A DNA stretch of 37,207 bases from contig DATDPG010000045.1 in the NCBI GenBank assembly GCA_035292885.1, forward strand, positions 1 through 37,207. The letters run 5' to 3'. The position numbers and the translations under genes are program-made. The stretch comes from Bdellovibrionota bacterium (GTDB taxonomy: Bacteria; Bdellovibrionota_G; JALEGL01; DATDPG01). This document shows positions 1 to 37,207 of the stretch, one piece after another. The notes under the pieces are model-generated. The model was given only the letters and a program-made list of their open reading frames with translations, was not told the DNA's origin and searched no databases. Each line of letters starts with the position of its first letter. Positions within the stretch are counted from its first letter, which is position 1.

Positions 1-1
1 T

Positions 2-376
2 CGAGAGTGGAAAGAAACGGGAACCAATGGGCCGCTCGTCTTTCACATGGAGGGCGAGCCGATGCGGTACAACGCGGTTCAAAGCGCTTATAAGAAAGCG
101 TTTCGCGCGTTGAAACTCCCTGTTCGGTCCACGCACGTTCTGCGGCATTCGTTCGCAACGATCTACGCGGATCAGACGAACGACATCCGAGCGACGCAAG
201 CGGCGATGGGACACAAAGATCTCCGCGTCACGCAGCACTACGCGAAGGTCGCCGAAAAGAACCAACGCAAAGCGATTCACGATTTTGCGTTCGGGAGAAA
301 GAAGACGACCGATGAAAGTCCGCCACCAGTGGCGAGCAATGTCATTCCTCTGGTGATCAAAAAGCAAACCGCCTAA
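2..376 (+). CDS. Tyrosine recombinase/integrase, C-terminal part (cut by left window edge)
   Basis: The reading frame is open from the first bases of the window, so the gene starts further left. The visible part is the C-terminal catalytic half of a phage-type integrase. It has the box II motif HVLRHSFAT, with the H-x-x-R catalytic residues, then GHKDLRVTQHYAK, with the last catalytic histidine and the tyrosine nucleophile in HYAK. The first catalytic arginine would lie outside the window. A basic and proline-rich tail follows the tyrosine. The gene ends 77 bp from the 3' end of ssrA, a classical integration target for such enzymes, so it probably belongs to an integrated element lying to the left. 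It was found by motif only and the subfamily is not assigned. Confidence 0.9.
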   Translation, partial: REWKETGTNGPLVFHMEGEPMRYNAVQSAYKKAFRALKLPVRSTHVLRHSFATIYADQTNDIRATQAAMGHKDLRVTQHYAKVAEKNQRKAIHDFAFGRKKTTDESPPPVASNVIPLVIKKQTA

Positions 377-381
377 GTCCG

Positions 382-400
382 GTTACTAAAAGTTACTAAA
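382..400 (+). repeat. Short tandem repeat between integrase and ssrA, possible integrase arm site
   Basis: Two copies of GTTACTAAA lie at 382-390 and 392-400, one helical turn apart, just after the integrase stop and about 50 bp from the 3' end of ssrA. Integrases often bind short direct repeats next to the att core, so arm-type sites are a possible role. Two 9-mers are weak evidence. Confidence 0.35.
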
Positions 401-406
401 CGCCCA

Positions 407-439
407 CTTCGAAAGAAAAATCCCGCGTCATTCCGCGGG
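407..439 (-). terminator. Rho-independent terminator of ssrA
   Basis: Read on the minus strand, CCCGCG and CGCGGG form a 6-bp G/C stem (422-427 with 434-439) around a 6-nt loop. ATTTTTCTTTC follows at once. It lies about 14 bp beyond the 3' end of the tmRNA in the right direction. On the plus strand the hairpin has no T-tract, so it is not a terminator for the integrase. Confidence 0.8.
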
Positions 440-452
440 GTTGAAACGCAAT

Positions 453-801
453 TGGTGGAGGCGGGGGGATTTGAACCCCCGTCCGAAAACCACTCCCGAA
501 AAGTCCCTACACGCTTAGTTCGTGATTTGTTTTAACGTCAGAAACTCCCGCGAACAGGATTTTCCTCGGCGAGCCTGAGAAGTGTTTCACGGATCGTTAT
601 TCAGGCGCTCCGACCCGCTACCCTGCTTTTTAACGTCCTTTTTAGCTAGCAGGTGTCGCTAAATCAGACGGGCTGCTTATTAAGCTGCCATTGCTAGTTC
701 AGCATTGCCGAATAGCTTTTTTCTACCTTTTTTACGAGGCCAGGTAGAAACCTCGGCGTGCGACTTTACGTTCACGGTTTCCGTCGAAACCTGTCGCCCC
801 C
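453..801 (-). ncRNA. ssrA: Transfer-messenger RNA (tmRNA)
   Basis: The 3' end on the minus strand carries a T-arm (GGGGG, TTCAAAT, CCCCC) followed by acceptor strand CGCCTCC, A and an encoded CCA ending at 453. The 5' acceptor strand GGGGGCG begins at 801 and pairs with it, and the typical tmRNA start ACAGGTTTCGACGG follows. The length of 349 nt is normal for a one-piece tmRNA. An internal open frame ends in Leu-Ala-Met-Ala-Ala and a double stop. tmRNA with SmpB rescues stalled ribosomes and tags the unfinished protein for proteolysis. The gene has its own terminator downstream and a TATACT -10 box just upstream. An integrase gene abuts its 3' end. Confidence 0.95.
680..709 (-). other. tmRNA tag-peptide reading frame (predicted tag GNAELAMAA)
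   Basis: The frame GGC AAT GCT GAA CTA GCA ATG GCA GCT TAA runs from 709 to 680. The resume codon was chosen because the five bases before it, UAUUC, match the E. coli pattern UAGUC before GCA, including the conserved adenosine four bases upstream. The tag would be Ala (from the charged tmRNA) plus GNAELAMAA. The AMAA end replaces the usual ALAA. The frame is open further upstream, so the resume site is an inference. Confidence 0.65.
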
Positions 802-809
802 TGCCCCTC

Positions 810-815
810 AGTATA
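810..815 (-). promoter_or_regulatory. -10 box of the ssrA promoter
   Basis: TATACT on the minus strand lies 8 bp upstream of the first tmRNA base at 801, the right distance for a sigma70 promoter starting at the mature 5' end or very near it. I see no good -35 box 16-18 bp further upstream. Confidence 0.5.
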
Positions 816-833
816 CCGGGTTTCGCGAAAAGC

Positions 834-861
834 TTGATTCGAGAATGTTTTTGGGTATTGT
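834..861 (+). promoter_or_regulatory. Candidate promoter for the lysine-rich protein gene
   Basis: TTGATT (834-839) and TATTGT (856-861) are separated by 16 bp, about 60 bp upstream of the ATG at 921. Both boxes deviate from consensus. It is the best match in the 120-bp divergent gap. Confidence 0.35.
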
Positions 862-920
862 TACGCCCGTCTCGTGGAAGCGATCGAAACGTCTTTAAAT
901 TCAAATAGTTAGAGGTAGGT

Positions 921-1439
921 ATGGCGAAGAAAAGAAAGAGAGCTAAGAAACGAGTTGCCAAGAAAAGAACGCGATCCTCGAAAAAGCGTCCCATGAGGAA
1001 AAAGACGCGGGCGAAGTCGCGAACGAAGCGCGTCGCTCGAAGACAGATGAAAGCGAAAGGTCGCGCAAAGAAGGGTTCTGCGCGCAAAGCGAAGTCGGTG
1101 AAAAAAGCGGCACCTCGGACGAATAGACCCGCCGTATCCACTCTAACCACTCCCAGGCCGTCATTTGCCGGCGTCGGAATGGCCGGTGCGACTTCCACCG
1201 GCGCGGTTACCGGAGCTGCCGAACGTACGGCGACCAAGCCTTCTTTCCGCCGACCGGCGAAAAAGGTGTACGACGACTTCGACACTTCGCGGAAAGAGCT
1301 GGAAGATGAATACGCGGCGGGCGATGAGGAAGAAAACGACTTCATGGGCGAAGAAGAAAAGGACGAACTCGAGGAAGAGGAGTTGGACGAAGAAGCAGAG
1401 ACGGTCGGTCACAGCCCCCTTGTGCGAGAGGAAGAGTAA
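921..1439 (+). CDS. Lysine/arginine-rich protein with acidic tail (histone H1-like composition)
   Basis: This is a 172-residue protein with extreme charge segregation. Residues 1-75 are mostly Lys, Arg and Ala, with repeated KK/KR runs (start MAKKRKRAKKRVAKKR). Residues 76-115 form a low-complexity Pro/Thr/Ala/Gly linker. Residues 118-172 are strongly acidic with runs of Glu and Asp. The basic half resembles histone H1-like and AlgP/HC1-type nucleoid proteins, so nucleic-acid binding is plausible. The acidic tail could act as a self-masking or chaperone-like segment. I recognise no named family. The ATG has AGAGGTAGGT just upstream. The 3' end overlaps the likely start of the kinase gene by 20 bp, suggesting co-translation. 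Confidence 0.75.
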   Translation: MAKKRKRAKKRVAKKRTRSSKKRPMRKKTRAKSRTKRVARRQMKAKGRAKKGSARKAKSVKKAAPRTNRPAVSTLTTPRPSFAGVGMAGATSTGAVTGAAERTATKPSFRRPAKKVYDDFDTSRKELEDEYAAGDEEENDFMGEEEKDELEEEELDEEAETVGHSPLVREEE

Positions 1440-1995
1440 TCTTCGGATCGTCGGCCTGACGGGAAGAAACGCCTCCGGCAAGGGGGAAATTGCCCGAATT
1501 CTTCGGGAACAGGGTTACGTCTATCGATCGTTGTCCGATATTTTGCGCGAAGAAGCGACCGTCCGAAACCTACCGGCATCTCGCGAAATTTTGATCTCTC
1601 TCGGCAAAGAACTTCGAGAAAAGGAAGGGCCCGGCACACTGGCCATCCGCACGCTGGCTCATCTTTCAATTGGCAATTACGTCATCGACTCCATCCGGAG
1701 TCCCGAAGAGATTCGGAACCTCAGAGACACGGGACACTTTCTTCTGCTGGGTGTCGACGCCCCGATTGAGATTCGTTTTCAACGAGCTACCCAAAGAGGC
1801 CGAATGGAAAATGCGCGGACCCTTCAAGAGTTTCAGGAAATGGAAAATCGCGAGCGTTCCGACAATCCGTTTTCACAGCAACTCGATCATTGTATGGAGA
1901 TGGTCGACGAACTGATTCTCAACGACACAACCCTGACCGATCTTAAGCGCAAGGTGCGGGGCATACTCCAAAAACACCGATTCCCGTCGAATTGA
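1420..1995 (+). CDS. Small P-loop kinase, dephospho-CoA/nucleotide kinase-like
   Basis: The protein of about 191 residues begins with a hydrophobic strand and a P-loop (GLTGRNASGKGE). A Ser-Asp-containing helix (YRSLSDILREE) and VIDSIRSPEEIRNLR follow, then a VDAP strand, RFQRATQRGR and an Asn-Asp lid-like end. This order resembles dephospho-CoA kinase-like and related nucleotide kinases, including the P-loop domain found in front of some deoxycytidylate deaminases. The substrate cannot be read from the sequence. The best start is TTG at 1420 inside the end of the upstream gene. The frame is open further upstream, but that part is a shadow of the lysine-rich gene. No strong ribosome-binding site is seen, so translation is probably coupled. 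Confidence 0.8.
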   Translation: MCERKSNLRIVGLTGRNASGKGEIARILREQGYVYRSLSDILREEATVRNLPASREILISLGKELREKEGPGTLAIRTLAHLSIGNYVIDSIRSPEEIRNLRDTGHFLLLGVDAPIEIRFQRATQRGRMENARTLQEFQEMENRERSDNPFSQQLDHCMEMVDELILNDTTLTDLKRKVRGILQKHRFPSN

Positions 1996-1999
1996 GGAA

Positions 2000-4114
2000 T
2001 TATTCGAAGAAATTCTTCACGGACTGGGGTTCGACGTCTTCCACGTCGAGAATGATCGAGGTTCCAAATGTCTGTCCCGTAACTCCGACATCCGGTTTTT
2101 TTTGAATTCGCGGCCGATATCCCGATTTATCGCTCCCGCAAGTCAGGCCGATAAGTGCAACCATTGCGATCAACACCAGTCGCGGCGCCAGCCTTCGCCG
2201 AATCGCTCCAAGGAACATGCCCAAAGCCAACAGAGACAAGGCCAACGACCAACCGGCCGAAGCTGAAACATTATACGAGACAAGGTAGGTGCGCGTGGCG
2301 CCGGGCGGAAAAAACTCGTCCATTCCGGAAAAAGAGATCTTGCGGGAAACGATATCAATCGCCGCGGCTGTCGAGAGTAATCGATCGGACGAGCCGATTG
2401 CTCCGTCGCCGTCGGAATCCTCAAAGAGCGTAGCTCCAGTTAGCAAGGAAAAGTCGCCCGTGCCGTTGTCCGTCAACTCGAGGCTCCTCAGACGGAAGGT
2501 GTCGCCCGCCGCTGTGAGAACGCGATTCATCACGGTGATGTCACCCGAACCCGAGGTCACTACGCCGGTGTCGGCGTTCTTGATACTGAACTTGGGGGTT
2601 ACCCCGTTCACCGTGGCCTTCAGTTGAAATGTATTCGTCGTCTTGTCCGCATCGAAGTTGGCCACGAGAAGATGATACGTACAGGGTTTAAGCGGCGGTG
2701 AACTGTTCGCCGTCAGTTCGACGGTTTCATTGCCCGCACCGCCCTGCTGCGCGAACTCGGCCTGTTGAGTTTCGCCCGAGGTACTCACCAATGGAGCCGC
2801 CGTCGAATCGACCGGCAAGGAAAATTCCTGATCGCACCGACCGAAAAGGTCCAGATCGATACTCTCCGCCGTCGTCAATTCAAATTTGACCGACGTGGCC
2901 CCTTCCGGAACGGTGATGAAATATTCCAGCTCCGGATAGAAGTCGTCCTGATCCCCGCTCCCGGTGTACGTCAACGCCGTTTTCCCGTCCACGGTTTGTC
3001 CTGAAATGAGGCGGCCATCTTCATTAAGAGTCACGTTGATATCCGGAGTCGTGCTCCCCTCTTGCACCGCCACGGCCGACGATGAATCTTTTGTATCCGT
3101 CGACGGATCGAAACTTTCGCCCGATCCGCTGTAAAACTCCGTCACGACAAAAGGGGGATCCGGTTGGAAGAAATTGATGGCCAGCATGACCGGCTCGATC
3201 TGCACGGTATATTCGCCCGTCGCAAGATTACCGCATGTGTATTCGCCCTGGTCGGTCAAAAAGAAATCCGACAACCACGAAACGGCTGCGGCCCGAGGAT
3301 TGTCCGACTTTCGGCAAATGACGTTAACGGCCCGAACGCCGCTGCCGTCACGTCGAAGAATCCGGCCGGTAATTTTTCCCCGCTGCGCGAATTGTGCGGA
3401 GGGGTATAACATCGCCAAAGAAAATTGATCGTCCAGTTCGAGCGATTCAAACTGCGCGGCATCGTCCACAAGAATCGGGAACATCGTGGGGATGACGTAA
3501 TCATTCCCTGCGTCGCTATCCAGCGCCTCCTCCATATTAAATTGAACGTGGGCAAGATTGAGCATGTGGCCGAATTCGTGCGTCATCGTGGCCGCCGTCC
3601 GCGTCGAGGAAGCGATCTTTCCGTTCAACAAGGCCACGCCCTCCGTGATCGCCATCGTGTTGTCGTCCAAGGCTCCCGGAGAAGAAAAACCCAACGTTTT
3701 TCCCCCTTGCGTTTGACCGAACAGAGCTTCAAAGATTTCGCCGGTGTCGTCGAAGATGACGGCGGTTTGACCGTTCCCCGGCGTTCGAAGCGCGCCGGTG
3801 GACGAGTCGAGCGTGACGTAATCCAAGTAATTGGAGATGTTTACATCTTCCGAAAGAGAGCCGCCGTTGACAAAATCCGTGGTTGCGACGGTCACGTTCT
3901 TCCATTTCGTAAACGCGGTGTCGACGATGTTCGTAGCTTCCGCATTGCTGATAGTCCCTAAACCTCCTTGGTCAACCAGATACGTGATGGGGTTGGGAAA
4001 GATCTTCCACGTGTACGGCGTACCGTCTTTATGATCGAGAAATCCGGCCGCCCATCCGTGGGACTGAATCAGAACGGAAAGCAAGGAGCCGGCGGCTGCG
4101 AACCATTTCCTCAT
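2000..4114 (-). CDS. Exported matrixin-type zinc metalloprotease with PPC-like domain and C-terminal membrane anchor
   Basis: The 704-residue protein starts with a signal peptide (MRKWFAAAGSLLSVLIQ). The catalytic domain carries THEFGHMLNLAH near residue 179, the metzincin zinc site HExxHxxxxxH. The usual Gly at the eighth position is Asn. A carboxypeptidase-regulatory-like beta domain follows at about 245-330, then a PPC-like domain (about 360-490, with DQDDFYPELEYFITVPEG) and further beta-rich sequence. Two hydrophobic segments at about 622-660, split by RRRLAPR, form a C-terminal membrane anchor, followed by a 42-residue tail. The ATG at 4114 was chosen over an upstream start because it begins the signal peptide and overlaps the stop of the previous gene as ATGA. 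The role is probably surface or periplasmic proteolysis; the target is unknown. Confidence 0.85.
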   Translation of the reverse strand: MRKWFAAAGSLLSVLIQSHGWAAGFLDHKDGTPYTWKIFPNPITYLVDQGGLGTISNAEATNIVDTAFTKWKNVTVATTDFVNGGSLSEDVNISNYLDYVTLDSSTGALRTPGNGQTAVIFDDTGEIFEALFGQTQGGKTLGFSSPGALDDNTMAITEGVALLNGKIASSTRTAATMTHEFGHMLNLAHVQFNMEEALDSDAGNDYVIPTMFPILVDDAAQFESLELDDQFSLAMLYPSAQFAQRGKITGRILRRDGSGVRAVNVICRKSDNPRAAAVSWLSDFFLTDQGEYTCGNLATGEYTVQIEPVMLAINFFQPDPPFVVTEFYSGSGESFDPSTDTKDSSSAVAVQEGSTTPDINVTLNEDGRLISGQTVDGKTALTYTGSGDQDDFYPELEYFITVPEGATSVKFELTTAESIDLDLFGRCDQEFSLPVDSTAAPLVSTSGETQQAEFAQQGGAGNETVELTANSSPPLKPCTYHLLVANFDADKTTNTFQLKATVNGVTPKFSIKNADTGVVTSGSGDITVMNRVLTAAGDTFRLRSLELTDNGTGDFSLLTGATLFEDSDGDGAIGSSDRLLSTAAAIDIVSRKISFSGMDEFFPPGATRTYLVSYNVSASAGWSLALSLLALGMFLGAIRRRLAPRLVLIAMVALIGLTCGSDKSGYRPRIQKKPDVGVTGQTFGTSIILDVEDVEPQSVKNFFE

Positions 4115-4722
4115 GGACTCACGCCTCGATGAAGTTCCACCAACTGACGCAAATCGGACCACGCAAGCCTCACAGGCTGCTTCGACGTAATCCTCGCAGA
4201 GATCTTGGCGGCAAATTCAGCGGTCTTCTTATCCTGGAGTCGATCAAAAAGCCCTCGGTTCCCGAATTCGTTGCGGAGTAAAGATTTATCCAGATTCCCC
4301 GGTTTGCTGATCATTCGGAACACTCCCTGGCCGAAACCCACGGGACTCGCAAAGCCGATGGAACTTTTGGCGGGCAGGAATACAACCACTCGCTCTCCGA
4401 GCCGGAAATGAGGAAGCGTCCCGATCGGCATCACGTTTCCGCTGGACGTCTGGATCGCCAATTGGCGCACGACGACGTCTTTGCCGGAAGGTCCCTTTAA
4501 ACGTTCCTCCACGTGAATCCGCGCCACCGAGGCTGGAAGTTTGTGGAACGCGGCTTTTTCCGTGGTTACCGAAACCACCGTGCCCAAAACGATCGACTCA
4601 GCCCCATCCGTTATTTCCTCGATATTCATGGGTAGCGTCAACGTGGCTCCCGCTGGCGACAGACGGAGCATCAGGGAAACTGAGCTTACGCAGAGAAAGA
4701 TCAAAATTTTTCCTTTCACCAT
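4111..4722 (-). CDS. Secreted protein of unknown function, encoded with matrixin-type protease
   Basis: The protein of about 203 residues has an N-terminal signal peptide (MVKGKILIFLCVSSVSLML, then RLSPAGA). A beta-rich domain follows, with EEITDGAESIVLGTVVSV, HVEERLKGPSGKDVVVRQL and GERVVVFLPAKS. These motifs fit the small exported proteins found next to matrixin-like proteases in delta-type bacteria, but I cannot name a characterised member. The start at 4722 is backed by AGGAGG nine bases upstream. The frame is open further up, but that part has no export signal. The gene overlaps the preceding SH3 gene by 7 bp and the protease gene by 4 bp, so the three products are probably made together. 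It could be a protease partner or inhibitor, which is inference from position only. Confidence 0.75.
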   Translation of the reverse strand: MVKGKILIFLCVSSVSLMLRLSPAGATLTLPMNIEEITDGAESIVLGTVVSVTTEKAAFHKLPASVARIHVEERLKGPSGKDVVVRQLAIQTSSGNVMPIGTLPHFRLGERVVVFLPAKSSIGFASPVGFGQGVFRMISKPGNLDKSLLRNEFGNRGLFDRLQDKKTAEFAAKISARITSKQPVRLAWSDLRQLVELHRGVSP

Positions 4723-5783
4723 CGGAATTTTCCTCCTAGAAGGGCCTGCCCTCGAACAAACCAGGGAACGCCTTCTGTGGCATACGGAGAAACTTCGGCG
4801 GAAACCGGTTCCATGTACCACGAAAATCCATCGCTCATTCGATATTCGAATCGAAGAGCGATGAGGGCGGCCACAGCAATGAACGACCGGTCGTTTCCAT
4901 AATAATAGTCCAGCAGCGCTCCGACCCGTGGGATCATCTCCAGTCTTCCCCAGCGTCGGGCCAAGATCGCCAAGTCGACTCCGCCCTGAATATCCGAAAA
5001 TCCACCCCCCATCGCGTAGGAAAACGGGACCCCCACCGTAACCTTCGGAGCGACCTGATGCTCATAAGCCGCGCCGATCCGAAACTGCGTCGTTCCATAC
5101 CGATGAATATTAAAAACCGGACCAAGTCCAAGACGAAGATTCTGATCGCCTCCCTCGACCGCCGAAGCCGTTGCTGTCGCGGGTTCGGTCGTCGGCTCCC
5201 TCGGACCCACGACGGCCGAATTTGGCCTCGCCGGTACCTCGGCTGAAATTCCTGTTGCGTGTGCAACAGCCGCCTTGGAATTCGATTTCCCTTCCGTATC
5301 CAAGCGAACCAGCGGCTTCTCAATCCATCCCTCCCCCACCGATCCATCCAAATACTCGAGACGCAGCCGGTACCATTCCTTGTTCTGGGAAAGGACTTGA
5401 ACGCGGTCCCCTTCCTTGAACTTCGTCAGCACATTCGCTTCGATATCTGGAGCCTTTCGAACCATCGCTCGACGCCCCACAACCGTTCCGGAGTAGGTTT
5501 TCTTCTTTCCGACGGTATCTTCGGGTCGCACAAGTTTTTGCACGAGAATCGCGCCTGCTTCCACCCATCCGGTCCGTTCCTCCATATTTTTCGTGTAACG
5601 GACGAAGTACCGGGTGCCCTGTTTTCCGTACACGCGCACCTTCTCTCCCTTCAATAGACTGGCCAGGGGGAAATAACTTGTGTCAAAACTGCTGAACACT
5701 TGTACGGAGGAGGCTTGAACGATGCCTTCCCGATAAACATCGGCTGCATGAGCGGACCCGAACTCGGCCGAGACCGCCAGCAA
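4716..5783 (-). CDS. Exported SH3-domain protein with outer-membrane beta-barrel-like C-terminus
   Basis: The protein has two bacterial SH3-like domains (about residues 20-80 and 97-160, the second with AMVRKAPDIEANVLTKFKEG and WYRLRLEYLDGSVGEGWIE). A low-complexity linker follows, then a region from about residue 215 to the end with alternating Gly/aromatic strands, ending in GGKFRW. A terminal aromatic residue is typical of beta-barrels. It may tie the cell wall to the outer membrane. The start is a problem. The only conventional in-frame start is TTG at 5783, which leaves a signal peptide with no basic N-region (MLAVSAEFGSAHA). In-frame codons back to CTG at 5822 add LFGHSRTFVTLAFL, which would complete a normal signal peptide. 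A stop lies just above. It is the first gene of a three-gene operon. Confidence 0.8.
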   Translation of the reverse strand: MLAVSAEFGSAHAADVYREGIVQASSVQVFSSFDTSYFPLASLLKGEKVRVYGKQGTRYFVRYTKNMEERTGWVEAGAILVQKLVRPEDTVGKKKTYSGTVVGRRAMVRKAPDIEANVLTKFKEGDRVQVLSQNKEWYRLRLEYLDGSVGEGWIEKPLVRLDTEGKSNSKAAVAHATGISAEVPARPNSAVVGPREPTTEPATATASAVEGGDQNLRLGLGPVFNIHRYGTTQFRIGAAYEHQVAPKVTVGVPFSYAMGGGFSDIQGGVDLAILARRWGRLEMIPRVGALLDYYYGNDRSFIAVAALIALRFEYRMSDGFSWYMEPVSAEVSPYATEGVPWFVRGQALLGGKFRW

Positions 5784-5831
5784 GAACGCTAAAGTTACAA
5801 ATGTCCGAGAATGGCCGAACAGGATTGAGAT

Positions 5832-5861
5832 ATCTTACGGTCGCCCGATGGATCTGTCCAA
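5832..5861 (-). promoter_or_regulatory. Candidate promoter of the SH3/secreted protein/protease operon
   Basis: On the minus strand TTGGAC (5861-5856) and TAAGAT (5837-5832) are 18 bp apart. Transcription would begin near 5825, only a few bases before the in-frame CTG at 5822, giving an almost leaderless message, or about 40 nt before the TTG at 5783. Confidence 0.5.
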
Positions 5862-5874
5862 CCCTCCGAAATAG

Positions 5875-5903
5875 TTTACAGATTTCGGATCCCTTTCTAT
5901 ACT
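5875..5903 (+). promoter_or_regulatory. sigma70-type promoter of the DUF2914 lipoprotein gene
   Basis: TTTACA (5875-5880) and TATACT (5898-5903) are separated by exactly 17 bp, about 40 bp upstream of the GTG start at 5944. Both boxes are one base away from consensus. Confidence 0.65.
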
Positions 5904-5943
5904 TCCGGAAGGTCGATCTTTTCTTTAGCGAGGTGAATCTACC

Positions 5944-6444
5944 GTGAGAAAACTTTGGAATATTTTGGTTTTGGTGGTTCTGGTCCCCTTTCTTTCCCAT
6001 TGCGCCAAGCAAGGAAAGTCCGTAACTCCTTCCCCTGCCCCTGAGAAAAAGGAAACAATCGTCGGAAAAACTGCGGAAAAGAAGGCGGTTACCGAAAAAG
6101 CTGAAGAGAAGAAATCGGCGGACGGTCTCCATATTCTCGAGGCTGTCGTTTGCCGGTCTATTGAAAATCGCGCGCCGGTCGGTACATCGAACGCGTTCCC
6201 CGCTGATGTTGGACGTCTGTATGTGTTCACCAAGCTAGCCACGACCGAGAGCGACTCGTCCATCATGCATGTCTGGTATTTTGGGAATAAAGAGGTAGGC
6301 ACGGTTAAGCTTCCGGTTCGCGGACCTCAGTGGCGAACGTACAGCTCGAAAACCGTCAACCCGTCGCAAAAGGGAGAGTGGCGGGTCGAGGTGAAAACAG
6401 CCAACGACCATCTGCTCGAGAGCGTGAGCTTCAAAGTCGAGTAA
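5944..6444 (+). CDS. DUF2914-domain lipoprotein
   Basis: The 166-residue protein has a lipoprotein signal (MRKLWNILVL... with lipobox LSHC, Cys20). A charged, Lys/Glu/Ala-rich tether covers about residues 35-60. A C-terminal domain follows, with AVVCRSIENRAPVG, VGRLYVFTKLAT, IMHVWYFGNKEVGTVKLPV, WRTYSSKTV and GEWRVEVKTA. This pattern is the DUF2914 family, whose function is not known. The long tether would place the domain in the periplasm. The start is GTG, with GAGGTGA about seven bases upstream. The domain call is firm from the WRTYSSK/GEWRVEV signature. Confidence 0.85.
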   Translation: MRKLWNILVLVVLVPFLSHCAKQGKSVTPSPAPEKKETIVGKTAEKKAVTEKAEEKKSADGLHILEAVVCRSIENRAPVGTSNAFPADVGRLYVFTKLATTESDSSIMHVWYFGNKEVGTVKLPVRGPQWRTYSSKTVNPSQKGEWRVEVKTANDHLLESVSFKVE

Positions 6445-6587
6445 ATTCTTGGATTCGGGCTGCGTACGGAGGCTCCGGCGCCCCACTGTGCTGAAGTTGG
6501 GCGTGTCCAAAAACGCAACTCCTTGACAATATTAGGAATCTTGTCCTGCGTAGAGCGGCACGCTTCTTGGACTTTGGGATTATCACC

Positions 6588-7673
6588 ATGTCCAAGTACC
6601 GCAGTTTGGCCCTCCTGGTTCTCTTCCTTTCGACGCTGCTCACCTTTGCGTGCGGCAGTGGAACTGGAGACAACCAAAGCAACGTCGTTGCAACCCCAAC
6701 TCCAGCACCGACTCCAACGGTTGTCCCAACACCCCCGAGCTACAATCTCGAATATTTCGCTAAGGTCTCCTCAAGCGAACCGTCGGACATAACGAACTTC
6801 GGCTCGGATAACATCAACGATGGATTTACGGGGAGCCCGTCCAATGTCTCCGGATTCATTTGGAAACCCAAACCGGGGACTCAGAACAGTTCCTACGTCA
6901 AGCTCGAATGGAACAGTTTGGTGAACATCGACGAAATTCGGCTGTTCGACAGCCCCGTCGGCGGGCAGATAATCCGTAAAGGTCGTATTAAATTTGAAAA
7001 TAGTAAAGATAGTTCGAAGAATTTCGACCCCGTAGACTTCGAGAACCTGCCCGACGATGCGACAACTGCCGGCATCGTGAAGGGACCGGGATCCCCCGTA
7101 GATAGCGTAAAGATTGAAATTTCCGACGCCACGTCAGACGCTGGTTTGGCGGAAGTCGTCGTTTCCGGCATCCGTGTCGACGAAGAAATCGCCGAAGGAA
7201 ACGTGGGGCTCTATGGCCACGTGCCCCTGGAAAAGGGGTATTCGTCCGTTTTCGGCGGAGGCGGTGCCGACGTTGGTCTTTATCGCACGTATCTGATTAA
7301 GAATGAGAAGAAGGACGGTACGACGGATAGCGAAGTCAGCTGGGTATCCAATGGAAATGGGACGGGAGCTTTTGTCAAAATGGAGTTCGACGTGGCTTAC
7401 ACAATTAAGGCCGTCTACGTCTATGACCGCCTTGAGGCTGGGAAGGCCCGAATTAAGAAAGGTGTTATTCGGTTCGTAGACGCCGGATCAAAGGCGAGCT
7501 TCGCCAAATCCTCCGACCCGGCGGCGCCGGCAAATCTTCTCGTGACCGATCTGCCCACTCCGGTGATATCCAAATTGATTGAAATCGACGTGGAAGAACT
7601 CGAACCGGGAACGGACGCCAACACCGGCATCTCGGAAGTCGAAATCATCGGCTCGTACAAGCCGGCTTCGTAA
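6588..7673 (+). CDS. Lipoprotein with two tandem galactose-binding-like (discoidin-type) domains
   Basis: The 361-residue protein starts MSKYRSLALLVLFLSTLL and has a probable lipidated Cys22 (TFACGSG). A Pro/Thr-rich spacer of alternating TP motifs follows at about 33-52. Two related domains follow. The first (about 52-200) has NINDGF, SYVKLEWNSLVNIDEIRLFD and RKGRIKFEN. The second (about 203-355) has AFVKMEFDVAYTIKAVYVYD and KKGVIRFVD. The repeated order of an acidic turn, a FVKMEF-type strand, an IRLFD/VYVYD strand and an IRF strand fits F5/8 type C-like beta-sandwiches, which often bind carbohydrate. The domain call is by eye. ATG 6588 is preferred over an upstream TTG because it gives a proper lipoprotein signal. 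The stop lies 2 bp from the end of the convergent TPR gene. Confidence 0.75.
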   Translation: MSKYRSLALLVLFLSTLLTFACGSGTGDNQSNVVATPTPAPTPTVVPTPPSYNLEYFAKVSSSEPSDITNFGSDNINDGFTGSPSNVSGFIWKPKPGTQNSSYVKLEWNSLVNIDEIRLFDSPVGGQIIRKGRIKFENSKDSSKNFDPVDFENLPDDATTAGIVKGPGSPVDSVKIEISDATSDAGLAEVVVSGIRVDEEIAEGNVGLYGHVPLEKGYSSVFGGGGADVGLYRTYLIKNEKKDGTTDSEVSWVSNGNGTGAFVKMEFDVAYTIKAVYVYDRLEAGKARIKKGVIRFVDAGSKASFAKSSDPAAPANLLVTDLPTPVISKLIEIDVEELEPGTDANTGISEVEIIGSYKPAS

Positions 7674-7674
7674 A

Positions 7675-10600
7675 CTAACGCTTCAGCGCCTCGATCTGTT
7701 CCTGAATCTCCTGACGATTCTTAGCCTTCGGTTCGAGCTTCAAATACTTTTGGAGCGATGCAATCGCCTTTTCCTTTTGCTCCAATTCCGTGTAGGCAAG
7801 ACCCAAGTAATAGTGAGCCTCGCCGTTCTTGGGGTCGGAATCGGCCACGGCACCGAACATTTCAGCAGCTCGTTTGAAGTTCTTCCGTTCATACGCGATC
7901 TTTCCAAGATTCATTCGAGCGACCGTATCTTTCGGATTCTCCGAAAGACGGCGCTCGAAATCGGCTTCTGCTTCCCGCCGTACGTCACCCGGCGCGTAAG
8001 TATCCGCCGCTTTGTTCACGTCCGTCCGCGATCCAAGTCCGGTCAAGGGATTCACCTGGATGGCCTTGCCAAACTCATCGTTGGCGGCACGCGTCATCCC
8101 TTTCTTGGTATAGAGCTGACCCAACCGATAATGGGCGTCGGTTAATTTTGGATTGAGTTCAAGGGCTTTCTTCTGGAGCGTAATCGCCCGATCCAATTCT
8201 CCTTTCTCTGCAGCTATGCGGCCCAATCCGTAATACGAATCCGCCAAGGTCGGGTCGTACGCCCTCGCCTCCTCGAAATGCTTCTCCGCCGATGTAAAAT
8301 CCTGATCGTTCAATTTATGAATCCCGAGGAGGGCGTGAGCGGAGGCCTCTTTTGGATTGTCCGAAAGCGCCTGTTCCAGCTGGGAGGCCGATTCTTTATT
8401 CTTCCCCATAGAATAGAGAGCTTCGCCCAGCTTGAATCTCGCGGTTGAATCTTTGGGGTGCGTGGTTAGATAACGCTCCAAGATTGAAGCCGCTCCTTTT
8501 GGATTCTTCTTGTCCATTTCAAGATCGGACAACACCATCACCGCCTCTCGGTGGTCCGGATGATCGGAAACAACAGCACTTAGCTGTGTCGCGGCGGCAC
8601 CGTAGTTCTCGCGCTTCTGATATATCCGAGCCAAATCGAGCCGGGCGGCGACAAAATCCGAGCGAGCGTTGATCGCCCTCTGAAGCGAGGCCAATTTTTG
8701 GTCCTCTTCGTCCTTTTTGTCGTAGAGCTTAGACTTCTCATACCAAGCGTCCGCATTTTTTTCGTCCCGAGCGATAGCTTGATCAAATGCCTTGAGCGCC
8801 GATTCCTTCTTCTTTTGAGCGGCTAGTGTCAGGCCATATTCGTAGTGAACATCGCTGTTCGCTTCTCCAAGTCCTATCGCACGAGCGAATTCCTTTTCGG
8901 CTTCGGTGTAGTTTTTCCATCGCCGTTGAATCATCCCCAAACGTACGTGGGAACGTACGTTCTTGGGCTGGCGTTGTGCGACGACCGAATAGGCGTTGAA
9001 CGAGGCCTGGAGGGCTCCTTTCTCATAGTAGAGCTCACCCAGGATTTCCTGGCTTTCCGAATCGTTCGGCTGAAGTCGTACGGCGCTCACCAGGGGCTTT
9101 TCTGCCTTGTCCTTCTGGCCGAGGCCCCAAAGGAGGGCGCCCATGCGTGCATGAGCTTTTGCATTGCCGGGATTCATTCGAGTGACCGTGCGATACGCTT
9201 CCACGGCTTCTTCCTTTTGACTGCTCTGTTCCAAAGCCTCCGCAGTTTTGAACGCCAGATTTTCGTCCTTCGGCGCGAGCTTGGCGGCTTTACCGTAAGC
9301 CTCGGCAGCCCCCTTCCAATCCTTCACTTCTCGAAGTGAGTCGGCACGACCCTTGTGTGCGGCCAAATTCTTATCATCCAGACGCGCCGCACGCCCGAAC
9401 GCGTCGGCGGCTTCAGGGTATCGGCCCAATTTCACATACGTTTTGGCCAACTCCATGAAATAGCCCTTGTTGTTCGAGTCCGAATCCGCTGCTCTTCGAT
9501 ACGCAACCGAAGCGGCTTCATATTGCTTTCCGCGCGAAAGAACTTGGCCATATTCGTACTGATATTTCGGGTTCTTGGGTTCCAGAACCGTGGCTTTTTC
9601 ATAGGCCGCCGTGGATTTTTCCACCGTACCGTGCATCCCTTCCAACCGGCCGATCTCCGCCTGGAAATCCGCTCGTTGCGGCTCCACAGCCGCGGCCTTA
9701 CGAAACGTCGTCAATGCGGGACCCGTTTCCCGTCGAGCCAACTGAATTCGGCCGACTCGTTCCAGCGCATGAACGTTTCTCGGTTCCAGTGCCACCACCG
9801 CCTGGTAACTTTCGAGGGCTTTCGTGTACGCCGGCAATTCGTAATAAAGATCGGCCAACATCATGTGGCCGTCCTTATGCTTGGGCCTCGCCGCAACAAG
9901 GTTGCGCAACGATTGCCGCGCTCCGTCCTTCTGCCCCGCCTCGACCTGCGCTTTCGCCAAGTCGAAATAGGTCTCCGGCTTTTGCGGATTGAGTTGAACC
10001 GCCTGGTGGTACGCCGTAACGGCCTTCGGCCATTGCTTCATTTCGTTATAGGCCGTCGCAAGCCCCAAAGAAGACGTCGCATCCGCTTTCTGAAGTGTAC
10101 GAAGATTTTCGTAGGCCGATGCCGCTTCAGCCCATTGTTTCAATTCGATGTCGAGGCGGCCCAGCTTTGCCCAGGCCTCAAGATTCTTCGAATCCCGCTT
10201 CACAACCTCTTTCAATAATTCCACCGCCCGAGATTTGTTTCCTTTCTCAGCGTGAAGCGCCGCGGCACGGTATCCCGCATCGATTTTGCCTGAGTCGATC
10301 GAAAACGCCTGCTCATAAGCTCCAATCGCACGGTCGCGATCGCCCTGTTTTTCCCGCGTTTTACCTAGGAGGTAAGCGCTCTCGGCATCTTTCCGATCCA
10401 GTTCGATCGCCCGCTCCAGATTTTGGACTGCGCGATCGTTTCGATTGGTACGAAAGGCGATCGTACCGAGAACGCGACAGGCCCTGGCGTCCTTTGAATC
10501 CAGCTCAAGAACCTTGGAATATTGAGCTTCGGCCTCCTTGTCGTTCCCTTCCGTAAATGCCATCTCGCCCAAGGCTCGGTAAGCATCCGTCTCTTTCGGA

Positions 10601-12306
10601 TCGAGAGCGAGAACCTGGCGATAGGTTGCGCGCGCTTCCGGAATTCGTTTCTCCGATCGATACAGAACCGCGAGGCGGAGGAAATGGTCTTTCTCCTTCG
10701 GTTGCAGCTTGGCCAGTTTTTCATAAGCCGTAATCTCCGTGGCCGAATCTTTCGACGCATTCGCCGCCCCGGCAAAACCTTTCCAGTATTCCACGTTGTC
10801 GGCGGATAGCGCCGTAGCCTGCCGATAACTTTCCTTGGCTTTCGGCCATTCTTTTCGCTCCACATAAACGCGGCCTTTGTTGGCGTATCCACGATGAAAC
10901 TTTTCACTACTGGCCGTGGCCCGTTCGAAATAGGCGAGAGCCGGGTCCAGCTTCCCTCGGCCGAACGCCGCTTCTCCCAGGCTATTCAATACGTTCGGAT
11001 CCGCCGGACGCTTCTCGAGCGCCCGTTCAAAATTCTTCTCGGCGTCCGAGTATTTCTTCTTCTCCAGCGACAACCGGCCCGCGCCCAGCCATCCCAACGG
11101 CTGAACGTCGGAGGGCGTCTTCCCGATCGCTTCGTATTGGTTCAACGCTCCGGACTTGTCGCCCTGTTTGTCCAGTAATTCCGCGAGTCGGAGACGGGCG
11201 GTCATGTCGTCGGAGTTCAGATCGACGGCCTTTTTCAACGGCTCTCGCGCGTCGTCCAAGCGACCCTGGGCCATCAACGACTCTCCAAGACAACGGTATC
11301 CAGCCGAATCGCGTGAATCGCCTTGAATCGCCTGACGAGCCGCCTGTTCAGAGGCAGCCCACTTTTCCAGTTTCAGTAAGATCTTGCATTCCTCTCTGTG
11401 CGCCACGCCGTTGAGCGGTTTTGCGTCGGAGGCGCGCTCAAATTCCTTCAGGGCCTCTTCGTTGCGCCCCTGCGCCACCAGAGAGTTCCCCAATGCGAGA
11501 TGAGTGGAGAAAGAATCTTTCCCGGTTTTGACCGCTACCCGATACGCCGCTTCCGCCCCCGCGAAATCCCGCTTCTTGGTCAGCGCATTTCCAAGACCCA
11601 CCCAAGCCGCGTCGCTCTTTGAATTGAGTTCCGTCGCCGCACGTAATTCAGCGACCGCGGAATCGTTTTTTCCCAACTGCGCATAAGCATTCCCCAAAGT
11701 CGCCCGGATCTCACTGTCCCTCGGATAATCCCGCTTCAAGTCCTCCAGCAGTCGCACTCCGTTCTCCGTTTTGCCCTTTTTAATTTCCACTTGAGCGAGA
11801 CCCAGCCGAGCACTCTTCGACGATCCGTCGATCGAAACCGCCTTCTTGAACGAACGTTCGGCTTTTCCGTTATCCCCTTTCCGTATAGCGATCAGGCCTA
11901 AGGCGGCGTGTGCCTCCGCAAGATTTTTGTCAATTTCGAGGGCTCGCTCGTACGCGATCGTCGCTCCTTGAACGTTGCCTTTTCGATCCTCCATTCGCCC
12001 GATTCCGAGATAGGCCTCGGCGCTTTTCGGGTTCAAAATCACGGCTTTCTTGAAACGATCCAGGGCGGCGTCGAATTGATCTTTCTCCTCTAACGTTCGG
12101 CCAAGCCAGTACTGCGCTCGAGCATCCTGCGGCGAAGCTTTTGCAGCTTCTTCGAACAGCGGGCCGGCGGCTTCGTAGTGACCCTGCTTGGCCAGTTGAA
12201 TCCCCCGTTCGAGCGGAGAATTCCCTTGAGCCAGGGCGATACCACCCAACACCCAAGACGCCAATAAACCCGAGAACAGCAACTTGGTAACCCATCGAAA
12301 TGACAT
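7675..12306 (-). CDS. Very large exported TPR-repeat protein
   Basis: The 1543-residue protein has a signal peptide (MSFRWVTKLLFSGLLASWVLGGIALA, cleavage near residue 26). After it come back-to-back 34-residue tetratricopeptide repeats to the very end, about 43-44 by length, with no other domain. Repeats show the usual pattern (for example AEAYLGIGRMEDRKGNVQGA and ADSYYGLGRIAAEKGELDRA). TPR solenoids are protein-interaction scaffolds, so this is probably a periplasmic or envelope-bound scaffold. The ATG at 12306 has AAGGAG upstream. It is the last gene of a minus-strand run, after the RodZ-like gene with an 82-bp gap. No terminator is seen, and the convergent lipoprotein gene ends 1 bp away. 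A PEP-CTERM/XrtA-type TPR protein (PrsT-like) is possible, but no exosortase genes are visible. Confidence 0.9.
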   Translation of the reverse strand: MSFRWVTKLLFSGLLASWVLGGIALAQGNSPLERGIQLAKQGHYEAAGPLFEEAAKASPQDARAQYWLGRTLEEKDQFDAALDRFKKAVILNPKSAEAYLGIGRMEDRKGNVQGATIAYERALEIDKNLAEAHAALGLIAIRKGDNGKAERSFKKAVSIDGSSKSARLGLAQVEIKKGKTENGVRLLEDLKRDYPRDSEIRATLGNAYAQLGKNDSAVAELRAATELNSKSDAAWVGLGNALTKKRDFAGAEAAYRVAVKTGKDSFSTHLALGNSLVAQGRNEEALKEFERASDAKPLNGVAHREECKILLKLEKWAASEQAARQAIQGDSRDSAGYRCLGESLMAQGRLDDAREPLKKAVDLNSDDMTARLRLAELLDKQGDKSGALNQYEAIGKTPSDVQPLGWLGAGRLSLEKKKYSDAEKNFERALEKRPADPNVLNSLGEAAFGRGKLDPALAYFERATASSEKFHRGYANKGRVYVERKEWPKAKESYRQATALSADNVEYWKGFAGAANASKDSATEITAYEKLAKLQPKEKDHFLRLAVLYRSEKRIPEARATYRQVLALDPKETDAYRALGEMAFTEGNDKEAEAQYSKVLELDSKDARACRVLGTIAFRTNRNDRAVQNLERAIELDRKDAESAYLLGKTREKQGDRDRAIGAYEQAFSIDSGKIDAGYRAAALHAEKGNKSRAVELLKEVVKRDSKNLEAWAKLGRLDIELKQWAEAASAYENLRTLQKADATSSLGLATAYNEMKQWPKAVTAYHQAVQLNPQKPETYFDLAKAQVEAGQKDGARQSLRNLVAARPKHKDGHMMLADLYYELPAYTKALESYQAVVALEPRNVHALERVGRIQLARRETGPALTTFRKAAAVEPQRADFQAEIGRLEGMHGTVEKSTAAYEKATVLEPKNPKYQYEYGQVLSRGKQYEAASVAYRRAADSDSNNKGYFMELAKTYVKLGRYPEAADAFGRAARLDDKNLAAHKGRADSLREVKDWKGAAEAYGKAAKLAPKDENLAFKTAEALEQSSQKEEAVEAYRTVTRMNPGNAKAHARMGALLWGLGQKDKAEKPLVSAVRLQPNDSESQEILGELYYEKGALQASFNAYSVVAQRQPKNVRSHVRLGMIQRRWKNYTEAEKEFARAIGLGEANSDVHYEYGLTLAAQKKKESALKAFDQAIARDEKNADAWYEKSKLYDKKDEEDQKLASLQRAINARSDFVAARLDLARIYQKRENYGAAATQLSAVVSDHPDHREAVMVLSDLEMDKKNPKGAASILERYLTTHPKDSTARFKLGEALYSMGKNKESASQLEQALSDNPKEASAHALLGIHKLNDQDFTSAEKHFEEARAYDPTLADSYYGLGRIAAEKGELDRAITLQKKALELNPKLTDAHYRLGQLYTKKGMTRAANDEFGKAIQVNPLTGLGSRTDVNKAADTYAPGDVRREAEADFERRLSENPKDTVARMNLGKIAYERKNFKRAAEMFGAVADSDPKNGEAHYYLGLAYTELEQKEKAIASLQKYLKLEPKAKNRQEIQEQIEALKR

Positions 12307-12388
12307 AATTCTCCTTCTTTCTTTTGAAACGCGGATGCGATTCTATAAACCGAAACAAAAAACAGCAATTCCGGGGAGCAGAAAAATT

Positions 12389-12862
12389 TTACGATCGTAA
12401 AAGGGGTGCGAACATCAAGCCCAGGAGACCGGCAACGCCGAGCAAGGTGAGCGAAAACTTGAGGATTCGCTTCCAACGCTCCTGCCGGCCGTGCGATGGG
12501 CCTTCCTCAAAAGCCTCCTGATGGGCCAATTCGGTCAAGAACCGGTTGACCACCTCATCTCCGTTGAGCCCCACGTGTCGGGCAAAGACCCGCAAAAATC
12601 CGACGACAAACGCCCGCGGCGGAAGTTCGGCGAAACGGTTCCCTTCCAAAGCCTCCACGTACTCGGGACGCACTTTCGTCACTCGAGCGATTTCGTTTCG
12701 TGTAATCCCTCTCAGAATTCGCTCCCGGCGAAGATAGGCCCCGAAATTAAGTTCCGCCGGTGTCGGAGGAACGTCCTCGATCGGATAGAGGAGAGCCGCG
12801 TCGGACGGTGGGCGTTCTACGTCACTCGATGACCTTAAGATTTGAACGGCACTTTTCGCCAT
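12389..12862 (-). CDS. RodZ-like protein, shortened (HTH plus one membrane helix)
   Basis: The 157-residue protein has an N-terminal Xre/HTH_25-type helix-turn-helix at about residues 38-105 (FGAYLRRERILRGITRNEIA, then VRPEYVEALE, LPPRAFVVGFLRVFARHVGL). A basic stretch (HGRQERWKRILKF) and a single transmembrane helix to the C-terminus follow. RodZ of rod-shaped bacteria binds MreB with this cytoplasmic HTH and also has a periplasmic domain, which is missing here. The gene overlaps the preceding PilF-like gene by 41 bp. Conserved order rlmN-pilF-rodZ is known from other proteobacteria and is partly kept here, which supports the call. Loss of the periplasmic domain suggests a reduced or regulatory role. 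Confidence 0.8.
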   Translation of the reverse strand: MAKSAVQILRSSSDVERPPSDAALLYPIEDVPPTPAELNFGAYLRRERILRGITRNEIARVTKVRPEYVEALEGNRFAELPPRAFVVGFLRVFARHVGLNGDEVVNRFLTELAHQEAFEEGPSHGRQERWKRILKFSLTLLGVAGLLGLMFAPLLRS

Positions 12863-13601
12863 ACACTCCTTCCTTGTCCGCCTCCACGCAGCTCTTGAAC
12901 GCAGCCGCCGCCTTGTCCCGCTGCCGGAGATTGACGTAACTCACCGCTAATCGGTACATCGTTTCCGAACATTCGGAACCCCACGCCCCTTTCGGGGATG
13001 CCTTGCACGCTTTGCCCGCAAATTCCAGCTCGGCAGCCGCCTCCTTATATTTCTTTTGATCCATATAGATCACGCCGAGCGCCTTTCGGCTCATCACGAA
13101 ATTCGGATTGCGAAGAAGTGCTTTGCGGTACGCTTCGGTCGCCTTCGGAATGTCCCCTTTTTTTTCGTAGGCGATTCCCATGTTGTGATAGGCCCGTTCG
13201 GGGGTGGCGTACGTAATGTTCTCCACGGCCTTCGTGCATTGCGCAATCGCCTCGTCGTATCGATTGAGTTCAATGTACAGAATGCATAGGTGGTTGTGCG
13301 CTTCCGAGAACTCCTTATCCAGCTGCACGGCCTTCCGAAAATGTTTCTCCGCCTCCGCTGTGGAGCCTTTCTCCGCGAAGAGAAGTCCCAGCATGTTCTG
13401 AATCTCCGCCTCTTCGGGATTTAAGTTCTCGGCCTTTAGGAGCTCCGCCATCGCCTGAATCGTATCTCCTTTGGCGTGCATCTCCTGGGCGACGCGGAGA
13501 CGCAAAGACGATTCCTGAACTCTCTTGGCTTTACTCGGTCCACATGAACTTGCCAAAAGGCATAGCGCAAAAATTGAAATGAAATTGGGTGTGTTCTTCA
13601 T
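12822..13601 (-). CDS. PilF/PilW-like TPR lipoprotein (type IV pilus assembly, probable pilotin)
   Basis: The 259-residue lipoprotein has a signal and lipobox (IFALCLLASSC, Cys20) and at least five TPR repeats (for example AEIQNMLGLLFAEKGSTAEA, YHNMGIAYEKKGDIPKATEA). The C-terminal part has several Cys residues (KACKASP, ECSETMY, KSCVEA, EKCRSN). Size, lipidation and place next to a RodZ-like gene fit PilF/PilW/Tgl, the pilotin needed to build the PilQ secretin. The ATG at 13601 overlaps the stop of the preceding gene as TGATG. It was chosen over an upstream start because it begins the signal peptide. Another TPR lipoprotein family cannot be ruled out. Confidence 0.75.
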   Translation of the reverse strand: MKNTPNFISIFALCLLASSCGPSKAKRVQESSLRLRVAQEMHAKGDTIQAMAELLKAENLNPEEAEIQNMLGLLFAEKGSTAEAEKHFRKAVQLDKEFSEAHNHLCILYIELNRYDEAIAQCTKAVENITYATPERAYHNMGIAYEKKGDIPKATEAYRKALLRNPNFVMSRKALGVIYMDQKKYKEAAAELEFAGKACKASPKGAWGSECSETMYRLAVSYVNLRQRDKAAAAFKSCVEADKEGVYGEKCRSNLKVIE

Positions 13602-14347
13602 CAGAAGCTCGCCATCAAACGGACCCATGCCTCAATCTCCCCGGGCGCTTTCGTCGAGCGGCTGATTTCGGCCGCCGGTTGAACTTCCATCTTGCGCGTG
13701 GGGCCGGTCGGCTCTGACGCCAACGCCGTCAACGCGCTGTCGAACACCTCGTCGAAATCGACTGCCGCCCGTTCGAATTCCTGTTCCATCGCTTGAAGCG
13801 ATTTTTGCTCATCGAATAACGACGTATGCGTTTCTTGTTGATCCGGTGCCCCCGGCTGGCCGTCTAAGGCGGCCAGCGTTGCCGCCGATTCTCCGACAGG
13901 CTCCAGGACTCCCAACTCTTCCAGTTCGGCATCCAAGAGAGGCATTTCCGCTTCCTTCTTTCGAACCGGAGGGCCGATGAAAATGGGGAGTCGATCCAAC
14001 AATTCGCTTCGTTGCGAAGCCAGGGCCTTGTGAATGTTCAAATTGTCCATCACGAAACCCATGTTCTCGACGAAGTCGAGCGCCTCTTCCTCCACCGCAG
14101 CGCGCTGCCCCTTCGGAAAGGGTTCTCCATCCCAGGTGTACATGACCCTTTTCTGGCTCTCCTTCAGCCAAAAAAGGATATGGGTCTGGAACTTGTCCCC
14201 GAACTCGGTCACCGTACAAATGAAAGCATGCGTGGCTTCCGCCGCCTGATCGGCGGCGGCGATCATCGGCTCGTTGACCGAGTGGAGCACGGCCAACAAA
14301 GACACATCGCGTGCGAGGCCGTCCTGCCCTTCGTTGACGACAAACAT
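13601..14347 (-). CDS. Protein of unknown function, first gene of the PilF/RodZ-like operon
   Basis: The 248-residue protein has no signal peptide or membrane segment. The N-terminal part (about 1-120) looks folded, with HAFICTVTEFGDKFQTHIL, KRVMYTWDGEPFPKGQRAA and ALDFVENMGFVMDNLNIHKA. The rest is acidic, Ala/Glu-rich and probably disordered or helical (residues 130-230). I do not recognise a family. It is directly coupled to the PilF-like gene by TGATG, so a role in the same envelope or pilus process is possible. No ribosome-binding site is visible before ATG 14347, so a later start cannot be excluded. Confidence 0.65.
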   Translation of the reverse strand: MFVVNEGQDGLARDVSLLAVLHSVNEPMIAAADQAAEATHAFICTVTEFGDKFQTHILFWLKESQKRVMYTWDGEPFPKGQRAAVEEEALDFVENMGFVMDNLNIHKALASQRSELLDRLPIFIGPPVRKKEAEMPLLDAELEELGVLEPVGESAATLAALDGQPGAPDQQETHTSLFDEQKSLQAMEQEFERAAVDFDEVFDSALTALASEPTGPTRKMEVQPAAEISRSTKAPGEIEAWVRLMASF

Positions 14348-14365
14348 AAGGTTAAATGTAAGGAA

Positions 14366-14394
14366 AGCATTCCAAGAAATACTTAAAATGTCAA
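14366..14394 (-). promoter_or_regulatory. Candidate promoter of the PilF/RodZ/TPR gene cluster
   Basis: On the minus strand TTGACA (14394-14389), a perfect -35, is followed after 17 bp by AATGCT (14371-14366), a weak -10. The transcript would begin about 12 bp before ATG 14347. Confidence 0.4.
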
Positions 14395-14452
14395 AGGAAT
14401 TTGCACACTACCCTACATTACAATATGCCCGAGGCTCTAATGGAAATGCCGC

Positions 14453-14709
14453 GTGAACGGTGTCGAGCGGCAGGCCCCTTTCAATTTTCGCAAGTTCCGA
14501 GAAACGCTCGACCGTCGCGTTGACTTGAATGGAAAGATTATTTATGGTTTTGAACAAGTTGCCCCGCATTTGACCGATCCAAACCCCGGCCCTGCTTTGA
14601 GATTGTGAGCTTCAAGAAAATCGAGCGCGTTCTGCCAGACTTCTCCAAGGACGGCGAGCTTGTCGAAACGCCCTTTGAAGGGGCTAAACGGGTCGTTGAT
14701 TTTCGATAG
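14453..14709 (+). pseudogene. Possible frameshifted gene remnant upstream of TMTC-like gene
   Basis: Two adjacent reading frames look protein-like. The first (14453-14608) starts with GTG and encodes a 50-residue peptide containing NGKIIYGFEQVAPHLTDP. It stops just as the second frame, from about 14590 to TAG at 14707, gives FEIVSFKKIERVLPDFSKDG and then GAKRVVDFR. A single one-base shift near 14590-14600 would join them into about 85 residues. The second frame's TAG overlaps the GTG of the TMTC-like gene (TAGTG), as in a coupled operon. No family is recognised. It could also be two unrelated short frames. The rest of the 14348-14708 gap holds only the candidate promoter at its left end. Confidence 0.3.
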
Positions 14710-16136
14710 TGGCGATCGTGCGCCATCGGTGGCTTCGCGTCTGGATTGTCGCAGCGGCGTTAGGCGCGATGGCCTTCTTTTTCTTTCCCGTCACGAATTT
14801 CCAATTTGTAAGTTGGGACGACCAGGTCCACGTTTATCGTAACCCCATAGTGCTCGGCAACGAAGCGGTGTCATGGCACGATCGTTTGCTCACTCCTTCC
14901 CTCGGGTATCCGATACCGGTCACCATTCTGACCTACCAACTCGAACACAAACTATTCGATCTCGATCCGCGAGGATTCCACGCAACCAACGTCGTCCTTC
15001 ATTTAGCCTCCTGCTTGCTGCTGTTCATCTTGGGACGAGCCCTAGGCCTCGGCTTTTGGGGAGCGTTTTTCTCCATGATGCTGTTCGGTCTTCATCCCGT
15101 GGTTTCCGAGCCCGTTTCGTGGGTCTCCGGCCGAAAAGACCTTCTGGCGTTGTTTTTCTCGCTCGGCGCTACGTTGCTCGTCGTGACCAAAGGAATCTTT
15201 TGGAAACGCTTGCCCACATGGGCCGCCGCAGTTCTTTATCTCCTCGCCATTTTTTCCAAACCTACCGCTGTGTTTCTGCCGCTTTTCTGGGGGGCTGTAT
15301 TTTGGTTTCGCGAGAAGTTGTCTCTTCGTAAAACAATTTTGCGACTTTCGCCCCTCTTTCTCATTTCCATCTCGGTTGTAACCGCAAGCCTTTTCGGGCA
15401 ATCGCGTTTGGGGAGCGTACAAATACCCTATTCACCTTTCGTATGGCTGCGGGAGGTTTGGTACGGCTTCGGGTTTCATGCGAGGCTTTTATTTTTTGTC
15501 CAAGCACCGCTTCCAAAGCAGATGGCCGAGGACATGCCTCCTCCATTTCAGATGACGGTAGATCTCTTTCCCCTGTTGGCCATCACCTTTTTGGTCCTCC
15601 TCATGAAGCTTAATAAGCCCCCAAAGGGGTCTGCAGGACATCTCGGTCTATGGTGGGGAGTTTTATCTTATCTGCCTTCCTCCAACTTGATTCCACTCAC
15701 TCGGTTTTTGGCCGACAGCTACGTTTATTTTCCCCTTGTGGGCTTCTCGTTGTTTTTCGGTGATCGCTTTGAATCTTTCACGCCTCATTTTTCAAAACCG
15801 CTTTGGCGGACATTGGGTCTCATGTTCATTTGTTCGGTGTTCGTTCTCATGGCGATTCGAACGACGGCGGCCATCCTTCCATGGCGCGACAGCGTGCAAC
15901 TCTGGCAAGCCGTCTACCAAAAATATCCGGATCGCCCCTACGTCTGCCGGTTTCTCGGCGACGCGTATGGAACCATGGGTGATTATCACGCCGCGTTACT
16001 CCGGTACGATACGTGCGGAAAAATTTTCGGCCGGGACTTGGTCGAAGAAAAAATCGAACTCACGCGAAGACTGCGGGATGAGCATCGTCCGGTCGAAGAA
16101 ATCCTCCCAGGCAAGCTTGCGGATGAGCTTCGGTAG
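14709..16136 (+). CDS. TMTC-like membrane glycosyltransferase (GT-C fold) with C-terminal TPR
   Basis: The 475-residue integral membrane protein has about 9-11 hydrophobic helices. The first loop after TM1 carries FVSWDDQVHVYRNPIV (Asp-Asp at residues 37-38), the acidic pair typical of PMT/TMTC-type GT-C enzymes. Further TMTC hallmarks are LHPVVSEPVSWVSGRKDLLA, a SKPTAVFLPLF helix and the YVYFPLVGFSLFFG segment. The C-terminus has one or two TPR-like repeats (CRFLGDAYGTMGDYHAALLRYD). Eukaryotic TMTC proteins are O-mannosyltransferases of exported proteins; bacterial members are uncharacterised. GTG 14709 is used. It lies between the PilF/RodZ-like cluster and mtnP-rlmN on the opposite strand, and is one of four such genes in the window. 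Confidence 0.8.
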   Translation: MAIVRHRWLRVWIVAAALGAMAFFFFPVTNFQFVSWDDQVHVYRNPIVLGNEAVSWHDRLLTPSLGYPIPVTILTYQLEHKLFDLDPRGFHATNVVLHLASCLLLFILGRALGLGFWGAFFSMMLFGLHPVVSEPVSWVSGRKDLLALFFSLGATLLVVTKGIFWKRLPTWAAAVLYLLAIFSKPTAVFLPLFWGAVFWFREKLSLRKTILRLSPLFLISISVVTASLFGQSRLGSVQIPYSPFVWLREVWYGFGFHARLLFFVQAPLPKQMAEDMPPPFQMTVDLFPLLAITFLVLLMKLNKPPKGSAGHLGLWWGVLSYLPSSNLIPLTRFLADSYVYFPLVGFSLFFGDRFESFTPHFSKPLWRTLGLMFICSVFVLMAIRTTAAILPWRDSVQLWQAVYQKYPDRPYVCRFLGDAYGTMGDYHAALLRYDTCGKIFGRDLVEEKIELTRRLRDEHRPVEEILPGKLADELR

Positions 16137-16159
16137 CGACCATCGGCTAGAGCCGCTAA

Positions 16160-17023
16160 TTACCGGAAACGGTCCCCAAGTAGGAGCGACAACCGCTCGC
16201 GAGCCGAAGGTGGGATCGCCTTCGGATCCGTTTGTATCGCCGCATTCAGAGCCTCTTTGCAGGCGCAGTTCCGGTCCGGAATGTTTTTCACCACTTCGAG
16301 GATGATTTTCCGGGCCGTCTCAACATTCTTTTTCATCGTCCCGACCACCATCTCCACAGTAACGGCCTCTTCGGATTCGCGCCAACAGTCGTAGTCGGTC
16401 GCCAAAGCCAGCGTCGAATAACAGAGCTCGGCTTCTCGGGCGAGCTTGGCCTCCGGAAGATTTGTCATCCCGATCACGCTCACACCCGCCGCTCGATACC
16501 AATGGGATTCCGCGCGAGTGGAAAACTGCGGTCCTTCCATGCAGATGTACGTCCCGCCGTCATGCGTCCGGGCGCCGACTTTCTTTGCAGAGGAGACGAT
16601 CGTTTTTCGAAGTTTCGGACAGACCGGATCGCCGAAAGCCACGTGGCCGACGATTCCGTTTCCGAAAAAGGTTGAAACCCTTCCCATCGTCCGATCCAGG
16701 AATTGATCGGGAACCACCATGTCTCCCGGGTGAATCTCTTCTTTCATGCTCCCGACGGCGCTGACACTCATCAGCCATTCCACGCCGAGTTTCTTAAACC
16801 CATAAATATTCGCCCGGTAATTAATCTCTCCCGGAAGGAATCGATGCCCGACGCCATGGCGCGGAAGAAAATAAAGCCGCACGCCGGGTTCCAATTCGCC
16901 GGAAAGATACTCGGCCGACGGCGCCCCGAAGGGGGTCTCGACTTTATGTTTTTCCACTTTGGTCAGCCCCTGCATCTCGTAAAGGCCGCTTCCGCCCACA
17001 ATTCCGAATTTTTTCTCACGCAT
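16160..17023 (-). CDS. mtnP: S-methyl-5'-thioadenosine phosphorylase
   Basis: The 287-residue protein of the PNP/MTAP phosphorylase family starts with GIVGGSGLYEM and has the phosphate-site segment LPRHGVGHRFLP and SAVGSMKEEIHPGD. The signature TYICMEGPQFSTRAES is followed by GMTNLPEAKLAREAELCYST and TDYDCW. It splits methylthioadenosine with phosphate to adenine and methylthioribose-1-phosphate, in the methionine salvage and polyamine by-product pathway. The asparagine-leucine-proline-glutamate pattern favours MTA over inosine/guanosine. It is co-transcribed with rlmN and overlaps it by 8 bp. A spermidine-synthase-like domain is encoded elsewhere in the window, but no direct link is shown. 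Confidence 0.95.
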   Translation of the reverse strand: MREKKFGIVGGSGLYEMQGLTKVEKHKVETPFGAPSAEYLSGELEPGVRLYFLPRHGVGHRFLPGEINYRANIYGFKKLGVEWLMSVSAVGSMKEEIHPGDMVVPDQFLDRTMGRVSTFFGNGIVGHVAFGDPVCPKLRKTIVSSAKKVGARTHDGGTYICMEGPQFSTRAESHWYRAAGVSVIGMTNLPEAKLAREAELCYSTLALATDYDCWRESEEAVTVEMVVGTMKKNVETARKIILEVVKNIPDRNCACKEALNAAIQTDPKAIPPSARERLSLLLGDRFR

Positions 17024-18077
17024 GTTGCATCCTCCTCAAGACCTCCGGTTCCACGGAGCGGCCCGCCAACTGTCCGCAGGCCCCCATAATATCGGTACCG
17101 CGGTTCTTCCGTACCATTGTTTGAATCCGTTTCAATAGAAGAATTTTTCGAAACCGATCCACGTTTTCAGGCTTAGGCCGTTTGAGACGGGGGAAAAACG
17201 GGTTCTCGTTGTACGGAATCAAATTCACCTTCGCGGGTATTCCGGAAAGGTATTTGGACAAATTCCGGGCTTCCTCTTCCGTATCGTTCTCGCCTCCCAT
17301 CAAGACCACTTCGAACGTAATTTTCCTTCCCTTACCCAATTTCATTCGCCGGAGAGCTTTCGATAACGATTCCAGGGAGTACTTCTTGTTGATGGGCATC
17401 CAGTGATTCCGGGAGGCATCCGTAGCTCCGGTCAAGGAGATCGCCAGCTTCACTCCGGTCGCTTTCACAAATGATTCGATTTGGGGGACCACGCCGGCGG
17501 TGGACACCGTGATCTTCCGTTTTCCAAATCCGAACCCTTCCTTGCGGGTTAAAACACGAATCGCTTGGACGACGTTCTCTACGTTGAGCAGCGGCTCCCC
17601 CATTCCCATGAACACAAGATTCGTCACCGGGAGTTTTTCCATCAGCATCACATGCCGGATCTGCGCAACAATTTCGCCCGCCGTGAGGTTGCGTTGATAG
17701 CCCACGGCTCCCGTCACACAAAATTGGCAGTTTAACGCGCAACCGACTTGCGAGGAAACACACAGAGTTTTTCGCGCGGCTTCCGGAATCCAAACGCACT
17801 CAATTACCTCGCCATCCTCCAGCGTCAGGCGATATTTTCTTGTTCCATCGGCCGACACTTGGACTGCGGAAGCCGGCACTTCAAATTTGAAACGTTCGGC
17901 CAGCCCCTTTCGAAGCGCCTCGGGCAGATTCGCCATCTCTGTAAACGATCGAACCGGTTCGGCGTATAGCCATGCGCAAATCTGTTTGGCGCGATAGCGG
18001 GGTTCTCCCATGCGTTGAAGCTCTCCGCTCAGTTCCTCCGCCGTCAATCCCAGTAAGCTCTCTGCCTCGGTCATCAT
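17016..18077 (-). CDS. rlmN: Dual-specificity rRNA/tRNA adenine-C2 methyltransferase RlmN (radical SAM)
   Basis: The 353-residue protein has the radical-SAM cluster motif CALNCQFC (Cys113, Cys117, Cys120). Typical RlmN segments are TLCVSSQVGC, NLVFMGMGEPLLN, ITVSTAGVVPQI, LAISLTGATD and IPYNENPF. The C-terminal GACGQLAG carries Cys334, matching the methyl-carrying cysteine of E. coli RlmN. It methylates A2503 of 23S rRNA and A37 of several tRNAs. The start ATG 18077 is preceded by AAGGTGA. It is the first gene of the rlmN-mtnP pair and is divergent from the Fic gene. Together with the PilF-like and RodZ-like genes it recalls the conserved rlmN-pilF-rodZ order. Confidence 0.96.
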   Translation of the reverse strand: MMTEAESLLGLTAEELSGELQRMGEPRYRAKQICAWLYAEPVRSFTEMANLPEALRKGLAERFKFEVPASAVQVSADGTRKYRLTLEDGEVIECVWIPEAARKTLCVSSQVGCALNCQFCVTGAVGYQRNLTAGEIVAQIRHVMLMEKLPVTNLVFMGMGEPLLNVENVVQAIRVLTRKEGFGFGKRKITVSTAGVVPQIESFVKATGVKLAISLTGATDASRNHWMPINKKYSLESLSKALRRMKLGKGRKITFEVVLMGGENDTEEEARNLSKYLSGIPAKVNLIPYNENPFFPRLKRPKPENVDRFRKILLLKRIQTMVRKNRGTDIMGACGQLAGRSVEPEVLRRMQHA

Positions 18078-18127
18078 TCGGGTTTCACCTTCGGTTCATC
18101 TCATAACATATCTCCACACGTCGCGGG

Positions 18128-18162
18128 TTGACCCATAAGTTGACTTATGGTTGACTTATATT
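18128..18162 (+). promoter_or_regulatory. Operator-like palindrome and triple repeat before the Fic gene
   Basis: TTGACCCAT, TTGACTTAT and TTGACTTAT begin at 18128, 18140 and 18151, spaced 12 and 11 bp, about one helical turn. The middle part forms an 18-bp near-perfect palindrome, CCATAAGT-TG-ACTTATGG (18133-18150). It lies between rlmN and the Fic gene, directly at the Fic start. Such layouts are common in autoregulated toxin-like operons. The Fic protein ends in a winged-helix-like domain that could be the regulator, which is inference. Confidence 0.55.
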
Positions 18163-19170
18163 ATCTTGGCATACGCGCCCCAATTTCGAGTCACCCCCCA
18201 CCTCTTGAAAATGGTGGAGGAGATCTCCGGCTATCGGCAAAGGATCTTGTCGGCCACGGTCCAAGTCCCGTGGATTCCAATCCTCCAAAAGGATGCCCGC
18301 GTTCGAACGACGCACAGCTCCACCGCCATCGAAGGAAATCCTCTTACCTTGGAAGAAGTGCGGGAGGTCGAGGAGGACCGGCCGGTATTGGAGTCTACCG
18401 AACGCGCTCGCAGAGAAATTGTGAATCAGTTGGCCGGGCTCCGCTTTGTTGAAAGGAACCAGAGCAAGAAAATTGTTACCCGAAGCGATCTCTTTCGACT
18501 TCACAAGATCATCGCGTCCGAGGTCATGGACCAGGGAGAACCCGGCCGTTATCGCACGTTCAACGTCCGTGTGGGCTACTATATTCCTCCACCGGCCCAC
18601 CAGGTTCCGCGGCTCATGAGCGAATATCTTCAATGGTGGAATGAAAAGACCGTCGAATGGTCTCCGGTCATTTCCTCGGCCATCCTTCACTATCGTTTTG
18701 AGGAGATTCACCCTTTTGGTGACGGCAACGGACGGGTGGGACGCGCCGTTGCGCTCTGGGAGCTTTATCGGAGGGGGTTCGATACACATCATATTTTTTC
18801 AGTAGACGAGATTTATTGGGAAGACCGGCCGCGGTATTACGCCCAACTGGACGCCGTTCGAAAAGCCAAAGGGGATCTTAGCGGATGGCTGGAATTTTCG
18901 GCAGAGGCCATTCATCTGACCTTGGAACGAGTGTTGGGACGCATTGAACGCCTGGCTTCGGTCGGGTCGGGTGCCCCCATAATCTTGACTCCCAAACAGG
19001 AGCGGCTTCTTCAGCTTCTTCGGGACAAAGGGGGACTCACCCCGAGAGAGGTCTGGCGGGAACTCGAGGTCACCAAACAAGGGGCCGTGAAAATCTTGAA
19101 GCCGATGCTCTCCTCGGGCCTGATTCGCCGCATTGGAACTCGAAAATCGGGAAAGTATGTTGTCGCATAG
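18151..19170 (+). CDS. Fic family protein (probable AMP-transferase) with C-terminal winged helix
   Basis: The 339-residue protein has a Fic_N-like region (APQFRVTPHLLKMVEEI) and an inhibitory helix motif SSTAIEGN (about residues 56-63), the S/T-x-x-x-E-G/N pattern. The Fic core motif HPFGDGNGRVGR (residues 187-198) has the catalytic His and all nucleotide-binding residues intact. A helix-turn-helix region (about 278-335, with GGLTPREVWRELEVTKQGAV) closes the protein. Fic proteins usually transfer AMP to Ser/Thr/Tyr of targets; the inhibitory motif in front makes this class II and self-restrained. The start is uncertain: TTG 18151 lies inside the repeat, and TTG 18166 (MAYAPQF) fits homologues as well. 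No ribosome-binding site is visible. Confidence 0.9.
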   Translation: MTYIILAYAPQFRVTPHLLKMVEEISGYRQRILSATVQVPWIPILQKDARVRTTHSSTAIEGNPLTLEEVREVEEDRPVLESTERARREIVNQLAGLRFVERNQSKKIVTRSDLFRLHKIIASEVMDQGEPGRYRTFNVRVGYYIPPPAHQVPRLMSEYLQWWNEKTVEWSPVISSAILHYRFEEIHPFGDGNGRVGRAVALWELYRRGFDTHHIFSVDEIYWEDRPRYYAQLDAVRKAKGDLSGWLEFSAEAIHLTLERVLGRIERLASVGSGAPIILTPKQERLLQLLRDKGGLTPREVWRELEVTKQGAVKILKPMLSSGLIRRIGTRKSGKYVVA

Positions 19171-19298
19171 CGACAGCATCACCGCACACCCCGCCCCTAC
19201 CGTCTGGTCGTGTCGCTAAATCCGAATAACAGACTGAATCTATTTTTGCCCACTCGGAAGGACCGGCTTTCGAGTGTCCGAGCTGACGGGGCTTTTAT

Positions 19299-19733
19299 TC
19301 ATTCCGGATTGGCCCGAAGAATCGCAAGTTCATGAAAGAAGAAGTGAACTTCGTGCGCGGCGCTCTCCGGCGAATCCGACCCGTGGACCGCGTTCTTTTC
19401 GACGTCGGTCGCGAAATCTCTTCGTATGGTCCCGGCCGCAGCGTCTTTGGGATTCGTGGCTCCCATCAATTCCCGAAACCGCGAGATCGCTTTGTTCCCC
19501 CGAAGCACCATCGCGATGATCGGTCCCGAGGACATGAACTCGGTTAAGCTCTCAAAAAAATGTTTCTCGCGGTGAATGGTGTAAAAGGCTTCCGCTTCGC
19601 GTTTGGAAAGATTCGTCATTCTCATCGCCGCGATCTGAAGGCCCGCTTTCTCAATCCGAGCGATAATCTCTCCGATTAAACGCTTGCGCACCGCATCCGG
19701 CTTGATCATTCCCAACGTAAGTTCCGTCGCCAT
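19299..19733 (-). CDS. ndk: Nucleoside diphosphate kinase
   Basis: The 144-residue protein starts [17 protein letters not shown] and has the active-site motif NAVHGSDS with the phosphorylated histidine, plus [10 protein letters not shown] and [11 protein letters not shown]. It moves phosphate from NTPs to NDPs. The normal bacterial length suggests a complete gene. AAGGAG lies ahead of the ATG, 11 bp after sucD. As last gene of the TCA operon it could use the GTP or ATP made by SucCD. No clear terminator is seen in the 128 bp beyond it. Confidence 0.97.
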
Positions 19734-19744
19734 TGCTCTTCTCC

Positions 19745-20617
19745 TTATTTCTTCAAGACCTTCGCCATCGTCGCGCCGATGTCCGCCGGGCTATCCGTGA
19801 CATGAATACCGGCCGCGCGCATGGCTGCTTTTTTCTCCACAGCCGTTCCTCTACCGCCGGAGATAATGGCTCCGGCATGCCCCATTCGCCGGCCGGGAGG
19901 CGCCGTGCTCCCCGCCACGAATCCAACGACCGGCTTCTTCAAATTTTCCTGAATCCACGTCGCCGCCTCTTCCTCCGCCGTGCCGCCGATTTCCCCGATC
20001 ACGACGACTGCGTCCGTTCCGGAATCGGCCGCGAAAAGCTCCAACAGATCAACAAACGTCGACCCAATGATAGGATCACCGCCTATCCCGATACAGGTAG
20101 ACTGACCGATTCCCAGGCGGGTCAATTGATCGACCGCTTCATAGGTCAATGTTCCACTGCGCGAAATCAGGCCGACCCGCCCCGGCTTGTGAATGTAACC
20201 GGGCATGATGCCGATCTTCGCTCCCCCGGGAGTGATCACGCCGGGGCAGTTCGGCCCGATCATCCGGCTCCGGCTGGACCGGAGGCATGCTTTTACCCGA
20301 GCCATGTCCAGAGCGGGAATTCCCTCGGTGATGCAAACGATGAGCGATATTTCGGAATCGATTGCCTCCAAAATCGCATCCGCCGCAAATGCCGCGGGGA
20401 CGTAAACCATGGTTGCGTCGATCCGATGTTTCGTCTTCGCCTCGGCGACGGTGTTGAAGACCGGTATTCCCTCGACATTCTGCCCCCCTTTTCCGGGGGT
20501 CACACCCGCAACGACTTTCGTCCCGTAATCGCGGCAACTTTTGGCGTGAAAGGCGCCGTGAGCGCCGGTGATCCCCTGCACCAGAACTTGCGTCGAACGA
20601 CCGGCGAGAACCGACAT
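19745..20617 (-). CDS. sucD: Succinyl-CoA synthetase (ADP-forming) alpha subunit
   Basis: The 290-residue protein has the CoA-binding Rossmann start ([16 protein letters not shown]), [13 protein letters not shown], the segment [18 protein letters not shown] and the phosphohistidine motif [14 protein letters not shown] near residue 245. With SucC it converts succinyl-CoA, phosphate and NDP to succinate, CoA and NTP in the TCA cycle. The ATG overlaps the sucC stop as TGATG. Length and motifs are complete. Confidence 0.97.
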
Positions 20618-21789
20618 CAGCGAACTCCTCCGACGGATGTGACCGCCAATCGGGCGGCGTCCTGCATGTCTTTAGCGGACTGAAGATTGAGTTTGGATTC
20701 GCGGAGAATCCGTCTCCCCTCCTCCACATTCGTCCCTTCCAAGCGCACGACAAGCGGGATTCGAAGCGACATTTCCTGCGCCGCCTCGACTATCCCGTGA
20801 GCCAGGACATCGCATTTCATGATCCCGCCGAAAATATTGACGAGAATCGCCCGCACCTTTTTATCGCTCACCAAGAGCTTGAACGCTTGCCGAATCATCT
20901 CCGTCGAGGCGCCGCCGCCGACATCCAAGAAATTGGCCGGTTCACCGCCGGCCTGCTTGATGATGTCCATCGTCGCCATCGCCAGACCCGCGCCGTTCAC
21001 CATGCAGCCGATGTTCCCGTCCAAATGGATGTAATTCAAATTCCATTTCGCCGCTTCGAGATCGATCGGATCTTCTTCCTCCGGATCGGCCAATTTTTGG
21101 ACATCGGCGTGGCGAAAGAGGCCGCTGTCGTCAAAATTCACTTTGGCGTCCAGTGCGACCAACGTCCCCTGTTTGGTCACAACCAACGGATTGACCTCCA
21201 CCAGCGAGCAATCCTTGGCCAGGAACAGACGGACCATCCCGCCGATCATTTGTGAAAACGATTTATGAAGCGGAGGATCCAGGCCCAAGCCGAAAGCCAG
21301 CGTCCGTCCCTCAAAACCCGAAACGCCGATGGACGGAGAGACATGTACGCGGATAATTTTTTCCGGATGTTTGGCGGCCACCTCTTCGATCTCGACTCCC
21401 CCTTCGCGGCTTGCCATCACGGCGATGGAAGAGGTTGCGCGGTCCAAGACGGCGGCACAATAGAGTTCCCGGCCGATGTCGCATCCCTCTTCGATCAGAA
21501 GCGTGTTTACTTGCTTCCCTTGAGCTCCGGTCTGAGGGGTAACCAGCGGCTTCGATAAAATCGCCGCGGCGTTCGATTTCACGTCTTCAAGGGTTCGGGA
21601 AAGACGGATCCCTCCCCCCTTTCCTCTTCCTCCGGCGTGAATTTGCGCCTTCACGACCCACGAACCCTTGTCGCCGAGCTTTTTCGCCGCGGCGACCGCC
21701 TCGTCGGGAGTCGTTGCGATTTCACCTCGCAACGTCGGAAGGCCAAATTCTCGGAAAAGCGCTTTTGCCTGGTACTCGTGAATTTTCAA
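20617..21789 (-). CDS. sucC: Succinyl-CoA synthetase beta subunit
   Basis: The 390-residue protein starts with the ATP-grasp pattern [18 protein letters not shown], then [37 protein letters not shown] and [18 protein letters not shown]. The C-terminal ligase part has [13 protein letters not shown] and [15 protein letters not shown]. It binds the nucleotide and succinate sites. The start is TTG, overlapping the mdh stop as TTGA, a clear translational coupling. A conventional start is not needed. Confidence 0.97.
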
Positions 21790-22733
21790 AGCATGCCCCG
21801 AACTTTGGTCATCAGCTCGCGCACCGCCTCCGCCGATTTCCCCAGCGCTTCCTTTTCCGTGGGTTCAAGCGTGACCTCAATGATCTTTTCCACGCCCGAC
21901 GCGCCCAGCTTCACCGGCACGCCGACAAAGACGTCTTTCAATCCATATTCGCCGTTCAAATAAACACAGCAGGGAAGGATTCGCTTTTCATCCAGCAAAA
22001 TCGATTCGGCCATCTCCACGGCCGCTGCGCCGGGGGCGTAATACGCCGAACCCGTTTTCAGAAGGGCGACGATCTCCGCACCGCCATCCCGCGTCCGCTG
22101 AACGATCTTGTCGATCTGACCCTTCGGGAGAAGATTGGCGATCGGAATTCCCGCCATCGTTGAGTAGCGCACCAACGGCACCATCGTGTCGCCATGGCCG
22201 CCCAGGACGAACGCGGAGACATCTCGAATGGAACAATTCAGCGCCTCGGCCAAGAATGCCCGGAAACGCGCCGTATCCAGGACACCGGCCATCCCCAGGA
22301 CGCGATGGGCGGGGAATTTGCTGACCTCGCGGGTGACAAACACCATGGCGTCGAGAGGATTGGAAATCACGATCAAGATCGCGTTGGGAGAGTAACGAAC
22401 GATCTGTTCCGTCACCGATTTCACAATCTTTGTATTGGTCTGGAGAAGATCGTCCCGGCTCATTCCCGGTTTTCGGGGAATTCCCGCCGTAATCACCACC
22501 AAATCAGAGTCCGCCGTAACCTCGTAGGACTGCGAGCCGACCAGATTGACGTCGTAGCCCAAGATGGGTGACGCTTCTTTGAGGTCGAGCGATTTTCCCT
22601 GCGGCACGCCCTCGATGATGTCCACGAGGACGACATCCCCGAGCTGTTTTAGGGCCGCGTATTGTGCAACCGTAGCGCCGACATTGCCCGCACCTACGAC
22701 GGTTATTTTTTTTCGTTTAAGTGCGTTCACCAT
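21786..22733 (-). CDS. mdh: Malate dehydrogenase (NAD, LDH-like type)
   Basis: The protein of 315 residues has the NAD Rossmann motif [14 protein letters not shown] and the acidic [35 protein letters not shown] follows, and [12 protein letters not shown] and [14 protein letters not shown] hold the catalytic His. The Arg-Lys-Pro-Gly-Met-Ser-Arg loop favours malate over lactate. It makes oxaloacetate from malate. ATG 22733 is chosen: GAGGAA precedes it and its A overlaps the icd stop as TAATG. An upstream in-frame extension is only the icd coding region in another frame. Confidence 0.96.
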
Positions 22734-23977
22734 TATAAATTCCTCACAATCGCTTCGCCGAATTCCGAACATTTCAGAAGTCTTGCGCCCTCCATCTGGC
22801 GTTCCAGGTCGTATGTGACCGTCTTCTGGGAAATCGTCTTTTGAAGCGCGGCCGGAATGGAATCCGCGACTTCGTTCCATCCCAAATGCTCGAACATCAT
22901 GACGCCGGACAAAATGACCGAGCCCGGATTCACCTTGTCCTGGCCGGTATACTTCGGCGCGCTTCCGTGCGTCGCCTCGAAAATGGCCGCCTGATCGCCG
23001 ATGTTGGCGCCCGGGCCGAGGCCCAAACCGCCCACCTGCGCGATCAGCGCATCGGAAAGATAATCTCCGTTCAAATTGGGCGTCGCCAAGACGTCATATT
23101 CCTCGGGCCGGAGCAAAGACTGTTGAAACATGGAATCGGCGATCCGGTCTTTCACGACCACCTTGCCCTTCGGCGCTTTCCCGCCGTGATTTTTCGTTAC
23201 GTCGTCTTCCGTGATCGTGGTCGAACCAAACTCCTCCCGAGCCAATTCGTAACCCCAATCCCGAAACGCGCCTTCCGTGTATTTTTGGATATTCCCTTTA
23301 TGCACAAACGTGACACTCGGGCGATTATGTTGAATCGCGTATTGAATCGCCCTCCGAACCAATCGCTTGGTTCCGAACGGACTCATCGGCTTGATCCCCA
23401 CTCCGCTCTCCTCTCGAATCTTTGCCCCGAGTTCCTTTTGAAGAAAGGAGATCAGTTTCTTCGCTTCGGGAGTCCCCGATTTAAATTCAATTCCCGCGTA
23501 AACGTCTTCCGTGTTTTCGCGGAAGATCACGATGTTCACTTTTTCCGGGTGCTTCACGGGAGCGGGAACACCGTTGAAGTAACGGACCGGGCGAATACAA
23601 GCGTAGAGATCGAACACCAGTCGCAGCGTCACGTTGAGGCTTCGAAATCCTCCGCCGACCGGCGTCGTGAGCGGCCCTTTGATCCCGACATGAAACATCT
23701 CAATCGCTTTGAGCGTGTCTTTCGGAATCAGCTCGCCGTACATTTTTTGAGCCTTTTCGCCCGCGGCGACTTCCATCCAAACGACTTTTCGTTTGCCGCG
23801 GTACGCTTTTTCGACCGCCGCATCGAAAACCCTCTGGCTGGCCCGCCAGAGATCCGGGCCGACGCCGTCTCCTTCGATGAAGGGAATGATCGGACGGTCG
23901 GGAACGTCCAATTTCCCTTTCGAATCGATCTGGATGATGGATCCGTCTTTAGGGGTCGAAAGCTTGTCGAATGCCAC
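22733..23977 (-). CDS. icd: Isocitrate dehydrogenase (NADP type)
   Basis: The 414-residue protein has [19 protein letters not shown], the substrate-binding [20 protein letters not shown] with [31 protein letters not shown] and [19 protein letters not shown]. The C-terminal part has [20 protein letters not shown] and the coenzyme segment [20 protein letters not shown]. This is the E. coli-like dimeric NADP enzyme. The start is GTG with AAAGGAG upstream. It is the first gene of the icd-mdh-sucC-sucD-ndk operon, where every junction overlaps or is within 11 bp, so products are probably made in a fixed ratio. Confidence 0.97.
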
Positions 23978-24021
23978 GGGAATCTCCTTTAATTACAAGA
24001 TCTAGGCGCGAGTCGGGGCGG

Positions 24022-24050
24022 CTTATACCACCCCCTCGCCGGATTGCCAA
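24022..24050 (-). promoter_or_regulatory. sigma70-type promoter of the TCA operon
   Basis: On the minus strand TTGGCA (24050-24045) and TATAAG (24027-24022) are 17 bp apart, upstream of the GTG start of icd. Both boxes are close to consensus. The leader is about 40 nt and contains AAAGGAG. The adjoining 24051-24182 holds no gene that I can see. Confidence 0.65.
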
Positions 24051-24182
24051 TGGTCGTGGCGGTCGCGACACGATTCCGCAATTTCTCTTTTGAGCCGAGT
24101 GGCCTCAAGGCAGATTTCCGGCCGTTGGCGCGACGGCGTGAGCGTTTGCTTTCATATCCTCAAGTTCAGCTCAGAGGGTCTT

Positions 24183-25784
24183 CTACCGCAAGCAGTCGAA
24201 GTTACGCGCCTCTAACTCATGAACCTCGCCGAAACGGAGGATCGCCTGCTCTCGGATTCTATCGAGTTGCTCGCACCGGCGTTCGCGGTCAAGAACACGG
24301 AGCGGCATCACCCAATACTGAAGCTGTGCCGGCTCCAGCGCTCTAAGTTTTTCAAAGTACGCAAGAGATTGGTTCGTCTCGCCGGCGCGGTAATTCAGGG
24401 CGCCAAGGCAATGAAGACTGTCGAGGTGAATTTTTCGATAGCGGCCAGTAGCGGAAGACAATGCGAGTGCGCGCTCGCAGTGAAATCGAACTTTTTGTGA
24501 ATCCCCTTCTTCTTCGAATAACGGCCAAAGATTGCGGTGGATGCGTGGAGACTCTCCGTTCGTTTCTCGGGCAAAGCTCCAATACGTCATTTCGTTTTTC
24601 CATGTGTACCCGAGCACGAAGGTAAAGACGGAGAACACTGCCAAAATCGCTACGGCCGTTCCAATCCAAATACGGGACCACGCGCCGGTGGGAACAACGG
24701 AAGCAACCACAAGGACCAAGCCGAGAGTAGGAAGGACAAGGTAATGATCCTGAGGTACTCCGGTGATCAAGCCGACTGTGGTTATAAGGAGCAAAGGCGG
24801 TGCACCCGTAAGGGTGCCGATCCAAAGCAGCTTCTTGTTCCTCGCTCGTCGAACGGCAAAAATCAATAGAACGGCCAGAAGACAAACGGAAAACCACGAG
24901 AGCGGCGCGATGGAAGTCGCGGCCTCTCTATAACCTGCGGGAGAGAATGGAAGGGTCATGTTCCCAATATTCTGGAAGAAAACAAACCACCACTCTTCTG
25001 CAGCAGGCGCAAACAAGAAGATCGCCGGATTAAAGCGAATCCCGATTTTCTTGGCGACGATTTCATAGCCTAAAATCAACAAAGCGATGGCCGCAAGCCA
25101 TGAAACTCTCAGTTTCCGGGACCCCTCCCAGCGAGGAAGGGCGAGAAAGGCCGTCACAAGGGCGGGACAAACCAACACGGCCGTCTCTTTGGAGAGAAGG
25201 GCGCACGCATAAAGCGCTAAGCTCAAGAAGAGATAACGCGACTTCCCCTGGACCACAATCAGGACCGAAAGAAGGTAAAACAATGTCAAGAGCGATTCGT
25301 GGCGGGCTGTGATGTTGTAAACGACACTGGCTACGGCCGGGTGAACCGAAAAAGGAGCCGTGAGCAGGAAAGCCGCCACGGATGAAAAGCCGAGCGTTCG
25401 TAGAACAAAAAACAGCGTTGTTACGATCCCAACATGGATCAGCAGGTTCGTCGTTCGAAAGAGTGCGGGCGTTTCAGCCCCCAGAGAGCGTTCGATCAGA
25501 TACGTCGTGAGCTGCAGCGGTCGGTAGACGAGAAAGTCCCTATTGGGGTGGGCCGTTAAGAGGGAAAGCGGATTCTTAAACAATTCCGGAAGCCCACGGA
25601 TGTCCGAAACATGCGGATTGTTTTCGACCATCTCGTGGTCGTCCCAGACAAAACCATTCTGGAGCGAGCGGCCGAACACGCCTGTCACCAGTACGAACAA
25701 GAGCACCCACCCCCAGCTTCTCGGCACGCTACGACCTAACCTTTGGAATTGTGAGGCCAACGGGAACACCATGGAGAGATGCAT
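24183..25784 (-). CDS. TMTC-like membrane glycosyltransferase with C-terminal TPR
   Basis: The 533-residue membrane protein has many hydrophobic helices. TM1 is followed by SLQNGFVWDDHEMVENNPHV (Asp-Asp at 48-49), the acidic loop of the TMTC/GT-C type. Further signatures are FLVYRPLQLTTYLIERSLG, FSVHPAVASVVYNITARHE, LSKETAVLVCPALVTAF and VPQDHYLVLPTLGLVLV. After the last helix come TPR-like repeats (SLHCLGALNYRAGETNQSLAYFEKL). It is a predicted O-glycosyltransferase of exported proteins, by family resemblance only. ATG 25784 or 25772 could start it. It is divergent from the next TMTC-like gene, to which it is most similar in the loop motif and in the C-terminal repeats. Confidence 0.8.
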   Translation of the reverse strand: MHLSMVFPLASQFQRLGRSVPRSWGWVLLFVLVTGVFGRSLQNGFVWDDHEMVENNPHVSDIRGLPELFKNPLSLLTAHPNRDFLVYRPLQLTTYLIERSLGAETPALFRTTNLLIHVGIVTTLFFVLRTLGFSSVAAFLLTAPFSVHPAVASVVYNITARHESLLTLFYLLSVLIVVQGKSRYLFLSLALYACALLSKETAVLVCPALVTAFLALPRWEGSRKLRVSWLAAIALLILGYEIVAKKIGIRFNPAIFLFAPAAEEWWFVFFQNIGNMTLPFSPAGYREAATSIAPLSWFSVCLLAVLLIFAVRRARNKKLLWIGTLTGAPPLLLITTVGLITGVPQDHYLVLPTLGLVLVVASVVPTGAWSRIWIGTAVAILAVFSVFTFVLGYTWKNEMTYWSFARETNGESPRIHRNLWPLFEEEGDSQKVRFHCERALALSSATGRYRKIHLDSLHCLGALNYRAGETNQSLAYFEKLRALEPAQLQYWVMPLRVLDRERRCEQLDRIREQAILRFGEVHELEARNFDCLR

Positions 25785-25795
25785 CGGAGGTCGAC

Positions 25796-25824
25796 TCTAC
25801 AGGCGAGTTCGCTGGTGATACAAT
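25796..25824 (+). promoter_or_regulatory. Candidate extended -10 promoter of the TMTC-like gene at 25873
   Basis: TACAAT (25819-25824) is preceded by TGA, giving an extended -10 (TGATACAAT). A weak -35, TCTACA (25796-25801), lies 17 bp upstream. Transcription would begin near 25831, about 40 bp before the CTG start. Confidence 0.45.
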
Positions 25825-25872
25825 GCAAAAGTACGTGCGACATGTTGCAACGACCAACCGGAGGAGACACGT

Positions 25873-27441
25873 CTGAGTCCTCGCGTCGCAGCCTTACTTC
25901 TGGCGCTTGTATCCTTCGTTGTGTACGGGAGAACTCTCCAAAACGGGTTCGTGTACGACGATCACGACGAGGTTGAGCACAACTCCCACATCACGTCCTA
26001 TCGCAATTTCCCCGATTATTTTCGGCGGCCGTTTTGGGAGGTTACTGCGGCCGAAAATTTTCCAAGCAATATTTACCGGCCGCTGAAACTCGTCTCGTAT
26101 TATGTCGATTATCAAATCGGGGGAAACGAGCCGGCCCTCTACCATCTCTCCAATTTGGTCTTTCATACCGTGGCGTCGGTTCTTCTTTATTTCAATTTGG
26201 TCGGCCTGCATTTCGGCCCGCAAACGGCGTTCTTCGGCGCCGCTTTTTTTGCGTTGCATCCGATGAATTCCGAGGTGGTGTATTACATTTCGGGTCGACC
26301 GGACGCACTGGCCGCCGTTTTCTTTTTCGCCGCGATGCTGATGTGCCGAGTGGGGAGGCCGTTTCTTTCGTCGGTTGGGGGCGCAGCTTTCTTCGGCGCA
26401 CTTCTCTGCAAGGAAACTGTCTTGGTGCTTATGCCCGCACTGGCCCTTCTCGCGATTCGATCGAAAACCAGGGACAGAAAAGCCATGTTCATCACGCTCG
26501 CGGCGTGCAGCTTGGCGGCCCTTGCGTATCTGCTCCTTCGGCAGCAATTTGCGAGGGGAACGCCAATGGGAATCGTTCTCCAATCCATCCAAAGCCGGGA
26601 AGCCTTGAAAACGTGGCTGACATACCTCCAGTTTCTCATGCTCCCCTTCGGACCGGCAGGCTATCGGGAGGTGGCTGGAGCATCCTATGCCGAGAATACT
26701 GCGGCCTCAGCTTTTTTCCTGGGTGTGCTTCTCCTCGCGTTCGTCCGCGGAAGAGCACATTCCCTTGTAAACTGGGTCGGTGTCCTTTTCGTGTTCTCGA
26801 CGTTGTTCTTGGCTTCGGCTCTCACGATGTCCAGCCGGGTGATTTCGGATCGATATCTCTATTTTTCAGTCGTCGGCCTCAGTTTCTTGGTTTGTGCCGG
26901 TCTCGGCGCCTTAAATCGGCGGAGAATCCTTCAGGCGGCTCTCGGAATTCTTTTGCTCATCTTTGGCTCGTTTTCATATCTGGCCGGGAAGCAGTGGAAG
27001 AATGATTTTTCATTCTGGTGCTTTGCCGCGGAAATGAATCCAAACTCCGCCGTGGTTCAGCGAAATCTCGGCTTTATTTTTTTTGAGAGGGGGCGGTTTG
27101 ACGAAGCCGAAGGGGCCTATCTCAAGGCGTTGACCTTATCGGAAGGTGTCGAGTTCAATCGGCGGACTCAACTCAAGAGTCTTCACTCTTTGGGTGCCCT
27201 GTACTATCGGCTAGGGGATCTCGATCGCTCACGAACTTATTATGAAAGGCTACTTACGTTGGATCCGGGACAACAGGAACATTGGCAATTCGTCGTAACT
27301 CTCCTGTTGGCCCAGAACCGTTGCCAAGACGCCGAAAAACTCGTCGGGCAGGCGAACAAACGATTTCCCGGTCGACCGCCGCTCTTGGTTCCGGGGGACC
27401 TTTGCCCAAAGACAAAGAAAACCACGAATCGAATGGACTAG
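25873..27441 (+). CDS. TMTC-like membrane glycosyltransferase with C-terminal TPR, probable CTG start
   Basis: The protein of about 522 residues has TM1 (RVAALLLALVSFVVYG), then TLQNGFVYDDHDEVEHNSHI with the acidic pair, YRPLKLVSYYVDYQIGG, LHPMNSEVVYYISGRPDALA, LLCKETVLVLMPALALLA and SDRYLYFSVVGLSFLV. C-terminal TPRs follow (VQRNLGFIFFERGRFDEAEGAYLKA is split over two helices). The whole of TM1 lies upstream of the first conventional in-frame start, GTG 25921, which would cut it off. The only sensible start is CTG 25873, with GGAGGAG six bases before it. No ATG, GTG or TTG exists in frame between the upstream stop at 25816 and that point. The gene is convergent with the prepilin gene. Confidence 0.8.
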   Translation: MSPRVAALLLALVSFVVYGRTLQNGFVYDDHDEVEHNSHITSYRNFPDYFRRPFWEVTAAENFPSNIYRPLKLVSYYVDYQIGGNEPALYHLSNLVFHTVASVLLYFNLVGLHFGPQTAFFGAAFFALHPMNSEVVYYISGRPDALAAVFFFAAMLMCRVGRPFLSSVGGAAFFGALLCKETVLVLMPALALLAIRSKTRDRKAMFITLAACSLAALAYLLLRQQFARGTPMGIVLQSIQSREALKTWLTYLQFLMLPFGPAGYREVAGASYAENTAASAFFLGVLLLAFVRGRAHSLVNWVGVLFVFSTLFLASALTMSSRVISDRYLYFSVVGLSFLVCAGLGALNRRRILQAALGILLLIFGSFSYLAGKQWKNDFSFWCFAAEMNPNSAVVQRNLGFIFFERGRFDEAEGAYLKALTLSEGVEFNRRTQLKSLHSLGALYYRLGDLDRSRTYYERLLTLDPGQQEHWQFVVTLLLAQNRCQDAEKLVGQANKRFPGRPPLLVPGDLCPKTKKTTNRMD

Positions 27442-27488
27442 AGGGCTGCACGGGCGGAACCCCCTCCGGAGATTTCGCCAACAAAAGA

Positions 27489-28202
27489 TTACTGAAGCTT
27501 TACGACCGTCGTGTCGAGATGCACGTTGTGGCATTGGCCGTCGCGGGCGCGCCAGGTGCAGAGTACTTTGAGCTTCTTTTCCCGCTCGGGACTAGTTGTG
27601 CTGGTGATGTCCTCATCTTCGCACACCAGCCATTTCGAGCGTATTCCTTTGATGTCGCCGCTAGCTCCAGGCGCCACATCACAATGGCCGGGCGAGGGTG
27701 TGCTTTCACTACTTGTCGCTGTCCTGATTGTCACGTTGGAATAGTCTTCCCCCTTACAGATGACGAACGTCCGAGTGAGTTTGTAGGGGCCGCGGTCCGC
27801 AACCGCATCATCCAGGGCTTGGCCCGATAGATTGCTTGGTGCTCCCGAAAGCTCCGAAGTCACGTCTTCCTTTGTCTTTCCTTCCGAATTTAATTCGATT
27901 TCCTGAACGAGGCGACCTTCATTCTCGCCGTTTTGCTTCTGAAGCAACGGCTGCGAGACATTGGCCACAGCATCCCAGTTACCCAGATCGGCCCAAGCTA
28001 CGTCCTTCAGCGACTCGATCTTGGCTTGGCAAATGTTTGTGGCCGACGTCAGCATGCTGGCCCCTTGGTTTCCCCGAATCACGAGCGTCGTCATCGCCGC
28101 CATGCCGAGAAGGCCGATGGCGAGAACCACCATAGCGACGAGAATCTCGACGAGCGTGAATCCTTGGGACCGAGAAATGGGGCGTGAGATTGAATTATGC
28201 AT
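27489..28202 (-). CDS. PilV-like type IV prepilin (minor pilin)
   Basis: The 237-residue protein begins with a short basic leader and the class III signal GFTLVEILVAMVVLAIGLLGMAA (split as G, then FTLVE with the glutamate at +5). This is the site cut by prepilin peptidase PilD. After the helix come GNQGASMLTSATNICQAKIE and a C-terminal part with Cys pairs (ICKGED, GHCDV, LVCED, LCTWRARDGQC). The IGLLGMA and ICQAKIE patterns fit the PilV minor pilins, which prime pilus assembly. Only this pilin is visible here. Its promoter is well marked. It lies downstream of the PilR-type regulator, on the same strand. Confidence 0.85.
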   Translation of the reverse strand: MHNSISRPISRSQGFTLVEILVAMVVLAIGLLGMAAMTTLVIRGNQGASMLTSATNICQAKIESLKDVAWADLGNWDAVANVSQPLLQKQNGENEGRLVQEIELNSEGKTKEDVTSELSGAPSNLSGQALDDAVADRGPYKLTRTFVICKGEDYSNVTIRTATSSESTPSPGHCDVAPGASGDIKGIRSKWLVCEDEDITSTTSPEREKKLKVLCTWRARDGQCHNVHLDTTVVKLQ

Positions 28203-28234
28203 TTAGTCTTAAATTTTAGATACTTATGTTAATC

Positions 28235-28263
28235 ATTTTAATCTGTTTTCTAAGCTGGTTCAA
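28235..28263 (-). promoter_or_regulatory. sigma70-type promoter of the PilV-like gene
   Basis: On the minus strand TTGAAC (28263-28258) and TAAAAT (28240-28235) are 17 bp apart, in a strikingly A/T-rich gap between the regulator and the prepilin gene. I see no sigma54 -24/-12 element in this gap, although the neighbouring regulator is of the sigma54 type. Confidence 0.6.
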
Positions 28264-28271
28264 GACGCCTC

Positions 28272-29681
28272 CTACCGATGGCCAACCTCTCGATCCAGTT
28301 GGCGAAGTTTGTCCTCCAGACGAAACTGCTTGATCTTATAAAGGAGCGCCCGATGGCTGATCTCCAATAACTTTGCCGCTTTGGTTCGGTTTCCGTGGGA
28401 CGTCTGAAGCGCCCGCAAGATTAAGTTCTCCTCGATCATGCGCGTGGCCTTTTTGATCGAGAGATCATCTGAACTAAAACGAGTCATCCCGGTCGACGCT
28501 CCCTGCGAGGTTCGAACGCTGGCGGGCAGGTTCTCCGCTTGAATCCGGTCCCCCGTGGTCAACACCATCGCCCGCTCGATCGTGTTTTCAAGCTCTCGGA
28601 CATTTCCAGGCCAATCATACTCCATGAAAACGTTCATCACCTCGGGCCCGATGTTCTTGACCTTCACGGCCAGCTTCTTGTTGTATTTTTCGACGAAATA
28701 GTCGACCAGAAGCGGGATATCTTCCTTTCGTTCCCGGAGAGAGGGGAGAAAGATGGGAAGAACGTTCAACCGATAGAACAGATCCTCCCGAAACGTCCCT
28801 TGTTCCACCTCTTTCGCAAGATCTTTCACCGTGGCCGCGACGATTCGGACGTTCACCTTGATCGGACTGACGTCCCCCACTCTCCGAATCTCTTCCTCTT
28901 GCAAAGCGCGCAAAAGTTTTACCTGCAGAAGAAGGGGCAACTCTCCGATCTCATCCAAAAACAGCGTCCCCTGATCCGCCTCCTCGAAGAGTCCCTTCTT
29001 TGTGCGAATGGCTCCCGTGAACGATCCTTTCATGTGACCGAACAGTTCGCTCTCCAGAAGATTCTCCGGGATCGCACCGCAATTCACCGTGATGAACGGT
29101 TTGTCGGCACGGGAGCTGTTGTAATGAATCGCGCGCGCGATCAGTTCTTTCCCGGTTCCACTATCCCCCAGGAGAAGGCAGGTCGTTTTATAGTCGGCGA
29201 TTTTCCGAATCGTGTTGAAGATCTCCATCATGTGCGGGCTTTTCGCGACGATGTTGGAGAACTGATACTCCTTCTTGATCTCCCCCTTTAAGCGAACGTT
29301 TTCCTTCTGCAGTCGCTCCCGCTCTTCCGCTTTTCGCAGCGTGAGAATGACTTCATCCGGCTTAAACGGTTTGGAGATGTAGTCGTACGCGCCGCGTTTC
29401 ATCGCTTCGATGGCCGTATCGACGTTTCCGAACGCCGACATCACGACCACCGTAAGGTCGGGATTCTTCACTTTGGCCTTCCGCAGAAATTCAAGGCCGT
29501 CCATCTCCGGCATTCGGATGTCGCTCAAAATGAAATCAAAGTTTTCACGCTCGATTTTCTCGAGCGCCACTTTGCCGTTTTCCGCTGTCTGAGGGTCGTA
29601 CCCCTCTTTTTTCAATAACAAAGAGAGCATATGACGCATGCTCTCTTCATCGTCCACAATCAGTATTCGTCGTTTGGCCAC
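28272..29681 (-). CDS. sigma54-dependent response regulator, NtrC/PilR type
   Basis: The 469-residue protein has a receiver domain (ILIVDDEESMRHML, phospho-acceptor Asp54 in FILSDIRMPEMDG, SKPFKPDE). An AAA+ sigma54-interaction domain follows, with Walker A GDSGTGKE (172-179), the loop MKGSFTGAIRT, GTLFLDEIGELPL and YDWPGNVRELENTIERAM. A Fis-type HTH closes it (TKAAKLLEISHRALLYKIKQF). The sigma54 loop reads GSFTGA in place of GAFTGA. GTG 29681 is the start, as the receiver fold begins there. Genes for a prepilin (downstream) and a kinase fragment (18 bp upstream) suggest PilR-like control of pilus genes, but NtrC-type relatives with other targets are equally possible. Confidence 0.93.
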   Translation of the reverse strand: MAKRRILIVDDEESMRHMLSLLLKKEGYDPQTAENGKVALEKIERENFDFILSDIRMPEMDGLEFLRKAKVKNPDLTVVVMSAFGNVDTAIEAMKRGAYDYISKPFKPDEVILTLRKAEERERLQKENVRLKGEIKKEYQFSNIVAKSPHMMEIFNTIRKIADYKTTCLLLGDSGTGKELIARAIHYNSSRADKPFITVNCGAIPENLLESELFGHMKGSFTGAIRTKKGLFEEADQGTLFLDEIGELPLLLQVKLLRALQEEEIRRVGDVSPIKVNVRIVAATVKDLAKEVEQGTFREDLFYRLNVLPIFLPSLRERKEDIPLLVDYFVEKYNKKLAVKVKNIGPEVMNVFMEYDWPGNVRELENTIERAMVLTTGDRIQAENLPASVRTSQGASTGMTRFSSDDLSIKKATRMIEENLILRALQTSHGNRTKAAKLLEISHRALLYKIKQFRLEDKLRQLDREVGHR

Positions 29682-29698
29682 TGAACTTCCGAAGGGAA

Positions 29699-29857
29699 TT
29701 ACACTACCAGAGACAACCCGCCTCGCAAATTTTGCGTAGTGCCGGCCGGTATCGGAAAAAGAAACACGAATCGCGTGCCCTTCCCGACTTCGCTCCGAAC
29801 AACGACATAGCCGCCCATATTCTGAACGAGATTCAAGCTGATAAAGAGACCGAGACC
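29699..29857 (-). pseudogene. 3'-end remnant of a histidine kinase gene (partial duplicate)
   Basis: The frame encodes GLGLFISLNLVQNMGGY and then VGKGTRFVFLFPI, the G2-box end of a histidine kinase ATPase domain. It matches the last ~50 residues of the intact kinase at 31511-33247. By hand alignment about 98 nt are roughly 90% identical, including an exact 36-nt stretch. Sequence upstream of GLGLF does not match, so the H, N and G1 boxes are missing. It lies 17 bp ahead of the response regulator, the expected kinase-regulator junction. It has no start of its own that makes sense. Confidence 0.85.
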
Positions 29858-29943
29858 GTCGGCGGCGCGTGCAGGTGACATCCACATCACCGGCGAGTAT
29901 CTTTTTAAATTAAATTCCTGCCTGCGTTCGATGGGATTGGATT

Positions 29944-31461
29944 TTGATTCGATATTACGTTGCCTTATTCGCCGTTGTCATCGCGTCCTACTGGAATATT
30001 TTTCCAAACGGATACATCGGCGACGACCATTACCTTCTGGAAAACCATCGTTTTTTTTCGGATTGGGGGAATCTCTATCTTCTGTTTACCCGTGATAGCT
30101 GGGATGTTTTTTGGCCGGAACATGGCCCGGTTGGTTATTGGAGGCCGTTGTTTCTCGCCTCCTTCTACTTTGACAATTGCCTTCCATTACCCACGCTGGT
30201 GTCACACCATCTTGTAGATCTACTTTTATACTTCGGTGCTGTGATTGTCGTATTTCGTTTCCTGTTCCACTTTGTGCAGGATGCCACGGCCGCTGCCCTC
30301 GGTGCGGTGTTCTTCGCGGCATGGCCTCTACATACGGACTCCGTGACCCTGATGCTGGGCCGTGAATACAGTATGTGCGCGATCTTGTGGATAGGAGCCT
30401 ACATGTATTCTGAGCGGTATTGTGGCCGCGGACCCCCATCTTGTCTCTGGATTTCATGTGTGTTCTTTGCCTTGTCTCTTTTGTGCGTTGAGAGCGCGAT
30501 CGTATTCCCGTTCATGGCGCTGCCCATGCTCTTTCGCGGTCCGGGTGCGTCGGGCCGACGCGTTTACCGACTCGGCGCCAGTTTCATCGCTGTTATCATA
30601 ACGTACTTGGCTTATCGGAAATGGATGATTCCGATCAAGCTGTATCCGCCCGAACACATGAATTTGGAATTGCTTTGGGATTCGGGAGCGGTAGCTCTGC
30701 GTTCCTTCCGCGCCATCCTTTGGCCCTTTGATTTTGTTGTGACCGAAACCCCCGCACCTCTGGTCGGCAGAGTTGCGGACGGGTTCCTGGGATTATTCCT
30801 AGGAACGGTGGGTTTGTTGGCCGTCGTTATTTCATATATCAAGAGATGCCCGAAAGGTTACCTTCCATTATTATTGTATCTCACGCCGTTGCTGTTGGTG
30901 ATCCCTCCCTATCCCCGCGGCTCGGTGTACCAAGATCGTTATCTTTTTCTTCCATCCGTCGGATTGGCTTTGGCCATAGGTTACACGGCAGGTTGGCTTC
31001 GGGAACGAGGTTCAGCTCGACTGCTCCTCCTGTCTGGTGGACTCATGGGGGTATGTGTGCTCAGCTTTATTTTTACCAGCCTTGCACGCAATTTCGACTT
31101 TCGAAACGATATCAGCTTTTGGTGTACGGAAGCCGATCGGCAGCGCACCGCTTTTGATGCGAATAAACGTTGCGGAAAGGCATTTCAGAATGTCGGACGA
31201 GACTCCGAGGCGCTCGTCTACTACGATCGGGCACTGAATCTTAAATTGCATCCAGACGTCATCAACGACTATGGCGTGATTCTCGCGGGAAGGGGCCAGT
31301 GCAAAGACGCCCTCCGTTTGTTTCGCTTCCTCCGAAAGAGGGATGAAACTTATATCAAAGGATGGAAAAACGAAATCGCTTGCATTCGGCAATTGAAGGA
31401 CGAAGCCCAGCTCCGGCGAGTGTTACCGGCCGCCAAAAAGGCAATCCCCCGTGAATTCTAA
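29944..31461 (+). CDS. TMTC-like membrane glycosyltransferase, interrupting the kinase-regulator pair
   Basis: The 505-residue membrane protein has TM1, then FPNGYIGDDHYLLENHRFFS (Asp-Asp at 27-28), GYWRPLFLASFYFD, PLHTDSVTLMLGREYSMCA, CVESAIVFPFMALPML and YQDRYLFLPSVGLALAIG. A TPR-like end follows (ALVYYDRALNLKLHPDVIND and DALRLFRFLRKRD). It is the fourth TMTC-like gene of the window and the most divergent in the loop motif. TTG 29944 is the only workable start after the upstream in-frame stop. It lies between two copies of the kinase 3' end and runs against both. It is a predicted O-glycosyltransferase, by family only. Confidence 0.8.
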   Translation: MIRYYVALFAVVIASYWNIFPNGYIGDDHYLLENHRFFSDWGNLYLLFTRDSWDVFWPEHGPVGYWRPLFLASFYFDNCLPLPTLVSHHLVDLLLYFGAVIVVFRFLFHFVQDATAAALGAVFFAAWPLHTDSVTLMLGREYSMCAILWIGAYMYSERYCGRGPPSCLWISCVFFALSLLCVESAIVFPFMALPMLFRGPGASGRRVYRLGASFIAVIITYLAYRKWMIPIKLYPPEHMNLELLWDSGAVALRSFRAILWPFDFVVTETPAPLVGRVADGFLGLFLGTVGLLAVVISYIKRCPKGYLPLLLYLTPLLLVIPPYPRGSVYQDRYLFLPSVGLALAIGYTAGWLRERGSARLLLLSGGLMGVCVLSFIFTSLARNFDFRNDISFWCTEADRQRTAFDANKRCGKAFQNVGRDSEALVYYDRALNLKLHPDVINDYGVILAGRGQCKDALRLFRFLRKRDETYIKGWKNEIACIRQLKDEAQLRRVLPAAKKAIPREF

Positions 31462-31510
31462 ATGATGATGGATCGATCACCCCAAGAACGAGAACGGCTC
31501 GAACAACGTC

Positions 31511-33247
31511 TCAAGTGGTTGACGGGCCGCCGTCCCCTCGAGCAGTCCCGACGGATATCGGAAGGAGAAAAATGAATCGCGTTCCCTTCCCGATTTCGCT
31601 CTGAACATCAAGATAGCCGCCCATATTCTGAACGAGATTCAAGCTGATGAAGAGACCGAGACCGGTTCCCTTTCCGGGCGGCTTGGTCGTGTAAAATGGA
31701 TCGAAGATCTTGGTCAATTCATCCAAAGGGATGCCGGGACCGTTGTCTTCGACGACGGTTTGGATCACCTCTCCGCTTTCACTGAACAGAAATGCCGGCA
31801 GCCCGGCGCGTTCGGAGCGCATTTCTTCGACATCCACGCCGCCTGTGTCTTCCCTTCGGCGTCTCTGACGCAGTTCCAAAATTCCCGGCCGAGCGGAATC
31901 CCCGCGGCGCGTTCGCGCACGGAAGAGCGTGCCGAGCGGCTGCTCACGCAAGCGCTGAATGGACAATCGCTGCGTCCGAACCACGATGATCCCTTGATCG
32001 CCCAACACCTGCACCGCGTTGAGAACCAGATTCCAAAGCACCTGGCGCAAGGGATCCGGATCCAAAGGAATCAGAGGTACGTCGGCCGACAGTTCCAGGC
32101 GAATCGTCAGACCCGGAGAGATTCCGTGCCCTTGAACTCCCTCCACCGCGGAACGTATGACATCATTAATATCGCAAGGATCGGGATTGGCCGCCTGAGG
32201 CCGGGCGTACTCCAAGAGTTGCCGCACGATTCGGCTGATTCGTGTCAGTTCGGATTCGCATCGGGCCAGAAGCTCCGTGGTCTCCGAATCTTGGGTCACC
32301 GATTTGAGAAGAGAGAGATACCCTAGTACCGCTCCCAAGGGATTTCCCACTTCGTGGGCAACACCTGCGGCCAACCGGCCGACACTCGCCAGCTTCTCTC
32401 CCCGGAGCAATGCGTTCTGGGCTTCCTCCAGTTTCTGATTGAGGTTCTCGAGGGATTGCGCGTAGTCGGCAAGTTTTTCTTGGTCGGTGAGCAGGTGGCG
32501 CCTCATCAAATCGAGTGCCGCCCCCAGTCTCCCGATTTCGTTATCTCGGACGACGGGTACCGGCCGGCCGGTGTCCCCGGCGGCGATCGCTTCCGCGGCC
32601 CGTTCAATTTGTTGCAACGGATTGACGACGACGTGCCGTATCAACCGGTACCCGAACAGAAGAAGGACCCCCGCGAACGCGATGACGAACATGATGATCG
32701 CGACGGCGACTTTTCGGAATCCCTCCCGAGCGGAATGATCGGGAAAGCTCAGACTCAAAATTCCCACCGGCTCCTTTTTTGGTTGGACGGAAAGAAAAAC
32801 GGTAATCGCCTCGTTCCGCTCCACCACCACGCGCGGAGCGATCGGAAGAGTTGAAAGGAAATTTCTTTCCGTCAGATTCACCTGCGGCTCCGTCCCCCCG
32901 CGCCAGCGCCCGGAAGCGGAAAACAGATTCCACTGCTTGACTCCCGAGGGATACCCGCCGCGTACCGCCATTCGTTTGATCGTGGATTCGATCCCGCCGT
33001 CGGACCGCGTCGGATCCCAAGTCCGCTCGACCAGTTCCAGGACGGCGCGAGCGACGGCTTGAGCGTTCTGAACCGCCTGGGCCCGCAAAAGATCTTCGGA
33101 AATCTTGAGGCCGATCGATCCCACGATCAATACCGACACGATCGCCAATACGCCCAAATACCAGACGATTTCTCGTTGCAGTCGCCCGCTCGCGATTTGG
33201 GAACGTTCGGTAATCCAGTCCAGTTTCATCGTTCGCCGTGAAGACAT
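31511..33247 (-). CDS. Membrane sensor histidine kinase with HAMP domain (PilS/NtrB-like partner candidate)
   Basis: The 578-residue kinase has TM1 (about 28-48), a periplasmic sensor region (50-178), TM2 (180-200) and a HAMP linker (to about 255). The H box GVAHEVGNPLGAVLGY carries His298, followed by N box VLWNLVLNAVQVL, G1 DNGPGIP, F box FDPFYTTKPPG and G2 GKGTGLGLF. All catalytic boxes are intact. An unusual Arg/Glu-rich insertion of about 60 residues sits between the N and G1 boxes (431-491). It is separated from the response regulator by the TMTC-like gene, yet a remnant of its own 3' end lies right next to that regulator, so the two were probably once neighbours. ATG 33247 is used; ATG 33229 is possible. 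Confidence 0.92.
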   Translation of the reverse strand: MSSRRTMKLDWITERSQIASGRLQREIVWYLGVLAIVSVLIVGSIGLKISEDLLRAQAVQNAQAVARAVLELVERTWDPTRSDGGIESTIKRMAVRGGYPSGVKQWNLFSASGRWRGGTEPQVNLTERNFLSTLPIAPRVVVERNEAITVFLSVQPKKEPVGILSLSFPDHSAREGFRKVAVAIIMFVIAFAGVLLLFGYRLIRHVVVNPLQQIERAAEAIAAGDTGRPVPVVRDNEIGRLGAALDLMRRHLLTDQEKLADYAQSLENLNQKLEEAQNALLRGEKLASVGRLAAGVAHEVGNPLGAVLGYLSLLKSVTQDSETTELLARCESELTRISRIVRQLLEYARPQAANPDPCDINDVIRSAVEGVQGHGISPGLTIRLELSADVPLIPLDPDPLRQVLWNLVLNAVQVLGDQGIIVVRTQRLSIQRLREQPLGTLFRARTRRGDSARPGILELRQRRRREDTGGVDVEEMRSERAGLPAFLFSESGEVIQTVVEDNGPGIPLDELTKIFDPFYTTKPPGKGTGLGLFISLNLVQNMGGYLDVQSEIGKGTRFIFLLPISVGTARGDGGPSTT

Positions 33248-33337
33248 TACGGAACCGGCTCGCTTCGCGCAAAGGAACTTTGCACGTCCGTAAACGGTGA
33301 GTTAGGCTTTCGTAGAACCCATTTCGCAAGGAGCTTT

Positions 33338-33907
33338 ATGTCCAATGAACGCAGGAGCCGGAAGTTCATCAACAGCTGGGCGCAGGTTTCGATGGCCGCT
33401 GAAATCGTTCTCCATGCCTTGCTGTTGGTCGCTCTAATAGCCTTAATCCTTTTTGCGTGGCCGTTTGCGGGCATGTTGAGCCCGTATAGCCTCGAAGATC
33501 ATCAGGCGATCGCGAAGGAGCTCTTCCTTCTCAACTATTCCAAGTGGCCGCTCTTCGTTGCATTGGCCGTCTTCGTGGGATTCGTGAGTATCCTCTTTAC
33601 GCATCATATCGTCGGCCCGGGGTACAAGTTCGAACGGGCCTTGGGCGAACTCATGGAAAGAAATTTGGATGTCTCCATCACGCTTCGAAAATGGGACTAT
33701 TTTCGAGAAATTCAAGACGGTCTCAATCGAGTCGTCACGCGCTGGCGGGAAGACCTCGGAAAAGTGTCCCGGGACCAAAAAAAGGCGCTTTCTCTGATCC
33801 GCGATCTGCGCGGAAAAACACTCACCGCGGAAAAAGGGGAAGAAATCGAACAGCTCTTGCTCTCGATCGGAGTCATTACCGACAGTTACAAGGGTTTTTC
33901 AGTTTAA
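33338..33907 (+). CDS. HAMP-like two-helix membrane protein of unknown function
   Basis: The 189-residue protein has two membrane helices (about 24-46 and 72-92). A HAMP-like linker follows, with VGPGYKFERALGELMERNLDVSI and LRKWDYFREIQDGLNRVVTRW, then a coiled helix (to about 170). It resembles the N-terminal part of chemoreceptors and sensor kinases but has no signalling or kinase domain. It starts with ATG after CAAGGAG. It is divergent from the kinase and overlaps the end of the prepilin peptidase gene by 4 bp. A role as an accessory to the neighbouring sensor is possible. Its length is consistent with a complete small gene. Confidence 0.7.
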   Translation: MSNERRSRKFINSWAQVSMAAEIVLHALLLVALIALILFAWPFAGMLSPYSLEDHQAIAKELFLLNYSKWPLFVALAVFVGFVSILFTHHIVGPGYKFERALGELMERNLDVSITLRKWDYFREIQDGLNRVVTRWREDLGKVSRDQKKALSLIRDLRGKTLTAEKGEEIEQLLLSIGVITDSYKGFSV

Positions 33908-34692
33908 CGCGTCAAGACTCGATACATCCATTCCTGCCCGCCCAAAGCGTAGAGCAGGAGGCCGAGACAGAGAAAGGGTCCAAAGGGTATCGGGTACTTC
34001 GTCGTTTTCCCGCGAAAAACCACAAGCGAAACGCCTACCAACGAGCCGAATAGCGATCCGTAAAACAGAGAGGTGAGAACCCCTCCCACTCCGGCGTGGG
34101 CGCCAAATCCCGCCAGCAATTTGACATCGCCGAGGCCGATCCCTTCGCGATCGGTCACTTTTTCGTAGGCCCACCCCACCCCCCAGAGCAGGCCGGCGCC
34201 AGACACGGCTCCAATGACCGCTTCCACGGGAGCTACATTCCAATCGAAACCGATCCAATGCGCCCCGAAGGCGACGACGAGGCCGATCCCGATGGCGGAT
34301 ATGGAAATCGAGTTCGGAATGATTCGATGTTCGAAATCAATCGCGCTGACGGTCACCAGCGCGGCCGAAAAAAAGAAATAATAGACGCTCGCAAAACCGA
34401 CCCCGCGCGTGCGCACCAGCCACCAGGCGATTCCTCCGATCGTCAGCTCAATCCAAAAATAACGGCTTCCAAACGCGGTTCCGCATCGACGGCAACGTCC
34501 GTGGAGCAAGACATAGCTAAGCAACGGGATGTTGTCGTAGAAACGAATCAGGGAACCGCAGCGGGTGCAGCGGGAGCGCGGAAAAATGATCGAGAGATCG
34601 CGCGGAAGACGATAGATGCAGGCATTTGCAAAGCTGCCCACGACGGAGCCGAATAGAAAACCAAACAGTTGCAATGTGGCGGATTCGCTCAT
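33904..34692 (-). CDS. pilD: Type IV prepilin peptidase (A24 aspartic protease)
   Basis: The 262-residue polytopic protein starts with FGFLFGSVVGSFANACIYRL. Two CxxC pairs follow (RCTRCGSLIRFYDNIPLLSY and GRCRRCG). The two catalytic aspartates lie in SAIDFEHRIIPN and in GIGLGDVKLLAGFG. It cuts prepilins after Gly at the GFTLVE site and N-methylates them. Both activities fit, as the CxxC pairs go with the bifunctional form. ATG 34692 is chosen, since the longer frame upstream is not membrane-like. The prepilin at 27489-28202 is a likely substrate. It follows the small membrane protein gene by 7 bp. Confidence 0.95.
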   Translation of the reverse strand: MSESATLQLFGFLFGSVVGSFANACIYRLPRDLSIIFPRSRCTRCGSLIRFYDNIPLLSYVLLHGRCRRCGTAFGSRYFWIELTIGGIAWWLVRTRGVGFASVYYFFFSAALVTVSAIDFEHRIIPNSISISAIGIGLVVAFGAHWIGFDWNVAPVEAVIGAVSGAGLLWGVGWAYEKVTDREGIGLGDVKLLAGFGAHAGVGGVLTSLFYGSLFGSLVGVSLVVFRGKTTKYPIPFGPFLCLGLLLYALGGQEWMYRVLTR

Positions 34693-34699
34693 CGAATCG

Positions 34700-34885
34700 T
34701 CAGTGAAAGAAGTTCGGAATCGAGAATTGCAGGATGCCAGCCCAGCACAGGAGAAGGCTGCCGGTCGCCAGGATCGCCCACGGCAAAACTCCCCACCCGT
34801 CCCGATGCGAGGAACGGTAAAGCCCCGTGAAAAAGCCGGCCGCGCCGATGACGATCCCCGCAACGTCCAACATTTTCTGGATCAT
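34700..34885 (-). CDS. Small two-helix membrane protein
   Basis: The 61-residue protein has two hydrophobic helices (about 7-22 and 34-53), joined by a charged loop (YRSSHRDGWG). The ATG overlaps the stop of the upstream gene as ATGA, and prepilin peptidase follows 7 bp later. That tight fit makes it a likely real gene. I recognise no family. Confidence 0.65.
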   Translation of the reverse strand: MIQKMLDVAGIVIGAAGFFTGLYRSSHRDGWGVLPWAILATGSLLLCWAGILQFSIPNFFH

Positions 34886-37206
34886 GGGGTCACCATTTCC
34901 GCCAGCCGATCCTCACCTCGATTTCGAAATCGTTCCGCCAATTCACGACGGTAGGTTTGCGTCTTCGCCGTGGGACCGAGGTGCGCGAGAATGCCTTCGG
35001 ACGATTTCGAAAGAATCCGATCGTTCATTTCGGCGGTGCGTTGGTGAAGGGAAAGAGGCGCACGAAATTCCACGAAGGCGTTATCGTCCGTATTCAAAGG
35101 TGCCTCGCCCGCAAAACGGGCTATGCCTTCCGGACCCATCAGAAAGCGGCCCAGAAGATCGATTCCCCGGTTCAGACCGATTTCGGCCAACTCCCGCTTC
35201 AACAGGGGAGAAGTCCATCGTGAACTCGTTAAATCCGGATGCAGGTAGATGTTTCCCTCGCTACCGATGAGAAGAAGATCATAACCTTCGACCGATTCAA
35301 ACACCAAAACATGGCCAAAAACGGATGCAAAGGTTTTGAGAATAGATCCGACCAAGGTTCTCGACATCCCGTAAATTGGCAGCCATTGGCACATCACGCC
35401 CCCCTCTTCCAACCTTCCTCGCGCCATCTGAAAAAATTCCCGCGTAAAGAGCGGCGCCACGCCGCTCATCCAGGGATTCGAGGGTTCCGACGTGATGACA
35501 TCGAATTTTTCTCGGCGGGTGGCCAGAAAATGCCGGGCATCGGTCAGAACAATTCGGTGTTCCGGCGGTTTCAAGGGACCGAAATTGACCTCGCTAAAAT
35601 AGCGAGAAGCTTCCAGAACCGCGGGCTCGATTTCAACGGCTGTGACATGCGCACCTTGAAAAAGAGAGGCCACGCCGGCCGTAACGCCGCTTGCCAGACC
35701 GATGACCAGAACCGTGCGGGTCTCTTTCGAGAGACTTAAAGGCAGCGCTCCCAGCAGAACCTGCGTCGAGCGATCGCCATGGATACTGGCATCCGCCTTG
35801 CCGTCGATCGACAAGATCCGATCGTTTTTCGTTTCGATTACGGCAACCGTGGAGCTGATCCCTTCCCGATAGTAGATCACTTTTCCGACTTCAATCTGAG
35901 CATGTCCGCCGCTCAAGGCTTCTCCCACGGCGTATTTGTAAACCCCGCTGGCCAAGACTCCCTGATCCCAAAATCGGGGTCCGTTGAAAAAGCAAACCAT
36001 CAGATAAACTCCCGATGAAACGATAAGGGCGGTTCGAATAGAGCGATTTCCCCAGATCGGACTTTTTCGGAGGAGAAGCAGTCCGATTCCGAGATGAAAA
36101 AAAATGATCGTCAGTAAAATCGGTAGAAAACCGAACCGAGGAATGGCGATCAAACCGGCCGCCACGGATCCGACGATGGAACCGACGGAATTCGCGCCAA
36201 AAACCCAGGCGGCGTTTCGTGCGAGATTTTGCGGGCCCGGTCCGTCGTCGGCAGCCTTGTCGTTGCGCACAACAACCAATGGAACCAAGACGCCATGCAG
36301 AAGCGCGGGGATCAAAAGCATTCCCGCGGACAAGGACAATTCGATCAGACGCAATCCGAGCGAATGCGGTCGGAATAGATTGACGAGGCCGACGAACAGA
36401 TAGGGTGCCAGGCCGTACAAGATCGCGCTCAAACCGACGGCGTAGCCCAAGCTTAATAGGATCGCGGGAAGGGCGGTTTCGCGCGTCGCGCGTTTTAAGA
36501 CTTTCGGAACCAGAAAGCTTCCGACCCCAATCGAAAGAAGATAGACAAAGAGGACCAATCCCAACGCAAATACCGACGGGCCCAACAGGAGGCCGAGTAG
36601 CCTTGTCCAGACCACTTCCAAGGCGAGCGAGGCCATGCCACCCCATAGCGCAACCCCTAAATCGACCTTCGTCAATGCACGTCCAACTCCCTTTCCGACC
36701 GCTTCCCGCCGCGCGAGCCCCGGGTCGCCCGTCTTCCAAAGCGGGCAGGCGCCAAGCGCCGCCGCCACCAAGCAAATGGCCGCGAACGTTTCGGTCCCGC
36801 GCACACCGAGCGCCGGAATCACCCAAAAGGATGCGACCAACGCCCCAAAGGCTCCGCCGGCTGTGTTGATCCCGTAAACGGAACCAACCACCCGATCGTT
36901 GGCCCATGCCGACTCTTTGAGTCCCGCGATGACAAGAGGTGTCGTGATTCCCATGAACAGTGTGGGCAAGAGAAGAATGGGTACGACCATCCAGGGTAAT
37001 TGCGCGACACCTTGGGCCCGAAGCCAAGTTGAAACGCCGATCCCGCTCGCAGCAGTCAGAAAAGTGACGAGCGCGTAAGCCGCAAACGGTCTTGTGACCT
37101 TCGGTATCCATCGGCCTGCAAACGCGCTCCCCAACGCCAAGCCGGCCATGAACGCGGCAAAAATCGCCGTGGTCGCCAACGTCGTGGTGCCCAAAATGAG
37201 AATCGC
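34882..37206 (-). CDS. Fused membrane/spermidine-synthase-like protein (5' end beyond right window edge)
   Basis: The frame is open to the right edge, so the first residues are missing. About 775 residues are visible. The N-terminal part (to about 405) is a multi-helix membrane region with FMAGLALGSAFAGRW, GSVYGINTAGGAFGALVASF and GANSVGSIVGSVAAGL, which resembles MFS-type spermidine synthase fusions. The soluble part has the SAM fold start VLVIGLASGVTAGVASLF, VTAVEIEPAV, TDARHFLATRREKFDVITSE and PSNPWMSGVAPLFTREFF. This matches the aminopropyltransferase-like (SpeE) domain. Members with this fusion have no proven substrate. It precedes a small membrane protein and prepilin peptidase, in one coupled run. 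A link to polyamine or membrane modification is unproven. Confidence 0.85.
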   Translation of the reverse strand, partial: AILILGTTTLATTAIFAAFMAGLALGSAFAGRWIPKVTRPFAAYALVTFLTAASGIGVSTWLRAQGVAQLPWMVVPILLLPTLFMGITTPLVIAGLKESAWANDRVVGSVYGINTAGGAFGALVASFWVIPALGVRGTETFAAICLVAAALGACPLWKTGDPGLARREAVGKGVGRALTKVDLGVALWGGMASLALEVVWTRLLGLLLGPSVFALGLVLFVYLLSIGVGSFLVPKVLKRATRETALPAILLSLGYAVGLSAILYGLAPYLFVGLVNLFRPHSLGLRLIELSLSAGMLLIPALLHGVLVPLVVVRNDKAADDGPGPQNLARNAAWVFGANSVGSIVGSVAAGLIAIPRFGFLPILLTIIFFHLGIGLLLLRKSPIWGNRSIRTALIVSSGVYLMVCFFNGPRFWDQGVLASGVYKYAVGEALSGGHAQIEVGKVIYYREGISSTVAVIETKNDRILSIDGKADASIHGDRSTQVLLGALPLSLSKETRTVLVIGLASGVTAGVASLFQGAHVTAVEIEPAVLEASRYFSEVNFGPLKPPEHRIVLTDARHFLATRREKFDVITSEPSNPWMSGVAPLFTREFFQMARGRLEEGGVMCQWLPIYGMSRTLVGSILKTFASVFGHVLVFESVEGYDLLLIGSEGNIYLHPDLTSSRWTSPLLKRELAEIGLNRGIDLLGRFLMGPEGIARFAGEAPLNTDDNAFVEFRAPLSLHQRTAEMNDRILSKSSEGILAHLGPTAKTQTYRRELAERFRNRGEDRLAEMVTP

Positions 37207-37207
37207 G

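Follow-up and report, generated by a model that had tools for sequence, protein, structure and literature searches.

A probable CTG initiation codon in a TMTC-like GT-C-fold membrane protein gene of a Bdellovibrionota bacterium

CTG starts are already known in bacteria. They make up 0.7% of the mapped starts of Caulobacter crescentus (PMC4117421), and for bacteria in general CUG is quoted at 0.024% of initiation codons, with 0.86% of the efficiency of AUG (PMC11497404). Weak starts with extended Shine-Dalgarno (SD) sequences are documented for Staphylococcus aureus, as PMC13009471 describes, and GUG and UUG starts are reported to tend toward stronger SDs in a study that finds switches from AUG to CUG very rare, at 2 of 61,358 ancestral AUGs (PMC5622118). 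An unbiased selection in mycobacteria is reported to have given no enrichment of CTG at the leadered start position (PMC4633059), and the SD-preceded CUG of Caulobacter dnaA is described as bound by 30S subunits in vitro and unused in vivo (PMC8443254). On the side of the protein, two accounts of the GT-C enzymes place an acidic motif after the first transmembrane helix (TM1), within the first luminal loop, report it to be essential in several of these enzymes, and give the N-termini of TMTC proteins as cytoplasmic (PMC6801728, PMC7801869).

In this paper we describe a gene for a TMTC-like membrane protein from a Bdellovibrionota bacterium which is a further rare instance of such a start, its initiation codon being probably CTG 25873. 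It has the use of CTG as a bacterial start in common with Caulobacter crescentus (PMC4117421), where the starts were mapped by ribosome profiling and LC-MS, whereas the case for CTG 25873 is built on its sequence, on homology and on a model. A sequence-only reading of this DNA had called CTG starts rare in bacteria; rare they are, but in view of the Caulobacter figure not extraordinary. The pairing of a weak start codon with a strong SD resembles the AUA and AUU starts described for S. aureus (PMC13009471), although those involve other codons, are conserved between species and were established by ribosome profiling and reporters. Caulobacter dnaA likewise has a CUG behind an SD, but is described with an AUG start downstream (PMC8443254), whereas the next conventional codon of the TMTC-like gene would cost the protein its TM1. 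With TMTC proteins and the GT-C superfamily as described (PMC6801728, PMC7801869), our protein shares a TM1 followed by a DD motif, the GT-C fold and C-terminal TPRs. It differs from TMTC in that its aligned prokaryotic relatives are 20-35% identical and Pfam gives no TMTC or DUF1736 match, and its activity is putative.

The window, by which we mean the whole stretch of 37,207 nucleotides that was analysed, holds the following features at this locus.

25725..25727, minus strand: GTG of a divergent paralogue, exactly 30 codons before its DD motif, SD -6.6
25796..25824, plus strand: promoter-like site, TCTACA, 17 nt, TACAAT, with a TG-extended -10 box; 9 of 12 matches
25823..25876, plus strand: 17-codon open reading frame (ORF) in another frame, from ATG 25823, read from the sequence; SD -2.8 kcal/mol
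25860..25866, plus strand: Shine-Dalgarno GGAGGAG, with GGAGG 8 nt and AGGAG 6 nt ahead of the CTG
25873..25875, plus strand: candidate initiation codon CTG, from homologue start column, SD and modelled TM1
25873..27441, plus strand: gene of the TMTC-like GT-C/TPR membrane protein, 522 codons from the CTG plus the stop
25879..25941, plus strand: TM1, modelled helix of residues 3-23, pLDDT 95-98
25921..25923, plus strand: GTG, the first conventional in-frame start, rejected; without SD and inside TM1
25957..25962, plus strand: DD motif, residues 29-30, after TM1, invariant in 23 aligned sequences

The frame of the gene is bounded upstream by the stop TGA 25816-25818, and the first in-frame ATG, GTG or TTG after it is GTG 25921. 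Between them GGAGGAG (25860-25866) is followed by a 6-nt spacer, ACACGT, and CTG 25873-25875. Both the lack of a conventional start in this interval and the SD six bases ahead of the CTG had been pointed out from the letters alone, with coordinates that proved exact. The extended -10 box claimed above the CTG is also there (TG and TACAAT at 25819-25824), and the site to which it belongs matches the promoter consensus at 9 of 12 positions against a mean of 0.3 in shuffles, in both cases as a consensus match only.

The SD of CTG 25873 has a strength of -9.5 kcal/mol against the usual bacterial anti-SD, which we take to apply here. A pattern search of the assembly allowing one mismatch did not find the 16S 3' end, and the Rfam 16S match spans model positions 9-873 only. 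Within the frame from 25819 to 25921, strong SDs (-8.8 to -9.5 kcal/mol) are limited to the four codons of 25870-25879, among which CTG 25873 is the sole near-cognate; the other codons have -3.8 kcal/mol or weaker, and GTG 25921 is without an SD (+0.9 kcal/mol). For comparison we used 715,336 bases of the same genome (61 stretches, 478 genes), where an SD this strong is found at a canonical start within the first 30 codons in 48 of the 478 genes, at 145 of 8238 codons that precede the first canonical start and at 134 of 9560 internal codons. The preferred spacing before ATG or GTG in this sample is 5-7 nt for GGAGG and 6-8 nt for AGGAG. The SD stands at a working distance from the CTG in either register (GGAGG spacing 8, AGGAG spacing 6), with GGAGG off the genome's peak, and the AGGAG register is the better fit because its spacing lies within it. 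In the leader RNA (25831-25920) the SD is predicted to pair with pyrimidines of the first codons, and it comes out paired in all five leader lengths folded, which speaks against the CTG, although the stability of the folds does not exceed that of shuffles (z 0.16; -0.05, 0.00, 0.23). The genome has a tRNA-Met (CAT), the anticodon stem-loop of which fits the initiator pattern.

The structure of the protein bears directly on where it begins. A model begun at the CTG has a mean pLDDT of 88.6 and a pTM of 0.89, with 23 sequences, and its residues 1-30 reach pLDDT values of 95, 98 and 96 in successive blocks. The claim that TM1 begins upstream of GTG 25921 is borne out, as the modelled helix comprises residues 3-23 and has the GTG inside it; a start at the GTG would lose residues 1-16, which is most of the helix. 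In both alignment and model, the acidic DD after TM1 takes the position of the GT-C motif in the first external loop. We compared the predicted model with known structures by VIA-align, as a re-examination of Foldseek's own matches and not an independent search, and the first 16 rows are ArnT, Pmt4, OST subunits and PglB (Z about 20-21, rmsd 3.9-4.7, 307-331 residues), with the alignment beginning at model residue 1 in most of them. Pmt4 (9i5k: Z 21.3, rmsd 3.9 over 324 residues), PglB, the OST chains and ArnT 5ezm align from model residue 1, and ArnT 5f15 from residue 8 (Z 21.3, rmsd 4.4 over 323 residues). The Foldseek list itself is headed by TPR structures, with a human OST chain at rank 21. 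A sequence-profile search of the PDB matched 449 sequences at E <= 0.01, the best 60 of which cover the TPR part only, from profile position 380 onward. Pfam finds the C-terminal TPR (TPR_2, 1.6e-12, residues 436-466) and no TMTC or DUF1736 match at E <= 0.01, and we therefore call the protein TMTC-like rather than TMTC. By this model the gene product is of the GT-C membrane fold, with glycosyl transfer as a putative function. Since GTG 25921 would cut the TM1 of this fold, a start upstream of it is very probably required.

The sequence-only reading had proposed to look at where homologues start, and this comparison, made with paralogues and distant homologues only, favours the CTG. We compared 29 frames with a DD motif; L021, which is without DD, was dropped, and L015 and L031 of the 27 sources gave no row. 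All 28 other frames have an ATG, GTG or TTG that precedes the last D by 20 codons or more, against a maximum of 14 for the TMTC-like gene. Many frames offer several canonical codons, so this count is weaker than the evidence of frames that have a stop shortly upstream. Such frames can begin 28 codons before DD (L007, L006 and the window gene at 29944), 33 codons (L009) or 36-38 codons (L016), and CTG 25873, with 30 codons, falls within this range of 28-38. In the divergent paralogue (24183-25784, minus strand; 35% identical over the match), GTG 25727, also at exactly 30 codons and with an SD of -6.6, is a better candidate start than the ATG 25784 of the longest ORF, with an SD of -2.4. The first alignment column is not independent evidence, because starts were picked nearest to 31 codons. 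The homologues are 20-35% identical to the TMTC-like protein and their own starts are candidates. Of five genomes of the phylum searched, the other four have no match to it at E <= 1e-40, which is why the start column is drawn from paralogues and distant homologues; a pattern search of genome contigs for orthologues gave 13 pattern matches and no relative. TMTC-like genes match at 21 places in the genome, and the window has four of them (14709-16136, 24183-25784, 25873-27441 and 29944-31461).

How often a CTG would stand behind an SD by chance can be estimated in several ways. The pattern GGAGGAGN{5,7}CTG occurs once in the window against 0.07 expected. Genome-wide, GGAGGAGN6CTG occurs 13 times and equally 13 times in the reversed control, so it is not enriched on its own and we rejected motif enrichment as proof; AGGAGGN{5,8}CTG occurs 62 times against 172 in the reversed control. 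Upstream of first canonical starts, CTG makes up about 1% of the in-frame codons (715-kb sample), and an SD precedes 8 of 85 CTG codons compared with 465 of 8239 codons of all kinds, a small excess over the roughly 5 expected. At any one site the combination is unusual. The chance of a CTG with an SD in the 8-codon interval in which a start is needed is about 0.14%, or 0.7% when widened to CTG, ATT, ATC or ATA; both figures assume independence, and this interval was chosen after the fact.

From the sequence, the SD strength, the position relative to homologues and the modelled TM1 we infer that, as had been proposed, translation of the TMTC-like membrane protein, with its GT-C fold and C-terminal TPRs, very probably starts at CTG 25873. 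Judging from the -10 box, the transcript would start near 25831. The 30S subunits would then bind GGAGGAG, and the initiator tRNA (anticodon CAU) would pair with CUG through a first-position mismatch which the strong SD may help to tolerate. The protein would begin with fMet-Ser-Pro-Arg, where fMet is the expected first residue, and TM1 directly after would put the DD motif outside the cytoplasm, as is described for GT-C enzymes. The CTG probably evolved from ATG, GTG or TTG through a single base change, and would be expected to lower expression relative to ATG.

Several alternatives have to be weighed against initiation at this CTG. It is unlikely, in our estimate, that the true base makes 25873 an ATG, GTG or TTG and that the CTG stems from a mistake in assembly or consensus, or from an allele of a minority strain. 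One wrong base is enough for this, and the assembly (214 contigs, 96.68% complete, 2.12% contaminated) is by these figures possibly metagenomic. Were uniform random errors to explain all five non-canonical candidates that we describe below, a rate of 2.6e-3 per base would be needed, which would produce about 93 premature stops in 813 sampled genes. We observe 75 same-frame neighbours split by one stop, which is an upper bound; by eye, most of them look like normal borders between genes, and one stop (L066:1979) seems to fall within a domain. Short of proof, the stop count speaks against a general error, but not against an error at CTG 25873 alone or at any other single site.

Translation from GTG 25921, with the upstream frame untranslated, would have the first conventional codon of the frame in its favour, but we regard it as highly improbable: besides being without an SD, the GTG would cut TM1 and leave only 14 codons before DD where 28 other frames have at least 20 available, and the residues lost are those modelled at pLDDT 95-98. 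Only slightly more credence can be given to an ATG of another frame (25823 or 25842), whether through an undetected indel or through the 17-codon ORF with reinitiation. The TGA 25874-25876 of this ORF does overlap CTG 25873 as CTGA, and the ArsA-like candidate below has the same overlap with its upstream ORF. Yet both ATGs have weak SDs (-2.8 kcal/mol for 25823, -0.4 for 25842), and ATG 25823 overlaps the best -10 box, so the ORF would lie outside the transcript if the promoter at 25796..25824 is used. The reinitiation version refines initiation at CTG 25873 rather than replacing it, because the CTG is still used.

Further non-canonical starts were sought in the same genome. Among the 13 GGAGGAGN6CTG sites, three are without an upstream in-frame conventional start: that of the TMTC-like gene, one in L094 with only 57 codons after the CTG, and one at a CNNM gene. 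For a wider survey the sample was enlarged to 121 stretches (1,410,201 bases) with 1007 called genes, 813 of them scoring above 30. At least 15 codons of open frame precede the first conventional start in 283 of the 813 genes, and Pfam was run on 60 of these; with half of the genome sampled, the survey is partial. One set took 20 of 23 genes with a near-cognate behind a strong SD, leaving out L085, L180 and the window's own frame, whose TMTC-like protein had already been Pfam-scanned separately. A second set was 30 random genes from the 141 with at least 25 codons and no strong-SD near-cognate, and a third was 10 picked from 12 with a CTG that has a weaker SD or lies near the upstream gene end, or a near-cognate with both. 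A domain begins before the first conventional codon in 2 of 20 genes of the first set (CNNM with CTG, GlgA with ACG), in 1 of 30 of the random set (an ArsA-like ATPase with CTG) and in 1 of 10 of the third (a B12-binding radical SAM protein with CTG). The random match again had a fittingly placed CTG, in a gene that the SD criterion had not picked. There are thus three further CTG candidates and one ACG candidate.

L184:2672 (= L102, G000:C172:2672), plus strand: CTG of a CNNM-CBS gene; GGAGGAG, 6 nt, CTG; Pfam extent and homologue column
L068:8616 (G000:C52), plus strand: ACG of glgA; SD -10.7, with GGAGG only 4 nt away
L157:17624 (G000:C84), minus strand: CTG of an ArsA-like ATPase gene; CTGA overlap with the upstream stop, SD -2.2
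L068:11164 (G000:C52), plus strand: CTG of a B12-binding radical SAM gene; SD -6.4, Pfam extent

The CNNM domain begins at residue 11 counted from the CTG, and the first conventional codon lies 60 codons in, inside the domain. Of 11 homologues from other genomes, 10 have an ATG, GTG or TTG within 2 codons of the CTG column (ungapped positions), the exception being L206 with conventional codons at -6 and +4. The gene follows an open frame which we read by eye as lon. For glgA, the ACG column has a conventional codon no more than 3 codons away in 10 of 11 homologues, with L208 as the exception. By eye, the gene appears to overlap the end of the one upstream. The first conventional codon of the ArsA-like ATPase gene, a GTG, falls within the P-loop, and a search of 18 other genomes gave no relative at E <= 1e-20. 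The radical SAM gene reads CTG-Lys-Leu-Leu-Leu-Ile from its candidate start and reaches a conventional start 27 codons further on; the two Pfam matches, of 27.8 and 25.1 bits, are under the Pfam cut-offs.

Together with the TMTC-like gene these make five non-canonical candidates among 813 sampled genes, or about 0.6% from an incomplete search. Tentatively, and with more doubt than belief, one may ask whether this lineage has a relaxed start-codon selection in which CTG, and at least once ACG, starts several conserved genes. If true, the share would be far above the 0.024% that PMC11497404 quotes for CUG in bacteria. Recurrence in one poorly sampled lineage would possibly be of more interest than a single site, and the candidates together provide a list of testable sites. 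A gene caller limited to ATG, GTG and TTG would trim the TMTC-like protein to GTG 25921, with partial loss of TM1 and a wrong topology. Taken with the other candidates, this suggests that CTG starts can be overlooked when genes of poorly sampled phyla are annotated.

Two other screens were applied to the sample. In 3 of the 813 genes, namely the TMTC-like gene, L174:16388 and L054:9127 (the latter two on the minus strand), a hydrophobic stretch starts 6-25 codons ahead of the first conventional codon. This screen is blind to the CNNM case because the stretch there is further than 25 codons upstream of the first canonical codon. Codon likelihood was too weak for finding missing 5' ends, giving 0.03 per codon for the TMTC-like gene and -0.08 for glgA, while the CNNM gene ranks ninth, among rows most of which look like antisense frames. 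At the CNNM gene an initial gene caller had placed an antisense ORF, and it was replaced by a second one. We also considered infC for an ATT-type start, but TTG and ATG candidates stand ahead of its domain and none is needed.

Some minor observations were made along the way. The N-terminus at L174:16388 is lipoprotein-like; its hydrophobic stretch precedes the first TTG, and none of the near-cognates there has the support of an SD. At L066:1979 (plus strand), a TAG stands between same-frame stretches that read as one BadF/BcrA-like ATPase and is possibly a premature stop. In the window, a minus-strand gene (5834-5783) seems to have a signal peptide that begins ahead of its first conventional start, TTG 5783; its frame is open from 5834, with ATC 5831, ATC 5825 and CTG 5822 among the near-cognates, without a strong SD. 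The window also has a tmRNA gene at 453-801 on the minus strand (188.6 bits).

Follow-up and report, generated by a model that had tools for sequence, protein, structure and literature searches.

A kinase 3' end repeated on both sides of a TMTC-like gene between a histidine kinase and a response regulator of a Bdellovibrionota bacterium

We analyzed a window of 37,207 nucleotides (contig DATDPG010000045.1, assembly GCA_035292885.1) from a Bdellovibrionota bacterium, in which the 3' end of a histidine kinase gene is present, in the same direction, on both sides of a TMTC-like gene. That gene lies between the intact kinase and its likely cognate response regulator. The locus appears to be a readable scar of gene gain within a signalling operon, in a bacterium with no close sequenced relative in our comparison. 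The explanation that we prefer, with a probability of about 0.5, is homology-facilitated illegitimate recombination (HFIR), in which incoming DNA pairs with a homologous gene end on one side and is joined illegitimately on the other. We prefer such anchored import over an exact duplication of the target, which we regard as doubtful. The features of the locus are as follows.

27489-28202 (-): PilV-like minor pilin (N_methyl; sub-threshold match to TIGR02523), the next gene of the putative ancestral cluster
28272-29681 (-): sigma-54 dependent response regulator, likely cognate (receiver-AAA-Fis HTH, Pfam)
29699-29857 (-): kinase tail fragment ORF, 159 nt, consisting of copy B and the C-terminus to the stop
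29738-29858 (-): repeat copy B, displaced kinase 3' end
29859-31543 (no strand): inserted segment, 1,685 bp, bounded by the repeat copies
29944-31461 (+): cargo, GT-C-like membrane protein with weak C-terminal TPR ('TMTC-like'), similar to 25921-27441
31511-33247 (-): intact histidine kinase (HAMP, HisKA and HATPase_c, Pfam)
31544-31664 (-): repeat copy A, intact kinase 3' end, which starts at the G2 box and excludes the last 10 codons
33904-34863 (-): prepilin peptidase (PilD-like; PF06750 and PF01478), the putative ancestral upstream neighbour of the kinase

The first-pass annotation of this DNA had described a repeated kinase tail of about 98 nt with about 90% identity. The repeat is real and its length was slightly understated: an independent search recovered an ungapped direct repeat of 121 nt in the same orientation, with 106 of 121 positions identical (88%). 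No other direct repeat in the window reaches 45 nt, and a blastn search of the bacterium's own genome with the repeat returned the second copy (E = 2e-37) and no further significant copy. The fragment ORF matched only positions 73-110 of HATPase_c (PF02518), the last third of the domain, with E 1e-6, and 17 nt separate its end from the start of the regulator at 29681. It is therefore a kinase tail only, as had been described, and the descriptions of an intact kinase carrying the same tail and of an intervening gene on the other strand were likewise borne out. The frame of the fragment is open, with possible starts up to 29890, and its translation could be coupled to that of the regulator.

Alignment of the two copies, a check that had been proposed together with the original description, placed the borders at 29858/29859 and 31543/31544. 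On the fragment side, the homology breaks sharply at the G2 box: 15/15 bases match inside the border, and the similarity is at chance level directly outside. On the kinase side, the homology fades toward 31544 and does not reach the last 10 codons, where the identity is about one third and thus near chance; a gapped search of the kinase-side flank beyond the repeat revealed no similarity. The mismatches are clustered, with one in the first 51 nt (17 codons) and 14 in the next 69 (23 codons); over the 40 codons, dS is 0.26 and dN is 0.10. Uniform decay is not an explanation for this 14-versus-1 clustering, and differences concentrated toward the C-terminus fit either the fading homology of diverged orthologues or local gene conversion. 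With its sharp 5' break and its homology fading toward the 3' side, the fragment fits the import of a diverged donor copy no worse than it fits an exact duplication. A direct repeat was left at this locus, as had been proposed, and a target-site-like duplication is one candidate for its origin.

We considered whether the structure could be an assembly artefact, given that the assembly is a draft of 214 contigs. However, 15 of the 121 positions are mismatched between the copies, the longest exact match is 36 nt, the junctions join sequences that have no detectable shared stretch, and similar structures occur at other loci, so that this explanation is scarcely credible. Another explanation is a tandem duplication of the whole kinase, after which most of the second copy was replaced or lost around the TMTC-like gene. 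This would leave the fragment in its native place before the regulator, as observed. However, residual similarity is absent on both sides just outside the repeat, and comparison of sequence beside the repeats with the regulator and the kinase body found nothing above shuffles (a single match reached P 0.03 in roughly twelve tests and was taken as chance). In addition, relatives with two full kinases at this locus, which would speak against an opened operon, were looked for, and none of those compared has two. We therefore judge the tandem duplication to be very unlikely.

The insert (29859-31543) has no terminal inverted repeats and contains no transposase or integrase (recombinase) gene, the GT-C-like membrane protein being its only substantial gene. 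Insertion of a DDE transposon was rejected on these two grounds and because the repeat is 121 nt long rather than a short target duplication. The recombinase gene that an integrase-mediated element would carry is likewise missing from this insert. Pfam assigned no family to the cargo protein at E 1e-3. It shows 24% identity over 430 aa (24-27%) to the protein of the neighbouring GT-C and TPR gene at 25921-27441, and its C-terminus has weak TPR matches. The name 'TMTC-like' given in the first-pass annotation is thus fair shorthand for the architecture and is no family assignment. Matches to the cargo protein were found in 17 of the 58 genomes searched, including that of the window, the best outside match having about 25-27% identity. 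With the TMTC and GT-C glycosyltransferases with TPR, it shares the multi-pass membrane protein and the C-terminal TPR-like region; it differs from them in that it matches no Pfam family significantly, is about 25% identical to its relatives and has a putative activity. A recent joint duplication of the TMTC-like neighbour and the kinase tail was rejected, given that the two proteins are 24-27% identical and the repeats are 88% identical. The divergence between cargo and neighbour is far older than that of the repeat, and therefore the cargo was not derived by duplication of the neighbour in the same event. Four mutually diverged genes of the GT-C/TPR type lie within 17 kb beside the pilus genes (14709-16136, 24183-25784, 25921-27441 and 29944-31461), and further relatives occur elsewhere in the genome, on contigs C47, C158, C142 and C202.

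The proposal that a kinase-regulator operon had been opened by insertion agrees with the gene order in other genomes, all of which are distant relatives, none being of the same genus or family. The order prepilin peptidase-kinase-regulator, with nothing between, is found in L044 (a deltaproteobacterial metagenome-assembled genome), L150 and L151, and the kinase and regulator are uninterrupted in L124. In genome G004, the best kinase match lies directly before the best regulator match, and the regulator orthologue is 71% identical. At six further loci (L152, L153 and L155-L158), more distant kinase and regulator homologues are likewise same-strand neighbours, either adjacent or at most about 0.6 kb apart; these may represent paralogous systems. 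When genome contigs were scanned with the kinase, L044 was the one usable orthologue to emerge, and no close relative was found. The kinase-regulator pair of the window still lies between the peptidase and the minor pilin, and the minor pilin occupies the same place in L126 and L127. Given this flanking and the uninterrupted order in relatives, the operon was opened in the lineage of the window. The gene orders support an ancestral arrangement of prepilin peptidase, kinase, regulator and minor pilin in one transcription direction, and the gain of about 1.7 kb of DNA with the GT-C/TPR gene between the second and the third of these. The window also contains, on the opposite strand between the peptidase and the kinase, a gene for a 189-aa predicted membrane protein (33338-33907, +), which has no significant family match, overlaps the peptidase end by 4 nt and is absent between these genes in L044.

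The separated partners show no sign of a functional break. An alignment showed that the H, N, G1, F and G2 boxes are all present in the kinase, and both its H-box and the phospho-acceptor Asp of the regulator are intact. The earlier statement that the pair had been split therefore holds for the gene order, in which an opposite-strand gene now stands between two partners that keep all their signalling residues. The domains are those of the NtrB/NtrC type, namely HisKA and HATPase_c in the kinase, and receiver, sigma-54 AAA and HTH in the regulator; the best NCBIfam matches are AtoS and AtoC, respectively, both under their cut-offs. The locus resembles the PilS-PilR type (type IV pilus, NtrC family) in that a kinase and a sigma-54 regulator lie beside prepilin peptidase and minor pilin genes, a likeness of gene neighbourhood only; the window kinase differs in having a HAMP domain. 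In three genomes of the same order (G001-G003), the regulator directly follows the peptidase and the kinase is missing at the locus. The receiver of the regulator is degenerate in G001, has lost the aligned phospho-acceptor Asp in G002 and is gone in G003. In these three genomes, loss of the kinase seems to have gone together with loss of receiver function. The regulators retain their AAA and DNA-binding parts (L125 7805-9196, L126 9871-11241 and L127 425-1414). As judged from sequence, the intact receiver and intact kinase of the window genome suggest that selection still maintains the pair.

Next, we examined about 0.92 Mb (about 30%) of the genome for recurrence of this structure by a repeat search, after which pairs were judged by eye, so that no rate is claimed. 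At least four other loci bear the same scar, and three of them enclose toxin-antitoxin-like genes.

L230 2111-3915 (G000, C108): recG 3' end, 126-nt copies, enclosing an AbiEi/AbiEii toxin-antitoxin pair directly after recG
L164 16301-17163 (G000, C19): 3' end of a PPDK-domain gene, 109-nt copies around a BrnT-like toxin and a CopG-type antitoxin
L168 3368-4418 (G000, C118): purH 5' end, 205-nt copies around an ORF6N gene
L168 12061-13423 (G000, C118): 3' end of an LpoB/CsgG-like gene, 77-nt copies around an MqsA-like gene (label from a weak family match)
RNase J / NHL-repeat-like gene: 110 nt within RNase J, a less clear and possible case

At the first four of these loci, one side carries the complete host gene and the other retains no more than its end. 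No AbiE lies next to the recG gene of G001. Three further pairs (L161, L188 and L228) were left out of the count as internal repeats or unexplained. The density of local direct repeats in the control genomes G004 and G002 was similar to that in the window genome, and in G004, a member of the same phylum, 188-nt direct repeats (82%) enclose a BrnT/antitoxin-like pair named from the sequences (L204 10379-11717). This suggests that the process is probably a general one and not peculiar to the window genome. The recurrence favours anchored import at the kinase locus, where the same scar as at recG, the PPDK-domain gene, purH, the LpoB-like gene and possibly RNase J is seen. The parallel scars also bear on an integrase-type insertion, in which the cargo would have moved as a non-autonomous element. 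Its attachment site would rebuild the end of the host gene and push the old end aside, a behaviour of integrative elements at the 3' ends of genes. An intact gene and a displaced gene end at each locus are what such insertion would leave. However, the inserts that we inspected contain no recombinase gene, several unrelated target genes would require several integrases, and in the purH case the repeated end is the 5' end, all of which make this mechanism quite unlikely.

The remaining alternative is an exact long target duplication, in which a stagger cut or copying of 121 nt produces identical copies that later diverge mainly by decay of the orphan. The two models predict different substitutions: differences should look like decay after an exact duplication, and should be synonymous and ortholog-like after anchored import. 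We pooled the repeat differences of six loci and obtained a synonymous share of 0.58. Simulated post-insertion decay of a neutral fragment gave means of 0.38-0.42, with 0/300 simulations reaching 0.58 in each of four settings, and simulations with both copies constrained gave 0.72-0.74, so that the observed value lies between the models. Since the pooled share exceeds that of the decay simulations, part of the divergence seems to be older than the insertions; the pooled differences are too synonymous for decay alone, which speaks against exact duplication and for import. The kinase repeat alone has a synonymous share of 0.43. This value is in line with a duplicated fragment that decays in the ordinary way, and the model with both copies strongly constrained is rejected (P ~0.003). 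On its own, it does not discriminate between decay and import. The clustering of its mismatches is at odds with the uniform differences of decay, and the drop in identity toward the C-terminus favours import. For exact duplication, there are also an in-frame stop in the orphan copy at the PPDK-domain locus and an architecture that matches the Helicobacter pylori pattern described in PMC1643837. The import model, for its part, calls for a donor with a kinase tail beside TMTC-like cargo, and none was found among the genomes searched. On balance, we consider exact duplication a possible, rather unlikely origin of the scar.

Under anchored import, the following course is the most likely. The incoming DNA of about 1.7 kb with the GT-C/TPR gene would also have borne a kinase 3' end, which would have paired with the resident kinase by homologous recombination; the other end would have been joined illegitimately inside the G2 box of the resident kinase. 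This would yield a kinase that is complete but has a new C-terminus, together with the cargo gene and, before the regulator, 159 nt left over from the old kinase end. ComEC and DprA homologues are present in the window genome but likewise in most control genomes, and their presence says little about competence. As a consequence of the import, the kinase would now end in 10 new residues beyond the repeat. The regulator cannot be read from a kinase transcript without crossing the opposite-strand gene, and therefore its transcription probably now starts in or near 29859-29943, in place of read-through from the kinase. Promoter and terminator consensus scans of this new intergenic region did not clearly exceed those of shuffled sequence. 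The kinase and the regulator probably still cooperate in trans, since their signalling residues are retained. Recombination between the two repeats is predicted to delete the cargo and to restore a contiguous kinase-regulator operon in frame. We also considered that the lineage may systematically acquire individual genes and toxin-antitoxin modules through a mechanism directed at gene ends, possibly with dedicated help. Each such event would leave a complete gene and a displaced end; the host gene would stay intact, and recombination between the repeats could later remove the cargo cleanly. As a general statement about the lineage, this is unlikely.

Two known systems resemble this locus. 'Insertion with long target duplication' was described by Nobusato, Uchiyama, Ohashi & Kobayashi (2000) from a comparison of two Helicobacter pylori strains, mainly for restriction-modification genes, according to the description in PMC1643837; this type of insertion is also mentioned for restriction-modification genes in PMC3031569. 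The common feature is a small gene cargo between long direct repeats of the target, and at the window locus we found long flanking repeats with clear borders and an uninterrupted target in distant relatives. In contrast to the Helicobacter pylori cases, the window locus has a GT-C/TPR gene as cargo, other loci have toxin-antitoxin-like genes, and the comparison was with distant relatives in place of an empty-site strain of the same species. HFIR has been shown experimentally in Acinetobacter, Streptococcus and Pseudomonas, and orphaned (displaced) gene 3' regions have been discussed in connection with it (PMC5361080, PMC2884548). Its homologous anchor on one side and non-homologous join on the other would account for our locus, and it can leave orphaned 3' ends; it was experimental in those bacteria, and here it is deduced from the DNA. 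This route of gene gain is already known, and the window locus is a new case of it, with a GT-C/TPR type of cargo that we did not find described in the literature examined. The parallel scars within one genome allow the mechanism behind 'insertion with long target duplication' to be tested.
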